DNA from: Kordiimonas lipolytica
Lineage (GTDB): Bacteria; Pseudomonadota; Alphaproteobacteria; Sphingomonadales; Kordiimonadaceae
DNA: 64,000 nt
Direction: 5' to 3'
Assembly: GCF_001550065.1 (NCBI RefSeq)
Contig: NZ_LRUB01000011.1
Location: forward strand, 124,001 to 188,000
Shown here: in pieces, positions 1-64,000 of the stretch
Layout of the letters: every line of letters begins with the position of its first letter
Position numbering within the stretch: the stretch's first letter is position 1
Translations under genes and position numbers: made by a program
The notes under the pieces: generated by a model
Told to the model about the DNA's origin: nothing
Databases searched by the model: none
The model's input: only the letters and a program-made list of their open reading frames with translations

Positions 1-535
1 CAATCCGGTTGGTCTGGCGCAGATCCGGGTTGGTCATCAGGTTGGTGAACCCTTCAGCGAAATCTTCAATGCGGTCCCATTCAAGTTGGAACAGCAACAG
101 ATTGAAATCATATTCAAGCTCACGCGGTAGTTCGGCCATGGCGGACGCCAGGATCAGTTTATCGATGCCCAGATATTTCTGGGCGTAGCGCATGGCGATG
201 ATGCTGCCATAACTGCACCCCATCAGGTTGATGCGGTCTACACCAATGGATTTGAGGGCGCTGTGGATTGCACGGCAGATGAATTCGAAGCCGTATGTGT
301 GGGGCAGGATGCCGGTATCGCCATTGCCAGGTGTATCGACAGTAATCACCCATGATTTTTGGGCAATTGCATTGCTCAGTTTTTCAACCTGAGTGATATT
401 TTGAAAGGCACCGCCGATGAAAACAAGGGGGACTTCAGTAAGTCCTTTGGAATATTCTTTCAAATGAATGGGGAACCCTTCAAATGAAAGGCGGTGATAT
501 TGATGGTCAAAAGACAAACTATGTAATTTAGACAC
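1..535 (-). CDS. alpha/beta hydrolase, 3' end outside window
   Basis: Open reading frame running off the left edge, about 178 codons visible. I place the start at a GTG (535) because AGAGGA lies eight bases upstream. The protein has the alpha/beta-hydrolase pattern: a strand followed by an oxyanion-type turn (FIGGAFQ, about residue 39), a second strand ending in DTPGNGDTG, and a nucleophile elbow GCSYGS near residue 109. Soluble, no signal peptide. The catalytic Asp and His would be in the missing part. Substrate cannot be inferred; it may be an esterase, a lactonase or a surfactin-synthetase-type thioesterase relative. Confidence 0.72.
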   Translation of the reverse strand, partial: MSKLHSLSFDHQYHRLSFEGFPIHLKEYSKGLTEVPLVFIGGAFQNITQVEKLSNAIAQKSWVITVDTPGNGDTGILPHTYGFEFICRAIHSALKSIGVDRINLMGCSYGSIIAMRYAQKYLGIDKLILASAMAELPRELEYDFNLLLFQLEWDRIEDFAEGFTNLMTNPDLRQTNRI

Positions 536-901
536 TTTCTGTTCCTCTAATAGAGTTTGAACGAATTTTGTGCCTGATGAATATTTATTTACTTTTTGTT
601 TGCCTGATACATGGATAAGTGCCTGCTTAACCATGTGGGCGCGACATACAGGGAATGATCTAAGGTTGCAAGGCCTGTTACGCGTGCATGTCAGCCACTT
701 TGCAAAATTGTTGCATTTTTGCAGCATTTTTGGCGATGTCGGTGGGATTTACTCTTTCATTCCCTGTAGAAGTCGCTAGTGTGCCGTCGAATTTGAGCGG
801 GACGCGTGCTTCTATGTGCGCCAGTTAGTTAAAATTTTATAAATTAGCGGCGACTCGCATGGAAGTGTGGCATTTCGCCGCAAGAAGGTTGGATAGACTT
901 C
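536..901. other. 366-bp intergenic region, AT-rich, no gene seen
   Basis: The region separates the leftward hydrolase from rightward prfC, so it should hold two divergent promoters. A 69-codon frame at 570-779 has no ribosome site and no recognisable composition, and I do not call it. A short direct repeat (GCATTTTT twice, about 713-731) is the only local structure noticed. No tRNA or hairpin terminator is visible. Confidence 0.5.
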
Positions 902-2485
902 ATGTCCCTGGCAGAGCAAATTGACAAGCGGCGGACGTTTGCGATCATCTCGCACCCTGACGCCGGTAAGACCACTTTGACCGAAAAACTGCTGTTGTTC
1001 GGCGGAGCCATTCAGGCTGCGGGTGAAGTGAAGGCGAGGGGCGAACGCCGCCGGGCACGGTCTGACTGGATGAAGGTGGAGCAGGAGCGCGGCATATCCG
1101 TTGCGTCGTCTGTCATGACCTTTGACTATCTGGACCGTACGTTCAACCTTCTGGATACACCAGGCCACGAAGACTTTTCGGAAGATACATATCGGACGCT
1201 TTCTGCCGTTGACAGCGCCGTGATGGTTCTGGATGCCGCCAAGGGTATCGAGACGCAGACGCGGAAGCTTTTTGAGGTCTGCCGCTTGCGTGACATGCCC
1301 ATTGCCACCTTTATCAACAAGATGGACCGGGAGACGAAAGACCCGTTCGAGCTTCTGGATGAAGTGGAGCAGACGCTGGCGCTTGATGTGGCGCCAGCCA
1401 GTTGGCCGATCGGTATGGGGCGGGATTTCAAGGGCTGCTATGACCTTATCCACGACCAGCTGATCCTGTTTGATCGCGGCAAAGGTGACAGCCTTTCGGA
1501 AGGGATCAAGTGTCAGGGCCTTGATGACCCAAAGCTTGACGAGCTTTTGCCGGATTATGCAGTTGAAAAGCTGCGCACAGACGTGGAAATGGTTCGCGAG
1601 CTGTGCCCGCAGTTCAACCTCAAGGACTATCTTGAAGGCACACTGACGCCAGTGTTTTTCGGGTCAGCAATCAATAACTTCGGTGTGCAGGAACTGTTGT
1701 CGGGTCTTGCTGATTTCGCGCCGCGACCGCGCCCAGGTAAAGCGCTAGAACGCCAGGTCGCCCCGGATGAAAACAAGGTGACGGCCTTTGTCTTCAAGAT
1801 TCAGGCGAACATGGACCCCAAGCACCGCGACCGTATTGCCTTCGTGCGTATTGTGTCAGGTCGGTTTAAAAAGGGCATCAAGATGAAGCATGTCCGCTCG
1901 GGGAAGACGCTGGCGATCCATAACGCGCAGCTTTTCCTGGCCCAGGATCGGGCGGTTGCTGAGGAAGCCTATCCGGGCGATATCATCGGCCTGCCGAACC
2001 ACGGCAACCTGCGGATCGGCGACACGCTGACAGAAGGCGAAACCATCCGTTTCACTGGTGTGCCTTCCTTCGCGCCGGAGATTTTGCAGAAGGTGCGACC
2101 GGAAGACCCGATGAAAGCCAAGCACCTTGGCCGCGCGCTAGAACAGCTGGCGGAGGAGGGCGCTGCCCGCGTCTTCAAGCCTGCTCTTGGCAGTGACTGG
2201 GTTGTCGGTGTTGTGGGGCCGCTGCAATTTGACGTACTCGCGGACCGCATTCGAACAGAATATGAAGTGCCTTGCCGCTTTGAAGCCACCAGCCTGATGA
2301 CGGCGGAATGGGTTGAGGGCGACCCGCGGGAGGTCAAGAAGTTTTCCGACCAGAACCGGGCCTCGATGGCAATAGACCATGCAGGAGCGCCCGTGTACCT
2401 GGCGCGCAATAACTGGCACCTGGATAAGGCGAAGGACGATTTCCCAAGCCTCAAGTTCCTGAAAACAAAAGAAGAAGTTTACTAA
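902..2485 (+). CDS. prfC: peptide chain release factor 3 (RF3)
   Basis: Translational GTPase that ejects RF1/RF2 from the ribosome after peptide release. The 527 residues match the usual length (about 529). Visible GTPase motifs: G1 HPDAGKTT at residues 18-25, the effector region around 66 (GISVASS), G3 DTPGHEDF at 85-92 and G4 NKMD at 139-142. These are followed by the RF3 beta-barrel and the C-terminal RF3-specific domain. It is monocistronic and ends in a strong hairpin terminator at 2518. Cytoplasmic. Distinguished from EF-G by its length and by the RF3-like start (SLAEQIDKRRTFAIISHPDAG). Confidence 0.96.
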   Translation: MSLAEQIDKRRTFAIISHPDAGKTTLTEKLLLFGGAIQAAGEVKARGERRRARSDWMKVEQERGISVASSVMTFDYLDRTFNLLDTPGHEDFSEDTYRTLSAVDSAVMVLDAAKGIETQTRKLFEVCRLRDMPIATFINKMDRETKDPFELLDEVEQTLALDVAPASWPIGMGRDFKGCYDLIHDQLILFDRGKGDSLSEGIKCQGLDDPKLDELLPDYAVEKLRTDVEMVRELCPQFNLKDYLEGTLTPVFFGSAINNFGVQELLSGLADFAPRPRPGKALERQVAPDENKVTAFVFKIQANMDPKHRDRIAFVRIVSGRFKKGIKMKHVRSGKTLAIHNAQLFLAQDRAVAEEAYPGDIIGLPNHGNLRIGDTLTEGETIRFTGVPSFAPEILQKVRPEDPMKAKHLGRALEQLAEEGAARVFKPALGSDWVVGVVGPLQFDVLADRIRTEYEVPCRFEATSLMTAEWVEGDPREVKKFSDQNRASMAIDHAGAPVYLARNNWHLDKAKDDFPSLKFLKTKEEVY

Positions 2486-2517
2486 GCCTGCACGCTGACA
2501 GGTGATTAAAATTGCAG

Positions 2518-2551
2518 GGCCCGCTTTGACATCGGTCAAGGTGGGCCTTTT
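2518..2551 (+). terminator. Rho-independent terminator of prfC
   Basis: Thirteen-base-pair stem with two G-U wobbles (arms at 2518-2530 and about 2535-2547, small loop) followed by a T-rich run, 32 bases after the prfC stop. Confidence 0.75.
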
Positions 2552-2602
2552 GTTTGATCTGCATTATACTGCCACATGGACATATGCTGTCAGGGAGGCT
2601 GT

Positions 2603-4021
2603 ATGGGGCAGGAACTGGAACACAGTGAGTTTCGAGATGAAGATTATGAGGCGTTTGGCAAAAGGCTGAAAATCGAGACCGATCTGGTGGAAAGCTGGGA
2701 GCGGGAAGATGCCCTGTCTGACGGTCCGACCACCGCGGGATTTGAACTGGAGGCCTGGCTGGTTGGCAGCGACATGCGCCCTGTGCCTCAAAATGAGGCC
2801 TTTATCAAAGCCGTGGGCAGCCCGCTTGTGGTTCCCGAACTGTCTTGTTTCAATGTGGAATTCAACTGCGACCCGGCAGAGCTCGAAGGAGCGGCCCTGT
2901 CCAACCTTCATGCCGACTTGGCCAGGCTTTGGGCACAGGCCAGCGACACTGCAAACGGGATGGATCTCAAGCTTGCGATGATCGGTATCCTGCCAACCGT
3001 GCAGGACAGCGACCTATGCACAGAGAATATGTCTGCATCCGAACGCTATAAGGCATTGAATGAACAGGTCTTTCGTATGCGAAAGGGCAAGCCCATCAAG
3101 CTTGATGTGGAAGGGCGGGAACATCTGGTGAGCGAGCATATGGATGTGATGCTTGAGGCTGCAACAACATCCTTCCAGATTCACCTTAAGGTGCCGAAGG
3201 GCAGGGGCGTGGATTATTATAACGCCTCAAAGCTTGCCTCAGCGCCACTGGTCGCCGTGTCGGCCAACAGCCCCTATCTTTTTGGCAGGGATTTGTGGTC
3301 GGAAAGCCGTATCCCGCTGTTTGAGCAGGCGGTCTCCGTGGGGGACTGGGACTATGCCGAACGTGTGACCTTCGGTGTTCGCTTTATCGAGGAAAGCCTG
3401 TCGGAAGTCTTTGTTGCCAACCGGCAGCGCTATCCGATCCTGCTGCCGCATGTCACCGGACGGGAGCCGGAAAAACTGGATCACTTCCGGCTTCAGAACG
3501 GAACCATCTGGCGCTGGAACAGGCCACTTGTTGGTTGGGACGCGGACGGCACCCCGCATCTGCGGCTTGAGCAAAGGGTTGTCCCCGCGGGACCCACAAT
3601 TTCGGATTCCATCGCGAATTCCGCGTTCTATTATGGGCTGGTGACCTATCTGGCGAACGCTGAAACCCGTCCGCACAAGCGGGCCCAGTTCTTCACAACG
3701 CGGGATAATTTCTATACCGCCGCCAAAGATGGTCTAGGGTCCATCATTCGTTGGGATCATGAGGACGGCAAGCCGATGCGGCAGCTAATTCAGGAAGTGT
3801 TCCTGCCAATGGCGGAAGAGGGCCTGAAAGCAATGAATATAGATGAGGCGGATATCAAACGGTACCTGGGTATCATCCGCAGTCGTACGGAAACAGCCCA
3901 GAATGGTGCAGCCTGGCAAAGGGCTTATGTGAAAGCGCATGGTGCCAGCATGGCCGAGATGCTGGAAGCCTTTATGGCGCGGCAGCAAACGGATACACCA
4001 GTGCATGAGTGGCCGCTTTAG
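2603..4021 (+). CDS. GCS2/YbdK-type carboxylate-amine ligase (glutamate-cysteine ligase family)
   Basis: Likely an ATP-dependent ligase that makes an amide bond to a glutamate-like carboxylate. I start at ATG 2603, not at the longer upstream ATG (2576), because GGGAGG sits four bases before it. The family-type strands GFELEAWL near the N-terminus and FNVEFNCDP about 35 residues later hold acidic residues expected to bind Mg-ATP; the HLVSEHMDVMLEAATTS and SFQIHLKV region follows. About 472 residues, longer than E. coli YbdK (about 370). The next gene overlaps or abuts it and encodes a zinc deacylase-like protein, so the pair may build and break the same amide. True substrate unknown; a glutathione role is not shown. 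Confidence 0.72.
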   Translation: MGQELEHSEFRDEDYEAFGKRLKIETDLVESWEREDALSDGPTTAGFELEAWLVGSDMRPVPQNEAFIKAVGSPLVVPELSCFNVEFNCDPAELEGAALSNLHADLARLWAQASDTANGMDLKLAMIGILPTVQDSDLCTENMSASERYKALNEQVFRMRKGKPIKLDVEGREHLVSEHMDVMLEAATTSFQIHLKVPKGRGVDYYNASKLASAPLVAVSANSPYLFGRDLWSESRIPLFEQAVSVGDWDYAERVTFGVRFIEESLSEVFVANRQRYPILLPHVTGREPEKLDHFRLQNGTIWRWNRPLVGWDADGTPHLRLEQRVVPAGPTISDSIANSAFYYGLVTYLANAETRPHKRAQFFTTRDNFYTAAKDGLGSIIRWDHEDGKPMRQLIQEVFLPMAEEGLKAMNIDEADIKRYLGIIRSRTETAQNGAAWQRAYVKAHGASMAEMLEAFMARQQTDTPVHEWPL

Positions 4022-4023
4022 GT

Positions 4024-5034
4024 ATGCTTCAGACATATGACCAAATTCCCGATGAGTTGCTGACCTGTAGCGTCAGTGACCTTGCAGCTATTCTGGGTGG
4101 GCCTGCGCTGTTTTATCTTGAAGGGCAGCGAAAGCCCCCGCTTTTTGTCACGGTACTGCAGCACGGCAATGAGCCCACGGGGTTTGAAGCCGTGCAGGCT
4201 ATCTTGAAAAAGTACGGCGGCGGGCTGCTACCGCGCGCCATGTGGCTTTTCATCGGCAATGTTGCTGCAGCTAAAACCGGGGAGCGGGTCCTGCCGGGCC
4301 AGTTGGACTATAACCGTGCCTGGCCGGGTACTGACATGCCGAAGTGTGCTGAAACATCCTTGATGGAAGATGTGGTTTCCCGCGTCACGGCAGAACCGCT
4401 TTTTGCCAGCATTGACCTGCATAACAACACAGGCTGCAATCCCCATTATGGCTGTGTGAATGTGCTGGATACAGCGTACTTGCAGCTGGCGTCGCTGTTT
4501 TCGCGCACTGTCGTGTATTTCACCCGGCCGCTTGGCGTGCAATCGGCCGCGATGGCCCAGCATGTGCCTTCTGTCACGCTGGAGTGTGGCCAGGCCGGAC
4601 AGTACGCGGCACTCACCCACGCGATTGAGTATCTGGATGCCTGCCTTCACCTACATCATATCCCGGACCATCCGGTGGCGCCGCATGACATTCATCTGTT
4701 GAAAACCATGGCGACTGTGAAGGTTAAGGCTGGGCTCAGTTTTGATTTTTCTGCCAGCGGGAGTGATATTTGCTTTCGGACAGATCTCGACCACTTCAAT
4801 TTCGGCCTTCTGAAAAGCGGCGAGGCGGTCGCGCAGCTCCGCGAAGGGCTTGAAATGCCAGTTTTCGCGGTCGATGAAAGTGGCGCAGATATCACAAGTG
4901 ATCTGTTTGTTGTTTCAAGCGGCCTCTTGAAGGCACGCAATACGATGATTCCTTCAATGGCGACCACAAATGTTGATGTGGTTCGGCAAGATTGCCTGTT
5001 CTATGTTATGGAAGAAATCGCAATGGACGCATAG
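4024..5034 (+). CDS. succinylglutamate desuccinylase/aspartoacylase-like zinc hydrolase (M14-type)
   Basis: Predicted zinc-dependent amide hydrolase. Motif HGNEPTG near residue 47 supplies the first zinc His and Glu, IDLHNNTG near 134 the second His, and VTLECGQ near 188 the probable general-base Glu. These are the AstE/aspartoacylase landmarks. The start is ambiguous: ATG 4024 lies two bases after the upstream stop, while GTG 4009 would overlap it; neither has a good ribosome site, suggesting coupled translation with the ligase gene. Family members release acyl groups from N-acyl amino acids. The pairing with a GCS2-type ligase is the interesting context. Specificity unknown. Confidence 0.75.
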   Translation: MLQTYDQIPDELLTCSVSDLAAILGGPALFYLEGQRKPPLFVTVLQHGNEPTGFEAVQAILKKYGGGLLPRAMWLFIGNVAAAKTGERVLPGQLDYNRAWPGTDMPKCAETSLMEDVVSRVTAEPLFASIDLHNNTGCNPHYGCVNVLDTAYLQLASLFSRTVVYFTRPLGVQSAAMAQHVPSVTLECGQAGQYAALTHAIEYLDACLHLHHIPDHPVAPHDIHLLKTMATVKVKAGLSFDFSASGSDICFRTDLDHFNFGLLKSGEAVAQLREGLEMPVFAVDESGADITSDLFVVSSGLLKARNTMIPSMATTNVDVVRQDCLFYVMEEIAMDA

Positions 5035-5072
5035 TCCTGAGCGATTGGCCTGAACGGAACAGGGGAGCGAAT

Positions 5073-5483
5073 ATGTCTGATACCGAAGGTGTTATAACCG
5101 GGGTGGGCGGAATTTTCTTCAAATGCCGTGACCGAGAGAATCTTGTTTCCTGGTATCAGGACAAGCTGGGCTTTCCGTTTGACGGAGCCGGAGCGTCTTT
5201 TGTGTTCCGCGAAGATGATGACCCGGAAAAGCTGGGCTATTTCGTATGGGGGCCCTTCAAGCGGGAGAGCGAGTATTTTCGCCCCTCAGGCAAGGAATTC
5301 ATGATCAACCTTCGGGTTCGGGGGATTGAGAAACTTTTGGAACGCCTCAAGAAAATGGGCGTCGAGCAAATCGGTGAAATTGAAGAATTTGAATACGGCA
5401 AGTTCGCCTGGATCATGGACCCGGAGGGCACCAAGATCGAGCTGTGGGAGCAGTTGGGCGATCCACCGATGATGGATGAATAA
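5073..5483 (+). CDS. VOC-family (glyoxalase/bleomycin-resistance fold) protein
   Basis: About 136 residues, one vicinal-oxygen-chelate domain: an opening strand with GGIFFKCRDRENLVSWY, the central SFVFRED strand and the closing FAWIMDPEGTKIELWE, which carries the metal-ligand Glu near the C-terminus. I prefer ATG 5073 (GGGGAG eight bases upstream) over an upstream frame opening inside the preceding gene. Co-directional with, and 38 bases after, the deacylase-like gene. Members include glyoxalase I, dioxygenases and antibiotic-binding proteins; the sequence does not decide which. Confidence 0.8.
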   Translation: MSDTEGVITGVGGIFFKCRDRENLVSWYQDKLGFPFDGAGASFVFREDDDPEKLGYFVWGPFKRESEYFRPSGKEFMINLRVRGIEKLLERLKKMGVEQIGEIEEFEYGKFAWIMDPEGTKIELWEQLGDPPMMDE

Positions 5484-5528
5484 TATTGGGAAGCGCCGCC
5501 TGGGGGTGGGCTTATACAGGGGGATTCT

Positions 5529-6596
5529 GTGAGGAAATTTATTATTCGTGGCGCGGCTGTTGTCGTGGCCCTTTTGCTATTGTTCATTCTGTGGCCAGCC
5601 AAGATTGATCCCATAGCTTATACGCCGCCTGAAGGCCCTGGTTTTGAAGGCGTTTATGCCACAAATGACGAGCTACTTGGCGCGGAGACCATTCTGCTTC
5701 AGATCAGTCGCGGGCCCGAAGACGTTGCCGTCGACGGTGAAGGGCGTATCTACGGTGGGCTGCATGATGGCCAGATTATCCGCATCCTGCACGACGGCAC
5801 GCAGGAGGTGTTTGCCACGATCGAAGGCGGCAGGCCGCTTGGGCTGCATTTCGATGCTGCGGGCAATTTGATTGTTGCAGACGCCTGGAAAGGCCTTCTG
5901 TCTTTCGACAAGGACGGCAAGATGACTGTCCTCAGCACGGAAGAGGGCGGCGTGCCTTTTGCCTTTGCCGATGACCTGGATATCGCGAGCGACGGCAAGA
6001 TCTATTTTTCTGATGCCAGCGACACCTATAGCCAGCCCGATTACCGACTGGACCTTCTGGAAGCGCGCGGTAACGGGCGGCTTCTGGTGTTTGATCCCGC
6101 AACAGGAGAGACCACCAAGCTGCTTGGTGACCTCTATTTCGCTAACGGGATAGCCCTCTCGCAGAATGAGGATTTCGTTCTGGTCAATGAGACCGGGCGA
6201 TACCGGGTGACCCGCTATTGGCTCAAGGGTGACAAAGCCGGCACTTCGGATATCTTCATCGACAACCTGCCAGGCTTTCCAGATGGCATTTCCGCGAGCC
6301 GCAAGGGTACCTTCTGGCTCGCGATCCCGTCGCCGCGCAACCCGATGATGGATAATCTGCACCCCAAGCCGTGGGCCAAGGCCCTGGTATCAAAGCTGCC
6401 AACCTTCATGCAGCCTTCGGCCATTCATATGGGGATGGTGATTGCGCTTGATGAACAGGGCAATGTAATCCGCACGCTGCAGGACCCTATGGGGAGCAAT
6501 GTTTACATGATTACGTCTGCCGAACAGGTGGGCGACATGCTGTATCTGGGCAGCTTGGAAGCGCCCCAGGTTGTGCGCATCAGGGTGGGGGATTAA
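5529..6596 (+). CDS. SMP-30/gluconolactonase-like beta-propeller hydrolase, membrane-anchored
   Basis: GTG start at 5529 with GGGGG eight bases upstream. Residues 5-24 form a hydrophobic helix (an uncleaved anchor or signal peptide) after a basic start, so the enzyme domain is periplasmic. The rest shows strictosidine-synthase/SMP-30 propeller repeats: PEDVAVDGEGRIYGG, PLGLHFDAAGNLIVAD, DDLDIASDGKIYFSDAS, FANGIALSQNEDFVLVNET and FPDGISASRKGTFWLA. Likely a metal-dependent lactonase or esterase. It ends ten bases before convergent fliP, with a palindrome between them. Confidence 0.8.
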   Translation: MRKFIIRGAAVVVALLLLFILWPAKIDPIAYTPPEGPGFEGVYATNDELLGAETILLQISRGPEDVAVDGEGRIYGGLHDGQIIRILHDGTQEVFATIEGGRPLGLHFDAAGNLIVADAWKGLLSFDKDGKMTVLSTEEGGVPFAFADDLDIASDGKIYFSDASDTYSQPDYRLDLLEARGNGRLLVFDPATGETTKLLGDLYFANGIALSQNEDFVLVNETGRYRVTRYWLKGDKAGTSDIFIDNLPGFPDGISASRKGTFWLAIPSPRNPMMDNLHPKPWAKALVSKLPTFMQPSAIHMGMVIALDEQGNVIRTLQDPMGSNVYMITSAEQVGDMLYLGSLEAPQVVRIRVGD

Positions 6597-6604
6597 TCCC
6601 CCAC
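6585..6604. terminator. 20-bp perfect palindrome between convergent genes, candidate bidirectional terminator
   Basis: GTGGGGGATTAATCCCCCAC is perfectly self-complementary. It covers the stop codon of the lactonase-like gene (TAA at its centre) and ends two bases before the fliP stop. There is no T-run on either side, so termination is inferred only from its position. Confidence 0.4.
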
Positions 6605-6606
6605 AT

Positions 6607-7401
6607 CTATGTCCCGACCCCGGGCGGCGGGGCAGTACCGAAACTTTGCACCAGTGATCCGGCCACAAGATTCCAGCCGTCCACAAGCACGAAGAAGATC
6701 AGCTTGAAAGGCATGGCGATCATCACCGGTGGCAGCATCATCATGCCCATGGACATAAGGATCGAGGCTACGACCATGTCGATCACGACAAAGGGCACAT
6801 AAAGCAGGAAACCAATCTCAAACGCGCGGCGAAGCTCCGAAATCATGAAGGCCGGTACAAGAATGGTCAGTGAGACTTCCTCTGGTGTGTCAACCGGCTC
6901 GGATGGTGACAGGTTCATGAAAAGTTCCAAATCTTTTTCCCGCACCTGGGACAGCATGAAATTCCTGAGAGGAACGGAGGCGCGGTTGAAGGCTTCCTGT
7001 TCATCGATTTCTTCGTTCACCAGCGGTTGGATTCCCTGGTTCCAGGCGGCTGTCAGGGTAGGGGCCATGACATAGCCTGTCAGGAATAGGGCCAGCGAAA
7101 TCAAGACAATATTGGGGGGTGTTTGCTGCGTACCCATAGCACTTCTTAGAAGCGAGAAGACAATGATCATGCGGGTGAAGCTGGTCATCATGATCAGGAT
7201 GCTTGGCGCCAGGCTCAGCACTGACAGCAAGAGAATCATCTGTACCACGCGACCGCTCAGTGAGCCGGATTCGCCTAAATCAAGGCTCAGAGACTGTGCT
7301 GCTGCAGGTGTTGTCACCATCGCCAGCGCGGCCAGACCCAACGGCAAAAGGAACAGGAAACTGCGGATGATCAGCTTGCGGTGAAACTTAATGGCTTTCA
7401 C
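6607..7401 (-). CDS. fliP: flagellar type III export gate protein FliP
   Basis: Core membrane subunit of the flagellar export gate, which with FliQ and FliR forms the channel for axial proteins. 264 residues with an N-terminal signal sequence (about 13-35), as usual for FliP, then LSVLSLAPSILIMMTSFTRMIIVFSLLR, the highly conserved family block, and a C-terminal membrane part with GMMMLPPVMIAMPFKLIFFVL. GTG start at 7401 with GAGGAAA upstream, overlapping the fliO stop by 14 bases, so translation is coupled. Last gene of the leftward flagellar operon. Confidence 0.96.
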   Translation of the reverse strand: MKAIKFHRKLIIRSFLFLLPLGLAALAMVTTPAAAQSLSLDLGESGSLSGRVVQMILLLSVLSLAPSILIMMTSFTRMIIVFSLLRSAMGTQQTPPNIVLISLALFLTGYVMAPTLTAAWNQGIQPLVNEEIDEQEAFNRASVPLRNFMLSQVREKDLELFMNLSPSEPVDTPEEVSLTILVPAFMISELRRAFEIGFLLYVPFVVIDMVVASILMSMGMMMLPPVMIAMPFKLIFFVLVDGWNLVAGSLVQSFGTAPPPGVGT

Positions 7402-7708
7402 GATTGGTTTCCTCTGCTAGCGCCTGTTTGAAGCCCGACGGTGTGTTAGTGCCTTCCGGCCCGTCAAGCAAAGTGATGCCATGCTGGCCGGTTCCGAGAA
7501 AATAGTCGCGTCCGCGCCAGTTCACAACCACCAAACGGTTGCGAGCATCCAGCATCTGGCTGTCGACGACGGTAATCTCCCGTTTCTTGCCTGTCATGCG
7601 CGGCTGTCCCGGGATCAGGCCGAAGCGTTTGACGGCCCATGCGGCCAGCCCTAGCAGGCCCAGCATGATAATGAGGATGGAAAAGGCGCTTATGGCTTCA
7701 CTTGTCAT
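7388..7708 (-). CDS. fliO: FliO-like flagellar biosynthesis protein
   Basis: Short (106 residues) protein with one N-terminal membrane helix (about 6-26) and a small cytoplasmic domain ending with a FliO-like strand set (REITVVDSQMLDARNRLVVVNWRGRDYFLG). FliO assists assembly of the FliP ring. The call rests on this architecture and on its place directly before fliP; FliO is poorly conserved. ATG overlaps the stop of the upstream gene (ATGA). Confidence 0.75.
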   Translation of the reverse strand: MTSEAISAFSILIIMLGLLGLAAWAVKRFGLIPGQPRMTGKKREITVVDSQMLDARNRLVVVNWRGRDYFLGTGQHGITLLDGPEGTNTPSGFKQALAEETNRESH

Positions 7709-8089
7709 TGATCGGTTATTTCCCCGTCGTCCTCTGCCGGCATTGGTTGCAGCAGCTCGGTGGTCTCTATTGTATCTGAAGCTGGCTCACGCGCGGCTTC
7801 CATTGCCTTGTTTTCTGCATATACCCGCTCCAGTATCAGTGAGACGGCATGCAGGGCCTCCAGTGGAATTGGGCTTTCAACCTCAAAGGCATCCAGAAGC
7901 TCCGTGAGGTCCTTGTCCTGCCGGACCTTCACACCCTCTGCAAAGGCGATGTCCAGAATTTTTTCCGCGTTAAAGCCATGTCCTTTCGCGGTAATTCGGG
8001 GAGCAGCGTTCTCGCTATCCCTCTTTACAGCAATGGCTTTTGTGTCAGGCACCGGCTTGGGTGCATCTGTCGGGTTCTGGTTTGACATG
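7705..8089 (-). CDS. FlhB C-terminal-domain-like protein
   Basis: About 127 residues. The segment from KGHGFNAEKILDIAFAEGVKVRQDKDLTELLDAF through SPIPLEALHAVSLILERVY lines up with the cytoplasmic tail of FlhB (compare VVAKGVEGVALKIREVATEHNVPIVENPPLARAL in the full FlhB of this window), but the NPTH autocleavage motif and all membrane helices are absent. It is therefore a free-standing FlhB-tail homologue, first in an operon with fliO and fliP. Its role is unproven; it could be a spare or regulatory substrate-switch module. Start uncertain: ATG 8089 is used, while a TTG at 8166 would add 26 unlikely residues. No clear ribosome site for either. Confidence 0.65.
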
Positions 8090-8240
8090 TCGATATTGAG
8101 CGATAAATCGGCCGGAAATGCAAGCGCTTGGCTAAGGGGTACAAGAAAAATATCGCGTGTTTGCAACTTGTTAACCGGTTCCGGTGCATGCTATGGTATG
8201 TTGAAATAAGTAATGCGCGCAAAAAGAGACTGTTGGAAAC

Positions 8241-8663
8241 ATGGATTTAACCAATATTCCCCTGATGGCCGCTCTTAGAAGCCGGATGAAATGGCTGAAT
8301 AACAACCAGGTTGTTATCAGTGAAAATATTGGCCACGCCGATACGCCTGGCTATAAGGCTAAAGAGCTGACCGAGCAGAATTTTTCCGGTCTCGTTGACG
8401 GGTTGGTTTCCGGTCGGACGCACAGCACACAGATGCGTACGAAGGATGCCCGCCACCTTGATACAAGTGGTGCTTCTGCCTCTAGCGCGCGCAAGCAGGA
8501 TATCAAGGACGCGGAGGAAACCCCAACGGGTAACTCAGTCGTTCTCGAAGAAGAAATGCTCAAATTGGCTGACAACCAGATGAAGTACGGCATGGTGGTC
8601 AACCTCTACAAAAAGAATATCGGGCTGTTGAATATCGCCCTAGGCAAAGGTGGCGGACGCTAG
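8241..8663 (+). CDS. flgB: flagellar basal-body rod protein FlgB
   Basis: Proximal-rod subunit exported through the flagellar type III system. 140 residues. The N-terminal flagellar-rod signature is clear (LRSRMKWLNNNQVVISENIGHADTPGYKAKEL), and the C-terminal amphipathic helix (LEEEMLKLADNQMKYGMVVNLYKK) is the part that packs in the rod. First gene of a rightward run flgB-flgC-fliE-fliQ-fliR-flhB, diverging from the leftward fliP operon across a 150-bp spacer. Confidence 0.95.
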   Translation: MDLTNIPLMAALRSRMKWLNNNQVVISENIGHADTPGYKAKELTEQNFSGLVDGLVSGRTHSTQMRTKDARHLDTSGASASSARKQDIKDAEETPTGNSVVLEEEMLKLADNQMKYGMVVNLYKKNIGLLNIALGKGGGR

Positions 8664-8706
8664 AACAGCGTCGTGACCGGCTTGAACCAGTGTAAAGGAA
8701 CAAGCG

Positions 8707-9114
8707 ATGGATCTCGAAAAGGCTATGATGGCTTCGGCAGCCGGGCTGCGCGCGCAGTCAGTGCGTATGCGTGTCATCTCCGAAAACATCGCCAACCAGA
8801 ATTCGGTCGCATCGGAACCGGGTGCAGACCCATACCGGCGTAAGATCATCACCTTTCAAACCGAACTGGACCGCGCTTCGGGCGTGGAACTGGTAAAACC
8901 GGGCAAGGTGGAGTTCGACCAGAAGGAATTCGGCAAGAAATACGATCCGGGCAACCCGGCGGCTGACGACGCAGGCTATATCAAGACGGCCAATGTGAAC
9001 GGCATGATCGAAATGATGGACATGCGCCAGGCCCAGCGGACCTATCAATCGAACATCAATGCGCTTGAGGCCAGCCGTCGGATGGCCACCATGACGCTTG
9101 ATCTGCTGCGTTAG
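8707..9114 (+). CDS. flgC: flagellar basal-body rod protein FlgC
   Basis: 135 residues, second proximal-rod subunit. N-terminal rod motif (ASAAGLRAQSVRMRVISENIANQNS) and C-terminal TANVNGMIEMMDMRQAQRTYQSNI, the family's conserved C-terminal helix. AAGGAA ribosome site seven bases before ATG. Lies 43 bases after flgB and 10 before fliE. Confidence 0.96.
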   Translation: MDLEKAMMASAAGLRAQSVRMRVISENIANQNSVASEPGADPYRRKIITFQTELDRASGVELVKPGKVEFDQKEFGKKYDPGNPAADDAGYIKTANVNGMIEMMDMRQAQRTYQSNINALEASRRMATMTLDLLR

Positions 9115-9124
9115 GAGATAGGCA

Positions 9125-9448
9125 ATGAATGTGAAACAGCTTGATGCCGTCAACGCCTATTCGCAGGCCACCAAGAAGATGCAGGAGACCGGCCTCGGTT
9201 CTCGTGACGGTCTGGATGGCGCCAAGTCTAACAGCGCTTTTTCAGCTCTTGTAAATGATGCCGTTGGTGATGTTCAGCAGGCGACATCACACATGGAAAT
9301 CACGTCTGCCAAGGCTTTGGTAAATGAAGCTGATATGGTGGATGTGGTGACTGCGGTTTCCAATGCCGAGATGGTGGTAAACACGGTCGTGACAGTGCGC
9401 GACAAGGTGATCGCCGCCTATAACGACATCCTGAAGATGCCAATCTAA
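9125..9448 (+). CDS. fliE: flagellar hook-basal body complex protein FliE
   Basis: 107 residues, the junction protein between MS ring and rod. The C-terminal half is typical of FliE (AKALVNEADMVDVVTAVSNAEMVVNTVVTVRDKVIAAYNDILKMPI, split here for reading: AKALVNEADMVDVVTAVS then AEMVVNTVVTVRDK). GGAGATAGGCA precedes the ATG. Gene order flgB-flgC-fliE is the standard one. Confidence 0.93.
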   Translation: MNVKQLDAVNAYSQATKKMQETGLGSRDGLDGAKSNSAFSALVNDAVGDVQQATSHMEITSAKALVNEADMVDVVTAVSNAEMVVNTVVTVRDKVIAAYNDILKMPI

Positions 9449-9474
9449 CCAAGCCGGGCGGGGGCAACCAGAAT

Positions 9475-9741
9475 ATGGAAAGTGGTGACGTCATTGAGGT
9501 CGCGCGGGATGCGCTATTGACCCTTCTGCTTATTGCAGGCCCCATACTGGCTGTCGGTCTTGGTGTAGGCCTGATAATCGCTTTCTTCCAGGCGCTGACC
9601 CAGTTGCAGGAAATGACCCTGACCTTTGTTCCGAAAATCATCGCTGTTTTCGCGGCCTTGCTGATCGCGATGCCCTTCATGGGGCAAAGTATGTCTGCCC
9701 TGATGCTGCGGATTTCGGAACGCATCATCTCCGGCGGATAA
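9475..9741 (+). CDS. fliQ: flagellar export gate protein FliQ
   Basis: 88 residues, two membrane helices (about 13-39 and 50-75). The family block GLGVGLIIAFFQALTQLQEMTLTFVPK is present in full. It forms the FliPQR export channel in the inner membrane. Three bases separate its stop from fliR. Confidence 0.96.
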   Translation: MESGDVIEVARDALLTLLLIAGPILAVGLGVGLIIAFFQALTQLQEMTLTFVPKIIAVFAALLIAMPFMGQSMSALMLRISERIISGG

Positions 9742-9744
9742 CCC

Positions 9745-10503
9745 ATGCTGGGAGAAGTCCTTCCAGCGGAAGCATTCGGGTTCTTGCTTGTCGCCACGCG
9801 CCTTATTGCCCTTGTTTTGACGATGCCTGTGCTTGGCGACCAGTCGGTGCCAGGGCGCATACGGGCAACAATGGGCTTTGTGATTTCTCTTGTCGTCTAT
9901 CTTTCGGTTCGGGCTGAGCTACCGCCTATGCCCGATAATGCCATCATTCTGGGTGCTCTGCTTATCCGTGAAGCCATGATCGGGGTGGTTCTGGGGTTGA
10001 CGACGCGGATCATGTTGGCAGCAACCCATGTAGCAGGTACAGTGATCGCCTTCCTGACAGGACTGGCCGCCGCTCAGTCCTTTGACCCAAGCCAGGGTAG
10101 CCAAGGCGTCCTTGTTGGGGCCTTCCTGACACTTGTCGCCATCACACTGATCGTGGTTACAGACCTGCACCATCTTATGATCCTGGGCATGGCGCACAGC
10201 TATCTGAAATTTCCGGTAGCCCTTGGCTTGCCCTATACGGATTTCGCGATGGTCATTGTCGAATATACGTCGAGCGCTTTTTTGCTGGGGTTTCATATCG
10301 CGGCCCCCTTTGTGGCCTATGGTATCATCTACAATGCAGGCCTGGGGCTGATTTCCCGCATGATCCCGGCCTTCCAAGTGTTTTTCATTGGCATGCCCAT
10401 TAACCTCTTTATGGGGTTCGCCCTGTTGATGATCCTTATGGGGTCGATGATGGCGCTATTTATTGAGCGGTTTGAAGAGCTCCTTGTGAGCTTTCTGGGA
10501 TAG
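9745..10503 (+). CDS. fliR: flagellar export gate protein FliR
   Basis: 252 residues with about six hydrophobic helices, normal FliR length. Conserved segments: LVATRLIALVLTMPVLGDQSVPGRIRA near the N-terminus, LIREAMIGVVLGL in the middle and the C-terminal pair around GLISRMIPAFQVFFIGMPINLFMGF. Third component of the FliPQR gate. Three bases upstream of flhB. Confidence 0.96.
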   Translation: MLGEVLPAEAFGFLLVATRLIALVLTMPVLGDQSVPGRIRATMGFVISLVVYLSVRAELPPMPDNAIILGALLIREAMIGVVLGLTTRIMLAATHVAGTVIAFLTGLAAAQSFDPSQGSQGVLVGAFLTLVAITLIVVTDLHHLMILGMAHSYLKFPVALGLPYTDFAMVIVEYTSSAFLLGFHIAAPFVAYGIIYNAGLGLISRMIPAFQVFFIGMPINLFMGFALLMILMGSMMALFIERFEELLVSFLG

Positions 10504-10506
10504 AGA

Positions 10507-11586
10507 ATGGCAGAGCAGGACGACAGCCAGAAGACTGAGGAGCCAACCCCCAAGCGCCTGCGTGAGGCGGAGGAAAAAGGTGATGTGGCCCAAAGTCAGG
10601 AGGTGAAAACCTTCTTCATGCTGTTCATTGCCGCCATTGTTATTGGGGCCGGCGGCGGCTTCATGGGCACATCTGTCACCAACGTCCTATATGTGCATAT
10701 GTCGACGCTGCACCTGATGGACACCGATCAGGTGGGCGCTCTTGAAAGCCTGATGCCAGTCGTTTGGCGCATTTTCCTGGTGCTTCTTGTACCGTTTGGG
10801 GCGCTTGTGTTCGCGGCGATAGCCAGCAACATGTTGCAGCATAAGACAAGCATCACCTTTGAAAAGATCAAGCCCAGCTTCAAGAAGCTAAGCCCAGCAT
10901 CAAATGCCAAGAAGTGGGCACCTGATAAATTGGGCGTGGAAGCGTTCAAGATTTCTGCCAAGCTGATCGCTGTGGCGGTTGTTATTTTCATCATCGTCTA
11001 TCCGGAACGTGGCCGGATGGATACGTTGATGCTGCTGCCGGTTATCGATGTCGTCGCGCTGATCCATACAATGGTGATCAAGCTTCTGATCGGTGTGCTG
11101 ATTGTGATGGCGATCGTTGCGGCCATTGATTTCTCTTACCAGTCTTACCAGCACATCAAGAAGCTGCGCATGACCAAGCAGGAGGTCAAAGACGAGCACA
11201 AGCAAACCGATGGTGACCCCAAGGTCAAGGGCAGGTTGAGGGCGATCCGAATGGAGCGTTCGAGGCAGCGTATGATGGCCGCTGTGCCGGACGCAGATGT
11301 CGTGATCACCAACCCGACACACTATGCCGTAGCACTTGAATACAAGCATGGGCAAATGGATGTCCCCCGCGTGGTTGCCAAAGGGGTTGAAGGCGTGGCG
11401 CTCAAAATCCGGGAAGTTGCAACCGAACACAATGTGCCGATTGTCGAGAACCCGCCGTTGGCCAGGGCATTGTATGCAACTGTTGAGATCGACGAGGAAG
11501 TGCCGCCAGACCATTATAAAGCCGTGGCAGAGGTAATCAGTTATATCTTGAAGCTGAAAAGGGCAGGGTTCAAGCCATCGCGTTAA
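10507..11586 (+). CDS. flhB: flagellar export switch protein FlhB
   Basis: 359 residues. Four membrane helices in the first ~215 residues, then the cytoplasmic switch domain. The autocleavage motif NPTH is intact with Asn at residue 269 and Pro at 270, so it should undergo the usual self-cleavage that switches export from hook to filament substrates. N-terminal DDSQKTEEPTPKRLREAEEKG is the family signature. Contrast with the short tail-only homologue at 7705-8089. End of the flagellar operon; 80 bases separate it from cckA. Confidence 0.97.
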   Translation: MAEQDDSQKTEEPTPKRLREAEEKGDVAQSQEVKTFFMLFIAAIVIGAGGGFMGTSVTNVLYVHMSTLHLMDTDQVGALESLMPVVWRIFLVLLVPFGALVFAAIASNMLQHKTSITFEKIKPSFKKLSPASNAKKWAPDKLGVEAFKISAKLIAVAVVIFIIVYPERGRMDTLMLLPVIDVVALIHTMVIKLLIGVLIVMAIVAAIDFSYQSYQHIKKLRMTKQEVKDEHKQTDGDPKVKGRLRAIRMERSRQRMMAAVPDADVVITNPTHYAVALEYKHGQMDVPRVVAKGVEGVALKIREVATEHNVPIVENPPLARALYATVEIDEEVPPDHYKAVAEVISYILKLKRAGFKPSR

Positions 11587-11666
11587 CGGGCTTGCCTTCT
11601 CGCCATCAGGGTGACTACTCTCTGAACTATAGGTGGGCAGAACAGGGACCAAAGGGGTAGGCATTT

Positions 11667-14057
11667 ATGGAAAGCCGGTTGCCGAGACCGTTTCAGGAAG
11701 CGCTGCATCAAAGCGAGGCCAAGTCCGGTGTTAAACTGCTGACAGTTGCCTTGGCAGGCCTTATTGGCACCATCGGCATTGCTGCATTGGTTGCAGTAAG
11801 CTGGGGTATGGCCGTTGCTTCCATTCTGGGCGGTATTTTGTTGATTGCGACTGCGCTTACGCTTCTCCGGGCCCTTGGCGGCCTGCATCAGCCCCTTGAG
11901 CAGACTGAGTTTGCAGATCGAGAGTTGGTCCAGACCTTGGTATCTCTTGATCGGCGGGCTGTAGCGCTTAGCGACTTCCGGGGAGAGATTGCAGCGTCCA
12001 ACGCCGCTTTTGACCGGCTTGCCATGGGGCGTGTGCGAACAATGATGGACCTGTTCCGCTCTGATGGGGTGAAGGAAGCGTTTGAGAAAACACTGGTGCT
12101 CGCAGCGCAGACAGGGCAAGGCCGTGGCGTGTTTGCGAGCGACCGCGCGGATAGCGAAAAGCTGAAGCTAACAGGGCGCCGCACCGGCTATCACATATTA
12201 TGGCGCGTTTCGCGCGTTGGAGACCGGGAACGGCTCGACCACGAACGCAAGATGATCGGCGATTGGGGCGCACCGCTTTTCGAGCGTCTCGGCTGTGGTG
12301 TACTCCTGGAAGATGCGTCAGGCAAAATCCACTATATCAATGATACTCTTAGGGAATGGATGGGCCTGGCAGAGGGCGAAATGCCGCTCAAGATACAGCT
12401 CAAGGCCGGGGAAACCCAGCTCCTGATTGGCAAGAAACAGCGGATGGACGTAGATGTGGTGGATATGCCGCTGCCATCGCGCGAGGACGATAGAAACCTC
12501 GGACGCTACCGGTTCCTGCGTAAGCTGGACCAGATTCGCGGGCGCCTGGTGCCGGAAGACCGGGAATTCCTGATAGACCCCATCTTTGATGCCGCGCCCA
12601 TCGCTGTGGCGGTTGTTGCCCGGGATGGGGCTATCAAGGAATATAACCAGCCGCTCAAGCGCCATCCGGCAGGAAAGACGATCAGTGTTGGCTCCAGCGT
12701 TCTTGACCTGGTCAAGGAAGATGACCGGGCTGACCTGATGGAGCTCATCGGTTTCGCCCATGACGGCAAGCCGGCTTCAACGCCGCTCGACGTGGTCTAT
12801 GACGGCCAGCCGGAACGGGTTGGTCAGATTTATTCGTCTGCTATCTCGCGCGGTGATGAGACATACGCTATTCTGTATCTCATTGATACAACACAGGAAA
12901 AGAGCCTTGAGCGTCAGTTCGTACAGGCTCAGAAAATGCAGGCGGTTGGCCAATTGGCCGGTGGTGTAGCGCACGATTTCAACAATCTGCTGACAGCCAT
13001 TATCGGTTTCTGCGATCTCTTGCTGGTGCGGCATGACGCGGGCGACCAGTCCTTCTCTGACATCATTCAGATCAAACAGAATGCTAATCGCGCGGCCAAT
13101 CTTGTACGCCAGCTTCTGGCCTTCTCGCGCCAACAAACGCTGAGGCCCAAGGTCCTGATGATGACCGATGTGCTGGCGGAGCTTTCAAACCTCATTCGTC
13201 GTCTGATCGGTGAAAATATTGAACTCAAGGTGGTGCATGGCCGTGATCTGCAGCCGGTGAAGGTGGACCAGGGGCAGCTTGAGCAGGTGATTATCAACCT
13301 CGCGGTGAACGCGCGCGATGCCATGCCGGGGGGCGGCAGGCTAGAGATAAAAACAAGCATGATTGGCCCGGATGACCCGCTCATTGAACGCTACGACGTG
13401 GTGGTGCCCGACGATTATGTGCTGGTGGAGGTGATTGACAGCGGGTGTGGTATCGCGCCTGAGAACATGTCCAAAATCTTTGAACCTTTCTTCACCACGA
13501 AAGAGGTGGGGCAGGGCACGGGCCTTGGGCTCGCAACCGTTTACGGCATCGTCAAGCAAACCGGCGGCTTCGTTTTTGTCGAATCAGAACTCGGGCACGG
13601 CACCCGTTTCCTGCTGTTCTTCAAGGCCCACGCCGCAGAAGCAGAAGCCGAAAGCGCGGCGCAAAAGCCGGAGGCCCCAGCCCGCGACCTGACGGGCAAG
13701 GGCACGATCCTGATCGTGGAAGACGAAGACCCCGTGCGCATGTTCGCGTCCCGCGCGCTGGCCAACAAGGGATACAAGGTACTGGAAGCCGCATCGGGTG
13801 AGGCTGGGCTTGAGATACTCAATACCCACCCGGAAACCATCGATCTTCTGATCTCTGACGTGATCATGCCGACGATGGACGGCCCCACGCTCGTCAAGGA
13901 AGCGCGCAAAAACATGCCGAACCTGCCGGTGATCTTTGTCTCCGGTTATGCGGAAGACGTGTTCCGGCAAAACCTGGAGGCGGAAGAGTTCCTTTTCCTG
14001 CCGAAACCCTTCTCGCTGAAAGACCTGGCGGAGAAGGTTAAATCCATCCTCGGCTAA
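11667..14057 (+). CDS. cckA: hybrid sensor histidine kinase CckA
   Basis: Bifunctional kinase/phosphatase that in alphaproteobacteria feeds phosphate through ChpT to the master regulator CtrA, controlling cell cycle and flagellar genes. 796 residues: two adjacent membrane helices (about 20-70), PAS-like regions (about 190-270 and 305-410), a HisKA domain with the phospho-acceptor in GVAHDFNNLL (His about 436), HATPase boxes VNARDAMPGGG, DSGCGIAP and GTGLGLATVYGIV, and a C-terminal receiver with Asp about 731 (LLISDVIMP). The position behind flhB supports the assignment. No signs of decay. Confidence 0.93.
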   Translation: MESRLPRPFQEALHQSEAKSGVKLLTVALAGLIGTIGIAALVAVSWGMAVASILGGILLIATALTLLRALGGLHQPLEQTEFADRELVQTLVSLDRRAVALSDFRGEIAASNAAFDRLAMGRVRTMMDLFRSDGVKEAFEKTLVLAAQTGQGRGVFASDRADSEKLKLTGRRTGYHILWRVSRVGDRERLDHERKMIGDWGAPLFERLGCGVLLEDASGKIHYINDTLREWMGLAEGEMPLKIQLKAGETQLLIGKKQRMDVDVVDMPLPSREDDRNLGRYRFLRKLDQIRGRLVPEDREFLIDPIFDAAPIAVAVVARDGAIKEYNQPLKRHPAGKTISVGSSVLDLVKEDDRADLMELIGFAHDGKPASTPLDVVYDGQPERVGQIYSSAISRGDETYAILYLIDTTQEKSLERQFVQAQKMQAVGQLAGGVAHDFNNLLTAIIGFCDLLLVRHDAGDQSFSDIIQIKQNANRAANLVRQLLAFSRQQTLRPKVLMMTDVLAELSNLIRRLIGENIELKVVHGRDLQPVKVDQGQLEQVIINLAVNARDAMPGGGRLEIKTSMIGPDDPLIERYDVVVPDDYVLVEVIDSGCGIAPENMSKIFEPFFTTKEVGQGTGLGLATVYGIVKQTGGFVFVESELGHGTRFLLFFKAHAAEAEAESAAQKPEAPARDLTGKGTILIVEDEDPVRMFASRALANKGYKVLEAASGEAGLEILNTHPETIDLLISDVIMPTMDGPTLVKEARKNMPNLPVIFVSGYAEDVFRQNLEAEEFLFLPKPFSLKDLAEKVKSILG

Positions 14058-14077
14058 CGGGCACACTGAGCGCAAAT

Positions 14078-14115
14078 GGGCACACAAATGGCACAGGGGT
14101 AGTGCCCTTTTTTTC
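14078..14115 (+). terminator. terminator after cckA
   Basis: Inverted repeat GGGCAC (14078) / GTGCCC (14102) with an alternative inner arm GGCAC (14090), followed by a run of eight T with one interruption. It lies 20 bases after the cckA stop. Confidence 0.6.
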
Positions 14116-14143
14116 TTGGTGTTCCTGCATGAACTAGGCGTGA

Positions 14144-14158
14144 GAACAAAACGCGAAT
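14144..14158. promoter_or_regulatory. degenerate LexA box upstream of recA
   Basis: GAAC-AAAACGC-GAAT fits the alphaproteobacterial box GAAC-N7-GAAC with one mismatch. It lies 108 bases before the recA start and 20 bases upstream of a second box. Confidence 0.5.
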
Positions 14159-14177
14159 ATTTGTTCTTGCGAAGAGA

Positions 14178-14192
14178 GAACAAAAAGGGTAC
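14178..14192. promoter_or_regulatory. LexA (SOS) box of recA
   Basis: GAACAAAAAGGGTAC is GAAC-N7-GTAC, one mismatch from the consensus. The same 15 bases recur exactly at 54834-54848. Given its position before recA, it is the probable operator for SOS induction. Confidence 0.65.
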
Positions 14193-14265
14193 AAGGTGGC
14201 AAGGGCAAGGATGACAAATCATCCATTGCAAGGGATATCAGCCTGTGGAATAAGGGAGCCCGATC

Positions 14266-15348
14266 ATGGCAACAGCAGAACTACAGTTGGTAAAGGGAAA
14301 CTCCATGGATAAGACAAAAGCGCTTGAAGCAGCGCTTGGCCAAATCGACCGGGCCTTTGGTAAAGGCTCCGTTATGAAGCTGGGGCAGCGGGAATCGGGC
14401 ATCGAGATCGATACCATCTCCACAGGCTCGCTCAATCTCGACATTGCGCTTGGGATCGGCGGTTTCCCCAAAGGCCGGATCATTGAAATCTATGGGCCGG
14501 AAAGTTCCGGTAAAACCACGCTGGCACTGCACGCAGTGGCGGAAGCCCAGAAGGCGGGCGGCATCGCGGCATTTGTGGATGCTGAGCACGCGCTCGACCC
14601 GGTTTACGCCCGCAAGCTGGGCGTGGACGTGAACGAACTGCTGGTGAGCCAGCCTGATACGGGCGAGCAGGCGCTTGAGATTGCCGATACGCTGGTGCGT
14701 TCCGGTGCTGTAGACATCCTGGTGGTTGACTCTGTTGCGGCACTGACGCCGCGCGCTGAACTTGAAGGCGAGATGGGCGACAGCCATGTGGGCCTGCAGG
14801 CCCGGCTCATGAGCCAGGCACTCCGGAAGCTTACGGCCTCCATTTCCAAGTCCAACACGATCGTTATCTTCATCAACCAGATCCGGATGAAGATCGGCGT
14901 AATGTACGGCAGCCCGGAAACAACAACGGGCGGTAATGCGCTCAAATTCTATGCCTCCGTCCGTCTGGACATCCGCCGGGTTGGTGCGATCAAGGAAAAA
15001 GACGAGATCGTCGGCAACGCTACGCGGGTGAAAGTGGTGAAAAACAAGCTGGCGCCTCCGTTCAAGCAGGTCGAGTTTGACATCATGTACGGCGAAGGCG
15101 TTTCCAAGATGGGCGAGATCATCGACCTGGGCGTCAAGGCTGGTGTCGTTGAAAAGTCCGGCAGCTGGTACAGCTATTCCAGCCAGCGCATTGGCCAGGG
15201 CCGCGAGAACGCCAAGCGCTTCCTTCTGGAGAATACTGACATCTCCAACGAGATCGAGAATATGATCCGTAAGAATGCGGGCCTCGTCAACGAAGCCATG
15301 CTGGTTGATCCAAAAGCCGAAGACGCGGACGACGCAGACGCGAAGTAG
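14266..15348 (+). CDS. recA: recombinase RecA
   Basis: DNA strand-exchange ATPase and co-protease for LexA cleavage. 360 residues, with Walker [10 protein letters not shown] at 77-85, the LVVDSVAAL strand (Walker B), and the L2-region block [22 protein letters not shown] 14266 has AAGGGAG eight bases upstream; an internal ATG at 14308, also with AAGGGA upstream, matches the shorter N-terminus of most RecA proteins ([15 protein letters not shown]), so the true start may be 14308. Acidic C-terminal tail present. Regulated by the LexA boxes just upstream. Confidence 0.98.
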
Positions 15349-15398
15349 GGCATTGGCCATCTGCAGGTCGTCGCCTTAGAAGTTATAAGAATTCCGGG

Positions 15399-15426
15399 AA
15401 AGCGGCCTTGTGGGGCCGCTTTTTTG
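15399..15426 (+). terminator. terminator of recA
   Basis: Stem AAGCGGCC (15400-15407) / GGCCGCTT (15414-15421) with a 6-base loop, followed by a T-run, 51 bases after the recA stop. Confidence 0.85.
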
Positions 15427-15531
15427 GTTCCAGCGGCGCAATTGCTGCAAGGGCAGGTTTAAGGAAACATTATCCTTTGACAGCTATTGTCTGCCTTGGA
15501 TTGTGGTGGGGCATTGTGGTTGTGGGGTCAT

Positions 15532-16380
15532 ATGATACGTCGGGCTACCATTTTTCTTGTCTTGATGGCTTCTGCATGGCAGGGGCTGCTTGCCGCTGAC
15601 AAGCCGACCATCCACTGGCTCAGCCCTGATTTCCCACCTGTTTTCATCGCTAGTGGCGAGTATGAGGGGAAGGGGTACGGCGACCAGATCGTGCGCTATG
15701 TGGCCGAAAAGCTGCCCGAATACAATCATGTGACAGTCACAGTTAACCTCAACCGCATCTACGCGCAGATGAAGAAGCTGGACGGCTTCTGCAGCGCTGC
15801 CCTTTTTAGAACCCCGGAACGCACCGCTTTTGCGACTTTCAGCGACGATGTCTATCATCTCATGACCAACCGCGTAGTCGTGATGCAGCGCAACGTCGGG
15901 CTTTTTGCCCCCTTCCTCAACACCGACGGCGAAATCGACATCGCAAAGCTGGTGGCAGCGGATCATCTGTCGCTTGGTGTGGTGCCGGAACGCTTCTATA
16001 GTCAGCTGATCAACGAGACCCTGGGCAAGCTCGGCGCAGCGGATCATATGGTTACCATACCGTTTGACCGCTATGGCGCGCTGCTATTGCATGGCCGCAT
16101 CGATTATACCTTCGGGTTCCCCGCCGAAGTCAATCACCAGTTCCGCCAGCTTGGCAAACCGGACAGCTTTACGGCTTTCCCGATTGCAGGCGAAGAAAGC
16201 GTCCAGTCCGGTGGCTTCAGCTGTAGCGACATGCCCATTGGGCGAGCGCTGATCGGCAAGATCAACGCCATGATCGCCAAGGAAGACCTTAGCGGCGTCT
16301 ATGACAGCTTCTATGAACAGTGGCTGGATGCGCGGTCGCTCAAGGACTACCGCAAGCGCCGTGCCGCCATGAAGCGCTAA
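15532..16380 (+). CDS. periplasmic solute-binding protein (SBP_bac_3-like), orphan
   Basis: About 282 residues. ATG 15532 begins a signal peptide (MIRRATIFLVLMASAWQGLLA, cleavage likely after LLA). The mature part has the two-lobed type II binding-protein look (PTIHWLSPDFPPVFIASGEYEGKGYGDQIVRYVAEKLP). No permease or ATPase gene lies nearby, so it is either an orphan sensor-type protein or works with distant partners. A longer frame starting at 15487 would spoil the signal peptide. Ligand unknown; two further proteins of this style occur in the window. Confidence 0.75.
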   Translation: MIRRATIFLVLMASAWQGLLAADKPTIHWLSPDFPPVFIASGEYEGKGYGDQIVRYVAEKLPEYNHVTVTVNLNRIYAQMKKLDGFCSAALFRTPERTAFATFSDDVYHLMTNRVVVMQRNVGLFAPFLNTDGEIDIAKLVAADHLSLGVVPERFYSQLINETLGKLGAADHMVTIPFDRYGALLLHGRIDYTFGFPAEVNHQFRQLGKPDSFTAFPIAGEESVQSGGFSCSDMPIGRALIGKINAMIAKEDLSGVYDSFYEQWLDARSLKDYRKRRAAMKR

Positions 16381-16580
16381 GCCTATCCTTTCTGGCGCTT
16401 TTGGGTGCTTCCGGTCGTACCCTTTTCAAGAAATATGGATGAAGCGCGTCTATAGGCGGTGCAGATGCTAGACACACCAGTATTGCCACGCTAAAACGGC
16501 CATAAGAACCGGTGTCGTAACAATGGGGCTAACCCCTTTGCGGCACCTGAATTTTGTTTTCGAGGACTGAGGCCAATTTC

Positions 16581-19238
16581 ATGACCGCACCGATCACTGG
16601 CGCTAACGATATCCGCAAGGCGTTTCTGGATTATTTCAAAGGGCAGGGGCACGAGGTGGTGCCGTCCGCGCCGCTGGTGCCGCACAACGACCCGACGCTG
16701 ATGTTTGTCAACGCGGGCATGGTGCCGTTCAAGAATGTCTTCACGGGTGCGGAAACGCGGGACTATAACCGGGCTGTGTCCAGCCAGAAATGTGTGCGTG
16801 CCGGCGGCAAACACAATGACCTCGATAACGTGGGCTACACCGCGCGCCACCATACCTTCTTCGAGATGCTGGGGAACTTCTCCTTCGGTGATTATTTCAA
16901 GGAAGACGCGATCAGTCACGCCTGGAACCTGATTACACGCGAATATGGCCTGAACAAGGACAAGCTGACGGTCACAGTGTTTCATGAAGATGATGAAGCC
17001 TTTGACCTGTGGAAGAAGATCGCGATGCTGCCGGAAGAGCGCATCATCCGCATCGCCACATCAGACAACTTCTGGTCCATGGGCGATACGGGGCCTTGTG
17101 GGCCGTGCTCTGAAATCTTCTATGACCACGGCGATCATATCTGGGGCGGCCCTCCAGGCACGCCGGAAGAAGACGGCGACCGTTTCGTGGAAATCTGGAA
17201 CCTCGTCTTCATGCAGTATGAGCAGTTGGCGTCAGGCGAGCGCATCAACCTGCCGAAGCCGTCGATTGATACCGGCATGGGGCTGGAGCGTATCTCCGCC
17301 GTGATGCAGGGCACCCACGACAACTATGAGATCGATACGTTCAAAGCCATCATCGCAGCGTCGGTGAACGCTACGGGGGCTGCAGAGAATGACAAGACGC
17401 GCGCATCGCACCGGGTGATCGCAGACCACCTGCGTGCCTGCAGCTTCCTGATCGCGGACGGCGTGCTGCCGTCCAACGAAGGCCGCGGCTATGTGCTTCG
17501 CCGCATCATGCGCCGCGCCATGCGCCACGCGCACATGCTGGGCGCGAAGGATCTGGTGATGTACCAGCTGGCGCCAACGCTGATCCACGAAATGGGCCAG
17601 GCCTTCCCTGAACTTGGCCGTGCCGAGCGTCTGATCGAGGAAACCCTGAAGCTTGAAGAAGGCCGCTTCCGCCAGATGCTGGACAAGGGCCTCAAGCTCT
17701 TGGATGACGAGCTTGCCAAAATCGGCGACGGCACCGAGCTGCCAGGCGATGTGGCGTTCAAGCTTTATGACACATACGGCTTCCCGCTTGACCTGACACA
17801 GGATGCCCTGCGCGCTCAGGACCGCACGGTTGACGTGGACGGCTTCAATGCCGCCATGGAAGAACAGCGCGCCAAGGCCCGCGCCGCCTGGTCTGGCTCC
17901 GGCGATGCAGCGACTGAGAAAGTTTGGTTCGATATCAATGACGAGTTCGGCGCGACCGAATTTGTCGGCTATTCCACCGAACAGGCGGAAGGCAAGGTTG
18001 TTGCCCTTGTGAAAGACGGCGCGCGCACCGAGAGCGCGGGCGAGGGCGACGAGGTGCTGATTGTCACCAACCAGACGCCATTCTACGGCGAAAGCGGCGG
18101 CCAGATGGGCGACACAGGCACGCTGAAGACCGACGACGCAGATATCACTGTAACTGACACGCTCAAGATGGTAGGCGCCTTGCATGTGCATAAAGCCACC
18201 GTTTCGAAAGGCAGCCTGAAAGTTGGTGATACGGTTGAGATGTTGGTGGACGGTGAGCGCCGGTCGAAGCTTCGGGCCAACCACTCCGCAACCCACGTGC
18301 TGCATGAAGTGTTGCGCCGTGAACTGGGCGATCATGTGACCCAAAAGGGGTCCCTTGTGGCGCCAGACCGCCTGCGTTTTGATATTTCGCATCCCAAGGC
18401 CATGACCGAAGATGAACTGGCCGCCGTTGAGCGCGAGGTGAACCGGGTGATCCGCGAGAACGCGGCCGTTGAAACCCGGCTCCTCAGCTATGACGACGCG
18501 ATCGAGGCCGGTGCCATGGCGCTGTTTGGTGAAAAATATGGCGATGAAGTCCGCGTTGTGTCCATGGGCGACGAGGCAAGCGCTTCCAAACCACATTATT
18601 CGGTTGAGCTGTGCGGCGGTACGCACGTCAAGCGCCTGGGCGACATTGCACTCTTTACTATCCTTTCAGAGGGCGGCGTGTCCGCTGGTGTGCGCCGGAT
18701 CGAGGCCCTGACGGGTGAAGCGGCGCTTGAACACCTCCTGGGCCAGCAACGGCTTTTGAAGGAGGCCTCTGCCCAGGTTAAATCCAGCCCGGCTGAGCTT
18801 TCAGACCGCATCTCGGCGCTGCAGGCTGAACGGAAAACGCTGGAGCGCGAGCTTTCGGAAGCCAAGAAGAAGGCGGCGCTTGGCGGCGGTTCTTCCGGCC
18901 CGGCGGCGAAGGACATCGGCGGCGTGAAATTCCTGGGCCAGGTGCTGGACGGCGTGAGCCCCAAGGACCTGCGAGGCCTGGCGGATGACGCCAAGAAGTC
19001 CCTCGGCAGTGGGGCAGTGGCCTTTGTGGCCGTCAATGACGGCAAGGCCGCACTTCTTGTTGGCGTTACCGACGACCTGACAGCCAAGCTGAGCGCTGTT
19101 GACCTGGTGCGCGCGGGCGCTGAGGCGCTTGGCGGCAAAGGCGGCGGCGGGCGTCCTGATATGGCGCAGGCCGGTGGCCCGGACGGTGCGAACGCTGCCA
19201 AGGCGCTTGAAGCTATTGAGGCGGTTATCGCTGGCTAG
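16581..19238 (+). CDS. alaS: alanine--tRNA ligase
   Basis: Charges tRNA-Ala and edits misactivated Ser and Gly. About 885 residues from ATG 16581 (CTGAGG upstream; an in-frame start at 16554 lies within the untranslated leader). Catalytic class II core begins [17 protein letters not shown] and includes [11 protein letters not shown]. The editing domain carries zinc-type ligands HSATH (about 568) and CGGTH (about 677). The C-terminal coiled coil and glycine-rich DHHA1 domain ([14 protein letters not shown]) are complete. Separated by 23 bases from the downstream channel gene. Confidence 0.97.
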
Positions 19239-19261
19239 AAGCAGCCCAGAAAGGCACAATC

Positions 19262-20503
19262 ATGAACAAGCAGACAGTCCGCCAACGCACATATAGCTTC
19301 CTGGAGCTGGGAAGCTTTGCGGGGCGGAAAGCTGCTGTGTTCGAAGGCTTCATGATTGTGCTGATCCTCCTGAACGTGGCGGCGGTCGCGCTTGAGACAG
19401 TTGACAGCCTATGGCAGGCCTATGGCCCTATTTTCCAGGCATTTGACGCCCTTTCTATCGGCATATTCACGGTCGAGTATCTGGCGCGTGTGTGGGCCAG
19501 CGCGGAACGCGAGGCAGTGCCGGGAGACAGGGGCTGGGAGCGGCGTGTCCGCTATATTTTCTCGCCTCTCGCGCTGATTGACCTGATTGCCATCATCCCA
19601 TTCTATTTCGGCCACCTGACAGGGCTTGACCTGCGCGTGCTCAGGATATTCCGGCTGCTCAGGCTTCTCAAGCTGGTGCGCTATTCGCCTGCGCTGTCAT
19701 CGCTCGCGCGCGTGATCTATGCCGAACGGCAGGCGCTTCTGGCCGCCATGGTGATTATGGTGGGGCTTGAGGTGTTTGCCTCCACGCTCATGTATCTGGC
19801 GGAACATGAGGCACAGCCTGAAGCATTCGGCAGCATCCCGGCGGCACTCTGGTGGGCGCTTGCCACCTTCACGACCGTAGGGTACGGCGATGCGGTGCCG
19901 ATCACGGATCTTGGTAAAGTCATTGGCGGTGTCGTGATGATGATGGGCTTTATCTTTTACGCCGTGCCGATTGGCATCATCGCCTCCGGCTTTTCAGATG
20001 AAGTGCACAGGCGCGAATTTGTCGTGCCCGTAGGTGTTGTCGATGATTTGCCGGCACTGAAAAAGTTGCCGAAAGACGTGGCCAAGGAGCTGGCTTCGCG
20101 CGTGCGGTCAGTGACGCTCGTTCCCGGCACAGTGCTGACGCGCCGCAGTGATGTGGACAACGGCATATATTTCATCCTTTCGGGCGAAATCACGGCCTTC
20201 TACCATCACCGGGCAATCTCACTCAGTGCGGGCGATTTCCTGGGCGAATGCTCGCTGATCAGTGACCATGGCCGTCAGCCCGCTTCTGTCGCACGCACCC
20301 GGTGCCGTGTCATGTGGCTGGACAGCACAGAATTGCAGATTCTGATGTCCATCTATCCAGCGCTTCTGAGCGAACTTAAGGAATATGCGTCCCAGCGCCT
20401 GATCGGCCTGGTGGAATGCGGACTTTTAAGTGGCGAAGAGCGCACGGAAATGATAGCGGATTATGACCATTGGGTTGCTGTCGCCAGATCCCCTCAAATG
20501 TGA
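19262..20503 (+). CDS. voltage-gated-type potassium channel with cyclic-nucleotide-binding domain
   Basis: 413 residues. Six membrane segments between about 25 and 245 with an S4-like helix (RVLRIFRLLRLLKLVRYSP), a pore helix and the selectivity filter TTVGYGD (about residues 204-210), then a cytoplasmic cNMP-binding fold (VTLVPGTVLTRRSDVDNGIYFILSGEITAF and GDFLGECSLISD). The phosphate-binding cassette is only partly like the classic one, so nucleotide binding is uncertain. It follows alaS closely and may be co-transcribed, with no functional link implied. Resembles prokaryotic MloK1-like channels. Confidence 0.88.
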   Translation: MNKQTVRQRTYSFLELGSFAGRKAAVFEGFMIVLILLNVAAVALETVDSLWQAYGPIFQAFDALSIGIFTVEYLARVWASAEREAVPGDRGWERRVRYIFSPLALIDLIAIIPFYFGHLTGLDLRVLRIFRLLRLLKLVRYSPALSSLARVIYAERQALLAAMVIMVGLEVFASTLMYLAEHEAQPEAFGSIPAALWWALATFTTVGYGDAVPITDLGKVIGGVVMMMGFIFYAVPIGIIASGFSDEVHRREFVVPVGVVDDLPALKKLPKDVAKELASRVRSVTLVPGTVLTRRSDVDNGIYFILSGEITAFYHHRAISLSAGDFLGECSLISDHGRQPASVARTRCRVMWLDSTELQILMSIYPALLSELKEYASQRLIGLVECGLLSGEERTEMIADYDHWVAVARSPQM

Positions 20504-20551
20504 TAGTGTCCTGTCTCTGGGGGGCTTCGAGCTAGTTTAAGGGAGCCTGGT

Positions 20552-21313
20552 TTGGTTCGGTGTTTTTCAGTTCTTCCGTTGCTTGCTGCCGTTATGGCGG
20601 GGCCGATCGCTTTTTCATCCGCAAAGGCTGAAGACAGCCTTGTGTTTCAGGTTGAACACCATCCCCCCTTTCTGGAAATAGAGGCAGGCCGCGTTTCCGG
20701 CATTTTTGGCGACACTGTCAATCAGGCTGCGGCCATAGCCGGCCTGACTATCGAGTGGCAGGAACGGGCCTTCAATCGCATCAAGCGGAACCTGGACGAT
20801 GGCACGCAGCCCTTTTGTGTGGCCGGCTATTGGAAGAAAAGCACGGAGCAGGATGAGCAGTGGCATTTTTCGCCACCTATCGGCACATTCGGGCGCTCGG
20901 GCCTGCTGGTGCGGGAAGCCGACAAAGCAGCCTTTGAAGCACTGCCTTCCATAGAAGCGCTGTTCACCGATACGGATTTCATTGGTGGCTTCGTGACCGA
21001 TGCTGTCTATGCCATCCCGCATCTGGAGCTTCTTAAGAAGAGCCACAATAAGCATCTTTTCATTGCTAGCAGTCATGACAAGCTCGCTGAGCTTCTGGCG
21101 CGCAAGCGGATCGATTTTGTCATCGAAAACGAATTGATGGCGCCGATCCACAAAGCACAGGTGGCAGGGGGTGATGCGCTCGCTTTCCTGAGCCTTGAAG
21201 GGATGCCTGCAGGCAGGGAGGCGCATGTGGTCTGTACCAAGGCGGTCCCGACTGCTATTCTCAGCAGGCTTGATGCGGGCCTGGAAGTCGTAAAAAAAGC
21301 CGCCCAAGAGTAG
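20552..21313 (+). CDS. periplasmic solute-binding-like protein, orphan
   Basis: 253 residues. TTG start at 20552 with AAGGGAG eight bases upstream. Signal peptide with probable cleavage after SSAKAE. The mature protein starts like an amino-acid-type binding protein (LVFQVEHHPPFLEIEAGRVSGIFGDTVNQAAAIAGLTIEW). No transporter genes adjacent. Second of three such proteins in the window. The end of the coding sequence overlaps a terminator hairpin. Confidence 0.72.
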   Translation: MVRCFSVLPLLAAVMAGPIAFSSAKAEDSLVFQVEHHPPFLEIEAGRVSGIFGDTVNQAAAIAGLTIEWQERAFNRIKRNLDDGTQPFCVAGYWKKSTEQDEQWHFSPPIGTFGRSGLLVREADKAAFEALPSIEALFTDTDFIGGFVTDAVYAIPHLELLKKSHNKHLFIASSHDKLAELLARKRIDFVIENELMAPIHKAQVAGGDALAFLSLEGMPAGREAHVVCTKAVPTAILSRLDAGLEVVKKAAQE

Positions 21314-21324
21314 GCGGCTTTTCA
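21293..21324. terminator. bidirectional terminator between convergent genes
   Basis: Stem AAAAGCCGCC (21295-21304) / GGCGGCTTTT (21313-21322) with an 8-base loop. A/T runs on both sides allow termination in either direction. The left arm is inside the last codons of the solute-binding-protein gene, whose stop lies in the loop; icd ends 24 bases to the right. Confidence 0.85.
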
Positions 21325-21347
21325 AATTCTTTAGCAGTTATTTGGGA

Positions 21348-22562
21348 TTAGCCCAGTTCTGCCTTCAGGTTCTCGTCGATCTTGTCGAAGAACTGGCCTG
21401 TGGTCATCCAGGATTGGTTCGGACCGATGAGGAGCGCCAGGTCTTTGGTCATGTGGCCGGTTTCAACCGTGTTGACACATACCTTTTCAACCGCTTCAGC
21501 GAAGTTGACCACTTCCGGCGTGCCGTCCATTTTGCCGCGATACTTCAGGCCGCGCGTCCAGGCGAAGATGGAAGCGATCGGGTTCGTCGACGTTTCCTTG
21601 CCTTCCTGATGCTGGCGGTAGTGGCGGGTCACGGTGCCGTGTGCGGCTTCTGACTCAACGGTCTTCCCGTCTGGCGTCATCAGAACGGACGTCATCAGGC
21701 CGAGGGAGCCGAAGCCCTGTGCCACGGTGTCTGACTGCACGTCGCCGTCATAGTTCTTACAAGCCCATACGAAGCCACCAGCCCATTTCATGGCGCATGC
21801 CACCATGTCATCGATCAGACGGTGTTCATAGGTGATGCCAGCGTCTTTGAACTTGTCCTGGAATTCGTTTTCGAACACTTCCATGAACAGGTCCTTGAAG
21901 CGGCCGTCATAGGCCTTGAGGATGGTGTTCTTGGTGGACAGGTAAACCGGCCACTGGCGGTTCAGGCCGTAGTTCATGCAGGCGCGGGCGAAATCGCGGA
22001 TGCTGTCGTCCACGTTATACATGCCCATGGCAACGCCAGCTTCTTCAAACTGGTACACTTCGCGTTCGATGGCTTCGCCGCCGTCGGAAGGCTCGAACTT
22101 CATGGTCAGCTTGCCAGCACCTGGCACCAGGAAGTCAGTCGCACGGTATTGGTCGCCAAAGGCGTGACGGCCGATAACGATCGGCTTGGTCCAGCCTGGA
22201 ACCAGACGCGGTACGTTCTTCATGATGATTGGCTCGCGGAATACGGTACCGCCCAGAATGTTCCGGATGGTGCCGTTCGGGCTGCGCCACATTTTTTTGA
22301 GGTCAAATTCCTCAACGCGCTGCTCATCAGGGGTGATGGTCGCGCATTTCACGCCCACACCGTGTTCCTTGATGGCGTTTGCCGCGTCAATGGTGATCTG
22401 GTCGTCCGTTTCGTCACGCTTGGTGACGGAAAGGTCATAGTAAAGAAGCTCAACATCGAGATACGGCTGGATCAGGCGTTCGCGAATCCATTGCCAGATG
22501 ATGCGTGTCATCTCGTCGCCGTCAATTTCCACGATTGGGTTTTTTACGGTAATCTTGCTCAT
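21348..22562 (-). CDS. icd: NADP-dependent isocitrate dehydrogenase
   Basis: TCA-cycle oxidation of isocitrate to 2-oxoglutarate. About 404 residues from ATG 22562 (GAGGGA upstream; 28 extra residues from an upstream ATG look non-coding). It opens [21 protein letters not shown] and carries [19 protein letters not shown], the substrate-site block of the eukaryote-like homodimeric NADP subfamily common in alphaproteobacteria, and the metal-site DDMVAC region. Monocistronic, facing the terminator at 21293. Confidence 0.96.
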
Positions 22563-22750
22563 AGTTCCCTCAAATTTATATTTTTCCCAAGGGGTAGTAT
22601 CGCGCCGGGGAGAGGGCCGGTGCGGATTTTGCGCGCACCCTATCACCAGAATCTGCAGAGTTGAAGGCCCATCCGCAGGAAAAGTGTGACTTTTTGCGGA
22701 TTTTACCCCTAATGACCGGTTTTTCTGCCGTCAGCGTCCCTGACTTTGGC

Positions 22751-23356
22751 TTAGAAAAGCTCGCTCCTGGCTTCAGATGGGGCGGTTTCCATCGCTTTCA
22801 ACTTCTCAATCGCCTGTTCGGCTGTGTCGACAATGGTAAGGAGTGACGCATTCTCGGCACTGGCGAAGCCGCCATCCACGACATTCTTCACAAGTTCGAC
22901 CAATGGCGTCCAATAGTCCTCATGATTGATCAGGATAATCGGCTTCTTGTGCAGGCTAAGCTGCGCCCAGGTCATGATCTCGAATGTCTCGTCAAGCGTG
23001 CCAAGCCCGCCGGGCAATATGATAAAGGCATCAGACCGGTCAAACATCATGCGCTTGCGGTCATGCATATTCTGCGTGACGTGAAGCTCGGTCAGGCCGT
23101 CTTGCGTAATCTCAACCGCATCCAGGTGCTCGGGGATGATGCCGATCACGGGGGCGCCGCTGTCGCGCGCAGCGCGGGCCACGACCCCCATCAGGCCGAT
23201 GCTGCCAGCGCCGTAAACAAGGCCCATGCCAGCGCTCGCAATGCGGCCCCCAAGGTCAGACGCCAGTGCTTCATAGGATGGTTTGTTGCCTAGCCTGGAG
23301 CCGCAATAGACACAAACATTCCTGATTGGTGTGGTGCTATGGGGTGTCGACTTCAT
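22751..23356 (-). CDS. LOG-family protein (TIGR00730, cytokinin riboside monophosphate phosphoribohydrolase-like)
   Basis: 201 residues with a Rossmann-like fold. Nucleotide motifs YGAGSIGLMG and PGGLGTLDETFEIMTW (the PGGxGTxxE active-site signature) are both intact. Family members remove ribose-5-phosphate from nucleoside monophosphates; in bacteria many are general nucleotide hydrolases. Cytoplasmic and single-gene. Confidence 0.9.
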   Translation of the reverse strand: MKSTPHSTTPIRNVCVYCGSRLGNKPSYEALASDLGGRIASAGMGLVYGAGSIGLMGVVARAARDSGAPVIGIIPEHLDAVEITQDGLTELHVTQNMHDRKRMMFDRSDAFIILPGGLGTLDETFEIMTWAQLSLHKKPIILINHEDYWTPLVELVKNVVDGGFASAENASLLTIVDTAEQAIEKLKAMETAPSEARSELF

Positions 23357-23524
23357 ACATTACCTCTTGCAGGAGGGCCATAAGCTGGCCAAATACTGGA
23401 AAAATGCGCTAAATCAGTGTCATAAAGTTTAGTTGTCAAAGTTTTGACATGTTTTTAATAAATTCATCTTTCATTATATAGGCCCGATTGTTAAGGCTTT
23501 GTTGAACAGGACGTATGGTGAGTT

Positions 23525-24559
23525 ATGGGCCCACTGGAAAGCAAGAGCGATGATATGCGCCGGATTGCCATCGGTGCCGTGAGCGCGGCTATTGGTGTCG
23601 GCGCTATTCTTTATGTGCTTTTCTCAGACGAGCCCGCACCGCAAGCGCCTGCCACCCCCACTGAAGTATCAGAACAGCAGCCAGCAGCAGAACAGGCCGC
23701 AAAGCCGGTTCCCGAGTTTGACCTTGTGCGTATTTCGCGCGGCGGCACGGGTGTGATCGCGGGCCGGATGGCCCCGGGCGCAAAGATCGAGCTGTTTGCA
23801 AATGGCCGCAAAGTCTCTGAGGTGACAGCCGACGAGAACGGCGAGTGGGTCATGATTCTTGAGGAACCGCTAGACGCCGGTTCCGTTGAACTGAACCTAA
23901 AGGGCCGCGAACGCGACGGCACAGAAGTTGCCGAAGCCGATAATGTGGTCGTGGTATCGGTGCCTGAACGCGATAACCAGCGCTTCCTTGAGCGCGAACA
24001 GAACGGCGTTGTGGCCGTGCTGACCCCCAAAAGCGGGGAAGGGGCCTCCACGGTCCTTCAGAAGCCGGGCGTAGCCGCCTTTGGTGAAGTGGGTGAAAGC
24101 CTGAGTGTCGATACAATCGATTATGGTGACGGCGGCGACGCTGTTATCACCGGCCGGTCTTTGCCGCGCGTGGATGTTCGTGTGTATCTGGACGGAAATT
24201 TCATTGGCAACATGCGGGCGGGTGACGAAGGCCGCTGGCAGATTGCGCTTGCGGGCCAGGCGCTGACGCCGGGCAGCCATGTGATCCGGGTAGACCAGAC
24301 CATCGGTGATGGGCAGGTGCAGCTTCGGATCGAACAGCCGTTCGAGGCGGGCGAGGCCATTGACCCAGCCGTTGCCGAAGGCGGCGTGATCGTGCGGCCC
24401 GGCAATACGCTGTGGCAGATTGCCCGCCAGCTTTATGGCTCAGGCGTGCGCTATACGGTGATTTTCCGCGAAAACAGCGAACAGATCCGCGACCCGGATA
24501 TGATTTATCCGGGCCAGATGTTCCGCCTGCCGCTCAAGGACGAAAAGTCCGAAGGCTAG
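23525..24559 (+). CDS. LysM-domain cell-envelope protein with Ig-like repeats
   Basis: 344 residues. A membrane helix at about 14-34 anchors it; a Pro/Ala/Glu-rich linker (about 38-60) leads to a bacterial Ig-like domain (GGTGVIAGRMAPGAKIELFANGRKVSEV), then a second similar module (DAVITGRSLPRVDVRVYLDGNFIG). A C-terminal LysM follows (RPGNTLWQIARQLYGSGVRYTVIFREN) that should bind peptidoglycan. Likely a periplasmic structural or accessory protein. The region before it (23357-23524) is AT-rich and should hold its promoter. Confidence 0.85.
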   Translation: MGPLESKSDDMRRIAIGAVSAAIGVGAILYVLFSDEPAPQAPATPTEVSEQQPAAEQAAKPVPEFDLVRISRGGTGVIAGRMAPGAKIELFANGRKVSEVTADENGEWVMILEEPLDAGSVELNLKGRERDGTEVAEADNVVVVSVPERDNQRFLEREQNGVVAVLTPKSGEGASTVLQKPGVAAFGEVGESLSVDTIDYGDGGDAVITGRSLPRVDVRVYLDGNFIGNMRAGDEGRWQIALAGQALTPGSHVIRVDQTIGDGQVQLRIEQPFEAGEAIDPAVAEGGVIVRPGNTLWQIARQLYGSGVRYTVIFRENSEQIRDPDMIYPGQMFRLPLKDEKSEG

Positions 24560-24588
24560 GCGCTTCCCCTTGTGTGGATTGTTTAAAC

Positions 24589-24996
24589 CTAGATGGGCTT
24601 CAGGTGAGACCGGAGCGCGCGCAGGTGGCTTTCGGATTCCAGAAGGATCAGCGTCAGCGCGCCCACAAGGTCATTGCCCTTGAGCTTCTGGCTGGTGGCG
24701 GTGACGCTGTGGTATGTCACATCGCCCTTTTTGCTGATGCTGTAGGCACCGTCGATGCCGCGGTTGGTGGAATAAACGCGTTCGATGGCCATGGTGCGTT
24801 CGGCGGCATTCTCAACAGTGAAATAGAGGCGGCCCAGCTTGGCATTCAGCTTGATCAGTCCGCCGCCGTTGGCGTCAGTATCTGCTGCAGCATGAAATTT
24901 TATGCCTTCCCAGTCGAACTCAAGCTGATCAAAGGCCGCTTCCTCCAGGCTTTCAAGATGCCCTTTGACCTTCTGCAGCGATTCGTGAAGTTTCAT
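24589..24996 (-). CDS. uncharacterised small cytoplasmic protein
   Basis: About 135 residues from ATG 24996; a longer frame (start 25107) adds a low-complexity lead with no ribosome site. No motif recognised. It is soluble, with an amphipathic helix first (HESLQKVKGHLESLEEAAFDQLEF) and then alternating strands. The frame is clean and the codon pattern resembles its neighbours, so it is probably a real conserved hypothetical. Convergent with the LysM gene, leaving 29 bases between stops. Confidence 0.6.
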   Translation of the reverse strand: MKLHESLQKVKGHLESLEEAAFDQLEFDWEGIKFHAAADTDANGGGLIKLNAKLGRLYFTVENAAERTMAIERVYSTNRGIDGAYSISKKGDVTYHSVTATSQKLKGNDLVGALTLILLESESHLRALRSHLKPI

Positions 24997-25273
24997 GGTG
25001 CCCCGTTTCCAATACGCCAGATTACTCGCCTGATATAAGCCTTGCTGCCCAAAAGGGCTTGGATGTTCAAAGCTGTGGCTACAGCATCGCTGCGCCGCCT
25101 TAAACAACCGTTAAAAGGCCTGATATTTCTTTTGCTGTATCCTCCCACCAGGGACAAGATTTTTTTTGCGATCGTGCCATATTGCGTCACACGCACCCCG
25201 TCAGACTTGACGGGAGGGCTTCAAATCGCCAGTGTGTGCGAAATTTACCTACAAAAGAAAAAGGTTGCCGCCG

Positions 25274-25966
25274 ATGAAGGCTATGGATGTAGTGATGACG
25301 CCAATCCACAAGGAAGGGCATTTGTTTGTGGCGATTTTCTTTGCCGTCTCCGTGGGGTTGTTTTTCCTTTCGGAACCCCTTGGCTGGGCCGGTTTGGTGC
25401 TGACGGCATGGTGCCTTTATTTCTTCCGCGACCCTGACCGCGTGATCCCAGACGAAAAAGGCGTTCTGGTTAGCCCTGCAGACGGCACTGTGTGTCTGGT
25501 AATGGAAGCCACGCCGCCGGCTGAGCTTGGCATGGGCGATGAGCCGCGCACGCGCATCTCCATTTTCCTGTCAGTGTTTAACGTGCACGTGAACCGCACA
25601 CCTGCGGCGGGTGAAGTAACCAGCGTTGCTTATGTGCCAGGCAAGTTCCTGAACGCTGCAGCCGAAGAGGCCAGCGAGGAAAACGAACGCCAGCTGATTC
25701 GTATGACCACAGAAGATGGACACGATATCGCTTATGCCCAGGTGGCGGGCCTTGTGGCACGGCGTATCCTGTGTGACCTTGAAGTAGGGCAAACGGTGGA
25801 GCGCGGTGAGCGTTTCGGCCTGATCCGCTTCGGCAGCCGCACGGATATCTATCTGGACAAGGGCCAGAAGCCGACCGTAGCCGTGGGCCAGACCATGATC
25901 GGTGGCGAAACCATCATCGCCCGCAAGGCAGCCGGTCGCCGCAAAGCTGCCAGCGCCAGCGAATAG
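25274..25966 (+). CDS. psd: phosphatidylserine decarboxylase, short (archaeal/alphaproteobacterial) type
   Basis: Makes phosphatidylethanolamine. About 230 residues from ATG 25274. Hydrophobic N-terminal helices (about 15-50) hold it at the membrane; the catalytic block DGTVCLVMEA, IFLSVFNVHVNRTP and the self-processing site near the C-terminus (RFGSRTD) are present, with cleavage expected between Gly and Ser to form the pyruvoyl group. Directly upstream of pssA, so the two steps of PE synthesis form one operon. Confidence 0.93.
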   Translation: MKAMDVVMTPIHKEGHLFVAIFFAVSVGLFFLSEPLGWAGLVLTAWCLYFFRDPDRVIPDEKGVLVSPADGTVCLVMEATPPAELGMGDEPRTRISIFLSVFNVHVNRTPAAGEVTSVAYVPGKFLNAAAEEASEENERQLIRMTTEDGHDIAYAQVAGLVARRILCDLEVGQTVERGERFGLIRFGSRTDIYLDKGQKPTVAVGQTMIGGETIIARKAAGRRKAASASE

Positions 25967-25988
25967 ACCGAAGGGCGGAGCAGGGACC

Positions 25989-26756
25989 ATGGGCGACGAA
26001 AAACAGGCACTATTGTTCAAGAAGATTTCCATCCGGACGATTCTGCCGAATGTCGTGACGCTTATGGCCTTCATGTCGGGGCTGACGTCCATCAAGTTTG
26101 CGTTGGCAGGAAAGTGGGAACTGGCCGTATTTGCCATTCTGCTTGCGGGCATCTTCGACGGGCTTGACGGGACAGTAGCCAGGCTACTCAAAAGCACCAG
26201 CCGTTTTGGGGCAGAGCTGGATTCGCTTTCGGACGTAGTGTCCTTTGGCGTGGCCCCGGCTGTAATCCTGTATCTGTGGGTGCTGGAAGGCCTTGACCGC
26301 CTTGGATGGGCTGTCGCACTGATTTACGCCATCGCCATGGCGCTTCGTCTGGCGCGCTTCAATGCCAAGCTGGATGACGAAGATGAACCCCGCAAACGCC
26401 TTGGTTTCCTGACCGGTGTTCCGGCGCCTGCGGGCGCCACGCTCCTGCTGATGCCACTGATTGTCGATTTCGCCCTTGAAGCTGTTGTGGTCCACAACTA
26501 TGGGCTTGTGGTGGCGGCCTATGCGGTTGTTGTCGCAGTATTGATGGTCTCTACCATCCCAACCATTTCGCTGAAGGCCTTCCGTGTGCCGAAGGCCTGG
26601 TTCGTTCCCGTGATGCTGATCATTGGCATTGTGATCGCGGGGCTGTTTGTTCGCACTTGGCTGGTGCTTATCGTGATCGCAGCTGCCTATCTGTCCAGCA
26701 TGCCTTTTTCCTATCTGGCCTATGAGCGTCGCCGCAAACAGAAGCGCATCGGCTGA
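25989..26756 (+). CDS. pssA: CDP-diacylglycerol--serine O-phosphatidyltransferase
   Basis: Inner-membrane enzyme that joins serine to CDP-diacylglycerol. About 255 residues from ATG 25989 (GGAGCAGGG upstream). The CDP-alcohol phosphotransferase signature is complete: DGLDGTVAR, then GAELDSLSD a few residues on (D-G-x2-D-G-x2-A-R-x8-G-x3-D-x3-D). About eight hydrophobic segments follow. Its product is the substrate of the upstream psd gene product. Confidence 0.95.
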   Translation: MGDEKQALLFKKISIRTILPNVVTLMAFMSGLTSIKFALAGKWELAVFAILLAGIFDGLDGTVARLLKSTSRFGAELDSLSDVVSFGVAPAVILYLWVLEGLDRLGWAVALIYAIAMALRLARFNAKLDDEDEPRKRLGFLTGVPAPAGATLLLMPLIVDFALEAVVVHNYGLVVAAYAVVVAVLMVSTIPTISLKAFRVPKAWFVPVMLIIGIVIAGLFVRTWLVLIVIAAAYLSSMPFSYLAYERRRKQKRIG

Positions 26757-26921
26757 CGCTGGTCCTGCATAGCCGCCTTATCTGTGGTATCATTGCCCCG
26801 ATAGGCTTTATTGGCACTACCTTTGCATATTCGATAGCTGAGAAAGATTGCCACTTAAGGCATGGATGCAGCTTAACCTTTGAAAATAAAGGCGAAAAGC
26901 AATGTGTAGAAAGGCGTGATC

Positions 26922-27800
26922 ATGACACAGGGACTTAGCGCACCCGTAGTATTTCCCAGAAAAGGGGCAATTGTTGCCTGCCTGGCGCTGTTTACCAGCG
27001 CGTGTGGCGGCTCCACTAACCTTTGGCAAGGCGAAGACGTTCTTGTTGAAGCGCGCCAGGTAACGCTGGAGCGCAGCGTAGAGGGCGTATCCGAGGACAA
27101 CCGAGACCTCAAGGACCGCTTCAATGCCCTTGAGCGGCTGTATGTGGACCTTGTGAAGCATGTTCGCAATCAGGACCAGGCCCTTGCAAGTATGGAACAG
27201 AAGCTGGCTGCGTTCCAGAAAGACCCAGAGACAGAAGCAGCGCTTCGTCGCGTGCGGAATGACCTTTCCGGTGTACGCACCGAGATCAAGTCGCTTGAGA
27301 ACCGCTTGTTCTCTGTTGAGATGATCGACCGCAATGCAGCCTATCAGACCAAGGCGCCTGCAAAACAGCAACAACAACAATCCTCGCAGCCGCAAGCCAC
27401 GTCCCAGCCAGCTGTGGATAATACGCAGACCGCGCCAACGGGCACATCGCAGACCGGGGCTGATGTTCAAACAGGTGCGATCGACAGCGGCACACCCGCC
27501 ACGAACGACGCGCAGGATGACAGCCGCACCTATTACGGCGCACATCTGGCGTCCTACCGGTCTAAAGACCAGGTGGATAGCGGCTGGTCAGCGCTCTACA
27601 GGGCGTTCTCTGGCCAGCTTGAAGGGCTGTCTCCACGCATTTATACCCAGAACCAGGAAGGCATTGGCACGTTCCTGCGCCTGATTGTAGGGCCGCTTGA
27701 GCGGGAAGAGGACGCAGAACTGCTGTGCGATAACATCCGGGCAGTAGGGGGCGAGCAATATTGCCGGGTATCCGAATATCAGGGTGAGCCGCTGAAATAG
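26922..27800 (+). CDS. SPOR-domain-like outer-envelope lipoprotein
   Basis: About 292 residues. ATG 26922 has AGAAAGG seven bases upstream. The signal sequence ends in a lipobox (LFTSAC, Cys about residue 28). A coiled coil spans about 55-135 (DRFNALERLYVDLVKHVRNQ), followed by a Gln/Thr-rich linker and a C-terminal SPOR-like domain (YYGAHLASYRSKDQVDSGW, FLRLIVGPLEREEDAELLC). SPOR domains bind denuded septal glycan, so a division or envelope role is plausible. Ends in a strong terminator at 27831. Confidence 0.78.
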   Translation: MTQGLSAPVVFPRKGAIVACLALFTSACGGSTNLWQGEDVLVEARQVTLERSVEGVSEDNRDLKDRFNALERLYVDLVKHVRNQDQALASMEQKLAAFQKDPETEAALRRVRNDLSGVRTEIKSLENRLFSVEMIDRNAAYQTKAPAKQQQQQSSQPQATSQPAVDNTQTAPTGTSQTGADVQTGAIDSGTPATNDAQDDSRTYYGAHLASYRSKDQVDSGWSALYRAFSGQLEGLSPRIYTQNQEGIGTFLRLIVGPLEREEDAELLCDNIRAVGGEQYCRVSEYQGEPLK

Positions 27801-27830
27801 CGTCCTGAAAAATCAACCATCGTTGAAATT

Positions 27831-27865
27831 AGCCGCCGTTTTCACGCCAAACGGCGGCTTTTTTA
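27831..27865 (+). terminator. terminator after the SPOR lipoprotein gene
   Basis: Perfect ten-base stem AGCCGCCGTT (27831-27840) / AACGGCGGCT (27850-27859), nine-base loop, then TTTTTT. Confidence 0.9.
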
Positions 27866-27869
27866 TGTC

Positions 27870-28175
27870 TTTGGTAGAAAAAAATTGCAATATTTGCATA
27901 AGCAACCTTGACAGCAACCGTCAAATCCTGTCGGATGCTGCTTCCTTCACCGATTTCAGATCGGGATTGATCCATCTGGGGAGGTACGATCAATCTTTTT
28001 GGCGCCCACGGATTAGGCAGCCACTGACGGAGAAGGCCCGGGCACACCTGGGGGTTCGCTCGGATTAGGCGCGGTGTTTCAGCCACATTGTGGTTTGTTC
28101 GCCGCGCCTCTTATTAAGTCACACTGAAAATCAATTTTCTGGGAAGCCGCCTCGTGGAATACGCAGGCGGTTTTT
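27870..28175 (+). ncRNA. candidate structured small RNA between two rightward terminators
   Basis: No credible reading frame lies in this ~300-base span, yet it ends in its own rightward terminator (28144-28175) while the previous gene already terminates at 27865. Several stems can be seen: GATTGATC/GATCAATC around 27966-27995; CCGAT/ATCGG around 27949-27964; and a long arm AGGCGCGG (28067-28074) / CCGCGCCT (28102-28109) closing a symmetric 8x8 internal loop with an inner CCAC/GTGG hairpin. The decamer CGGATTAGGC occurs twice (28009, 28061). It does not match SRP, RNase P or tmRNA landmarks. It could be a diverged 6S-like RNA; identity unknown. Confidence 0.4.
28144..28175 (+). terminator. 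second rightward terminator with no gene before it
   Basis: Stem AGCCGCCT / AGGCGGTT (arms at 28145-28152 and 28165-28172) with a 12-base loop, continuing into TTTTT. In the leftward direction there is no T-run, so it serves a rightward transcript. Confidence 0.7.
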
Positions 28176-28190
28176 CTATGGCAGTCTGCC

Positions 28191-28376
28191 TCAGCGCTGG
28201 AAAAACAGCGGGTCAGGAATACGGGATTGCGGCTGTACGCGCGGGCGAGGGGCCTTTGGCAGTTTCTTGGAAAGAAAACGCCACATCACCGATGCACCGT
28301 CCTGCATCGCGGCCATGCCGAGCCCACCAATCAGAATAAACAGCAGAAGAATAATCAGATGTTCAAAACCAGGCAT
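28191..28376 (-). CDS. 61-residue single-pass membrane protein under double LexA control
   Basis: Begins with ATG 28376 behind a near-ideal ribosome site, GGAGGA, with six bases between. One hydrophobic helix at about residues 6-24 (HLIILLLFILIGGLGMAAM) is followed by a short basic, proline-rich tail (SKKLPKAPRPRVQPQ) that should face the cytoplasm. Its promoter region contains two perfect LexA boxes (28387-28401 and 28430-28444) flanking a sigma-70 type promoter. No homologue recognised. Small SOS-induced membrane peptides such as Caulobacter SidA block division, so a checkpoint or toxin role is a reasonable inference but unproven. Confidence 0.75.
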   Translation of the reverse strand: MPGFEHLIILLLFILIGGLGMAAMQDGASVMWRFLSKKLPKAPRPRVQPQSRIPDPLFFQR

Positions 28377-28386
28377 TGTGTCCTCC

Positions 28387-28401
28387 GTTCTTATTTTGTT
28401 C
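28387..28401. promoter_or_regulatory. LexA box 1, at the start site of the 61-residue gene
   Basis: GTTCTTATTTTGTTC, perfect GTTC-N7-GTTC. It touches the ribosome site of the leftward small gene and overlaps the -10 by one base, so bound LexA would cover the transcription start. Confidence 0.85.
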
Positions 28402-28429
28402 TTTTATGATGACGCGACGCGCACGTCAA
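28401..28429 (-). promoter_or_regulatory. sigma-70-type promoter of the 61-residue gene
   Basis: On the minus strand: -35 TTGACG (28429-28424), 17-base spacer, -10 TAAAAG (28406-28401). The -35 abuts LexA box 2 exactly and the -10 overlaps LexA box 1. The expected leader is under 25 bases. Confidence 0.65.
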
Positions 28430-28444
28430 GAACAAAAATAGAAC
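28430..28444. promoter_or_regulatory. LexA box 2, upstream of the -35
   Basis: GAACAAAAATAGAAC, perfect GAAC-N7-GAAC. The same 15 bases recur at 54911-54925. It could also act on the rightward ppx/gppA gene, whose start is 143 bases away. Confidence 0.85.
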
Positions 28445-28586
28445 AAAAATAAATTACAGGATTGGTTACATCTGAAATTTATTGCGCTGTCGCGCGGCCT
28501 GGTGCTAAACATAAGGCAAGTGAGCAGCACGACTGAAAGACCATAAAACGGTCGGCTGCGACAAAAAAGATAACAAGAGAAAAAGT

Positions 28587-29867
28587 ATGTCGTTAGACCC
28601 ACAGGCCCAAGGGGCCGGGGCAGGGCCAGGCACTCCAGATTCGGGAGGCCAGGCTGAGCACCAACAGAAGAATTCCGGCAGAAAACGCCGCCCCCGCCGC
28701 CGCAAGCGCTGTGCAAAAGGGCAAGACAAGGCGCAGGAGAGAACGCAGCGTTCCGCCGTGCAGCCGTCTGCTCCCGCAAAGCAGCATAACTCAACATCGG
28801 CTAAAAGGCCTGTCCGCCAGCAGTCTGACCGACCGTTGCGCGGTGTTTATAGTGCCATTGATCTTGGCACCAACAATTGTCGGCTGTTGATTGCGCGCCC
28901 AACGCGGGGCGGTTTCCGCGTGATAGACGCCTTTTCCCGTATCGTCCGGCTTGGCGAGGGGGTGTCCTCCAACAACAAACTTTCAGACGAAGCGATGGAC
29001 CGCACGATTGAGGCCCTGAAGGTGTGCGCCGAAAAGATCGCGCGCCGGGGCGTCACCTGCATGCGGCATGTGGCAACGGAAGCCTGCCGCGTGGCTGAAA
29101 ATTCCGATGAATTCATTGCCCGCGTCAAGCGCGAGACCGGCATCAACCTGGATGTAATCTCCGCGGGCGAAGAGGCGCGCCTTGCGGTTATGGGCTGTCA
29201 GTCGCTGATCGCGCCCGGCAATAGGAACGCCCTGGTGTTCGATATCGGCGGCGGATCGACCGAGCTTATCTGGGTGCGGGTGCACCCCGGCCAGCGCACC
29301 GAGATTTCCGGCTGGATGTCCATTCCCTGGGGGGTGGTGAACCTGTCGGAAAGCTTTGGCCGTCCAGGCGAAACCCTGCCGATCGAACATTACGACAAGA
29401 TGGTTAAGCTGGTGGTGGATCACCTGCAGGCGTTTGAAGACGCGCATCAGGTCTCAAGCGTGGTCCGGAAACGCAAGACCCAGTTCCTGGGAACCTCAGG
29501 CACCGTAACGACGCTTGCCAGCCTGCACCTCAACCTGCCGCGCTATATCCGCGAAAAGGTGGACGGCGCCTGGATGAAATCGCAGGATATTCACGGGCTG
29601 TCGCGCCGTGTGGCGACCATGACGCACGATGAACGGGCGGCACAGGTGTGCATCGGCCCGGAAAGGGCTGACCTTGTTGTAGCGGGCTGTGCTATCCTTG
29701 AGGCCATCCTCGGGATGTGGAAAGTGCCAAGCCTGCGTGTTGCCGACCGCGGCATCCGTGAAGGCATTCTGCGCGGCCTGATGCAGATGGAGCAGCCGCC
29801 AAGGCGGGCACGCCCGCTTTATCATGGCGGCGACAGGACACAGAAGAAGGTAGAGAAGAATGGCTAG
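28587..29867 (+). CDS. Ppx/GppA-family phosphatase (exopolyphosphatase / pppGpp phosphatase)
   Basis: 426 residues. A long, basic, disordered N-terminus (about 1-85, rich in Gln, Lys, Arg) precedes the actin-like phosphatase fold: DLGTNNCRLLIA (about 92-103), ATEACRVAEN, DIGGGSTELIW (phosphate-2 loop) and GTSGTVTTLASL. Family members hydrolyse polyphosphate or pppGpp. The frame overlaps the rlmE start by eight bases, so the two are co-translated. The basic extension is a common alphaproteobacterial addition and may bind RNA or polyphosphate. Confidence 0.9.
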   Translation: MSLDPQAQGAGAGPGTPDSGGQAEHQQKNSGRKRRPRRRKRCAKGQDKAQERTQRSAVQPSAPAKQHNSTSAKRPVRQQSDRPLRGVYSAIDLGTNNCRLLIARPTRGGFRVIDAFSRIVRLGEGVSSNNKLSDEAMDRTIEALKVCAEKIARRGVTCMRHVATEACRVAENSDEFIARVKRETGINLDVISAGEEARLAVMGCQSLIAPGNRNALVFDIGGGSTELIWVRVHPGQRTEISGWMSIPWGVVNLSESFGRPGETLPIEHYDKMVKLVVDHLQAFEDAHQVSSVVRKRKTQFLGTSGTVTTLASLHLNLPRYIREKVDGAWMKSQDIHGLSRRVATMTHDERAAQVCIGPERADLVVAGCAILEAILGMWKVPSLRVADRGIREGILRGLMQMEQPPRRARPLYHGGDRTQKKVEKNG

Positions 29868-30573
29868 CGGCTGGAACAAGCAATCAAACACCCGGAGCCG
29901 GGCGCGCGGCGCCAAGGTACGCGTGAAAACAGCGCGTGGCCGCAAGAATTCCTCCACCCGGTGGCTGCAGCGGCAGCTGAATGACCCCTATGTGGCTGAA
30001 GCACAGCGTCTTGGCTATCGCTCCCGCGCGGCCTTCAAAATCAAGGAACTGGCGGAGCGCTATAATCTGTTCAAGGGTGTCAAGCGTGTGATCGACCTTG
30101 GCTGTGCGCCTGGCGGCTGGACACAAGTACTGACCGAAGAGCTGCCGGACGACGCGCAGATTATCGGCATCGACCTTCAGGAAGTGGAGCCCATCCAAGG
30201 TGCGGACATTTGGGTGATGGATTTCCTTGCCGAAGACGCAGAAAAGCGCCTGATGGATGCGCTTGAAGGTCCGGCTGATCTTGTGCTGTCGGACATGGCC
30301 AACTCGGCCACCGGGCACCGGCAGACGGATCAGATCCGCACCATGGCGCTTTGTGAAGCCGCGCTTGATTTTGCGGTCAAGGTCCTGGCGCCAGGCGGCA
30401 CTTTTGTCGCCAAGGTGCTGCAGGGCGGGGCGGATAATGACCTGATGCAGGCCCTGAATAAGCATTTCACCAGCGTCAAGCACGCCAAGCCACCGTCAAG
30501 CCGTCAGGATTCCAAGGAATGGTTCGTGGTGGCGACGGGCTTCAAGGGCCGAAAAGAGGCGGAATCCGAATAG
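29860..30573 (+). CDS. rlmE: 23S rRNA 2'-O-ribose U2552 methyltransferase RlmE (FtsJ)
   Basis: 237 residues. The N-terminal basic stretch binds rRNA; the SAM motif DLGCAPGGWTQVL lies at about 79-91, and the catalytic K-D-K-E set appears as Lys in RAAFKIKEL, Asp in VLSDMAN, Lys in TFVAKVLQG and Glu near the C-terminus. Starts inside the 3' end of the ppx/gppA-like gene. Methylates U2552 in the A-loop of the 50S subunit. Confidence 0.95.
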   Translation: MASGWNKQSNTRSRARGAKVRVKTARGRKNSSTRWLQRQLNDPYVAEAQRLGYRSRAAFKIKELAERYNLFKGVKRVIDLGCAPGGWTQVLTEELPDDAQIIGIDLQEVEPIQGADIWVMDFLAEDAEKRLMDALEGPADLVLSDMANSATGHRQTDQIRTMALCEAALDFAVKVLAPGGTFVAKVLQGGADNDLMQALNKHFTSVKHAKPPSSRQDSKEWFVVATGFKGRKEAESE

Positions 30574-30638
30574 TTTCGGCTTAGTTTTACCTGCGACGAA
30601 GTTTAGCGTTGATTTTTGGGCGGCCTTCGGGGTATTGA

Positions 30639-32192
<1,554 letters not shown>

Positions 32193-32204
32193 GCAGCATA
32201 TCTG

Positions 32205-33533
32205 ATGCAGCCCGCAGCGCGCCTTTCCGCCGCCATTGAGCTTCTCTCTGATATTGAGGAGAAAATGGCGTCAAAAGGCGCGCCGGCCGATGTGCTTGTC
32301 ACGAAATTTTTCCGTGCCCGGCGTTATGCGGGCTCGAAGGACAAGCGCGCGATCTCTGACTATGTCTATGGCATCCTGCGGGCGAGGGGGCTTTACCTGT
32401 GGGCGCTCAAGCTATTGGGCGCTGCGCCGACAGCCCGCAACATGATGCTGGTGAATCTAGCGCGCCATGAGCCTGACAGCTTCCGCTATTTCGGGGAGGA
32501 GAATCCCTTCGCCCCCACACGGCTGCATGAAGAGGAAGAGGATTTCCTGCGCAAGCTGAAGCGACTGGATTGGCACGATGCGCCAGTTGAGGCCAGCTAT
32601 AACCTGCCGGATTGGGCCTTGCCCGGGCTGGAGCGCAGGTTCGGCAAGCAGTTGGCTATCGCGGGCGCCAGCCTCAATGAAACCGCGCCGCTGGACATTC
32701 GCGTCAACAGCCTGAAAGCCAGCGGCAAGAGTTTTGATCAAATTCTTAAGAATGAATCAGAACTATTTGAAAAAAATAAACTTTCCTGTCTTGGTTATCG
32801 CGCAACTGGGCCGATTAATCTGGGCGCGCACAAAGCCTTTTCCGATGGCTTGATCGAGATACAGGACGAGGCGGCACAGATTGCTTCAAGCCTTGTGGCG
32901 GCGGCGCCTGGCATGCAGCTGACGGATCTGTGCGCGGGGGCTGGCGGTAAAACGCTCGCCATGGCAGCAGAGATGGAAAACCGCGGCCAGATCCACGCTT
33001 TTGATATTTCGCCCAAACGGCTCTCGAGCCTGAAGAAGCGTATGCAGCGCGCGGGCGCACGCAATATCCAGGTGCATCTGATTGCGGCTGAGGGCGCGGG
33101 GCGTGAAATTGCATTCGGGCCAATGGAAGGCAAAATGGACCGGGTGGTGGTCGACGCGCCGTGCACCGGCACCGGCACCTGGCGCCGCAGCCCGGACCAA
33201 CGCTGGCGCTTTGACGCCGACAGCCTAAAGGCGCAGACGGCGCTGCAGGGCAAATTGCTGGCAGAAGGCGCCAAATTGGTGCGAGCAGGGGGCAGGCTTG
33301 TTTACATGACATGCTCTGTCCTGCCGGAAGAAAATGAGGATGTGGTGGCAGCTTTCCTTGACGGCCAGCCGAAGGGGGCGTGGAAAGTGGTTGATTACCA
33401 CACCCAATGGGCTGAAAGCCTGCCAGGGGATGCGCCTGAAACATTGGCCCTGAACCCTGAATTCCTGCAGCTTGCGCCGCATGCGCACGACACAGACGGC
33501 TTCTTCCTGGCCATTCTTGAGCGGCAGGTTTAG
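32205..33533 (+). CDS. RsmB-like 16S rRNA m5C methyltransferase
   Basis: 442 residues. An N-terminal helical NusB-like region (about 1-150) precedes the NOL1/NOP2/Sun methylase: SAM motif LCAGAGGKTLAMA, VDAPCTGTGTWRRSPDQRW with the PC motif that holds the releasing Cys, and the nucleophile in MTCSVLPEEN. The exact target base cannot be read from the sequence; RsmB (C967) is the closest architecture. Downstream of guaB and probably in the same transcript. Confidence 0.88.
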   Translation: MQPAARLSAAIELLSDIEEKMASKGAPADVLVTKFFRARRYAGSKDKRAISDYVYGILRARGLYLWALKLLGAAPTARNMMLVNLARHEPDSFRYFGEENPFAPTRLHEEEEDFLRKLKRLDWHDAPVEASYNLPDWALPGLERRFGKQLAIAGASLNETAPLDIRVNSLKASGKSFDQILKNESELFEKNKLSCLGYRATGPINLGAHKAFSDGLIEIQDEAAQIASSLVAAAPGMQLTDLCAGAGGKTLAMAAEMENRGQIHAFDISPKRLSSLKKRMQRAGARNIQVHLIAAEGAGREIAFGPMEGKMDRVVVDAPCTGTGTWRRSPDQRWRFDADSLKAQTALQGKLLAEGAKLVRAGGRLVYMTCSVLPEENEDVVAAFLDGQPKGAWKVVDYHTQWAESLPGDAPETLALNPEFLQLAPHAHDTDGFFLAILERQV

Positions 33534-33690
33534 GCCTTTACCAAATATTTGGGTTTGCGGGGGTAAACTGGCGTGGGCCTGCTCGCGACCTTTGCACGGT
33601 TTGGCGCGAGGCAAACACCGTTCATCTCTTGTTGCAAAAACTGCTTAAAAATGCGGTTATGGTGGCAAGAAGAACAAAAAGAGGCATGGT

Positions 33691-34176
33691 ATGCGTAAAT
33701 CCAATCTTCTCCTGGCAATAGGCCTCGGCGCCATGATGGCACTGCCGGCTGCAGCCCAGACAAGTGATAAACACCAATCCCTGTCGCGTGAACTTGTGGC
33801 CCAGGCCACTGTGGCACTGCGCGCGGATAAGGCAACTGATGCGCGACTGTTGTTCGAGCGCGCCCTGGTGGCAGACCCGGCCAATGTGGCTGCCCTTGTT
33901 GGCCTTGGCCAGGTGGCAGAGGCCCAGGGCCTGACGGGCCGGGGCCTGAAATACTATCGCCGGGCGCTTGAGGTTGAACCAAACCACAAGATGGCGCTTG
34001 AAGCCCAGGCCCTGGCGTTCCTGAAGCGCGATATGGCCGACCGGGCAGAAAACAACCGTGAAAAGCTTGCGCGGCTCTGCCTGAAGGGCTGTGACGCGCT
34101 TACAAGCGTGACCGCAGCCCTTGAGGACTATCACGCTAACCACGCAGATGCGTCTATGGCCCAAAAGGAGGGCTGA
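33691..34176 (+). CDS. secreted TPR-repeat protein
   Basis: 161 residues. Signal peptide (MRKSNLLLAIGLGAMMALPAAAQ, cleavage after AAA or AAQ). Two tetratricopeptide repeats follow (ATVALRADKATDARLLFERALVADPAN and the next ~34 residues with VGLGQVAEAQGLTGRGLKYYRRALEVEPN). Two cysteines in a CLKGC pair near residue 130 could form a disulfide. A periplasmic scaffolding role is likely. Followed by a strong terminator. Confidence 0.78.
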   Translation: MRKSNLLLAIGLGAMMALPAAAQTSDKHQSLSRELVAQATVALRADKATDARLLFERALVADPANVAALVGLGQVAEAQGLTGRGLKYYRRALEVEPNHKMALEAQALAFLKRDMADRAENNREKLARLCLKGCDALTSVTAALEDYHANHADASMAQKEG

Positions 34177-34215
34177 GCCGGAAGGTTAAGCCCGTTCCGG
34201 CGAATGAATGCGAAA

Positions 34216-34243
34216 CGGGCGCCGTGCGGCGCCCTTTTTCGTG
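34216..34243 (+). terminator. terminator of the TPR gene
   Basis: GGGCGCC-GTGC-GGCGCCC followed by TTTTT, 40 bases after the stop; strong, symmetrical stem. Confidence 0.85.
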
Positions 34244-34244
34244 C

Positions 34245-34829
34245 TCAGCGGCTTCGCTTTTTAAGTGTGAAGGCAAAGTCCGGCACGCCTAACCCTATGT
34301 CAAGGTGCTGCGCGCCGCCGAACTGCTGGTAATCGAAGCTGACAGCCCTTTTGCTGGGGGCGAGGGCAAAGCCCTGGCGCCCGGCGTCACAAAGGGATGC
34401 ACATTGGACAAGGTCTCCTGCCGCATTCCTGAGCGGTAGCGTGAGATATGTGGCGTCGATCCGGCCACCCCCTTCCACATGCATCTTGTCGCGCACATAC
34501 CCGCCACAGGGGTGGCGTGTCAGGGATTCGTTGAAGCGTATCATGGGCTGGGCTGCTTTTTCGCCGACGATGTCAACGACCCTTTTGCCACTCAGGTTCC
34601 GGCCAAAATGTGCGTCCATCTCTGTGCCGCTCACTTTCACGCGCATGTCACCCGGTCCGGTAAATTCAAATATGGTCAGAGAGGAAGCCAGCCGCCCCAG
34701 CCTTGACATGCTGAGGTCGCGCCGGAGGGGGATGTCTGTGCCGCCTGTGCCGCGCAGGTCCTGCCAGACGCTATAGAAAGCCTGAAGCTTTTCGCTCAAC
34801 TGTGGCCAGTCAGACGGTGGCGTGTGCAT
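34245..34829 (-). CDS. PAS-domain protein of the PAS_5 (alphaproteobacterial) type
   Basis: 194 residues, cytoplasmic, no output domain. Contains the PAS_5 landmarks: an N-terminal helix with FYSVWQDLRGTGGTDIPLRRDLSM, SSLTIFEFTGPGDMRVKVSGTEMDAHFGRNLSGKRVVDI (broken here by family convention into strands), and a C-terminal LTLPLRNAAGDLVQ strand. Such one-domain PAS proteins are abundant in alphaproteobacteria; their ligands are mostly unknown. Confidence 0.75.
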   Translation of the reverse strand: MHTPPSDWPQLSEKLQAFYSVWQDLRGTGGTDIPLRRDLSMSRLGRLASSLTIFEFTGPGDMRVKVSGTEMDAHFGRNLSGKRVVDIVGEKAAQPMIRFNESLTRHPCGGYVRDKMHVEGGGRIDATYLTLPLRNAAGDLVQCASLCDAGRQGFALAPSKRAVSFDYQQFGGAQHLDIGLGVPDFAFTLKKRSR

Positions 34830-34890
34830 ATATCTCCCCGTATCAAAGGTTGGATATAGGCACAGGCTAGCAAGAAATAGGAGGTGCGTA

Positions 34891-34923
34891 TAGAAAAAGG
34901 AGCGACCGGTGGGCCGCTCCTTT
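34891..34923 (-). terminator. terminator of the M28 peptidase gene
   Basis: Leftward stem AAAGGAGCG / CGCTCCTTT (arms 34915-34923 and 34896-34904), then TTTTTC on the minus strand. Confidence 0.75.
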
Positions 34924-34943
34924 GATACTGCAATGGTCGCTGC

Positions 34944-36347
34944 TTAGCGGAAGTCGCCAGGCCATTCTGCTGCGATATAGGCGAAGACCACCCACGCAGC
35001 CAGATTTTGCTTCAAGGCTGCCGGGTCAACCTTATCAAGCGTATCGTCCGCCGTGTGGTGCAGGTCAAAATAATCCGTGCCGTCCTGCATCAGGTCCATG
35101 CCCGGCATGCCCAGCTTCACCATCTGGCCCACGTCAGGCCCGCCACCGGCTTTGCGGCCGTGGCGCACAACCCCTAGCGGCTGCATCAGTTGCGCCATGG
35201 TGTCCACAACATGCAGGGAATCGGTGCTGACGTTGGACGCCAGCGCCCACACAGGGCCTGCGCCAAAGTCTGATTCTGCCCCAATCGCATGGTTTGCCAC
35301 GTCATCCTTGTGGGCGTCGGCATATTGTTTGGCGCCGATGAGGCCGAGTTCTTCGGAAGCGAACAGCACAACACGCAGCGTGCGGCGCGGGCGCTCTTTC
35401 GTCAGGTTCTGGATCATATCAGCGGCAGCCACGGTGATGGCCACGCCGGCCCCGTCGTCAATCGCGCCGGTGCCAAGGTCCCAACTGTCCAGATGGCTGC
35501 CCATCAGGACAACCTCATCCGGTTTTTCCCGGCCTGTAATCTCGCCGATCACATTGTGCATGGTTACGTCGCCATGCTCTTTGGTTTGCACATCCAGGTG
35601 GATGCTGATGGGCTTGCCGCGCTCAAGCATACGCTCCAGCAGGTCTGCGTCCGGGTTCGACAGCGCCGCTGCTGCAATCCTTGGCGCGTCCGCGTCATAG
35701 TTCACGCCGCCGGTGTGCGGCAGACGGTGGCTGTCTGTGCCGATGGAGCGGATAATGATGGCCTTGGCGCCCTTGCGCGCTGCTTCAGAGGCGCCTTTGC
35801 CCCGCGCCTGCACAGCAGGGCCATAGCCCGCGCCGGTCTTGAAGCGTTCCATGCGGTTCGAGATAAAGACGATCTTGCCTTCGATGTCCGCTGCGTCAGC
35901 TTCCAGAAGGGCTTCATAGGTCGGGATATGGACGATTTCAGCCGTGACGCCGCCCTCTGGCGTTGCGGCGGATTTGCCAAGCGCCGTGATATGCAGCGGC
36001 TGGGTGTAGGGTGCCACGACAGAGGCGCTTTCAGACAGGCGCTCCCATTTGGCGACGGTTACCGGCTCCATATAGACCTTGTCGAACCCTAGCGCCTTCA
36101 GCTTGGCAACGGCCCAGCGTGCGGCCTCGGCCTCCTTTTCGCTGCCGCCCAGACGGGGGCCAACTTCGGTGGTCAGGCTTTCGAGGATGGTGTAGGCCGT
36201 CTCGCTCTCAAGTGCCTTGTCGCGCAGCATGGCTGCTGTCGCGCGCGTATCTTCCGACACCGGGATGGTTTCGGCCTTCAGCGCGGTTGATGCGGATAAA
36301 AGAAAGGCCACCCCTGTGGCGGCCTTCAGAAACATATGCTTGTTCAT
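34944..36347 (-). CDS. secreted M28-family zinc metallopeptidase
   Basis: 467 residues. Signal peptide 1-25 (FLKAATGVAFLLSASTALKA). A PA-like insert (about 110-230, e.g. IEGKIVFISNRMERF) is followed by the M28 di-zinc core: GSHLDSWDLGTGAIDDGAG gives the first His-Asp and bridging Asp, ASEELGLIG the catalytic Glu-Glu, and AIGAESDFG the next ligand. The C-terminal ligand His is in FDLHHTADDTLDKVD. Likely a periplasmic or extracellular aminopeptidase or dipeptidase. One of two M28-type enzymes within 4 kb. Confidence 0.9.
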   Translation of the reverse strand: MNKHMFLKAATGVAFLLSASTALKAETIPVSEDTRATAAMLRDKALESETAYTILESLTTEVGPRLGGSEKEAEAARWAVAKLKALGFDKVYMEPVTVAKWERLSESASVVAPYTQPLHITALGKSAATPEGGVTAEIVHIPTYEALLEADAADIEGKIVFISNRMERFKTGAGYGPAVQARGKGASEAARKGAKAIIIRSIGTDSHRLPHTGGVNYDADAPRIAAAALSNPDADLLERMLERGKPISIHLDVQTKEHGDVTMHNVIGEITGREKPDEVVLMGSHLDSWDLGTGAIDDGAGVAITVAAADMIQNLTKERPRRTLRVVLFASEELGLIGAKQYADAHKDDVANHAIGAESDFGAGPVWALASNVSTDSLHVVDTMAQLMQPLGVVRHGRKAGGGPDVGQMVKLGMPGMDLMQDGTDYFDLHHTADDTLDKVDPAALKQNLAAWVVFAYIAAEWPGDFR

Positions 36348-36385
36348 CGCTGCCCCTTAAAACTGGTTTTGTTGCGGGGCGCAGA

Positions 36386-36405
36386 GTGGGGCGAAAACGC
36401 CCCAC
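36386..36405. terminator. stem-loop between trmFO and the M28 peptidase gene
   Basis: GTGGGGCG-AAAA-CGCCCCAC, eight-base perfect stem, just downstream of the trmFO stop. No T-run, so it may be an attenuator or mRNA-end stabiliser. Confidence 0.4.
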
Positions 36406-36412
36406 GGTCAAG

Positions 36413-37747
36413 TTAGCTGAGTTCACTTATCCATGAGGTGAGCTCATCCAGTGCGCGGCGGCTCATGGCCGATTTGCGTTCTTTCCTGTGAACCCGTCCT
36501 TCAAGTGGCGGGAACAGGCCGAAGTTTACATTCATCGGCTGGAAGGTCTTGGCGTCCGCGCCGCCTGTGATGTGGCTGATCAACGCGCCGAAAGCTGTGG
36601 TGGCTGGTGGTGGCGTCGGCGTGCCGCCCTTGCGCTCTGTTGCGGCCATCCGGCCTGCCATCAGGCCCATCGCTGCTGATTCCACATAGCCTTCCACGCC
36701 GGTAATTTGCCCCGCGAATCTGAGGCGTGTATCCGCCTTCATGCGCATCAGGCCGTCCAGCACCTTGGGGCTGTTGAGGAACGTGTTCCGGTGCAGGCCG
36801 CCAAGGCGCGCGAACTGGGCGTTCTCAAGCCCCGGGATCTTCTTGAAGATGCGCGTTTGCTCGGCATATTTCAGCTTCGTCTGGAAGCCCACCATGTTGT
36901 AGAGGGTCCCCAGCTTGTTGTCCTGCCTGAGCTGCACAACAGCATAGGGCTTCTCGTCCCAGTGTGGGCAGGTCAGCCCCACAGGCTTCATCGGGCCGAA
37001 GCGCAATGTTTCCGGGCCGCGTTCGGCCATCACCTCAATCGGCATGCAGCCTTCAAAGTAGGGCGTGTCTTTCTCCCATTCCTTGAAATCGGTCTTTTCA
37101 CCGGTATTCAGGTCATGGACGAACTCTTCATATTGGGCTTTGGTCATCGGCAGGTTGATATAGTCCGCGCCGTCGCCCTTGTCGTAGCGGCTTTGGAACC
37201 AGGCGGTGCCGAAATCAATGCTTTCCTTGTAGATGATCGGCGCGATGGCGTCGAAGAAGGCGAGGGCATCTTCACCGCACAGCTCAAGCACCGCCTTTGA
37301 AAGCGCTGGGCTTGTCAGCGGGCCGGTGGCCACGATCACATTGTCCCACTCCTGGGGCGGCAGTCCTTCGATCTCACCGCGTTCGATGGTGATCAGCGGG
37401 TGCGCCTCAAGCGTTTTGGTGACTTCCTCGGAAAAGCCGTCGCGGTCAACCGCAAGGGCGGAACCCGCCGGTACCTTGTGTTTCGCCGCGGCCTGCATGA
37501 TCAGGCTGTCCATGCGCCGCATTTCCTCATGCAGCAGCCCAACGGCGTTATTTTCATAGTCGTCAGACCGGAAGCTGTTTGAGCATACAAGTTCCGCAAG
37601 ATGATCGGTGTGGTGGGCGTCTGTTTTTCGGACCGGGCGCATTTCATGCAGCACCACCGGCACGCCTTGCTGGGCTGCCTGCCATGCGGCTTCAGAGCCC
37701 GCAAGCCCGCCGCCTACAATGTGGATTTCCTTAAACTCGTTTGCCAT
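36413..37747 (-). CDS. trmFO: methylenetetrahydrofolate--tRNA-(uracil-5-)-methyltransferase TrmFO
   Basis: Folate- and FAD-dependent methylation of tRNA U54. About 444 residues from ATG 37747 (an in-frame ATG at 37765 adds six residues). FAD motif [16 protein letters not shown] near the N-terminus, [24 protein letters not shown] with the catalytic-type Cys, and the C-terminal [13 protein letters not shown] block are all typical. Divergent from the following membrane peptidase gene. Confidence 0.95.
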
Positions 37748-37881
37748 CACACCATACCTTTTCATGGGCGGCCCTATTTTGCTGCCGCGCCTGTGTCTTC
37801 ACTTGCGGGCTTATTTACTGGACTTGGCCCCATTTTGTAAGGGAAAAAGGTGGCACGAGATATCATTTCAGGGGGACAAGG

Positions 37882-39027
37882 GTGCTGAAAGCACGCGAGA
37901 TTTTTGAAAAGCTGAGCGAATGGCCGCACAGGGGCTGTGGCAGCGAAGACGAGATGGAAGCACGCGAGGCGCTGATAGCCGAGCTGACCGGCGAATATGG
38001 CGTGGATATCACGGATGAAGGCTTCAAGTGCCCGCGCAGCTATCTGCCCTTTTTCTGGATGATTGCCATAGGGCAGGCCGCTGTGGTGCTTTTGTCGCCC
38101 TGGGCGCCTGCTTTCATGCTGGCGGCGGGCATCCTGTTTTTCCTCAGCCACCTTCTGTATTTCGACTGGCGCGTCAGCCCGCTCATATGGTGGGGCGCGC
38201 GGACCGTCACGGCCAACGTCTCAGCCTCCAAAGGCGCGGGGAACAGGCTTGTTATCCTGATGGCGCATCTCGATAGCGCACCGTCGTCTTATGCCTACAG
38301 GCCGGAGCAGGTGAGGCATTTCAAGCTGTCGGTCTATATGGGGACCTTTATCGTTGGGCTTGGGGCGCTGATCCCGGCGATGGGCACGCAGGATGTCACG
38401 CTGCCCAATTGGGCCGGATGGATTGTCGCAGTGCTGCTCCTTGGGCAGGCGGTTGTGGCCAGTATCGATTTTTGGCGCTTTGGCTATACGCCCGGCGCCA
38501 ACGACAACCTGACCGGCGTTGCTGCCGCGACCGAAGTGGCTTCGCGCCTCTGGAAGACCATGCCGCCGGACACAGAGGTTCGGCTGGTGGTAACAAGCGG
38601 TGAGGAGGCCGGCATGCTGGGGGCGCAACATTATTGGCGGCAGCACAGGGATGAGCTGAAACAGCGCGAAACCCATGTGCTGAATTTCGATACTGTGGGC
38701 TATGGGAACCTTTCCTATGTCACTCAAAGCGGCGGCTTCACGCCGGTTTATTATGACGGCCCGCTTGCCCGCGCGGCTGCAGCCGTAACCAAGATTGACA
38801 AGCGGTACGGCCATGTGACGGCGGCCAAGCATCATGTGGGCGATTTTGACAGCGTCTGGTTCGCGCGCGACGGCATTTCAAGCCTGACGGTGGCGGCCTA
38901 TGACGACGAAGGCCTGATGCCCCACATCCATACGCAGGAAGACAAGGCCTATCATGTGGATATGGCGATTGTCGAGGATGCCGTGCGCTTTGGCGAAGCC
39001 GTGATCCGCACGCTTCCTAAACGCTGA
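37882..39027 (+). CDS. membrane-bound M28-family peptidase
   Basis: About 381 residues. GTG 37882 with GGGGGACAAGG upstream; the longer frame from 37741 overlaps trmFO antisense and looks non-coding. Three or four membrane helices (about 50-95 and 165-215) flank the start of a peptidase domain: MAHLDSAPSS, then PGANDNLTGVAA with the bridging Asp, TSGEEAGMLGA with the catalytic Glu pair, LNFDTVGYGNL, and a terminal HIHTQEDK that supplies the last zinc His. Metal ligands appear intact, so probably active. Substrate unknown. Confidence 0.82.
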   Translation: MLKAREIFEKLSEWPHRGCGSEDEMEAREALIAELTGEYGVDITDEGFKCPRSYLPFFWMIAIGQAAVVLLSPWAPAFMLAAGILFFLSHLLYFDWRVSPLIWWGARTVTANVSASKGAGNRLVILMAHLDSAPSSYAYRPEQVRHFKLSVYMGTFIVGLGALIPAMGTQDVTLPNWAGWIVAVLLLGQAVVASIDFWRFGYTPGANDNLTGVAAATEVASRLWKTMPPDTEVRLVVTSGEEAGMLGAQHYWRQHRDELKQRETHVLNFDTVGYGNLSYVTQSGGFTPVYYDGPLARAAAAVTKIDKRYGHVTAAKHHVGDFDSVWFARDGISSLTVAAYDDEGLMPHIHTQEDKAYHVDMAIVEDAVRFGEAVIRTLPKR

Positions 39028-39045
39028 CAGTAAGGGAGAGGGGCT

Positions 39046-39585
39046 ATGCGCGCAGAAGATATCCTGTATTTCTGGTTCACGGAGGCTGGCGAAGTTGCCT
39101 GGTGGAAAAAATCGAAAGACTTTGATGAACTGATCCGTCGCCGGTTCCTGCACACTTTTGAAAAGGCGGCGCTGGGGGAATTCGCCCATTGGCGGGACCG
39201 CCCGCGCGGACGCCTTGCTGAAATCATCCTGCTGGACCAGTTCCCGCGCAACATGTTCCGTGATACGCCGCGCGCCTTCGCAACGGACGGCATGGCGCTG
39301 GCGTTAAGCCAGGAAGCGGTGCGGGCGGGCGCGGGCCAGGGATTGAGCGGGGACGAGCGCGCTTTCCTCTATATGCCGCATATGCACAGCGAAAGCCTGC
39401 ATGTGCACCATGAAGCCGTGCGCCTGTTTTCAGAGCCTGGCCTTGAGGAACAACTGGATTTTGAACGCCGACACAAGGCAATCATCAAGCGTTTTGGCCG
39501 CTATCCGCACAGGAACGCCATCCTTGGCCGCGTCAGCACAGAGGAAGAGGAAGAGTTCCTGAAAGAGCCGGGCAGCAGCTTCTGA
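39046..39585 (+). CDS. DUF924-family protein
   Basis: 179 residues, soluble, all-helical. Opens with DILYFWFTEAGEVAWWKKSKDFDELIRRRF and contains LAEIILLDQFPRNMFRD, FLYMPHMHSESL and FGRYPHRNAILGR, the conserved blocks of the DUF924 family, whose fold is TPR-like. No biochemical role is firmly known. Starts 18 bases after the membrane peptidase gene and shares its direction. Confidence 0.88.
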   Translation: MRAEDILYFWFTEAGEVAWWKKSKDFDELIRRRFLHTFEKAALGEFAHWRDRPRGRLAEIILLDQFPRNMFRDTPRAFATDGMALALSQEAVRAGAGQGLSGDERAFLYMPHMHSESLHVHHEAVRLFSEPGLEEQLDFERRHKAIIKRFGRYPHRNAILGRVSTEEEEEFLKEPGSSF

Positions 39586-39604
39586 GGCTTGCGGTGTCTG
39601 CGCG

Positions 39605-40408
39605 TTATTGTGGAAGGTCGCCGTCGCGGTCGTTCATGACCGCCAGGCTTTGCCGGTAACCGTTCCAGATTTCAGCATAGGTGCCATCCGCGCGCAGGCG
39701 CCTTAGCCCCAGGTTGAACGCGTCGCAGATTTTCTGGTCATGGAACCGGGCGACATAAAGCGATGGCTTCATGATTGGGTGGCGTTTCAGCTCAAGATAC
39801 TCGCCGGTTTCCGTGAATTGGCTCTTTTGGGCCAGCGCGAGAATCCACCTGTCACCAACGACGGTGTCAAAACGGCCCTTGTACAGAAGCTGGATATGTT
39901 TGCTCTGGTCGCCTGACTCGGTATAGCGCTTGGTTTGGGTGACGGCTTCCTGAAATTCAGGCCCCAGATATCGGGTTGCCCCAGAAAAGGAAAGGACAGA
40001 CAGGCCTTTAAGGTCATCCAGGCCTTCGATCGTCAGGTTCCTGGAGGCCAGCGTCAGCGCCACATTCTGGTGGGCGATGTACCAATCGGTGGAGCATCCA
40101 ATGTTGGAGGCCAGCACATGCTGTGTGAGGATGCCGTTTATCTGGCCGCTTTCAAAGGCAGTGATCATCCTGACCCGCGGTTGCTGGATAAAGACGGGTT
40201 CATAGTCGCTATAGTCGAATATGGCCCTTACCAGATCAATTTCGATGCCATGTGCTGCACCACCCACCACATAGGGCGGGAGATTTTCGCGTGTGGCGAT
40301 CTCAATCAGCTTTGGATGGAGGGAAGGGGATTGCGCTGTCACTGAGGGTGACAGGCAAATAGCGGCAAACAGAACCCAAAGGGCATGGATGGTCGGGGAG
40401 GCACGCAT
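39605..40408 (-). CDS. periplasmic solute-binding protein (SBP_bac_3-like), orphan
   Basis: About 267 residues from ATG 40408 (AAGG seven bases upstream); GTG 40426 would add six residues without a ribosome site. Signal peptide with likely cleavage after SVTA (MRASPTIHALWVLFAAICL). The mature start (IEIATRENLPPYVVGGAAHGIEIDLVRAIFDYSDYE) and LKGLSVLSFSGATRYLG are typical of amino-acid-type binding proteins. No ABC transporter beside it. Third orphan binding protein in the window. Confidence 0.78.
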   Translation of the reverse strand: MRASPTIHALWVLFAAICLSPSVTAQSPSLHPKLIEIATRENLPPYVVGGAAHGIEIDLVRAIFDYSDYEPVFIQQPRVRMITAFESGQINGILTQHVLASNIGCSTDWYIAHQNVALTLASRNLTIEGLDDLKGLSVLSFSGATRYLGPEFQEAVTQTKRYTESGDQSKHIQLLYKGRFDTVVGDRWILALAQKSQFTETGEYLELKRHPIMKPSLYVARFHDQKICDAFNLGLRRLRADGTYAEIWNGYRQSLAVMNDRDGDLPQ

Positions 40409-40549
40409 CACAAAACCTTGTAGCACATAATCATGACATTTTGATTATCTAGTGCATTTGGATGTAAAATACCACCTTCAGGATGTAAACATGGGCGTAT
40501 AATTGCTATGCGCCCGTATCCAAAAGATTTTATTTTCTCTGGTGCACCG

Positions 40550-43411
40550 CTATTCGGCTGCCTGACGCTTCAAAACGGGGGCAAGATACTGCCCTGTGTA
40601 GCTGCGGGCCACGCCTGCCACGTCTTCCGGTGTGCCGGTGGCGATAATCTCACCACCGCCATCGCCGCCTTCAGGGCCCAGGTCAATGATCCAGTCGGCG
40701 GTTTTGATAACCTCCAGGTTATGCTCAATCACCACCACCGTGTTGCCTTGGTCCACCAGTGCCTGCAGGACTTCCATCAGCTTCCTGACGTCCTCAAAAT
40801 GCAGGCCCGTTGTGGGCTCATCCAGGATATAGAGCGTTTTGCCGGTTGAGCGCTTCGACAGCTCTTTCGCGAGCTTGACCCGTTGGGCTTCCCCGCCCGA
40901 GAGGGTCGTAGCCTGCTGACCAACCTTGATATAGCCAAGGCCAACGCGGTCCAGCATTTCAAGCTTGTTGCGGATCGCGGGAACCGCCTTGAAAAACTCA
41001 ACGCCATCTTCAACCGTCATATCAAGAACATCGGATATCGACTTGTCTTTAAACTTGATTTCCAAAGTTTCACGGTTGTAGCGATGGCCCTTGCACTGGT
41101 CACATTGCACATAAACATCCGGCAGGAAATGCATCTCAATCTTGATCATGCCGTCGCCCTTGCAGGCCTCGCATCGACCGCCTTTGACGTTGAAGCTGAA
41201 GCGACCGGGCTTGTAGCCGCGCGCGCCAGCTTCCGGTAGGCCAGCGAACCAGTCGCGGATGGGGCCGAAGGCACCGGTATAGGTGGCCGGGTTCGACCGC
41301 GGCGTCCGGCCAATTGGCGACTGGTCGATATCAACGATCTTGTCCAGATGCTCCAGCCCTTCGATGGCAGCGTGCGCGCCAGGTATGGTGCGCGAGCCGT
41401 TCAGATGCTTCGCAACGGCCTTATAAAGCGTCTCAATGGTGAAGGTGGACTTACCAGACCCCGACACACCTGTGATGCAGGTGAGCGTGCCTAAGGGGAT
41501 GGAGCCCTCCACATCCTTGAGGTTGTTGGCGCTGGCACCCTTGACCGTCAGAAACTTGCCCTTGTGGCCGGGGCGGCGCATGGCCGGAATGGGAACAGCC
41601 CGTTTGCCGGTCAGATATTGGCCGGTGAGGCTCTTCTCTGACGCCATGACCTCGTCAGGCGTGCCTTCAGCCACGATGGCGCCGCCGTGTTCGCCTGCGC
41701 CTGGGCCCATATCGATGACATAGTCTGCCGTGCGGATGGCGTCTTCGTCATGCTCCACCACCAGCACCGTATTTCCGATATCGCGCAGGTTCTTCAGCGT
41801 TTCCAAGAGGCGGTCATTGTCGCGCTGATGCAGCCCGATCGACGGCTCGTCCAGCACATAGAGGACGCCGGTAAGGCCGGAACCGATCTGGGATGCCAGG
41901 CGGATACGCTGGCTTTCACCGCCCGACAGCGTGCCGGACGAGCGGCTGAGCGTCAGATACTGCAGGCCCACGTTATTTAGGAAGCCAAGGCGTTCCTGAA
42001 TTTCCTTCAATACCTTTTCGGCGATGGCATTTTGTTTGTCGGTGAGCTTTTCAGGCAGGTCCATGAACCAGTCATGCGCGCCGCGGACAGAGAGCTCTGT
42101 CACGTCACCGATGGTGCAGTCCGCGATTTTTACCGCCAGCGCTTCAGGCTTAAGACGCTTGCCTTCACAAGACGTACAGGTGGTGGAGGCCTGATATTTC
42201 GACAGTTCCTCGCGCATCCAGTTGCTGTCTGTCTCGCGCCAGCGGCGCTCAATGTTGTTGATCACGCCCTCAAATGGCTTGTTGACCTCAAACCGGCGCT
42301 TGCCGTCAGCATAGACGATGGTCACCGATTGTTTGCCGGTGCCGTAAAGAAAGGCCTGACGGGCGTCTTCCGGCACTTTGGACCATGGCGTGTCGATGGA
42401 GATGCCATAGTGCCGGGCCACCGCATCCAGCGCCTGGAAATAGAAAGGCGAGGGGTTGTTGGCCTTGTTGGCCCAAGGGGCCAGTGCGCCGTCCCGGATG
42501 GTTTTGCTGTGATCCGGCACCACCAGTTCGGGGTCGAAATAAAGCTTCTGGCCCAGTCCGTCACAGCTTGGGCAGGCGCCGAACGGGTTGTTGAAGGAAA
42601 ACAGCCGTGGTTCGATCTCTTCAATGGTGAAGCCGCTTTCAGGGCAGGCAAACTTGGCCGACATCAGCTGGCGGCTGGCGTCTTCACCGTCACGCGCGGC
42701 GATCTCAACGGCCAGCAGGCCGTCCGAAAGCTCAAGCGCGGTCTCGACACTGTCAGCCAGGCGCTGCTCCAGCCCTTCCTTCAGCACAAGGCGGTCCACC
42801 ACCACATCAATGTCGTGCTTGTATTTCTTGTCGAGCGTAGGGGCCTCTTCGATCAGATAGAACTCACCATCCACCTTCACGCGCTGGAAGCCGCGCTTTT
42901 GAAGTTCGCCGAATTCCTTTTTGTATTCACCCTTGCGGCCGCGCACGATGGGCGCCAGCAGGTACAGCCGGGTGCCTTCTCCCATGGCCATGATGCGGTC
43001 CACCATCTGGGAAACGGTCTGGCTTTCAATCGGCAGGCCGGTCGCTGGAGAGTAGGGCACGCCCACGCGCGCCCACAGAAGGCGCATATAGTCGTAAATC
43101 TCGGTCACCGTGCCCACGGTGGAACGCGGGTTCTTGGATGTTGTCTTCTGCTCGATCGAGATCGCAGGCGACAGGCCTTCGATATGGTCCACATCCGGCT
43201 TTTGCATCAGCTCCAGGAACTGGCGCGCATAGGCCGACAGGCTTTCCACATAGCGGCGCTGTCCCTCTGCATAGATGGTATCGAACGCAAGCGACGACTT
43301 GCCCGAGCCCGACAGCCCGGTGATCACCACCAGTTTGTCGCGTGGTATATCTACATCCACGGATTTCAGGTTATGTTCTCTGGCCCCGCGGACGGAAATC
43401 TCTGTGAGCAT
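40550..43411 (-). CDS. uvrA: excinuclease ABC subunit A
   Basis: Damage-recognition ATPase of nucleotide excision repair. 953 residues: Walker [14 protein letters not shown] (first) and [10 protein letters not shown] (second), both ABC signatures ([24 protein letters not shown]) and two zinc-binding regions (CPESG..CPSCDG and [15 protein letters not shown]). N-terminal [22 protein letters not shown] is standard. The upstream spacer contains a perfect LexA box at 43516, so expression should rise after DNA damage. Confidence 0.97.
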
Positions 43412-43515
43412 GCTGGTCTCTTGAATCTGAACTAGTGTTTGTGCGCTTGTTTACGCCATCAAATGGCCCTTGGATGCCTGTGCTGTCAAGCCGCCTGACA
43501 ATAATATGATGGTGT

Positions 43516-43530
43516 GAACAAAGAAAGAAC
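43516..43530. promoter_or_regulatory. LexA box of uvrA
   Basis: GAACAAAGAAAGAAC, perfect GAAC-N7-GAAC, 105 bases before the uvrA start. On the minus strand a CTGACA-N18-GATTAT promoter ends just before it. Confidence 0.85.
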
Positions 43531-43621
43531 ATAATCCAGCCTGCTGTCAGAAACTGTCAGGATATCCGCGCCAATTCCGTGGCAATCGGAAAAGGTCAAG
43601 CATAGCAGGGCATTATCAGTC

Positions 43622-43657
43622 TTGACATCTGTTGTGGAATTAGAACAAAAAAAGAAC
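43622..43657 (+). promoter_or_regulatory. promoter and LexA box of the GFA-family gene
   Basis: TTGACA (43622-43627) is a perfect -35. GAACAAAAAAAGAAC (43643-43657) is a perfect LexA box sitting where the -10 and start site must be, 20 bases before the ATG. Confidence 0.75.
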
Positions 43658-43677
43658 AAATAAGCGAGGAGACGATC

Positions 43678-44085
43678 ATGAGCCCGAAAACTGATTTGCG
43701 AACCGGCGGTTGCCTGTGCGGCGCTGTGCGCTATGAAATCAACCTGGATGGCAGCGAGACCAACAACTGCCACTGCAGAGACTGCCAGAAGAACTCCGGT
43801 GGGGCCTTTATGCCTTTCACAAGTGTTGACCGGGGCCAGTTCCGCTGGATTTCCGCGCCAACTGGCGAGGGCAAAGCCAGTGAGATTGCGGTTCGCCGCT
43901 TCTGTGCGGACTGCGGCACGCCCATGACGTGGGAAGGGCGGGACTACCCGGACAGGATTTCCATCAGCACCGGCACGCTGGATGACACAAGCGGGATCGA
44001 GATCAGCGTTGAGATTTTCACCCGCAGCCGCTGGCAGGCCATTCCGCCAGTGCCGGGTGCGCGGCAATATGAGGCTGAGGACTAG
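43678..44085 (+). CDS. GFA-family zinc protein (glutathione-dependent formaldehyde-activating / CENP-V fold)
   Basis: 135 residues. The zinc cysteines are complete: GGCLCGAVRYEI (about 11-22), CHCRDCQKNSG (about 32-42) and FCADCGTPMTW (about 79-89). The family name comes from a reported S-hydroxymethylglutathione synthase activity, which is disputed for many members. GAGGAG ribosome site. The unusual point is regulation: a perfect LexA box and TTGACA lie just upstream, making it SOS-inducible by prediction. Its stop overlaps the convergent CorC-like gene by four bases. Confidence 0.88.
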   Translation: MSPKTDLRTGGCLCGAVRYEINLDGSETNNCHCRDCQKNSGGAFMPFTSVDRGQFRWISAPTGEGKASEIAVRRFCADCGTPMTWEGRDYPDRISISTGTLDDTSGIEISVEIFTRSRWQAIPPVPGARQYEAED

Positions 44086-45140
44086 GACCAGTCTTTGGGG
44101 TCGATCCCCAGGGCGGTCATGCGCTGGTGCCACTGGCGACGGGCGAAGGCCTGCATGTCTTCGACCGTGTCCAGCTCGTCCGTGATTTCAAGGCCCATCA
44201 TGGTCTCTATCACGTCCTCAAGCGTTACAAGGCCTTCAGCGGTGCCATATTCATCCACAATCAGCATGATGTGGCCGCGCTGGTGCATCAGTTGGTTGAA
44301 GGCGTGCGAGGCTTTCAGGGTGTCGGGCATCATCGGCAGGTCGCGGCGGAAATCCTCAAGCGTTTTATCGCTTTCGCCCTTGGCGCTTGCCATGAACAGA
44401 TCCTGCTTGAGCACATAGCCGCAGATATCGTCTGTATGGTCGCGGTAGACAGGGATGCGCGAGAAGGGGTTTTCGGCGTGGTTCGCCAGAAACTGTTTCA
44501 CCGTCTGGCCCGCCGGCTGGCTGAACATCACGGCGCGCGGCGACATGATATCTTTCACCGACAGTTTATGGAGCCGCATCAGGTTGGCGACGATCTTTTG
44601 CTCTTTCTTGTCCAAGAGGCCTTCTTCATGGCCGATCTGCGCCATGGCGGCGATCTCATCGCGGCTGAAGGTGGTGGCCAGCTCGTCCTTGCGGGCGATG
44701 GCGCGGGTCAGCTTCTCAGACAGCCAGACAAGCGGCAGTAAAAGCCGCGTCAGCCATACAAGGCAGAAGGCCGTTGTGGGCGCCAGGCTTTGCCAATAGG
44801 TCGCGCCCAGCGTTTTCGGGATGATTTCAGACAGCACAAGAATCAGCAGCGTCAGCACGGCACTTGTGACTGCGATATAGCTGTTGCCGAACACCACAGC
44901 GGCCTGTGCGCCCACGCCGGCCGCGCCCACTGTGTGGGCAATTGTGTTCAGGATCAGGATCGCCGCCAGCGGCTTGTCCAGGTTGGCCTGTAGGGTCGTC
45001 AGGTCCTCCGCGCCGCGTTTGCCGCCTTTCCTGAGCGCCGCCACATACGCAGGCCGCACAGACAGCAGCACCGCTTCCGCAACGGAGCAGAGAAACGAGA
45101 CGCAGATCGCCAACACGAGATAAAAAATAAGTAGAGCCAT
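44082..45140 (-). CDS. CorC/HlyC-type transporter-associated protein (DUF21 + CBS pair)
   Basis: 352 residues. Four hydrophobic helices of the CNNM/DUF21 domain (about 1-150, including LLILVLSEIIPKTLGA) are followed by a CBS pair (PRAVMFSQPAGQTVKQFL and EYGTAEGLVTLEDVIETM). The family is linked to magnesium and cobalt efflux. The C-terminal CorC_HlyC domain is short or missing at this length. Inner membrane. Confidence 0.86.
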   Translation of the reverse strand: MALLIFYLVLAICVSFLCSVAEAVLLSVRPAYVAALRKGGKRGAEDLTTLQANLDKPLAAILILNTIAHTVGAAGVGAQAAVVFGNSYIAVTSAVLTLLILVLSEIIPKTLGATYWQSLAPTTAFCLVWLTRLLLPLVWLSEKLTRAIARKDELATTFSRDEIAAMAQIGHEEGLLDKKEQKIVANLMRLHKLSVKDIMSPRAVMFSQPAGQTVKQFLANHAENPFSRIPVYRDHTDDICGYVLKQDLFMASAKGESDKTLEDFRRDLPMMPDTLKASHAFNQLMHQRGHIMLIVDEYGTAEGLVTLEDVIETMMGLEITDELDTVEDMQAFARRQWHQRMTALGIDPKDWS

Positions 45141-45177
45141 ATCCGGTTCAGCTTATACGAAAAAATCCCGTGATTGC

Positions 45178-46341
45178 CTAGAGATAGCTGAGCCACCAGT
45201 CTTTGCGCCGCGCCTTGAGGGCCGCGAACCATTTACAGGCTGGGTAGAGCGCCGCCACGACACCCACCCACACAAGCCAGACAACGCCGATGGAAAAGCC
45301 GTATCCTTGCGGCATGTTCCACATGGCTGTGGCCATGGCGCGCCAGCCAAGGCCCTGCATTTCTGCGGCGAAAAGCGCGAGCAGGTGCGCCAGGTAAATG
45401 TGAGCGAGATAATAGAAGAAGGGCACCCGGCCGAATGTGACCATCCAGCCCACGACCTTGCCCTGCCAGCGTTCGGCATATGCCAGGATGATAAGCCCCG
45501 GGCCGATCGTCATCAAAAGGAACGCCAGCGAGGGCGGATATTTGGTGGTGTTGAGGAAGGACCACAGCGTGAAAATGCCGCTATCCTGCGCCGACCAGGG
45601 TGACGGGTTGCCGTAGCCGTTCAGAAGCCGGAGAGCTATGAAAGCGAGGGTGAGGGCTAGGCCGAGCTGCAGCAGGAAGCGCTGGCGCACCTCCGGGTCC
45701 AGCTTATAGGCCCTGGCAAGGGCATAGCCGAGGGGCATCAGGCCAATCCAGGGGAGAAGCGGATACATGCGCGCCACGGGCAAGCCAGCCACCAGGCTGA
45801 AGCCCTGATTATGCAGGATATGCCAGAAGGGCGTTGGCTTGGTCCAGTCGCTTGCCGGGAACAGGCCGTAATCAAGGGCGTTATGGCCAAGAACAACGAC
45901 AGCGCCGAAGCCAATGATCGCCCAGAAGGGCAACCAGACGAGGGCGGCCATCACCAGCATCGAAGCCCCGATGACCCAGATCACCTGAAGGCCGAAGGTG
46001 AAGCTTGAAAGATTGAACTGCCAGCCAAAGCTGACAAGCGTGATCTCGATGGCGATCAGCCAGAGCCCGCGGATGGCAAGAAAGCGGCTGAGTTCAGTCG
46101 TGGATTTGCGTTCATGCATCAGTCCGGCACTGATGCCGGACAGGAGCACAAAGGTGGGGGCACAGAAATGGGTAATCCACCGCGTCAGGAAGAGGGCGCT
46201 ATCTGTCTGGCTGAGGTCTGCCGGGTCAAAGCGGACGTCCGTGAAAAAGTCCCTGACATGGTCGAGCGCCATGATCACCATCACCAACCCGCGCAGAAAA
46301 TCGATCGAATCCAGGCGGTACACACGCTTGGCAGCAGCCAT
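45178..46341 (-). CDS. DUF1624-type membrane protein (heparan-alpha-glucosaminide acetyltransferase-like)
   Basis: 387 residues with about ten hydrophobic helices. The start RLDSIDFLRGLVMVIMALDHVRDFF carries the conserved DxxRG and DHxRD-type residues of the DUF1624/YeiB acyltransferase superfamily, and HFCAPTFVLLSGISAGL follows. Such proteins may pass acetyl groups across the inner membrane to a sugar. No partner gene is evident. Confidence 0.82.
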   Translation of the reverse strand: MAAAKRVYRLDSIDFLRGLVMVIMALDHVRDFFTDVRFDPADLSQTDSALFLTRWITHFCAPTFVLLSGISAGLMHERKSTTELSRFLAIRGLWLIAIEITLVSFGWQFNLSSFTFGLQVIWVIGASMLVMAALVWLPFWAIIGFGAVVVLGHNALDYGLFPASDWTKPTPFWHILHNQGFSLVAGLPVARMYPLLPWIGLMPLGYALARAYKLDPEVRQRFLLQLGLALTLAFIALRLLNGYGNPSPWSAQDSGIFTLWSFLNTTKYPPSLAFLLMTIGPGLIILAYAERWQGKVVGWMVTFGRVPFFYYLAHIYLAHLLALFAAEMQGLGWRAMATAMWNMPQGYGFSIGVVWLVWVGVVAALYPACKWFAALKARRKDWWLSYL

Positions 46342-46373
46342 ATATCTCTCCCCACATTATCGCAATGCGAGTA

Positions 46374-46916
46374 TTATTCGCCTTTTTCTAGGCGCGCGTA
46401 AACCCCATCAAACCAAACGGCCCATTCTTTTTTCTCCGGGTTATATTGTTCGAAGAACTGGCGTACGGTTCCGTCGTCCAGTTTGGTCCAGCTGCCGCGG
46501 AACGGAAAGGTCTTGCCGTTTGTATAATAGAAGATCTCGCCCTCAAGCTTGATGGAGCCGTCCTCAAGGCCGCCTTCATAATCAATCAGATAGCCGCCAC
46601 CACCGGCGGACACCCAGACCTGGCGCCATTTCTTGGTGTTTGGATTATAGTAATTCAGGCTTTGCCCCGTGCCGCCGTTCGCGCTGGTCCATTCCTCGCG
46701 GAAGGCACAGCCGTTTTCCACCGGCGTGATCCTGTTGGTGCCCTGGAACGCGCCGTTGGCGCGGGCCGTCACCGACCACTCACCTTCCCAGAAACTCCAC
46801 TGCTGGAAAGCCGGATCGGTCTCACAGGTGTTTGCTGGCGGTGTCTGGTTCTGGGCAGATGCTGTTAAGGATGCGCCCAGAATGGCGGCGATAGTGAAGA
46901 CCTTCTTGATTGTCAT
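46374..46916 (-). CDS. secreted DUF1579-like protein
   Basis: 180 residues with a signal peptide (FTIAAILGASLTASA, cleavage about 22). The mature part contains CETDPAFQQWSFWEGEWSVTA, then strands such as NGCAFREEWTSANG and RQVWVSAGGGGYLIDYEG, the lipocalin-like pattern of DUF1579 relatives. A related secreted protein lies at 49812-50375. Function unknown; it may bind a small hydrophobic ligand. Confidence 0.65.
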   Translation of the reverse strand: MTIKKVFTIAAILGASLTASAQNQTPPANTCETDPAFQQWSFWEGEWSVTARANGAFQGTNRITPVENGCAFREEWTSANGGTGQSLNYYNPNTKKWRQVWVSAGGGGYLIDYEGGLEDGSIKLEGEIFYYTNGKTFPFRGSWTKLDDGTVRQFFEQYNPEKKEWAVWFDGVYARLEKGE

Positions 46917-47064
46917 AATAATCCCCTATGTCCTTTTATCCCCGACAGTAGCCTGATGCCGTTTCCTCATGCAAAAATAGAGGCTTGCGACGAACCGAGC
47001 TTGGCGTGGGGCAGGGTGTGTGAAAGCGGTGGCTTGACCCGCGCTGGCTGCTGTATTACGGTGA

Positions 47065-47079
47065 GAACAAATATAGAAC
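47065..47079. promoter_or_regulatory. LexA box of ssb
   Basis: GAACAAATATAGAAC, perfect GAAC-N7-GAAC, 117 bases before the ssb start. A TTGACC lies 31 bases upstream at 47034. Confidence 0.85.
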
Positions 47080-47195
47080 AAATTTCTTTTTTGGCGAAGG
47101 GCCATGTTTCTCTTTGAAGCGTTGGCTGGCTTGTTCTATTGTCGCTGCCACACGGGTGCTAGAGGCACTCAAGAATGACGAATAAGGGGGCTCTG

Positions 47196-47711
47196 ATGGC
47201 CGGTAGTGTAAATAAAGTAATTTTGGTTGGTAACCTTGGGCGCGACCCGGAAGTGCGCACGATGAATGACGGTTCACCTGTTGTGAATCTCTCCATCGCC
47301 ACGTCCGAGAGCTGGCGCGACCGTAATTCGGGCGAGCGCAAGGAACGCACCGAATGGCACCGGGTTGTCATCTTCAACGAAAACCTGGCCAAAGTGGCGC
47401 AGCAGTATCTCAAGAAGGGCTCGACCGTTTATATCGAAGGCCAGTTGCAGACCCGCAAATGGACCGATCAGCAGGGCGTTGAGAAATACTCGACCGAGGT
47501 CGTGCTGCAGCGCTATCGCGGCGAACTGACCATGCTTGGCGGCCGTGGTGACAGCCAGGGCGGCGGCTTTGCCGACAACAACCAATCAGGTTACGGCGCT
47601 GGTGACTTCGCGGGCCCATCCGGTGGCGGCCAAGGCGGCGGCCAACAAGGCGGTCAGCAAGGTGGCAATTTCGGCGGCGGTGCCGACCTGGACGACGAAA
47701 TCCCGTTCTAA
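47196..47711 (+). CDS. ssb: single-stranded DNA-binding protein
   Basis: About 171 residues from ATG 47196 (GGGGG eight bases upstream; an in-frame ATG at 47175 adds seven residues). OB fold from [17 protein letters not shown] to about residue 110, a Gly/Gln-rich linker, and the acidic tip DLDDEIPF that recruits repair partners. A LexA box upstream predicts SOS induction, in line with uvrA and recA in this window. Ends in a strong terminator. Confidence 0.96.
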
Positions 47712-47732
47712 GGCATCTGGTAATTTGAGTAT

Positions 47733-47765
47733 GAAAGCGTGGGGCTTTTGCTCCGCGCTTTTTTT
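47733..47765 (+). terminator. terminator of ssb
   Basis: Stem AAAGCGTGGGGC / GCTCCGCGCTTT with wobble pairs and a TTTT loop, followed by TTTT. Confidence 0.85.
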
Positions 47766-47826
47766 ATGGTTGTCGCCTCTTTGGTAAAATGATATGTAAT
47801 AATATAACATTAAAGGAGAGGCAGCT

Positions 47827-48588
47827 ATGAAGCACTTCATCTACATCATGATCCTTGGGCTGATGACCGCCAGTATATCTGCAAATGCAGATGCAGTAGA
47901 TGGTCAACGCGAGACCGACCTGGAGTTGACGGTCATGGTTAAAAAAACCGTCAAGGAAGACATCCTTGTCGCCTGGCTCTATTTCCGGGTTGAGGGTGCG
48001 GAGTCGGATACCGTTCAACAACAACTCAACGAGAAAATGACAGACGCGTGGGCAATCGCGTCCAGCATGTCGACCGTGGAGGCCAAAATTGAAGGCTACC
48101 GGACATGGTATGATGACGGTACGCGCGGCACTCGGTGGGAAAGGCAGAATGGCACAGCGCCCAAAGACGTTGCGCCAAAGTGGATCGCCCGCCAATCAAT
48201 TCGGCTTCAATCTGGGAACGATACAGCGCTCAGGGCATTGGTGGACCGGCTACAGGCGGCAGGCTTGGCGCTCAACTATTTCGACTATGAAGTATCTCCG
48301 GCGCTTTATGATAAAACGCGGGAGGCCCTCATGCAGCCCGCAGCAGAAAAGCTTATCCTTAAAGCCAGAATGCTGGCGAACGCCTTCAGTTCAGACCTCT
48401 TGGGCCTCAAGGAAGTGAACCTAGGCGGCAGGCAGGGTCGGCACGCGTCTGCGGCGATGGCAATGGCGCCCGAGCGTGGTTATTCAGGCGAACAATGGAT
48501 TGTCGCTGTCGCGGAACCTGAGGACCAGGAAGTCTATTTTACGCTGGGTGGCCTTGCCGTCATGGCCATGCCTGATCTCAAGCATTAA
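47827..48588 (+). CDS. secreted SIMPL (DUF541)-like protein
   Basis: 253 residues. Signal peptide (MKHFIYIMILGLMTASISANA). The mature part resembles SIMPL-domain proteins: an early VWLYF-like strand, the middle WIARQSIRLQSGNDTALRALVDRLQAAGL (the family's 'subtle variation' helix-strand pair) and LILKARMLANAF followed by LGLKEVNLGG. Periplasmic. A small ncRNA-free leader with GGAGAGG precedes the ATG. Function unknown; similarity is by pattern only. Confidence 0.65.
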   Translation: MKHFIYIMILGLMTASISANADAVDGQRETDLELTVMVKKTVKEDILVAWLYFRVEGAESDTVQQQLNEKMTDAWAIASSMSTVEAKIEGYRTWYDDGTRGTRWERQNGTAPKDVAPKWIARQSIRLQSGNDTALRALVDRLQAAGLALNYFDYEVSPALYDKTREALMQPAAEKLILKARMLANAFSSDLLGLKEVNLGGRQGRHASAAMAMAPERGYSGEQWIVAVAEPEDQEVYFTLGGLAVMAMPDLKH

Positions 48589-48618
48589 GCTTTTCATGCA
48601 AAACTCGTGTGCGGAGTA

Positions 48619-48642
48619 GAGGCCGGGCGTCAGCTCGGCCTC
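48619..48642. terminator. hairpin between convergent genes
   Basis: GAGGCCG / CGGCCTC stem of seven bases with a 10-base loop, between the SIMPL-like gene and the leftward host-attachment gene. No clear T-run. Confidence 0.4.
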
Positions 48643-48659
48643 ATTCAGGGTGTCCTTGG

Positions 48660-49118
48660 TTATTTCAGGCTTTCATAATCTGCCAACTGTTCCTGAAAAT
48701 CGCTTTCTGACAGGTGAATCAGGTTTTTGGCATATTCACCGCCAAGCTTCTTTTGGGCCTGCGGGCTTAGGGCGTTCTTGATGACAGCCATGGTTTTTGG
48801 TAGCGCCACCAAAATCAACCGGTCCATCTCATCCTGTGCGGCAGCTTCATTGATTTCATCAGCAATACCTTGCAGGAACGCCTGGCTTTCCTGCTCGGGA
48901 AAATCTGCATGGTCTTCATAGGAATGCTTGGCACCTGAAGACGACTGGTGCCCGCGACCGGGCTTGTCTGATCCTTGGTCGTGCTGGAACTTGCGGGCGG
49001 CTGGGTGCTCAAGGGCGATATATTGCTGCATGGCACCGTTTACATAATGCCGTGTGTAGATTTTCGCGTGCGCGCGATCCGCCAGCAAAATCCAGTCCCG
49101 GGTTTTCTTTGTATGCAT
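48660..49118 (-). CDS. host attachment protein family
   Basis: About 152 residues from ATG 49118 (AGGAG nine bases upstream; a longer frame to 49193 is unlikely). It opens RDWILLADRAHAKIYTRH and has LILVALPKTMAVIKNALSPQAQKKL near the C-terminus, matching the 'host attachment protein' family described from Agrobacterium-type bacteria. The fold resembles release-factor eRF1 domains. The name does not prove a host role here. Soluble. Confidence 0.82.
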   Translation of the reverse strand: MHTKKTRDWILLADRAHAKIYTRHYVNGAMQQYIALEHPAARKFQHDQGSDKPGRGHQSSSGAKHSYEDHADFPEQESQAFLQGIADEINEAAAQDEMDRLILVALPKTMAVIKNALSPQAQKKLGGEYAKNLIHLSESDFQEQLADYESLK

Positions 49119-49218
49119 GGCTTTGCTCCTGATCCAGGGGTCTATGGGGAGCATTATACACCTATTCGGTGTGAATGTATTGACTTGGGTCATGTGGGCG
49201 CTGGCGTTTTGGTTCGCC

Positions 49219-49794
49219 TTAGCCGAAGAGGGCGCGCCGACAGCGGGCTTTCAGCTCCGGTAGAAGATCCGTCTCAAACCAAGGGTTTTTCTTGAGCCAG
49301 ATGTTGTTCCGCGGGCTGGGGTGCGGCAGCAGCAGGATATTTTCCGGGTATTTCCGCCAGTTTCTGACGGTTGCGGTCAGTGTCGTCTCGGCTCTGTCCG
49401 GCAAGTGCCAGTCCAATGCGTAACCGCCAATAACCAGCGTGAGTTCAATATCAGGTAGCTGTTCCAGAAGGCGCTGGCGCCATAAAGGCGCACACTCGCG
49501 CCGAGGTGGCAGGTCGCCAGACTTGCCGGTGCCGGGGTAGCAGAAGCCCATGGGCAGGATGGCAATGCGTTCGGCGTCATAGAAGGTGTCAAAGCCCACG
49601 CCCATCCAGTCCCTGAGCCGGTCGCCCGAGGCATCGTCGAATGGCACACCGCTTTCGTGAACCTTGCGTCCAGGAGCTTGTCCGGCAATCAGTATCCGCG
49701 CGCCTTTACCCGCCTGCAAAACCGGGCGCGTGCCGTGGGGTAGGTGGGCCGCACAGTGATTGCAGCTGCGGATTTCCGAAAGAAGCGTCTCCAT
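49219..49794 (-). CDS. uracil-DNA glycosylase superfamily protein
   Basis: 191 residues. Uracil-DNA glycosylase-fold landmarks: ILIAGQAPGRKVHESGVPFDD (motif A, GQAPG), VIGGYALDWHL in the middle, and LLLPHPSPRNNIWLKKNPWF (motif B, HPSPRN). An N-terminal CNHC pair could be part of a Fe-S cluster, but the rest of that cluster is not evident. Probably a base-excision enzyme or a diverged relative. Divergent from nothing; it sits between two leftward genes. Confidence 0.85.
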   Translation of the reverse strand: METLLSEIRSCNHCAAHLPHGTRPVLQAGKGARILIAGQAPGRKVHESGVPFDDASGDRLRDWMGVGFDTFYDAERIAILPMGFCYPGTGKSGDLPPRRECAPLWRQRLLEQLPDIELTLVIGGYALDWHLPDRAETTLTATVRNWRKYPENILLLPHPSPRNNIWLKKNPWFETDLLPELKARCRRALFG

Positions 49795-49811
49795 GGTGCG
49801 ACGATAGCGTG

Positions 49812-50375
49812 TCAGTCCTGCTTCGTATAGGTAATGCGAAAGGCCTTCTGCCAGCTTTGGCCGCCGTCATCCGATTTGTCGATATACAGCATGCGCACAG
49901 GGGACCTGAGCTCCAGCGTCAGGCGGAAATTGCGCCAGACGCCGTCGCCGACCGGAAATGTGGTGCCGGACTTGATGTTGGTGAAGACAATGCTATCACC
50001 CGCTGGCGCGCCTTCATACATGTCCATGATGCCCCAGACATCATCGATCGCGGCTTTCCGGTAGACATTCCGGTATTGGTCAAAGCTGATGTAGGTTTCC
50101 ATATGGAAGCCGGGGCTTGTGGTATCTGCTGGGATTTCAGCCAAAATCATGCCCTTGTGCCGGAGGTGAAGGTCTACTTCTGCGGCAGGAAACGCCTGCC
50201 AGGTCTGGCCGCCGTCTTCGGTCATTTCCGTTACCATGCTCCAGCGGCCTTCAAGGACTGCGAGCTTCTGCATCATGGCATAAGGCTTTTCGGATACTGC
50301 CGGGCGCTCTGGCGGTTCGGCCATCGCGGTTGCGGTCATGAGAATGGCACAAAACGCCGTCAGAATTGTCTTCAT
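49812..50375 (-). CDS. secreted uncharacterised protein
   Basis: 187 residues with a signal peptide (ILTAFCAILMTATAMA). The mature part has VLEGRWSMVTEMTEDGGQTW, FHMETYISFDQYRNVYRKAAIDD and VWRNFRLTLELRSPVRML. The pattern (single beta-barrel-like domain, GRWxM start) resembles the DUF1579 relatives such as the gene at 46374. Similar proteins often carry many Trp/Tyr. Function unknown. Confidence 0.65.
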   Translation of the reverse strand: MKTILTAFCAILMTATAMAEPPERPAVSEKPYAMMQKLAVLEGRWSMVTEMTEDGGQTWQAFPAAEVDLHLRHKGMILAEIPADTTSPGFHMETYISFDQYRNVYRKAAIDDVWGIMDMYEGAPAGDSIVFTNIKSGTTFPVGDGVWRNFRLTLELRSPVRMLYIDKSDDGGQSWQKAFRITYTKQD

Positions 50376-50511
50376 TAGTTGGTCCTCCCCGTTAGCATCA
50401 CTCTAAGCCGCGGGGGCCAGCCAGCAATATAGAAAATGGTTTAGGCTGGTCTTGTACGCCAAGGCCTGTGGCCCCATGTCTGGTTAAAGTAAAACAAAGA
50501 AGGATTGATTT

Positions 50512-51342
50512 GTGAGGATTGGATTGGCCCTTGGGGGCGGTGCTGGACTTGGTTGGGCCCATATTGGCGTGGTACGCGTGCTGGAAGCAGAAGGTATTCA
50601 TGCGGATATCGTTTCAGGCACCAGCATCGGTTCCATCGTTGGGGCCTGTGTGGCCGCCGACATGCTGGACGATCTGGAAGAGATCGCGCGAGAACTTACC
50701 TTCAAGGAAATGCTTTCCCTTGGCCAGTTTGGCTTCAAAAGCGGTAGCCTGATTGGCGCCGGCAAGATTGAACGCCGCCTGCGTGACCATTTCGGGACGC
50801 TGGCGATTGAGCAGATGCCCAAGCCTTTCGCCGCCGTGGCAGCGGACCTTTATACCGGTGAGCGGGTGGTTTTCGATAAAGGCGATGTGGTAACGGCCCT
50901 AAGGGCATCTTCGGCGGTGCCGGGGGTATTGCCGCCGGTCGAGACTGGCCGAATGCTGCTTGGGGATGGCGGTATGGTTGACCCGATCCCGGTCAGTGCT
51001 GCGCGCGACCTGGGGGCTGATTTCATCATCGCGGTTGACCTGCAGGGTGATTATGAGGGTCGTGCCCGCCGCTATGGCCTGTCGCCCGATGGCAAGAAAA
51101 ACGGTCGGGCGCTGAGGACAGCGCGGGCAGGGTGGTCCATGGCCTTGCAGGCCCTGAGCCGAGCGCGACTGGAGCTGGACCAGCCAGATGTTATCATCAC
51201 ACCGGAGATTGGCCATATCGACATGGTGGACTTTACCAAGGCCCACGAGTTGATCGCCCTTGGCAAAAAGGTAGCCCTGGATGAGCTGCCTTCGATCTGG
51301 GCCGCGATGGAGCGGGCCAATTTGGCTGAGAAATCAGCCTAG
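50512..51342 (+). CDS. patatin-like phospholipase (RssA-like)
   Basis: 276 residues. GTG start at 50512 with AAGGA upstream. The complete patatin catalytic dyad is present: oxyanion loop GGGAGLGWAHIG near the N-terminus, nucleophile GTSIGS about residue 41, and DGGMVDPIPV about 154 with the Asp. A lipid acyl hydrolase or esterase acting at the membrane, no signal peptide. Similar to RssA/YchK of proteobacteria. Confidence 0.92.
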   Translation: MRIGLALGGGAGLGWAHIGVVRVLEAEGIHADIVSGTSIGSIVGACVAADMLDDLEEIARELTFKEMLSLGQFGFKSGSLIGAGKIERRLRDHFGTLAIEQMPKPFAAVAADLYTGERVVFDKGDVVTALRASSAVPGVLPPVETGRMLLGDGGMVDPIPVSAARDLGADFIIAVDLQGDYEGRARRYGLSPDGKKNGRALRTARAGWSMALQALSRARLELDQPDVIITPEIGHIDMVDFTKAHELIALGKKVALDELPSIWAAMERANLAEKSA

Positions 51343-51352
51343 CTTCCAACGT

Positions 51353-51434
51353 CATGCTGAACTTGTTTCAGCATCCATGTGAAAGCAGAGGGCTTAACAG
51401 GTTAGCCATGGACCCTGAAACGAGTTCAGGGTGC
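51353..51434. repeat. REP/BIME-like composite palindrome
   Basis: Two inverted hairpins: ATGCTGAA-CTTGT-TTCAGCAT (51354-51374) and ACCCTGAA-ACGAG-TTCAGGGT (51412-51432). The second is an imperfect reverse complement of the first (22 of 27 bases over the extended arm), and the stem differences are compensated in each arm. It lies between convergent genes. Confidence 0.7.
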
Positions 51435-51440
51435 CGGACG

Positions 51441-52574
51441 TTAACGATTGATCTCGCGGGAGATCACAATCCGCTGGATGTCTGAGGTTCCCTCATAAAT
51501 CTGGGTTACCCGGACATCACGGTAAATCTTCTCAACCGGATATTCGCTGAGGTAGCCGTAGCCGCCCAGCGTCTGGATCGCGTCTGAGCAGATTTTCTCT
51601 GCCGCTTCGGATGCGAACAGCTTGGCCATGCAGGCTTCCTTCAGGCATGGTTCGCCCGCGTCTTTCATCGCGGCGGCGTTCAGCACCATCAGTTCCGCTG
51701 CCTGCAGTTTGGTTGCCATATCCGCAAGGCGGAAACCAACGGCCTGATGTTCAATGATCGGCTTGCCGAAGCTTGTCCGTTCCTTGGCGTATGCGAGGGC
51801 GTAATCATAGGCTGCACGCGCCATGCCTACGCTTTGGGCGGCGATGCCGATGCGGCCTGTCTCCAGGTTCGAAAGCGCGACCTTGTAGCCCGCGCCTTCT
51901 TCGCCAAGGAGGCAGTCAGTGCCGACTTCCATATCGTCGAACGTGATGTAGCAGGTGTCGGAACACTTCTGGCCCAGCTTGTGCTCCACGCTCGCCACTG
52001 TATAGCCTGGCGTGTCGGTGCTTACCAAGAAGGCGGAGATGCCGCGCTTGCCAGCCGCCGGGTCCGTCACCGCAAAGATAATGGCAGCGCCGCCGATCTT
52101 GCCGGACGTGATGAACTGCTTGGAGCCATTTAGCTTCCAGCCTGAATTGGTGCGTTCGGCGCGGGTCTTGAGCATGGAAGCGTCAGAGCCTGCCTGTGGT
52201 TCCGTGAGGCAGAAAGCACCGATCATTTCGCCGCGGGCGAGCGGCTTGAGGAATTTTTCCTTTTGCTCGTCGGTGCCGTTCGCCAGTACAGCGGCGCACA
52301 CTGGCGCGTTATTCACGCTCATCAGCGTTGAAAGCCCGCCGTCACCGGCCGCGATTTCAATCAGCGCAAGCGCGTAAGAAACATAGTCTGTTTCCGCGCC
52401 GCCCCACTGTTCGGGCATGGTCATGCCCATGAGGCCCAGCTCACCCATTTCGCGCAGGATATCCGCCGGAATTTCGCCAGCTTTTTCCCATGCGGCAGCG
52501 TTGGGCGCAATGCGATCAGTGGCAAAGGCGCGGGCCATATCCCGCACCATGCGTTGTTCTTCAGTCAGGATCAT
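51441..52574 (-). CDS. acyl-CoA dehydrogenase
   Basis: 377 residues, FAD flavoprotein that makes 2-enoyl-CoA. Family signatures: CLTEPQAGSDASMLKT, NGSKQFITSGKIGG, and the C-terminal QTLGGYGYLSEYPVEKIYRD with catalytic Glu in QIYEGTSDIQR. Two typical dehydrogenase signatures are intact. It sits directly behind the thiolase gene, so the pair belongs to fatty-acid or branched-chain acid degradation. Short- or branched-chain preference cannot be decided. Confidence 0.94.
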   Translation of the reverse strand: MILTEEQRMVRDMARAFATDRIAPNAAAWEKAGEIPADILREMGELGLMGMTMPEQWGGAETDYVSYALALIEIAAGDGGLSTLMSVNNAPVCAAVLANGTDEQKEKFLKPLARGEMIGAFCLTEPQAGSDASMLKTRAERTNSGWKLNGSKQFITSGKIGGAAIIFAVTDPAAGKRGISAFLVSTDTPGYTVASVEHKLGQKCSDTCYITFDDMEVGTDCLLGEEGAGYKVALSNLETGRIGIAAQSVGMARAAYDYALAYAKERTSFGKPIIEHQAVGFRLADMATKLQAAELMVLNAAAMKDAGEPCLKEACMAKLFASEAAEKICSDAIQTLGGYGYLSEYPVEKIYRDVRVTQIYEGTSDIQRIVISREINR

Positions 52575-52614
52575 GGCCTTGTCCCTCTGGTTATCGTTTT
52601 GGCCAATCTAGCGC

Positions 52615-53796
52615 TTATGCCAGCTCAATCGCAACGGCAGTGGCTTCACCGCCACCGATGCAAAGGCTGGCAACGCCTTTCTTAAGACCACGCTTCTTGA
52701 GCGCGTTAATGAGCGTTACGCAGATACGTGCTCCAGACGCACCGATCGGGTGGCCAAGGGCACAAGCACCGCCGTTCACATTGACCTTCTCTGGATCAAG
52801 CCCCAGTTCCTGGATCGCCGCCATGGCAACAACAGCGAAGGCTTCGTTCACCTCAAAGAGGTCAACGTCAGCTACAGACCAGCCTGCTTTGTCCATCACC
52901 TTTTCCATTGCCTTCACGGGCGCTGTGGTGAACCACTCAGGCGCTTGGGCATGACTTGCGTGCGCGACCAGCTTGGCAAGCGGCGTCAGGCCACGCTTTT
53001 CAGCTTCCCCGGCAGTCATCATTACAAGTGCTGCCGCGCCGTCAGAGATGGAGCTGGCGTTCGCAGCCGTTACGGTGCCGTCTTTCTTGAAGGCAGGGCG
53101 CAGGCCAGGGATTTTGTCGAGCCGGGCTTTCGGCGGTTGCTCGTCTGTGTTCACTTCCACGTCGCCGCGGCGGGATTTGACAGTTACTGGCACAACTTCG
53201 CCTTCGAAGCTGCCGTCTTCAATCGCCCGCTGCGCACGCTCAAGCGAACGGATTGCATAAGCGTCTTGGGCCTCGCGGGTAAACTGGTATTCAGCGGCGC
53301 AGAGTTCGGCGAAGACACCCATTGGCTCGCCCGCGTAGGCGTCGGTCAGGCCATCAAGCGCCATATGGTCAATCATCTGGGCGTTGCCGTATTTCACGCC
53401 TGTGCGGCCTGTTGGCAGCATATGCGGCGCCAGGGACATGCTCTCCATGCCGCCTGCAACCACAATGCTGTTGCTGCCAGCCTTGATGCTGTCGTGCGCC
53501 TGCATCATCGCCTGCATGCCGGACCCGCACATTTTGTTGATGGTTACAGCGCCAGTGGCGTCAGGAATGCCGGCTTTGCGGCTGGCCTGGCGGGCAGGGG
53601 CCTGGCCCTGGCCAGCGGGCAGAACGCAGCCCATGATCGTCTCATTAACGGCTTCACCGTCCATGCCGGCGCTTTCAAGCGCGCCCTTGATGGCAACAGC
53701 GCCAAGGTCAGACGCAGGAACTGTGGACAGGTCACCCAAGAGGCCACCCATTGGGGTCCGGGCCATACCAACGATAACAATTGCATCCTGAGACAT
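52615..53796 (-). CDS. acetyl-CoA C-acyltransferase (thiolase)
   Basis: 393 residues. Starts VIVGMARTPMGGLLGDLSTV, acyl-acceptor Cys in NKMCGSGMQAM (about 87), HPIGASGAR with the catalytic His and CIGGGEATAVAIE with the second catalytic Cys. Complete type II thiolase. Could serve beta-oxidation or acetoacetyl-CoA formation (biosynthetic). First gene of the leftward pair with acyl-CoA dehydrogenase. Confidence 0.94.
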   Translation of the reverse strand: MSQDAIVIVGMARTPMGGLLGDLSTVPASDLGAVAIKGALESAGMDGEAVNETIMGCVLPAGQGQAPARQASRKAGIPDATGAVTINKMCGSGMQAMMQAHDSIKAGSNSIVVAGGMESMSLAPHMLPTGRTGVKYGNAQMIDHMALDGLTDAYAGEPMGVFAELCAAEYQFTREAQDAYAIRSLERAQRAIEDGSFEGEVVPVTVKSRRGDVEVNTDEQPPKARLDKIPGLRPAFKKDGTVTAANASSISDGAAALVMMTAGEAEKRGLTPLAKLVAHASHAQAPEWFTTAPVKAMEKVMDKAGWSVADVDLFEVNEAFAVVAMAAIQELGLDPEKVNVNGGACALGHPIGASGARICVTLINALKKRGLKKGVASLCIGGGEATAVAIELA

Positions 53797-53999
53797 ACGG
53801 GGCTCTCCTTCAATCTGGTTGGGCCGCCCTCTGCAACCGGGGCGTTTTCCCTAAATTTGGTTGCGGACAATGTGCCAAAAATCCTGCTTTTCGCAAGTGC
53901 AAAATAGAATTCTTTTCGCACCTGCACAAAAAAGTGACATTTGACGGGCCACACCCAGCCATATATGAAGGCGACGAACCATTTTGAAGGGACACCGTT

Positions 54000-54167
54000 A
54001 TGGGTACACGCGTAGGCTTTTTTCTGTTTGTCGGCTTTGTTCTTGGTGCGATTGTTGGTGCGTGGCTGCCGTATCCCGCCATTCTAGAGACGGTTGTGGG
54101 TGGTGCGATTGGCGCTGTTTCAGCAGTACTGATTGACCTTCTGGGCAAGCGCAAGCGGCAAGGCTGA
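54000..54167 (+). CDS. 55-residue membrane protein
   Basis: ATG 54000 with AAGGGA seven bases upstream. It has two hydrophobic helices (about 5-22 and 27-45) with GxxxG-like spacing (VLGAIVGAWLP and VVGGAIGAVSAV) and a basic tail (GKRKRQG). Below the usual ORF length cut, but the ribosome site and codon pattern support a real gene. It is probably a small inner-membrane protein. Host-type composition, just left of the island. Confidence 0.65.
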   Translation: MGTRVGFFLFVGFVLGAIVGAWLPYPAILETVVGGAIGAVSAVLIDLLGKRKRQG

Positions 54168-54205
54168 ACACAAAGGGGCAGCCCGCAAGCTACCCCTTCA
54201 ACGAT

Positions 54206-54796
54206 TTATTCAGCCGCCTTTGCTTTTTGTGCAGGCAAGGCGGTGACGAGCGGTGCGACATTTTCAGCGAAATAGCCCGCCGGGCCGTTTTCAATGCCGT
54301 CATAGCCGGGGTAGGCCGATGGGTCAGCGTCAGCATTGAGGCTCCAGGTCATCATGCCGCCAAACTGGCTGGGGTCGATGCCGTTGTTTCCTTTTGCAAT
54401 ATCCAGCAGGTTGTTGGCGATTACCGGTGGCACGTTCGTATAATCTTTCACATCCCAGAGATTTGATGCCGTTGGTGCAGCGCCCGCATTGGCGGGAATG
54501 CCGATGACGATTTTGGTGGCACTATTCACTTTCCCATTCTGCTGGAGCGCGTTGTAGGCGGCTGACACGATATTGGCATCGTCTTCAGCCACTTGCTGTT
54601 TTGGATCGCCGGGAAGCGGGTATGTGAAGCTCGTTCCCGAATTGTAGGCCTGCACCAACACGGCGTCGAACAATGGCTGGCTGTAGATGAGCTCCAGCGA
54701 GATGCCACCGTTTGGAATATTGAGCGTGGGCGCGTCTGGGGTGCCTGCCAAAATCGGGGCCATTGTCAGCAGAAGATCATCTTTCACCAGCTTGGC
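54206..54796 (-). pseudogene. 5'-truncated GH18 chitinase, C-terminal part only
   Basis: 193-residue frame matching the second half of a GH18 barrel: LLLTMAPI near the N-end (strand 5 type), VLVQAYNSG (strand 6) and GGMMTWSLNADAD (strand 8). The catalytic DxxDxDxE strand and the signal peptide are missing, and the reading frame is closed by a stop only one codon past the homology (54797-54799). The first ATG is thus a chance start. The break coincides with the left edge of the mobile region. Chitinase function lost. Confidence 0.7.
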
Positions 54797-54931
54797 CTAG
54801 TGACCGGGTAACTGCGAAAGTGGCCATATTTGGGAACAAAAAGGGTACACATGCAGGCGCGCCCTCGGTCGGCTAGTTGACCGGGTTCTTGCGAAAAACG
54901 ACCTGCGATCGAACAAAAATAGAACATTAAC
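54797..54931 (+). promoter_or_regulatory. tandem pair of LexA-box promoters, 77-bp period
   Basis: Two related units. Each has TGACCGGGT-N3-TGCGAAA, a gap, and then a LexA box: GAACAAAAAGGGTAC (54834-54848) and GAACAAAAATAGAAC (54911-54925). TGACC and GAAC keep identical spacing (33 bases) in both copies. Each is soon followed by an ATG (54851, 54932). The rightward frames are only 9 and 45 codons, so what they once controlled is unclear. Confidence 0.6.
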
Positions 54932-54981
54932 ATGTTTCGACGGCAGTTCCTGTACGTCGCCCTTTCTAATTTGGCACAGAA

Positions 54982-55209
54982 TCACACCAAGCGCCTCTTT
55001 CTGATCCACGCCAATGCTATTTCATCCATGGTCGTGCTGGGAATAGCCACCGTCACGTTGGCATCATAGTTCGGAAACTGCTTTTCTACAGCAAACTTGC
55101 TGGGGCGCTCTACTTCGAGCAGGACATGTGTCAACGGTTCATCATCCAAGGTAACTTCCTCGAACAAATGATAGCCGTCGCCGGTAGATATCGTTGACTT
55201 CGTGCTCAT
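54982..55209 (-). CDS. uncharacterised 75-residue protein
   Basis: Small soluble acidic protein (TKSTISTGDGYHLFEEVTLDDE, HVLLEVERPSKF). Its ATG overlaps the stop of the KfrA-like gene by four bases, the typical mark of an operon. No motif recognised. It belongs to the mobile region by position. Confidence 0.6.
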   Translation of the reverse strand: MSTKSTISTGDGYHLFEEVTLDDEPLTHVLLEVERPSKFAVEKQFPNYDANVTVAIPSTTMDEIALAWIRKRRLV

Positions 55210-56231
55210 TCCATGGGCTCCCCCCTTTTATTCTTTTGCGTTTGTCCTTTCGGCGTGTTTTCGAACCTGGCAAGAAGTTTTGTAACGGTTGTCACTTCCG
55301 CCTTGAGGCCGGCCAATGCCACTTCCTTGGTACGCACATCTTCCTGAATGTGTTGGTGGCTGGTCAAGAGATCATCATATGAGCCTTGAAGCGTAGCATA
55401 TTTCGTTCCTATGTCCGCAAACCGCCGCAGCTCCTCCGATTTGTTCGCCAACTCTGATGCCAGGGCCTGATTTTCACTCTTTAGGGTTTCCAAGGCAGTA
55501 TGAGCATCGGCCAGCCTCGTTGTTAGCACACTGTTTTCCCTTGCCAGTTTGGACAGATCTTCCTGTTTTTCACCAAGTTTCTGGGTCAGCTCGCGCTTTT
55601 CCACATGCAGTTGCTGCATCTGATGCTCAAACCGGCGGGTCTCAGCGTCCCGCTGCTCCTTTACGGATTGACGGTAATGCTCCAAGCTTTCGCGGGCATG
55701 TTGGTGTTTCTCCTCTAGCGAGGCAATTTGCGATGTTTTTTCGGACAAGCGCGCTTCCAGGTCTCTTATGCGAAGTTCCTGCTCCCTTTTGTCATCAACA
55801 GCACTCTCCAAAGCTGCCTTGGTATTGGCATGCTCCTCTTTTTCTTCCGCAAGGCCCGCAGAAACTTCCTGTAGCTGTTTGTCGCGTTCCGAAAGCTGGG
55901 TTTCCCGGTCGGCAATCTCACGAAACAATGCTGCGATCTGTTCGGCATGATCCGTTCTGGCCTTGTCAACGACAGCCTGCGCCTCCTTTTGCAGTTGGTC
56001 AGCAAGGTTGGCCACCATGTTGCGCAAGGTATCGCTCAGAAAGGCGTTTGCATCGATCTTTGCTGCATCCTCGGCTTCCAACTCCCGGAGATAACGATGA
56101 ATGGTGGTTTTGGAGCCCGTATTACCCAACTCGACACGGACAGCGTCGATCGACGGGTTTTCGCCTCGGGCGATGAGCGCCTGCCGTGCCTGTTTGACGC
56201 ATTGCTTGTCGATTCCACTGCGTGCCATCAT
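55206..56231 (-). CDS. KfrA/TnpT-like DNA-binding coiled-coil protein
   Basis: 341 residues. The N-terminal winged or helix-turn-helix part (KQARQALIARGENPSIDAVRVELGNTGSKTTIHRYLREL) is the KfrA_N DNA-binding domain, followed by one very long coiled coil (about 55-330). In Tn4651-type transposons the equivalent TnpT binds the resolution site and aids the TnpS tyrosine recombinase encoded on the other side of that site. The divergent recombinase gene here fits that pairing. Plasmid KfrA is the alternative, but the context favours TnpT. Confidence 0.78.
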   Translation of the reverse strand: MMARSGIDKQCVKQARQALIARGENPSIDAVRVELGNTGSKTTIHRYLRELEAEDAAKIDANAFLSDTLRNMVANLADQLQKEAQAVVDKARTDHAEQIAALFREIADRETQLSERDKQLQEVSAGLAEEKEEHANTKAALESAVDDKREQELRIRDLEARLSEKTSQIASLEEKHQHARESLEHYRQSVKEQRDAETRRFEHQMQQLHVEKRELTQKLGEKQEDLSKLARENSVLTTRLADAHTALETLKSENQALASELANKSEELRRFADIGTKYATLQGSYDDLLTSHQHIQEDVRTKEVALAGLKAEVTTVTKLLARFENTPKGQTQKNKRGEPME

Positions 56232-56422
56232 GTTTTCCTATATCATACGATATTATGTACTATGTATTTACATACTATATTATAAGCACGAGCTGGTAAT
56301 AAATCTATTTTCCTGAAATTTGATAATGGAAGATTATCACATGTTAACCGATAAAATACTGATAAGGTGAAAAAATCGGTATGATACATCAGGCATAGAC
56401 AGAACAGACGAAGCGACCCTTC
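56232..56422. other. divergent spacer, candidate resolution/attachment site
   Basis: AT-rich, with three inverted repeats: ATATC-ATAC-GATAT (56240-56253), TACTATGTA-TT-TACATACTA (56258-56277, one mismatch) and ACCGAT / ATCGGT (56347-56352 and 56375-56380). In Tn4651-type elements the co-integrate resolution site lies at exactly this place, between tnpT and tnpS. A core with two ~9-base arms is plausible but unproven. Confidence 0.5.
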
Positions 56423-57355
56423 ATGAGCCGTATCGAAGAGTATGTACAGGCCGCGACCCGTGACAACACGCGCCGGAGCTATGCGTCGGCGGTCGAGCAT
56501 TTCGAAATCCAGTGGGGCGGCATGCTGCCCGCGACAGCCGACAGGGTCGCCCACTATTTGGCCGACTATGCGGACAGCCTGTCCCTCAACACACTCAGGC
56601 AACGCCTCGCCGCGATTGGTCGCTGGCACGTTGACCATGGATTTGCCGACCCGACCAAGACAAATCTGGTCAAGCGCACGCTGAAAGGTATTGCTGAATT
56701 ACATCCCTACCGGGAGAAGCAAGCCGCGCCACTACAACTCACGCAGCTTGAAGCCCTGGAAGGCTACTGGCATGCTGAGCTTGAGGTCGGCGCCACTACG
56801 TCTGGTGAGACGTTGAGAATACTGCGTAATCGCGCTCTTATATTGCTCGGTTTTTGGCGCGCCTTCAGGAGCGACGAATTATGCCGGATCGACGTTCAGC
56901 ATATTGAGTTTGGTGCTGGTGCGGGAATGACACTCCATTTGGGGCGCTCTAAAACTGATCACAGCCATGGTGGCACGACATACCGATGTCCGGCTCTAAG
57001 CCGCCTGTGCCCGGTGAAAGCGTGCCAGGAGTGGCTTAGTGCATCCGGCATTAAGACGGGGCCCCTGTTCCGAGGTGTCGATCGCTGGGGCCATATGCGA
57101 AACACTGGGATGCACGCCAATAGCATCGTGCCGCTGTTGCGGAAGGAACTGGCCGGGGCTGGCATAGAGGGCGCCCAATATAGCAGCCAATCACTCCGTC
57201 GTGGGTTTGCCTCATGGGCCAACTCAAACGGTTGGGATATCAAGTCTCTAATGGAATATGTGGGCTGGCGGGACGTGAAATCGGCGTTGCGCTACATGGA
57301 CACTGCAGACCCTTACAAAAAACAGAAGATTGAGGCCGGCCTCCTAAAATACTAG
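56423..57355 (+). CDS. tyrosine site-specific recombinase (TnpS-like)
   Basis: 310 residues: N-terminal SAM-like DNA-binding domain (VQAATRDNTRRSYASAVEHFE, LNTLRQRLAAIGRWH) and catalytic domain. Catalytic residues seen: first Arg in FWRAFRSDELCRI, Lys in LGRSKTDHS, second Arg in SLRRGFA and nucleophile Tyr in LRYMD. The usual His of the H-x-x-R box is Gln (SSQSLRR) and the second His is Trp (VGWRD). The Gln is encoded by CAA, one base from His. Divergent from the TnpT-like gene, so it probably resolves co-integrates. Confidence 0.83.
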   Translation: MSRIEEYVQAATRDNTRRSYASAVEHFEIQWGGMLPATADRVAHYLADYADSLSLNTLRQRLAAIGRWHVDHGFADPTKTNLVKRTLKGIAELHPYREKQAAPLQLTQLEALEGYWHAELEVGATTSGETLRILRNRALILLGFWRAFRSDELCRIDVQHIEFGAGAGMTLHLGRSKTDHSHGGTTYRCPALSRLCPVKACQEWLSASGIKTGPLFRGVDRWGHMRNTGMHANSIVPLLRKELAGAGIEGAQYSSQSLRRGFASWANSNGWDIKSLMEYVGWRDVKSALRYMDTADPYKKQKIEAGLLKY

Positions 57356-57364
57356 GATGTGGAC

Positions 57365-57614
57365 TCAATTGTAGCAGCATCTGATGGCGAAGATATAGAT
57401 CAGGTTCAGGAAGTTCTTCCTGATTCTCGAAACGCATGGCGAGCCGGCGCATGTCTTTCATTTTGCAGAAGAAGCGCTCGACGATATTGCGCATGGCATA
57501 GAGATTGGTGTCAAGGGACACGGGGTTTCGAGCATCCCTTTTTGAGGGTATGACTGTAAGCGCCCCTTCATTGGCATATGCTTGGCGGATTTTCGTACTG
57601 CCAACAGCCTTGTT
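57365..57614 (-). pseudogene. IS5-family transposase remnant, frameshifted
   Basis: The minus strand reads KIRQAYANEGALTVIPSK then NLYAMRNIVERFFCKMKDMRRLAMRFE, the conserved C-terminal block of IS5-type transposases (R-N-x-I-E-R-x-F). After FE the frame shifts; another frame continues KNFLNLIYIFAI to the stop. The N-terminal half is missing. It begins about ten bases after the recombinase stop. Confidence 0.7.
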
Positions 57615-57706
57615 GACTTCCCCCCCCCTGACCAGTGACAATTGAACATTAAAACTGCCCCCTGAGTTTGCAGGAGGCTCAAACTTCTGACTATTAGGAG
57701 GCGTTA
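57615..57706. other. short junction region before copA
   Basis: Contains a C-homopolymer (CCCCCCCC about 57619), then GTGACAATTGAACATTAAAACTGCCCCC, which looks like an insertion-sequence end, and the AGGAGG ribosome site of copA. No gene seen. Confidence 0.35.
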
Positions 57707-59401
57707 ATGAGTAAAGACCGGGATACGACTCTCTCGAAACGGCAATTTGTTAAGGGGGTTGCTGCAACTGTGACAGCTGTCGCCGCCACTGGCTTTTTCA
57801 GCAACGTTTCATGGGCAAAAAACAGCACGCAGGAACTGACAGGAAAAGAGTTTCATATTGAAATTACACCTCAACCAGTGAATTTTACCGGGAAGCCTAG
57901 TATTGCTACAGTAGCAAACGGCACCCTCCCCGGACCGATTTTGAGAGTTAAAGAAGGGGACATGGTTACAATTCATGTCACCAACAAGCTAAGTGAAATG
58001 ACAACAATCCATTGGCACGGGATCATTCTTGACGCTGAAATGGACGGCGTACCCGGTATTAGCTTTCCCGGCATTGAACCGGGTGAGACGTTTGTACACA
58101 AATTCAAAGTGGTACAAAATGGCACATATTGGTATCACGCGCACACACTGCACGAGCAAACAGGCCTATATGGTGCGTTGATAGTCGAGCCACGGATACC
58201 ATCCGAGAATGAGCACGTTGATCGTGACTATCCAGTCATTCTCAGTGACTGGACCGACGAAGAGCCGATTGATGTCTATTTGAAATTGAAAAAAATGGGG
58301 GGATACTACAACTACCAGCGGCAAACTGTAGGCGATTTCGTTGATGACATTGCTCAGGTGGGCTTAAGTAAAGCCCTTTCTAAACGTAGTATTTGGAACA
58401 AAACACGTATGAGTCCAACGGATTTCAGCGATATATCGGCCGCTACCTATACATATTTGATGAATGGTCACTCGCCCAACGGTAACTGGACTGGTACCGC
58501 AAAAAAAGGAGAACGTATTCGCTTACGCTTTATAGGTGCTGGTACGGCAACTTATTTCGATGTCCGCATACCGGGATTAAAGCTCACTGTCGTTTCAACC
58601 GATGGTCAGCGCATTTTTCCCGTTGTTGTTGACGAATTTAGAATTGGCGCTGGCGAAACCTATGATGTGATTGTCACAATTCCTGATGATAACGCCTATA
58701 CAATTTTTGCTCAGTCAATGGATCGTTCCGGCTATGCGCGCGGTACCCTATCGCCGAAGCCAGGCCTAGAAGCAGATGTGCCATCACTGGATGATCCTGT
58801 GCTTTTAGAACCGATAGACATGATGGGTAGTATGGCCCAAAAGGGTTCCATGGCAAGCATGGCCATGAAAGCGCCAAAGCGCAAGGTCAATCATGCACGG
58901 ACCGAGTACGGCGCTGCTGTGGACATGCGGATCAATTATCCTCGTGTGAATTTGGATGACCCCGGACCAGGGCTGCGCAACAATGGCCGCAGAGTTCTAA
59001 CATATGCTGACATGAAAAGTGTTGATCAGCCGGAAGATACGAGACAGCCAAGTCGCGAAATTGAGCTGCATTTAACTGGTAACATGGAGCGCTTTATCTG
59101 GTCGATTGACGGTCTAAAACTAAACGAAGCCAAACCGTTACATTTTCCGTTGGGAGAGCGCATTCGCGTAATCCTCCATAATGACAGCACGATGGCCCAT
59201 CCAATGCATTTGCACGGAATGTGGTCTGATCTGGAAGCGCCGGACGGCACATTTCAAGTTCGGAAACACACCATTTCCGTTCAGCCCGCGCAAAGCGTCA
59301 GCATGCTTGTAACGGTAGATGCAGAGGGCCGCTGGGCCTTTCATTGTCATCTATTGTACCATATGGCAGCCGGTATGTTTCGTGAAGTCGTGGTAGCGTG
59401 A
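57707..59401 (+). CDS. copA: copper-resistance multicopper oxidase CopA
   Basis: 564 residues exported by the Tat pathway (SKRQFVKGVAATVTAVAATG, RQF type signal). Copper sites: IHWHG (about 102), YWYHAHT, HPMHLHG and HCHLLYHMAAGM near the C-terminus carry the ten His and one Cys of T1-T3 centres. A Met-rich insert (MMGSMAQKGSMASMAMKAP) is the PcoA/CopA-type copper-binding loop. Oxidises Cu(I) or binds copper in the periplasm. AGGAGG ribosome site. Notably more AT-rich than the left part of the window, a mark of transfer. Confidence 0.96.
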   Translation: MSKDRDTTLSKRQFVKGVAATVTAVAATGFFSNVSWAKNSTQELTGKEFHIEITPQPVNFTGKPSIATVANGTLPGPILRVKEGDMVTIHVTNKLSEMTTIHWHGIILDAEMDGVPGISFPGIEPGETFVHKFKVVQNGTYWYHAHTLHEQTGLYGALIVEPRIPSENEHVDRDYPVILSDWTDEEPIDVYLKLKKMGGYYNYQRQTVGDFVDDIAQVGLSKALSKRSIWNKTRMSPTDFSDISAATYTYLMNGHSPNGNWTGTAKKGERIRLRFIGAGTATYFDVRIPGLKLTVVSTDGQRIFPVVVDEFRIGAGETYDVIVTIPDDNAYTIFAQSMDRSGYARGTLSPKPGLEADVPSLDDPVLLEPIDMMGSMAQKGSMASMAMKAPKRKVNHARTEYGAAVDMRINYPRVNLDDPGPGLRNNGRRVLTYADMKSVDQPEDTRQPSREIELHLTGNMERFIWSIDGLKLNEAKPLHFPLGERIRVILHNDSTMAHPMHLHGMWSDLEAPDGTFQVRKHTISVQPAQSVSMLVTVDAEGRWAFHCHLLYHMAAGMFREVVVA

Positions 59402-60303
59402 AAAGGCAAAGGAAACGGATTATGTCTCATACAAAATTTAAAAAAATAGCTATCCTCCCAGCTGCTATATTTCTATTTTCTGAACCTTCTTTGTTGGCGC
59501 AGGAAATGCCGATGCCACAAGTAGAAGCAACAATGAACAAAGAAGCCAAAGACAAGCCTTCCATGCAAGGAGGGAAAATACCCCCTGACGCTCGCGACCC
59601 AAATGCCAATTCCGGAGGGTATGAATACCGCCACATGGATGGCTGGGAAGACACCGACATGATTTCTGTTAGTAAAGTTATTTTTGATCAGTTTGAATAT
59701 CGGAACAATGGTGACAGCGACGTTCTTCGCTGGGATGTGCAGGGTTGGCGGGGTACTGATTACAGTAAATTTTGGTTCAAGTTTGAAGGGGTCGACGAGT
59801 TATCCTCTAATAATGGGGAGATGGAGCTTCAAACACTTTACAGTCGAGCCGTATCGCCATTCTGGGATTTTCAGGTAGGTGCTCGTTATGACGTAGCATA
59901 TGGTACGGGGTCATCTGGTGACAGAGCATTTGCGGTAATTGGCTTGCAAGGGTTGGCACCCTATTGGTTTGAGTTGGAGCCTGCGATTTTTTTGAGTGAT
60001 GGGGGTGATATTTCAGGGCGCGTCGTGGCCACATACGATCTATTGTTTTCGCAGCGACTAATTTTGCAGTCGCGCTTTGAGACAAATTTTTCCTTAAGCG
60101 AAGCGAGAAAATATGATGTTGGGAAAGGTATCAATGACATTCAGTTGGGGCTGCGGATGCGTTACGAAATTCGCCGAGAGTTTGCACCTTATGTAGGACT
60201 TGAGTGGAATCGGAAACTAGGTAGTACAGCGAAAATTCTTCGTGACGACGGTGTCGATCCAAGTTCATTGTCTTTTGTTACCGGCCTTCGGCTTTGGTTT
60301 TAG
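59398..60303 (+). CDS. copB: copper-resistance outer-membrane protein CopB
   Basis: 301 residues; GTG at 59398 overlaps copA's stop, or ATG 59422 (GGAAACGG upstream) as the likelier start. Signal peptide then a Met-rich region (EMPMPQVEATMN), the YEYRHMDGWEDTDMISVSKVIFDQFEYR block and a C-terminal beta-barrel (LGLRMRYEIRREFAPYVGLEWNRKLG). Standard copAB pair of the PcoAB type. Later copC/copD and a CopRS regulator are not in the window. AT-rich as copA. Confidence 0.93.
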   Translation: MKRQRKRIMSHTKFKKIAILPAAIFLFSEPSLLAQEMPMPQVEATMNKEAKDKPSMQGGKIPPDARDPNANSGGYEYRHMDGWEDTDMISVSKVIFDQFEYRNNGDSDVLRWDVQGWRGTDYSKFWFKFEGVDELSSNNGEMELQTLYSRAVSPFWDFQVGARYDVAYGTGSSGDRAFAVIGLQGLAPYWFELEPAIFLSDGGDISGRVVATYDLLFSQRLILQSRFETNFSLSEARKYDVGKGINDIQLGLRMRYEIRREFAPYVGLEWNRKLGSTAKILRDDGVDPSSLSFVTGLRLWF

Positions 60304-60457
60304 AGACAATTAAAGCAACACGCTTTTTTACCTCCGACATGTTAATTGGGCGACGTGATACTATCATCTGTTATTACATGCCTCAACCTGGGGGAAGTCT
60401 CGGCGACACACTTCCTTACGATCAAGTCTGAACTTATGTAAATAATAGGATCGTGAA

Positions 60458-60910
60458 TTGTTAGTTTCGATAGCCATTTCTGTCGCACTCTTCGTCGCCA
60501 CAGCCTATCTGCATGTGATGTCTCTGGGATTCTGCTCGGGACGCATGGCGTCCGTTCCGTTGCGACCACATACCCGCGTGCTTTCCATCGTGAGTTTGTT
60601 GTTTCTCACCCATCTGTTTCAGATCGCGCTATTCGCAGGCGGTTTCTGGATTGCCGAGGCACAGCTTGGTATAGGTGGCTTCGAGGGGTCGGCAACGGCA
60701 AACCTGCTTGACTACTTCTATTTCTCGACCGTCATGTACACATCGCTTGGAATCGGAGACATCGTCCCAACCGGGCATCTGCGGTTTCTCGCTGGTGTCG
60801 AGGCCCTCAACGGGCTCTTGCTGATTGCCTGGTCAGCATCCTTCCTGTTTGCAACGATGAATCGTCTATGGGACTGGCAACCCTGCGTCGAGCCCGAAGA
60901 CAAGGAGTGA
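60458..60910 (+). CDS. two-TM ion-channel-family protein with an unusual filter
   Basis: 150 residues; TTG start with AGGA upstream. Hydrophobic segments about 1-20, 43-68 and 105-130. Between the last two lies a K-channel-like pore region FSTVMYTSLGIGDIVPTG, where TxxTVGYGD would be in a K channel. SLGIGD replaces TVGYGD, so ion selectivity is unclear. A K-type 'ion_trans_2' relative. Confidence 0.7.
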   Translation: MLVSIAISVALFVATAYLHVMSLGFCSGRMASVPLRPHTRVLSIVSLLFLTHLFQIALFAGGFWIAEAQLGIGGFEGSATANLLDYFYFSTVMYTSLGIGDIVPTGHLRFLAGVEALNGLLLIAWSASFLFATMNRLWDWQPCVEPEDKE

Positions 60911-61157
60911 GACATCCATGTTTTGGTTCCGCCAATCAGGGGCCTTGAACGCAAGAATGCCGAATAAGAGGGCGACTGGGATTTACTTCACGCTGGATCA
61001 GAGGGGCTTCGATTGCCCAAGCGTCCTGTATCGTCCGCAGGGGCAGATGGTGGATATGCGCGTAGGAACCCGCCAACGGCGAAGCCCAGCGTAAAACCGA
61101 TGATCATTGTAATTCCCGCGCGTCGCTCATCGTGACTATTTAGTGTGACATGATCCG
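60911..61157. other. degraded spacer, no confident gene
   Basis: About 247 bases between the channel and permease genes. Short frames on both strands look like fragments of membrane-protein coding sequence (on the minus strand FTLGFAVGGFLRAY, then a break, then ALLFGILAFKAP in another frame), so it may be a decayed gene. I call none. Confidence 0.35.
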
Positions 61158-62486
61158 TCAACTGCGGGCAGAGTCATTTTGCGGCGCAAGCCAACGCGAT
61201 AGGTAGGCTCGTTCGAACAGAAAGACGCTGATGATCGCAATAACTGCATAAACAACGATAGAAGGATCGCTTTGCAGTTTCAGAGCAGTGAAGGCGACCA
61301 GAACGATCGCATCGAACCCGAGCGCCGCAAGAAGCACGACACCTGACGCACCGATTTCAGTCCGGCGGAAACGCCAGACACCCCATTGCACTGCCATGTC
61401 CATGGTCAAGTAGAAGAACGCACCCAACGACGCTATACGACTCAGATCTAAGAACACGGCCAGAAAAGATGCGATCACCACCGTATAGACCAGCGTATGC
61501 CGCTGGATCGGTCCGGACATGCCGAAATGGCTGTGCGGGATCATCTTCATATCCGTCAACATGGCCAGCATTCGCGAGACGGCAAAGACACTGGCCAGAA
61601 CCGCAGACGCGGTTGCGACGACCGCCAGCAGAACCGTCAGCAGGAATCCGACCTGCCCCAAGGCTGGTTTTGCTGCTTCGGCCAACGAATAGTCCTTGGC
61701 GGCGATGATCTGGTCGATGGTGAGGCTTGATCCCACTCCGAATGCGACGAGCAGATAGACGACAACACACAATACAATGGAAATCATGATCGCGCGACCG
61801 ACATTGCGGTTGGGGTCGGTAATCTCGGCACCGCTGTTGGTAATTGTTGTGAATCCCTTGAACGCGAGAACGGCAAGCGCGACCGAGGCGACGAAACCCG
61901 TTGCACCAAAATTGCCGGCACTCTGGGAGGAGGCGGCGAAACTGAACCCGCTAGACCACAAGGCCGCGATCCCGAAAAGCGCTATGCCGCCGATCTTGAT
62001 CGCGGCCATAACGATCGAAAAGAGACCGATTGACCTGTTGCCCGCAATGTTTACAAGATATGCAAAGAGGATCACACCAACGGAGAGGATGGGTACAAGC
62101 GGCCCTCCTCCAATATTGAAAGGGCGCAGGAGGTATGTGGCAAAGGTCCGGGCGACGAGGCTTTCGGCGATGACCATGCTGAGCGCCATCAGAAGAGCCG
62201 CTCCCGCCGCAACGGCGCCTGGACCGTAACACTTTTGCAAAATCATTCCGATGCCCCCTGCCGATGGCCAGGAATTTGACATCTTGATGTAGCTATAGGA
62301 ACTGAACCCGGTGACGATTGCACCGATAAAGAAGGCGATTGGAAAGAGCGGCCCGGCAAGCTCAGCAATCTGCCCGGTCAAAGCAAATATCCCCGCACCG
62401 ATCATGACCCCGGTCCCCATCGCAACCGCCCCGCCGAGCGTAATTGAGTTCTTTTTGTAGCTGTTGCTGCCGTGGTCGTGGTTCAT
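61158..62486 (-). CDS. APC-superfamily amino-acid permease
   Basis: About 442 residues from ATG 62486 (GAGGAA six bases upstream; an upstream in-frame ATG at 62618 would add 44 residues lying in spacer). Twelve hydrophobic helices; the first contains GTGVMIGAGIFALTGQIAELAGP, the APC substrate motif (GxG in helix 1). Transports an amino acid or polyamine; substrate not decided. Composition more GC-rich than copAB, so a different origin for this part of the cargo is likely. Confidence 0.87.
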   Translation of the reverse strand: MNHDHGSNSYKKNSITLGGAVAMGTGVMIGAGIFALTGQIAELAGPLFPIAFFIGAIVTGFSSYSYIKMSNSWPSAGGIGMILQKCYGPGAVAAGAALLMALSMVIAESLVARTFATYLLRPFNIGGGPLVPILSVGVILFAYLVNIAGNRSIGLFSIVMAAIKIGGIALFGIAALWSSGFSFAASSQSAGNFGATGFVASVALAVLAFKGFTTITNSGAEITDPNRNVGRAIMISIVLCVVVYLLVAFGVGSSLTIDQIIAAKDYSLAEAAKPALGQVGFLLTVLLAVVATASAVLASVFAVSRMLAMLTDMKMIPHSHFGMSGPIQRHTLVYTVVIASFLAVFLDLSRIASLGAFFYLTMDMAVQWGVWRFRRTEIGASGVVLLAALGFDAIVLVAFTALKLQSDPSIVVYAVIAIISVFLFERAYLSRWLAPQNDSARS

Positions 62487-63022
62487 TGGGTTCCTCGTCA
62501 TTCTCATTGCTCGACTCGGGTATCGCCGATATATATTGCTTCGATTGTCAAGATAGTTATCGCAGCCGTCAAGGCAAGGTTTGATCAACGCGCTTGTTGC
62601 AATATGTCTTTCGGTCACCAGCGAAAGTTATGGGTGCATAAGTTTCTCTTTTGTTTGCGCAGCTTGTTTGCGTTTCATGGTGCCGGGGGACCGAACCATC
62701 TTCCCTGATGGCGAATGACGCATATATTCCTGAAAGCCTCTTGACCTTATGGCTAGCGTACTCTGCATCGATTTCAATGACATCCTTGAACAGCATGTAG
62801 GGTCAGGGCTAAAACAGGATCAAGGGCAAAGGTTGTGTCTGACAGAAACAAAGCAGCCAATGATCCTGTGAACGTGGCAGCGCCAATTTTTCTGCTGAGC
62901 ATCTAAAACTCCGGTTGCGAATAAAATTCGAAATATCCTCGCATATGGAGTAAGCCCCAGTACAAGCGAATTGATGCCTGTAAGGCAAAGTAGTGTGTCG
63001 ATGGCAAACAGTATATCAGTCG
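62487..63022. other. 536-bp region without a confident gene, signal-peptide frame inside
   Basis: Between tnpA's stop and the permease start. On the minus strand a 42-residue frame (62774-62902) starts after a fair GGAG and looks like a signal peptide (MLSRKIGAATFTGSLAALFL), but it stops early and a different frame (LFKDVIEIDAEYASHKVKRL) continues, as if a secreted-protein gene were broken by a shift. A GTG-start frame at 62820-63026 overlaps the tnpA stop. Typical Tn3 38-bp terminal repeat not found. Confidence 0.4.
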
Positions 63023-64000
63023 TCACGTTAGTACTTTGAAGTCCAAATCGAGCCGCTTGGACATATCGAGATCAAATATGCCATAAGGATTTATGTGCCC
63101 ATAGATCAGCGGAGTAATGGCACGCCGATCCTCTGTCGTTAACGTTCGGCTCCATGAGGGGTCTGCGAGCACCCGTTGCATCATCAGCGTGTTTACATAG
63201 ACCAGACAAATTTGCAGCAGGTGCAGCGAGAGCACGGACAATTCCTGTTCTTCCAGCCGGTTTGTTGCCACCTCACCGCCTTTCCCGAAGAAAATGAAGG
63301 AGTTTGCGCTGTTCCAGTTTTCTACCACGTTTAGGCCTTCGTGAATTTCCCTCCTGAGTTCCTCAGACCCCAGATATCTGGCCAAAAAGATGGTTTTGAT
63401 GGCTTTGCCAAGCTCGGTGAGCGCCTTGTATGTGGGATGCTGGACGTTCGAGCGTGTAAATCGCCGGAGAATGGCCTCTGGATCCGCGGTACCCAGCTTC
63501 ATGGCCGCCGCAAACTTTACGATTTCATCATATTGCTGTTCGATAAGGCGCCAATCAATAGGGCGTGTGAGGATCGGTTCCAAGTTGCCATAATTTTGGC
63601 GCTTACCTGGATCTGGCAGATAGAGCTTCTGACGACTGATGGCTTTAAGCCGCGGCAGCAGGTCAAACCCGAGCATATGACAGAAGGCGAACGCCACTTC
63701 GCTTTGCCCGTGGCTATCCACATATTGACGATCAACATCCATATCGGTGCAGTGCTTGAGAACGCCTTCAATCATCGAGGCAACTTCGGAAGAGGAACAC
63801 CGCTTGAGTTGAGAGTAGATGCAAGTCGATTTCTTTTCGACATGCCAATAGATCATGACCCCGCGACCACCATAGCGGATATGCCATTCTGTCATGAGAT
63901 TCTGATCCCAGGCACCGAACTTCTTGGAATCCGACGCGCATGACGTCGTGCCTTCGCCCCAGATCTCCGGGTTTCGTACGGCAAATACCGCGTTCGCTAT
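63023..64000 (-). CDS. tnpA: Tn3-family transposase TnpA, C-terminal part (N-terminus outside window)
   Basis: Frame open to the right edge (about 325 codons seen of ~1000). Catalytic residues of the DDE domain: Asp in [12 protein letters not shown] (just before the internal Met at 63895), Asp in [14 protein letters not shown], Glu in [36 protein letters not shown] and LPRLKAI are also typical. No stop or frameshift seen. With TnpS/TnpT-like genes 6.5 kb away it suggests a Tn4651-subgroup transposon. Confidence 0.92.

What the first reader, a model, noticed from the sequence alone, without database searches (positions are those of the whole stretch)
28191..28444. A 61-residue membrane protein locked under two LexA boxes
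Seen: a promoter (TTGACG-N17-TAAAAG) exactly flanked by two perfect GAAC/GTTC-N7 boxes, one abutting the -35 and the other overlapping the -10 and start, then a GGAGGA ribosome site and a 61-codon gene with one membrane helix and a basic tail. Known: alphaproteobacteria use small SOS-induced membrane proteins (for example Caulobacter SidA) to stop division, and double operators mark genes whose leak is harmful. Inference: this may be an undescribed SOS division inhibitor or toxin. No SulA homologue is present nearby.
Basis: partly seen in the sequence, partly recalled or inferred. Interest (0 to 1): 0.85.

Follow-up and report, generated by a model that had tools for sequence, protein, structure and literature searches.

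The report
Likely SOS-controlled small membrane protein
A short membrane-protein gene in a Kordiimonas-like bacterium, apparently kept silent by two copies of the DNA-damage switch and so far seen only in a few close relatives, may be this lineage's own brake on cell division after DNA damage, though that function is untested.

Summary
On the minus strand a 61-codon gene (28376..28191) follows a GGAGGA ribosome site. Its promoter-like element (TTGACG-N17-TAAAAG) lies between two perfect GTTC-N7-GTTC boxes. The motif is enriched (7 found, 1.24 expected) and also precedes uvrA and ssb, so it is very probably the LexA operator here. In a Markov model of the intergenic region, two boxes within 60 bp arose in 3 of 200,000 trials. 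The frame scores as coding. Three full-length relatives (85-89% identical, all 61 aa; one named Kordiimonas lacus) appear to share contigs with ppx, whose product is 85-88% identical. A chimeric fourth hit is compatible with a conserved upstream box. No further homologue was found, though the searches have limits. No significant match was found in Pfam, NCBIfam, PHROGs or PDB sequences. It belongs to a known kind: LexA-controlled small membrane proteins. A SidA-like division inhibitor is my preferred reading (about 0.5); a membrane toxin or an SOS accessory protein is not excluded. Induction, topology and phenotype could not be tested, and no relative's promoter DNA could be fetched.

The parts
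28191..28376 (-). 61-codon gene (stop included): predicted single-pass membrane protein, hydrophobic stretch about residues 7-24, basic tail, last ten residues RIPDPLFFQR identical in 4 of 4 full-length members
28381..28386 (-). ribosome-binding site GGAGGA, 4 bases before ATG
28387..28401 (+). LexA box 2 (GTTCTTATTTTGTTC on +), over the expected transcription start and the last base of the -10
28401..28406 (-). putative -10 TAAAAG (4 of 6 to consensus)
   Evidence: not listed by the stricter scan
28424..28429 (-). putative -35 TTGACG, 17 bp from the -10
28430..28444 (-). LexA box 1 (GTTCTATTTTTGTTC), abutting the -35; its centre is 43 bp from that of box 2
   Evidence: indirect sign of conservation in P0005
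28587..29867 (+). divergent neighbour of the Ppx/GppA family, apparently on the same contig as the gene in three relatives (inferred from equal contig lengths)

Best explanation
This is a LexA-repressed gene for a small inner-membrane protein. In undamaged cells LexA dimers sit on both boxes, one just upstream of the -35 and one over the -10 and start, and keep RNA polymerase off. DNA damage makes RecA trigger LexA self-cleavage, which frees the promoter. The protein inserts by one N-terminal helix, with the basic tail predicted in the cytoplasm. There I think it most likely acts as a lineage-specific checkpoint effector that delays division by binding a membrane partner of the septal machinery, as SidA does in Caulobacter. 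Supported by sequence: boxes, promoter-like layout, coding frame, conservation of the frame in close relatives. Inferred: LexA binding, damage induction, topology, and division as the target.
For: Two perfect boxes in the stated layout, far from chance. The same motif precedes uvrA and ssb and equals the Caulobacter SOS box GTTCN7GTTC (PMC12700426 and PMC9578287, passages). Codon score: 0 of 394 wrong-frame stretches reach it. Relatives keep length and C-terminus. Damage-induced division inhibitors include small membrane proteins that act on septal synthesis, such as SidA (29 aa) and YneA, and the inhibitor genes named for different bacteria are described as unrelated to sulA (PMC4211646, PMC13396833, passages).
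Against: Nothing in the sequence points specifically to division. No significant Pfam, NCBIfam, PHROG or PDB sequence match; SidA, DidA, YneA and SosA sequences were not compared directly. The predicted orientation (N-terminus out, tail in) differs from YneA, whose LysM domain is outside. The -10 is weak and the promoter scan listed nothing. No relative's promoter DNA was seen. No induction data.
Confidence: 0.5

Rival explanations
1. It is a small SOS-induced membrane toxin or dormancy peptide in the manner of TisB or DinQ, which disturbs the membrane when damage is severe; the double operator keeps it silent otherwise.
For: Small size, one hydrophobic helix and a basic amphipathic segment (hydrophobic moment 0.52 at residues 27-44). 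A structured stretch, 27930-28180 on the opposite strand (z -3.43), ends in a hairpin whose T run stops 15 bases from the gene's end, so an antisense RNA over the mRNA's 3' end is conceivable.
Against: At 61 aa it is about twice the length recalled for TisB, and the invariant C-terminus looks more like a docking motif (inference). The structured stretch pairs with leader plus coding region no better than randomised controls (-116.6 against mean -114.4, sd 10.9). No Rfam match at gathering score in the window.
Confidence: 0.2
2. It is an SOS accessory protein: a membrane-anchored regulator or adaptor of a protease, envelope process or repair factor that does not stop division.
For: Genes outside repair and division may be LexA-controlled here: a perfect box lies 20 bases before a GFA-domain gene. 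The invariant, predicted cytoplasmic tail would suit an adaptor.
Against: No partner gene is evident: the gene stands alone between a convergent gene without a Pfam match and the divergent ppx.
Confidence: 0.26
3. The frame is not a gene, and the boxes serve the divergent ppx or are chance.
For: Box 1 is 142 bases from the ppx start; the promoter scan found nothing.
Against: Three same-length relatives at 85-89% identity, codon statistics, and a ribosome site directly after box 2.
Confidence: 0.04

Closest known systems
SidA of Caulobacter crescentus
   Same: LexA-controlled small inner-membrane protein of an alphaproteobacterium (PMC4211646, passages)
   Different: 29 aa against 61 aa; the two sequences were not compared here; action on FtsW is reported for SidA and untested for this protein
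DidA of Caulobacter crescentus
   Same: 71 aa, one predicted membrane helix, damage-induced (PMC4211646, passages)
   Different: DidA is SOS-independent, induced by DriD; this gene has two LexA boxes. Sequences not compared
YneA (Bacillus subtilis) and SosA (Staphylococcus aureus)
   Same: SOS-induced membrane division inhibitors (passages and abstracts)
   Different: YneA has an extracellular LysM domain; here no domain is found and the tail is predicted cytoplasmic. Sequences not compared
TisB and DinQ of Escherichia coli
   Same: SOS-controlled small membrane peptides (DinQ: abstract; TisB's control is recalled)
   Different: shorter (recalled); DinQ has antisense small RNAs (abstract), none shown here

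Membership tests
Alphaproteobacterial LexA regulon | GTTCN7GTTC operator in the promoter | tested here: met
   two perfect boxes; same motif at uvrA and ssb
Alphaproteobacterial LexA regulon | LexA binding and RecA-dependent induction by damage | not testable with these tools
   needs footprinting or a reporter
Alphaproteobacterial LexA regulon | operator conserved in relatives | tested here: inconclusive
   only through the chimeric protein P0005: its tail, set against the window's upstream DNA, allows 53 of 63 bases and all 8 core bases of box 1; 138 of 100,000 shuffled tails allow the core. No promoter DNA of relatives was obtained
SOS-induced small membrane division inhibitor (functional class: SidA, YneA, SosA) | small protein with a membrane helix | tested here: met
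   by prediction only
SOS-induced small membrane division inhibitor (functional class: SidA, YneA, SosA) | blocks septation, through FtsW/FtsI/FtsN where studied | not testable with these tools
   needs expression and interaction tests
SidA homologue | sequence similarity to SidA | not tested
   SidA's sequence was not fetched or compared
Type I toxin (TisB/DinQ kind) | cis-encoded antisense RNA pairing with the toxin mRNA | tested here: inconclusive
   structured opposite-strand stretch present; no pairing beyond control with leader and coding region; overlap at the 3' end remains possible

The most novel reading that the evidence does not exclude
A previously undescribed SOS checkpoint effector, particular to a Kordiimonas sublineage, that halts division by a route of its own: a single membrane helix presents an invariant cytoplasmic tail (ending RIPDPLFFQR) to a division or envelope partner, under an unusually tight two-operator switch.
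Probability: 0.35. Interest if true: 0.6.

Novelty: new member of a known kind. Interest (0 to 1): 0.45.

Why it matters
Unrelated small proteins serve as SOS division inhibitors in different bacteria (passages). A lineage-restricted candidate with a clear two-box layout would add a case from Kordiimonadales, for which my three literature searches listed no paper on an SOS system, and would help test whether such inhibitors converge on the septal FtsW complex.

Tried and rejected
The genome-contig scan with the 61-aa protein had 166 pattern matches and one confirmed locus (L001, a Desulfobacteraceae MAG). The match covers 23 residues and lies within a 194-codon open frame but in another reading frame, so I rejected it as chance. 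This scan also did not return the Kordiimonas lacus copy or the window's own, although both contain one of its search peptides (MAAMQDGA), so its silence about other species says little. Viral contigs: 7 stretches matched a pattern, none a relative. Plasmids by tblastn: no match. The second protein search, with the alignment of four, found the same five proteins among six candidates at E<=10. Best Pfam hit SsfX3_N (E 0.21) and best NCBIfam hit FliL (E 0.16) were rejected as chance. By eye the layout (hydrophobic helix, glycines, basic amphipathic segment) recalls TatA/TatB; the Pfam scans did not list that family and I tested it no further. Antisense pairing of 27930-28176 with leader plus coding region: not beyond control. 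The perfect box at 54911 has no evident promoter or gene start behind it, and the one at 6913 lies inside a 264-aa open frame. PADLOC was not searched. Literature: searches pairing Kordiimonas with SOS and LexA, with cell division, and with DNA damage listed 0, 1 and 2 papers; I saw only titles and starts of abstracts, and none treats an SOS system there. PMC4161892 was opened for 'two LexA boxes' and its main text held no such phrase.

Full report
The observation. I read the region on both strands. On the minus strand the order is box 1 (28444..28430), TTGACG (28429..28424), 17 bases, TAAAAG (28406..28401), box 2 (28401..28387), GGAGGA (28386..28381), CACA, and ATG at 28376; the frame ends at 28191. 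The box centres are 43 bp apart, about four helical turns, so two LexA dimers could sit on one face of the DNA around the promoter (inference). The window holds 7 perfect GTTC-N7-GTTC sites against 1.24 expected; 0 of 100 shuffles reach 7. In a first-order Markov model of the 210-bp intergenic region, two sites within 60 bp arise in 3 of 200,000 trials. Against the reading: the -10 has 4 of 6 consensus bases, and the stricter scan lists no promoter in 28000-28700.

Is the motif the SOS box of this organism? Of the five other perfect sites, one lies 104 bases before uvrA, one 95 bases before the called start of ssb, and one 20 bases before a GFA-domain gene divergent from uvrA (families). The sites at 6913 and 54911 have no evident promoter role. 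The motif equals the Caulobacter SOS box GTTCN7GTTC (PMC12700426 and PMC9578287, passages). uvrA is among the SOS genes studied in Caulobacter (PMC12700426, passage); that ssb is a common SOS gene is recalled. PMC13384398 (passages) gives an extended consensus, (T/A)TGTTC-N6-TGTTC, which box 1 matches in full and box 2 does not match before its first half-site. In Caulobacter about 97% of SOS promoters carry a single box (PMC12700426, passage). In this window the only other pair lies between uvrA and the divergent GFA gene, 127 bp apart; I read it as one box for each gene, though both could serve uvrA.

Is the gene real? Its codon score (0.33 bits per codon) is below the mean of true-frame stretches (0.45, sd 0.14; 20% of 197 score lower; these genes also trained the score), but none of 394 wrong-frame stretches reaches it. 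A search of about 5.8 billion proteins returned five, one of them the window's own: P0002, P0003 (hypothetical protein, Kordiimonas lacus) and P0004 at 89, 89 and 85% identity, all 61 aa, and a 54-residue oddity, P0005. In the four full-length rows the first seven and the last ten residues are identical. In one search the three best Ppx relatives (88, 87 and 85% identical over the whole query) list the same longest-contig lengths (26151, 1118349, 135020) as the three full-length relatives of the small protein. So the gene very probably sits with ppx there, and is about as conserved as that neighbour. That these are the same contigs is inferred from their lengths. That the window is Kordiimonas-like rests on these hits; its origin was not told.

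How widely is it found? Among the best 120 Ppx hits listed (of 7999 scored), names Kordiimonas aestuarii, marina, aquimaris, pumila and sediminis and four entries as Kordiimonas sp. None of the five small-protein hits is named for these or shares a listed contig length with them, and the four-sequence profile found nothing more at E<=10 among six candidates. The search needs shared five-residue words and a predicted gene, so diverged or unpredicted copies could be missed. Scans of genome contigs, viral contigs and plasmids gave no true relative. The first of these also missed the known copies, so it is weak evidence of absence.

Are the boxes conserved? I could not obtain promoter DNA from relatives. 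One indirect clue: P0005, from a 2022-base contig, has the first 27-28 residues of the gene and then a tail that aligns without gaps to a reading of the window's own upstream DNA (28488..28426). Its residues allow 53 of 63 bases there and all eight core bases of box 1, and its end falls at the TGA inside TTGACG. Of 100,000 shuffled tails, 138 allow the core. This fits a conserved box in another strain whose contig carries a short duplication or a misassembly. It is suggestive, not proof, and says nothing about box 2.

What the protein looks like. The best 19-residue hydropathy mean is 2.45 from residue 6; net charge is -1 over residues 1-24 and +6 over 25-61. By the positive-inside rule the tail is cytoplasmic (inference). 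AlphaFold2 on four rows gives a helix at 4-38 and a loose tail (mean pLDDT 73.5, pTM 0.32); I ran no fold search. Pfam and PHROGs for four members, NCBIfam for the window's protein, and a profile search of PDB sequences gave nothing significant.

Mechanism. LexA control is the best-supported step (I would put it near 0.9). The target is open. SidA, a 29-residue Caulobacter inner-membrane protein, acts through FtsW (PMC4211646, passages). YneA acts on FtsW, and SosA, ChiZ and SidA are modelled on FtsW without high confidence (PMC13396833, passages). yneA, divS, chiZ and sidA are called unrelated to sulA (PMC4211646, passage), so a lineage-private protein would be no surprise. A Caulobacter without lexA is extremely filamentous because of sidA (PMC12700426, passage), which shows why such a gene would need tight repression. 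The analogy sets the prior; nothing in this sequence shows division as the target. A toxin of the TisB/DinQ kind and an accessory SOS protein stay open.

A neighbouring feature. Past the terminator-like hairpin of the convergent gene (27831-27859), 27930-28180 on the plus strand folds better than shuffles (z -3.43, 0 of 200) and ends in a hairpin with five Ts whose run stops 15 bases from the end of the 61-aa gene. The terminator scans did not list that last hairpin. Without it the z-score is -1.53; two inner parts give -2.10 and -2.31 and one gives 0.08. No Rfam family reaches its gathering score in the window, and three hits below E 1 look like chance. Pairing with leader and coding region is no better than control.

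Verdict. It is a new, narrowly distributed member of a known kind, with its function inferred by analogy.

Noticed in passing
window 27930-28180 (+): Structured stretch (z -3.43) ending in a hairpin with five Ts, convergent with the 61-aa gene; possible non-coding RNA, no Rfam match at gathering score. Much of the signal comes from the last hairpin.
   Followed up: partly
window 43643-43657 and 43678-44085 (+): A perfect LexA-type box 20 bases before a GFA-domain (glutathione-dependent formaldehyde-activating family) gene divergent from uvrA: an unexpected possible SOS member.
   Followed up: no
window 54911-54925 (-): A box identical in all 15 bases to box 1, with no evident promoter or gene start, near a KfrA_N-domain gene and a phage-type integrase gene (mobile-looking region).
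   Followed up: partly
protein P0005: A 54-residue predicted protein from a 2022-base contig that joins the first half of this gene to a reading of DNA from upstream of it: a short tandem duplication or a misassembly.
   Followed up: partly
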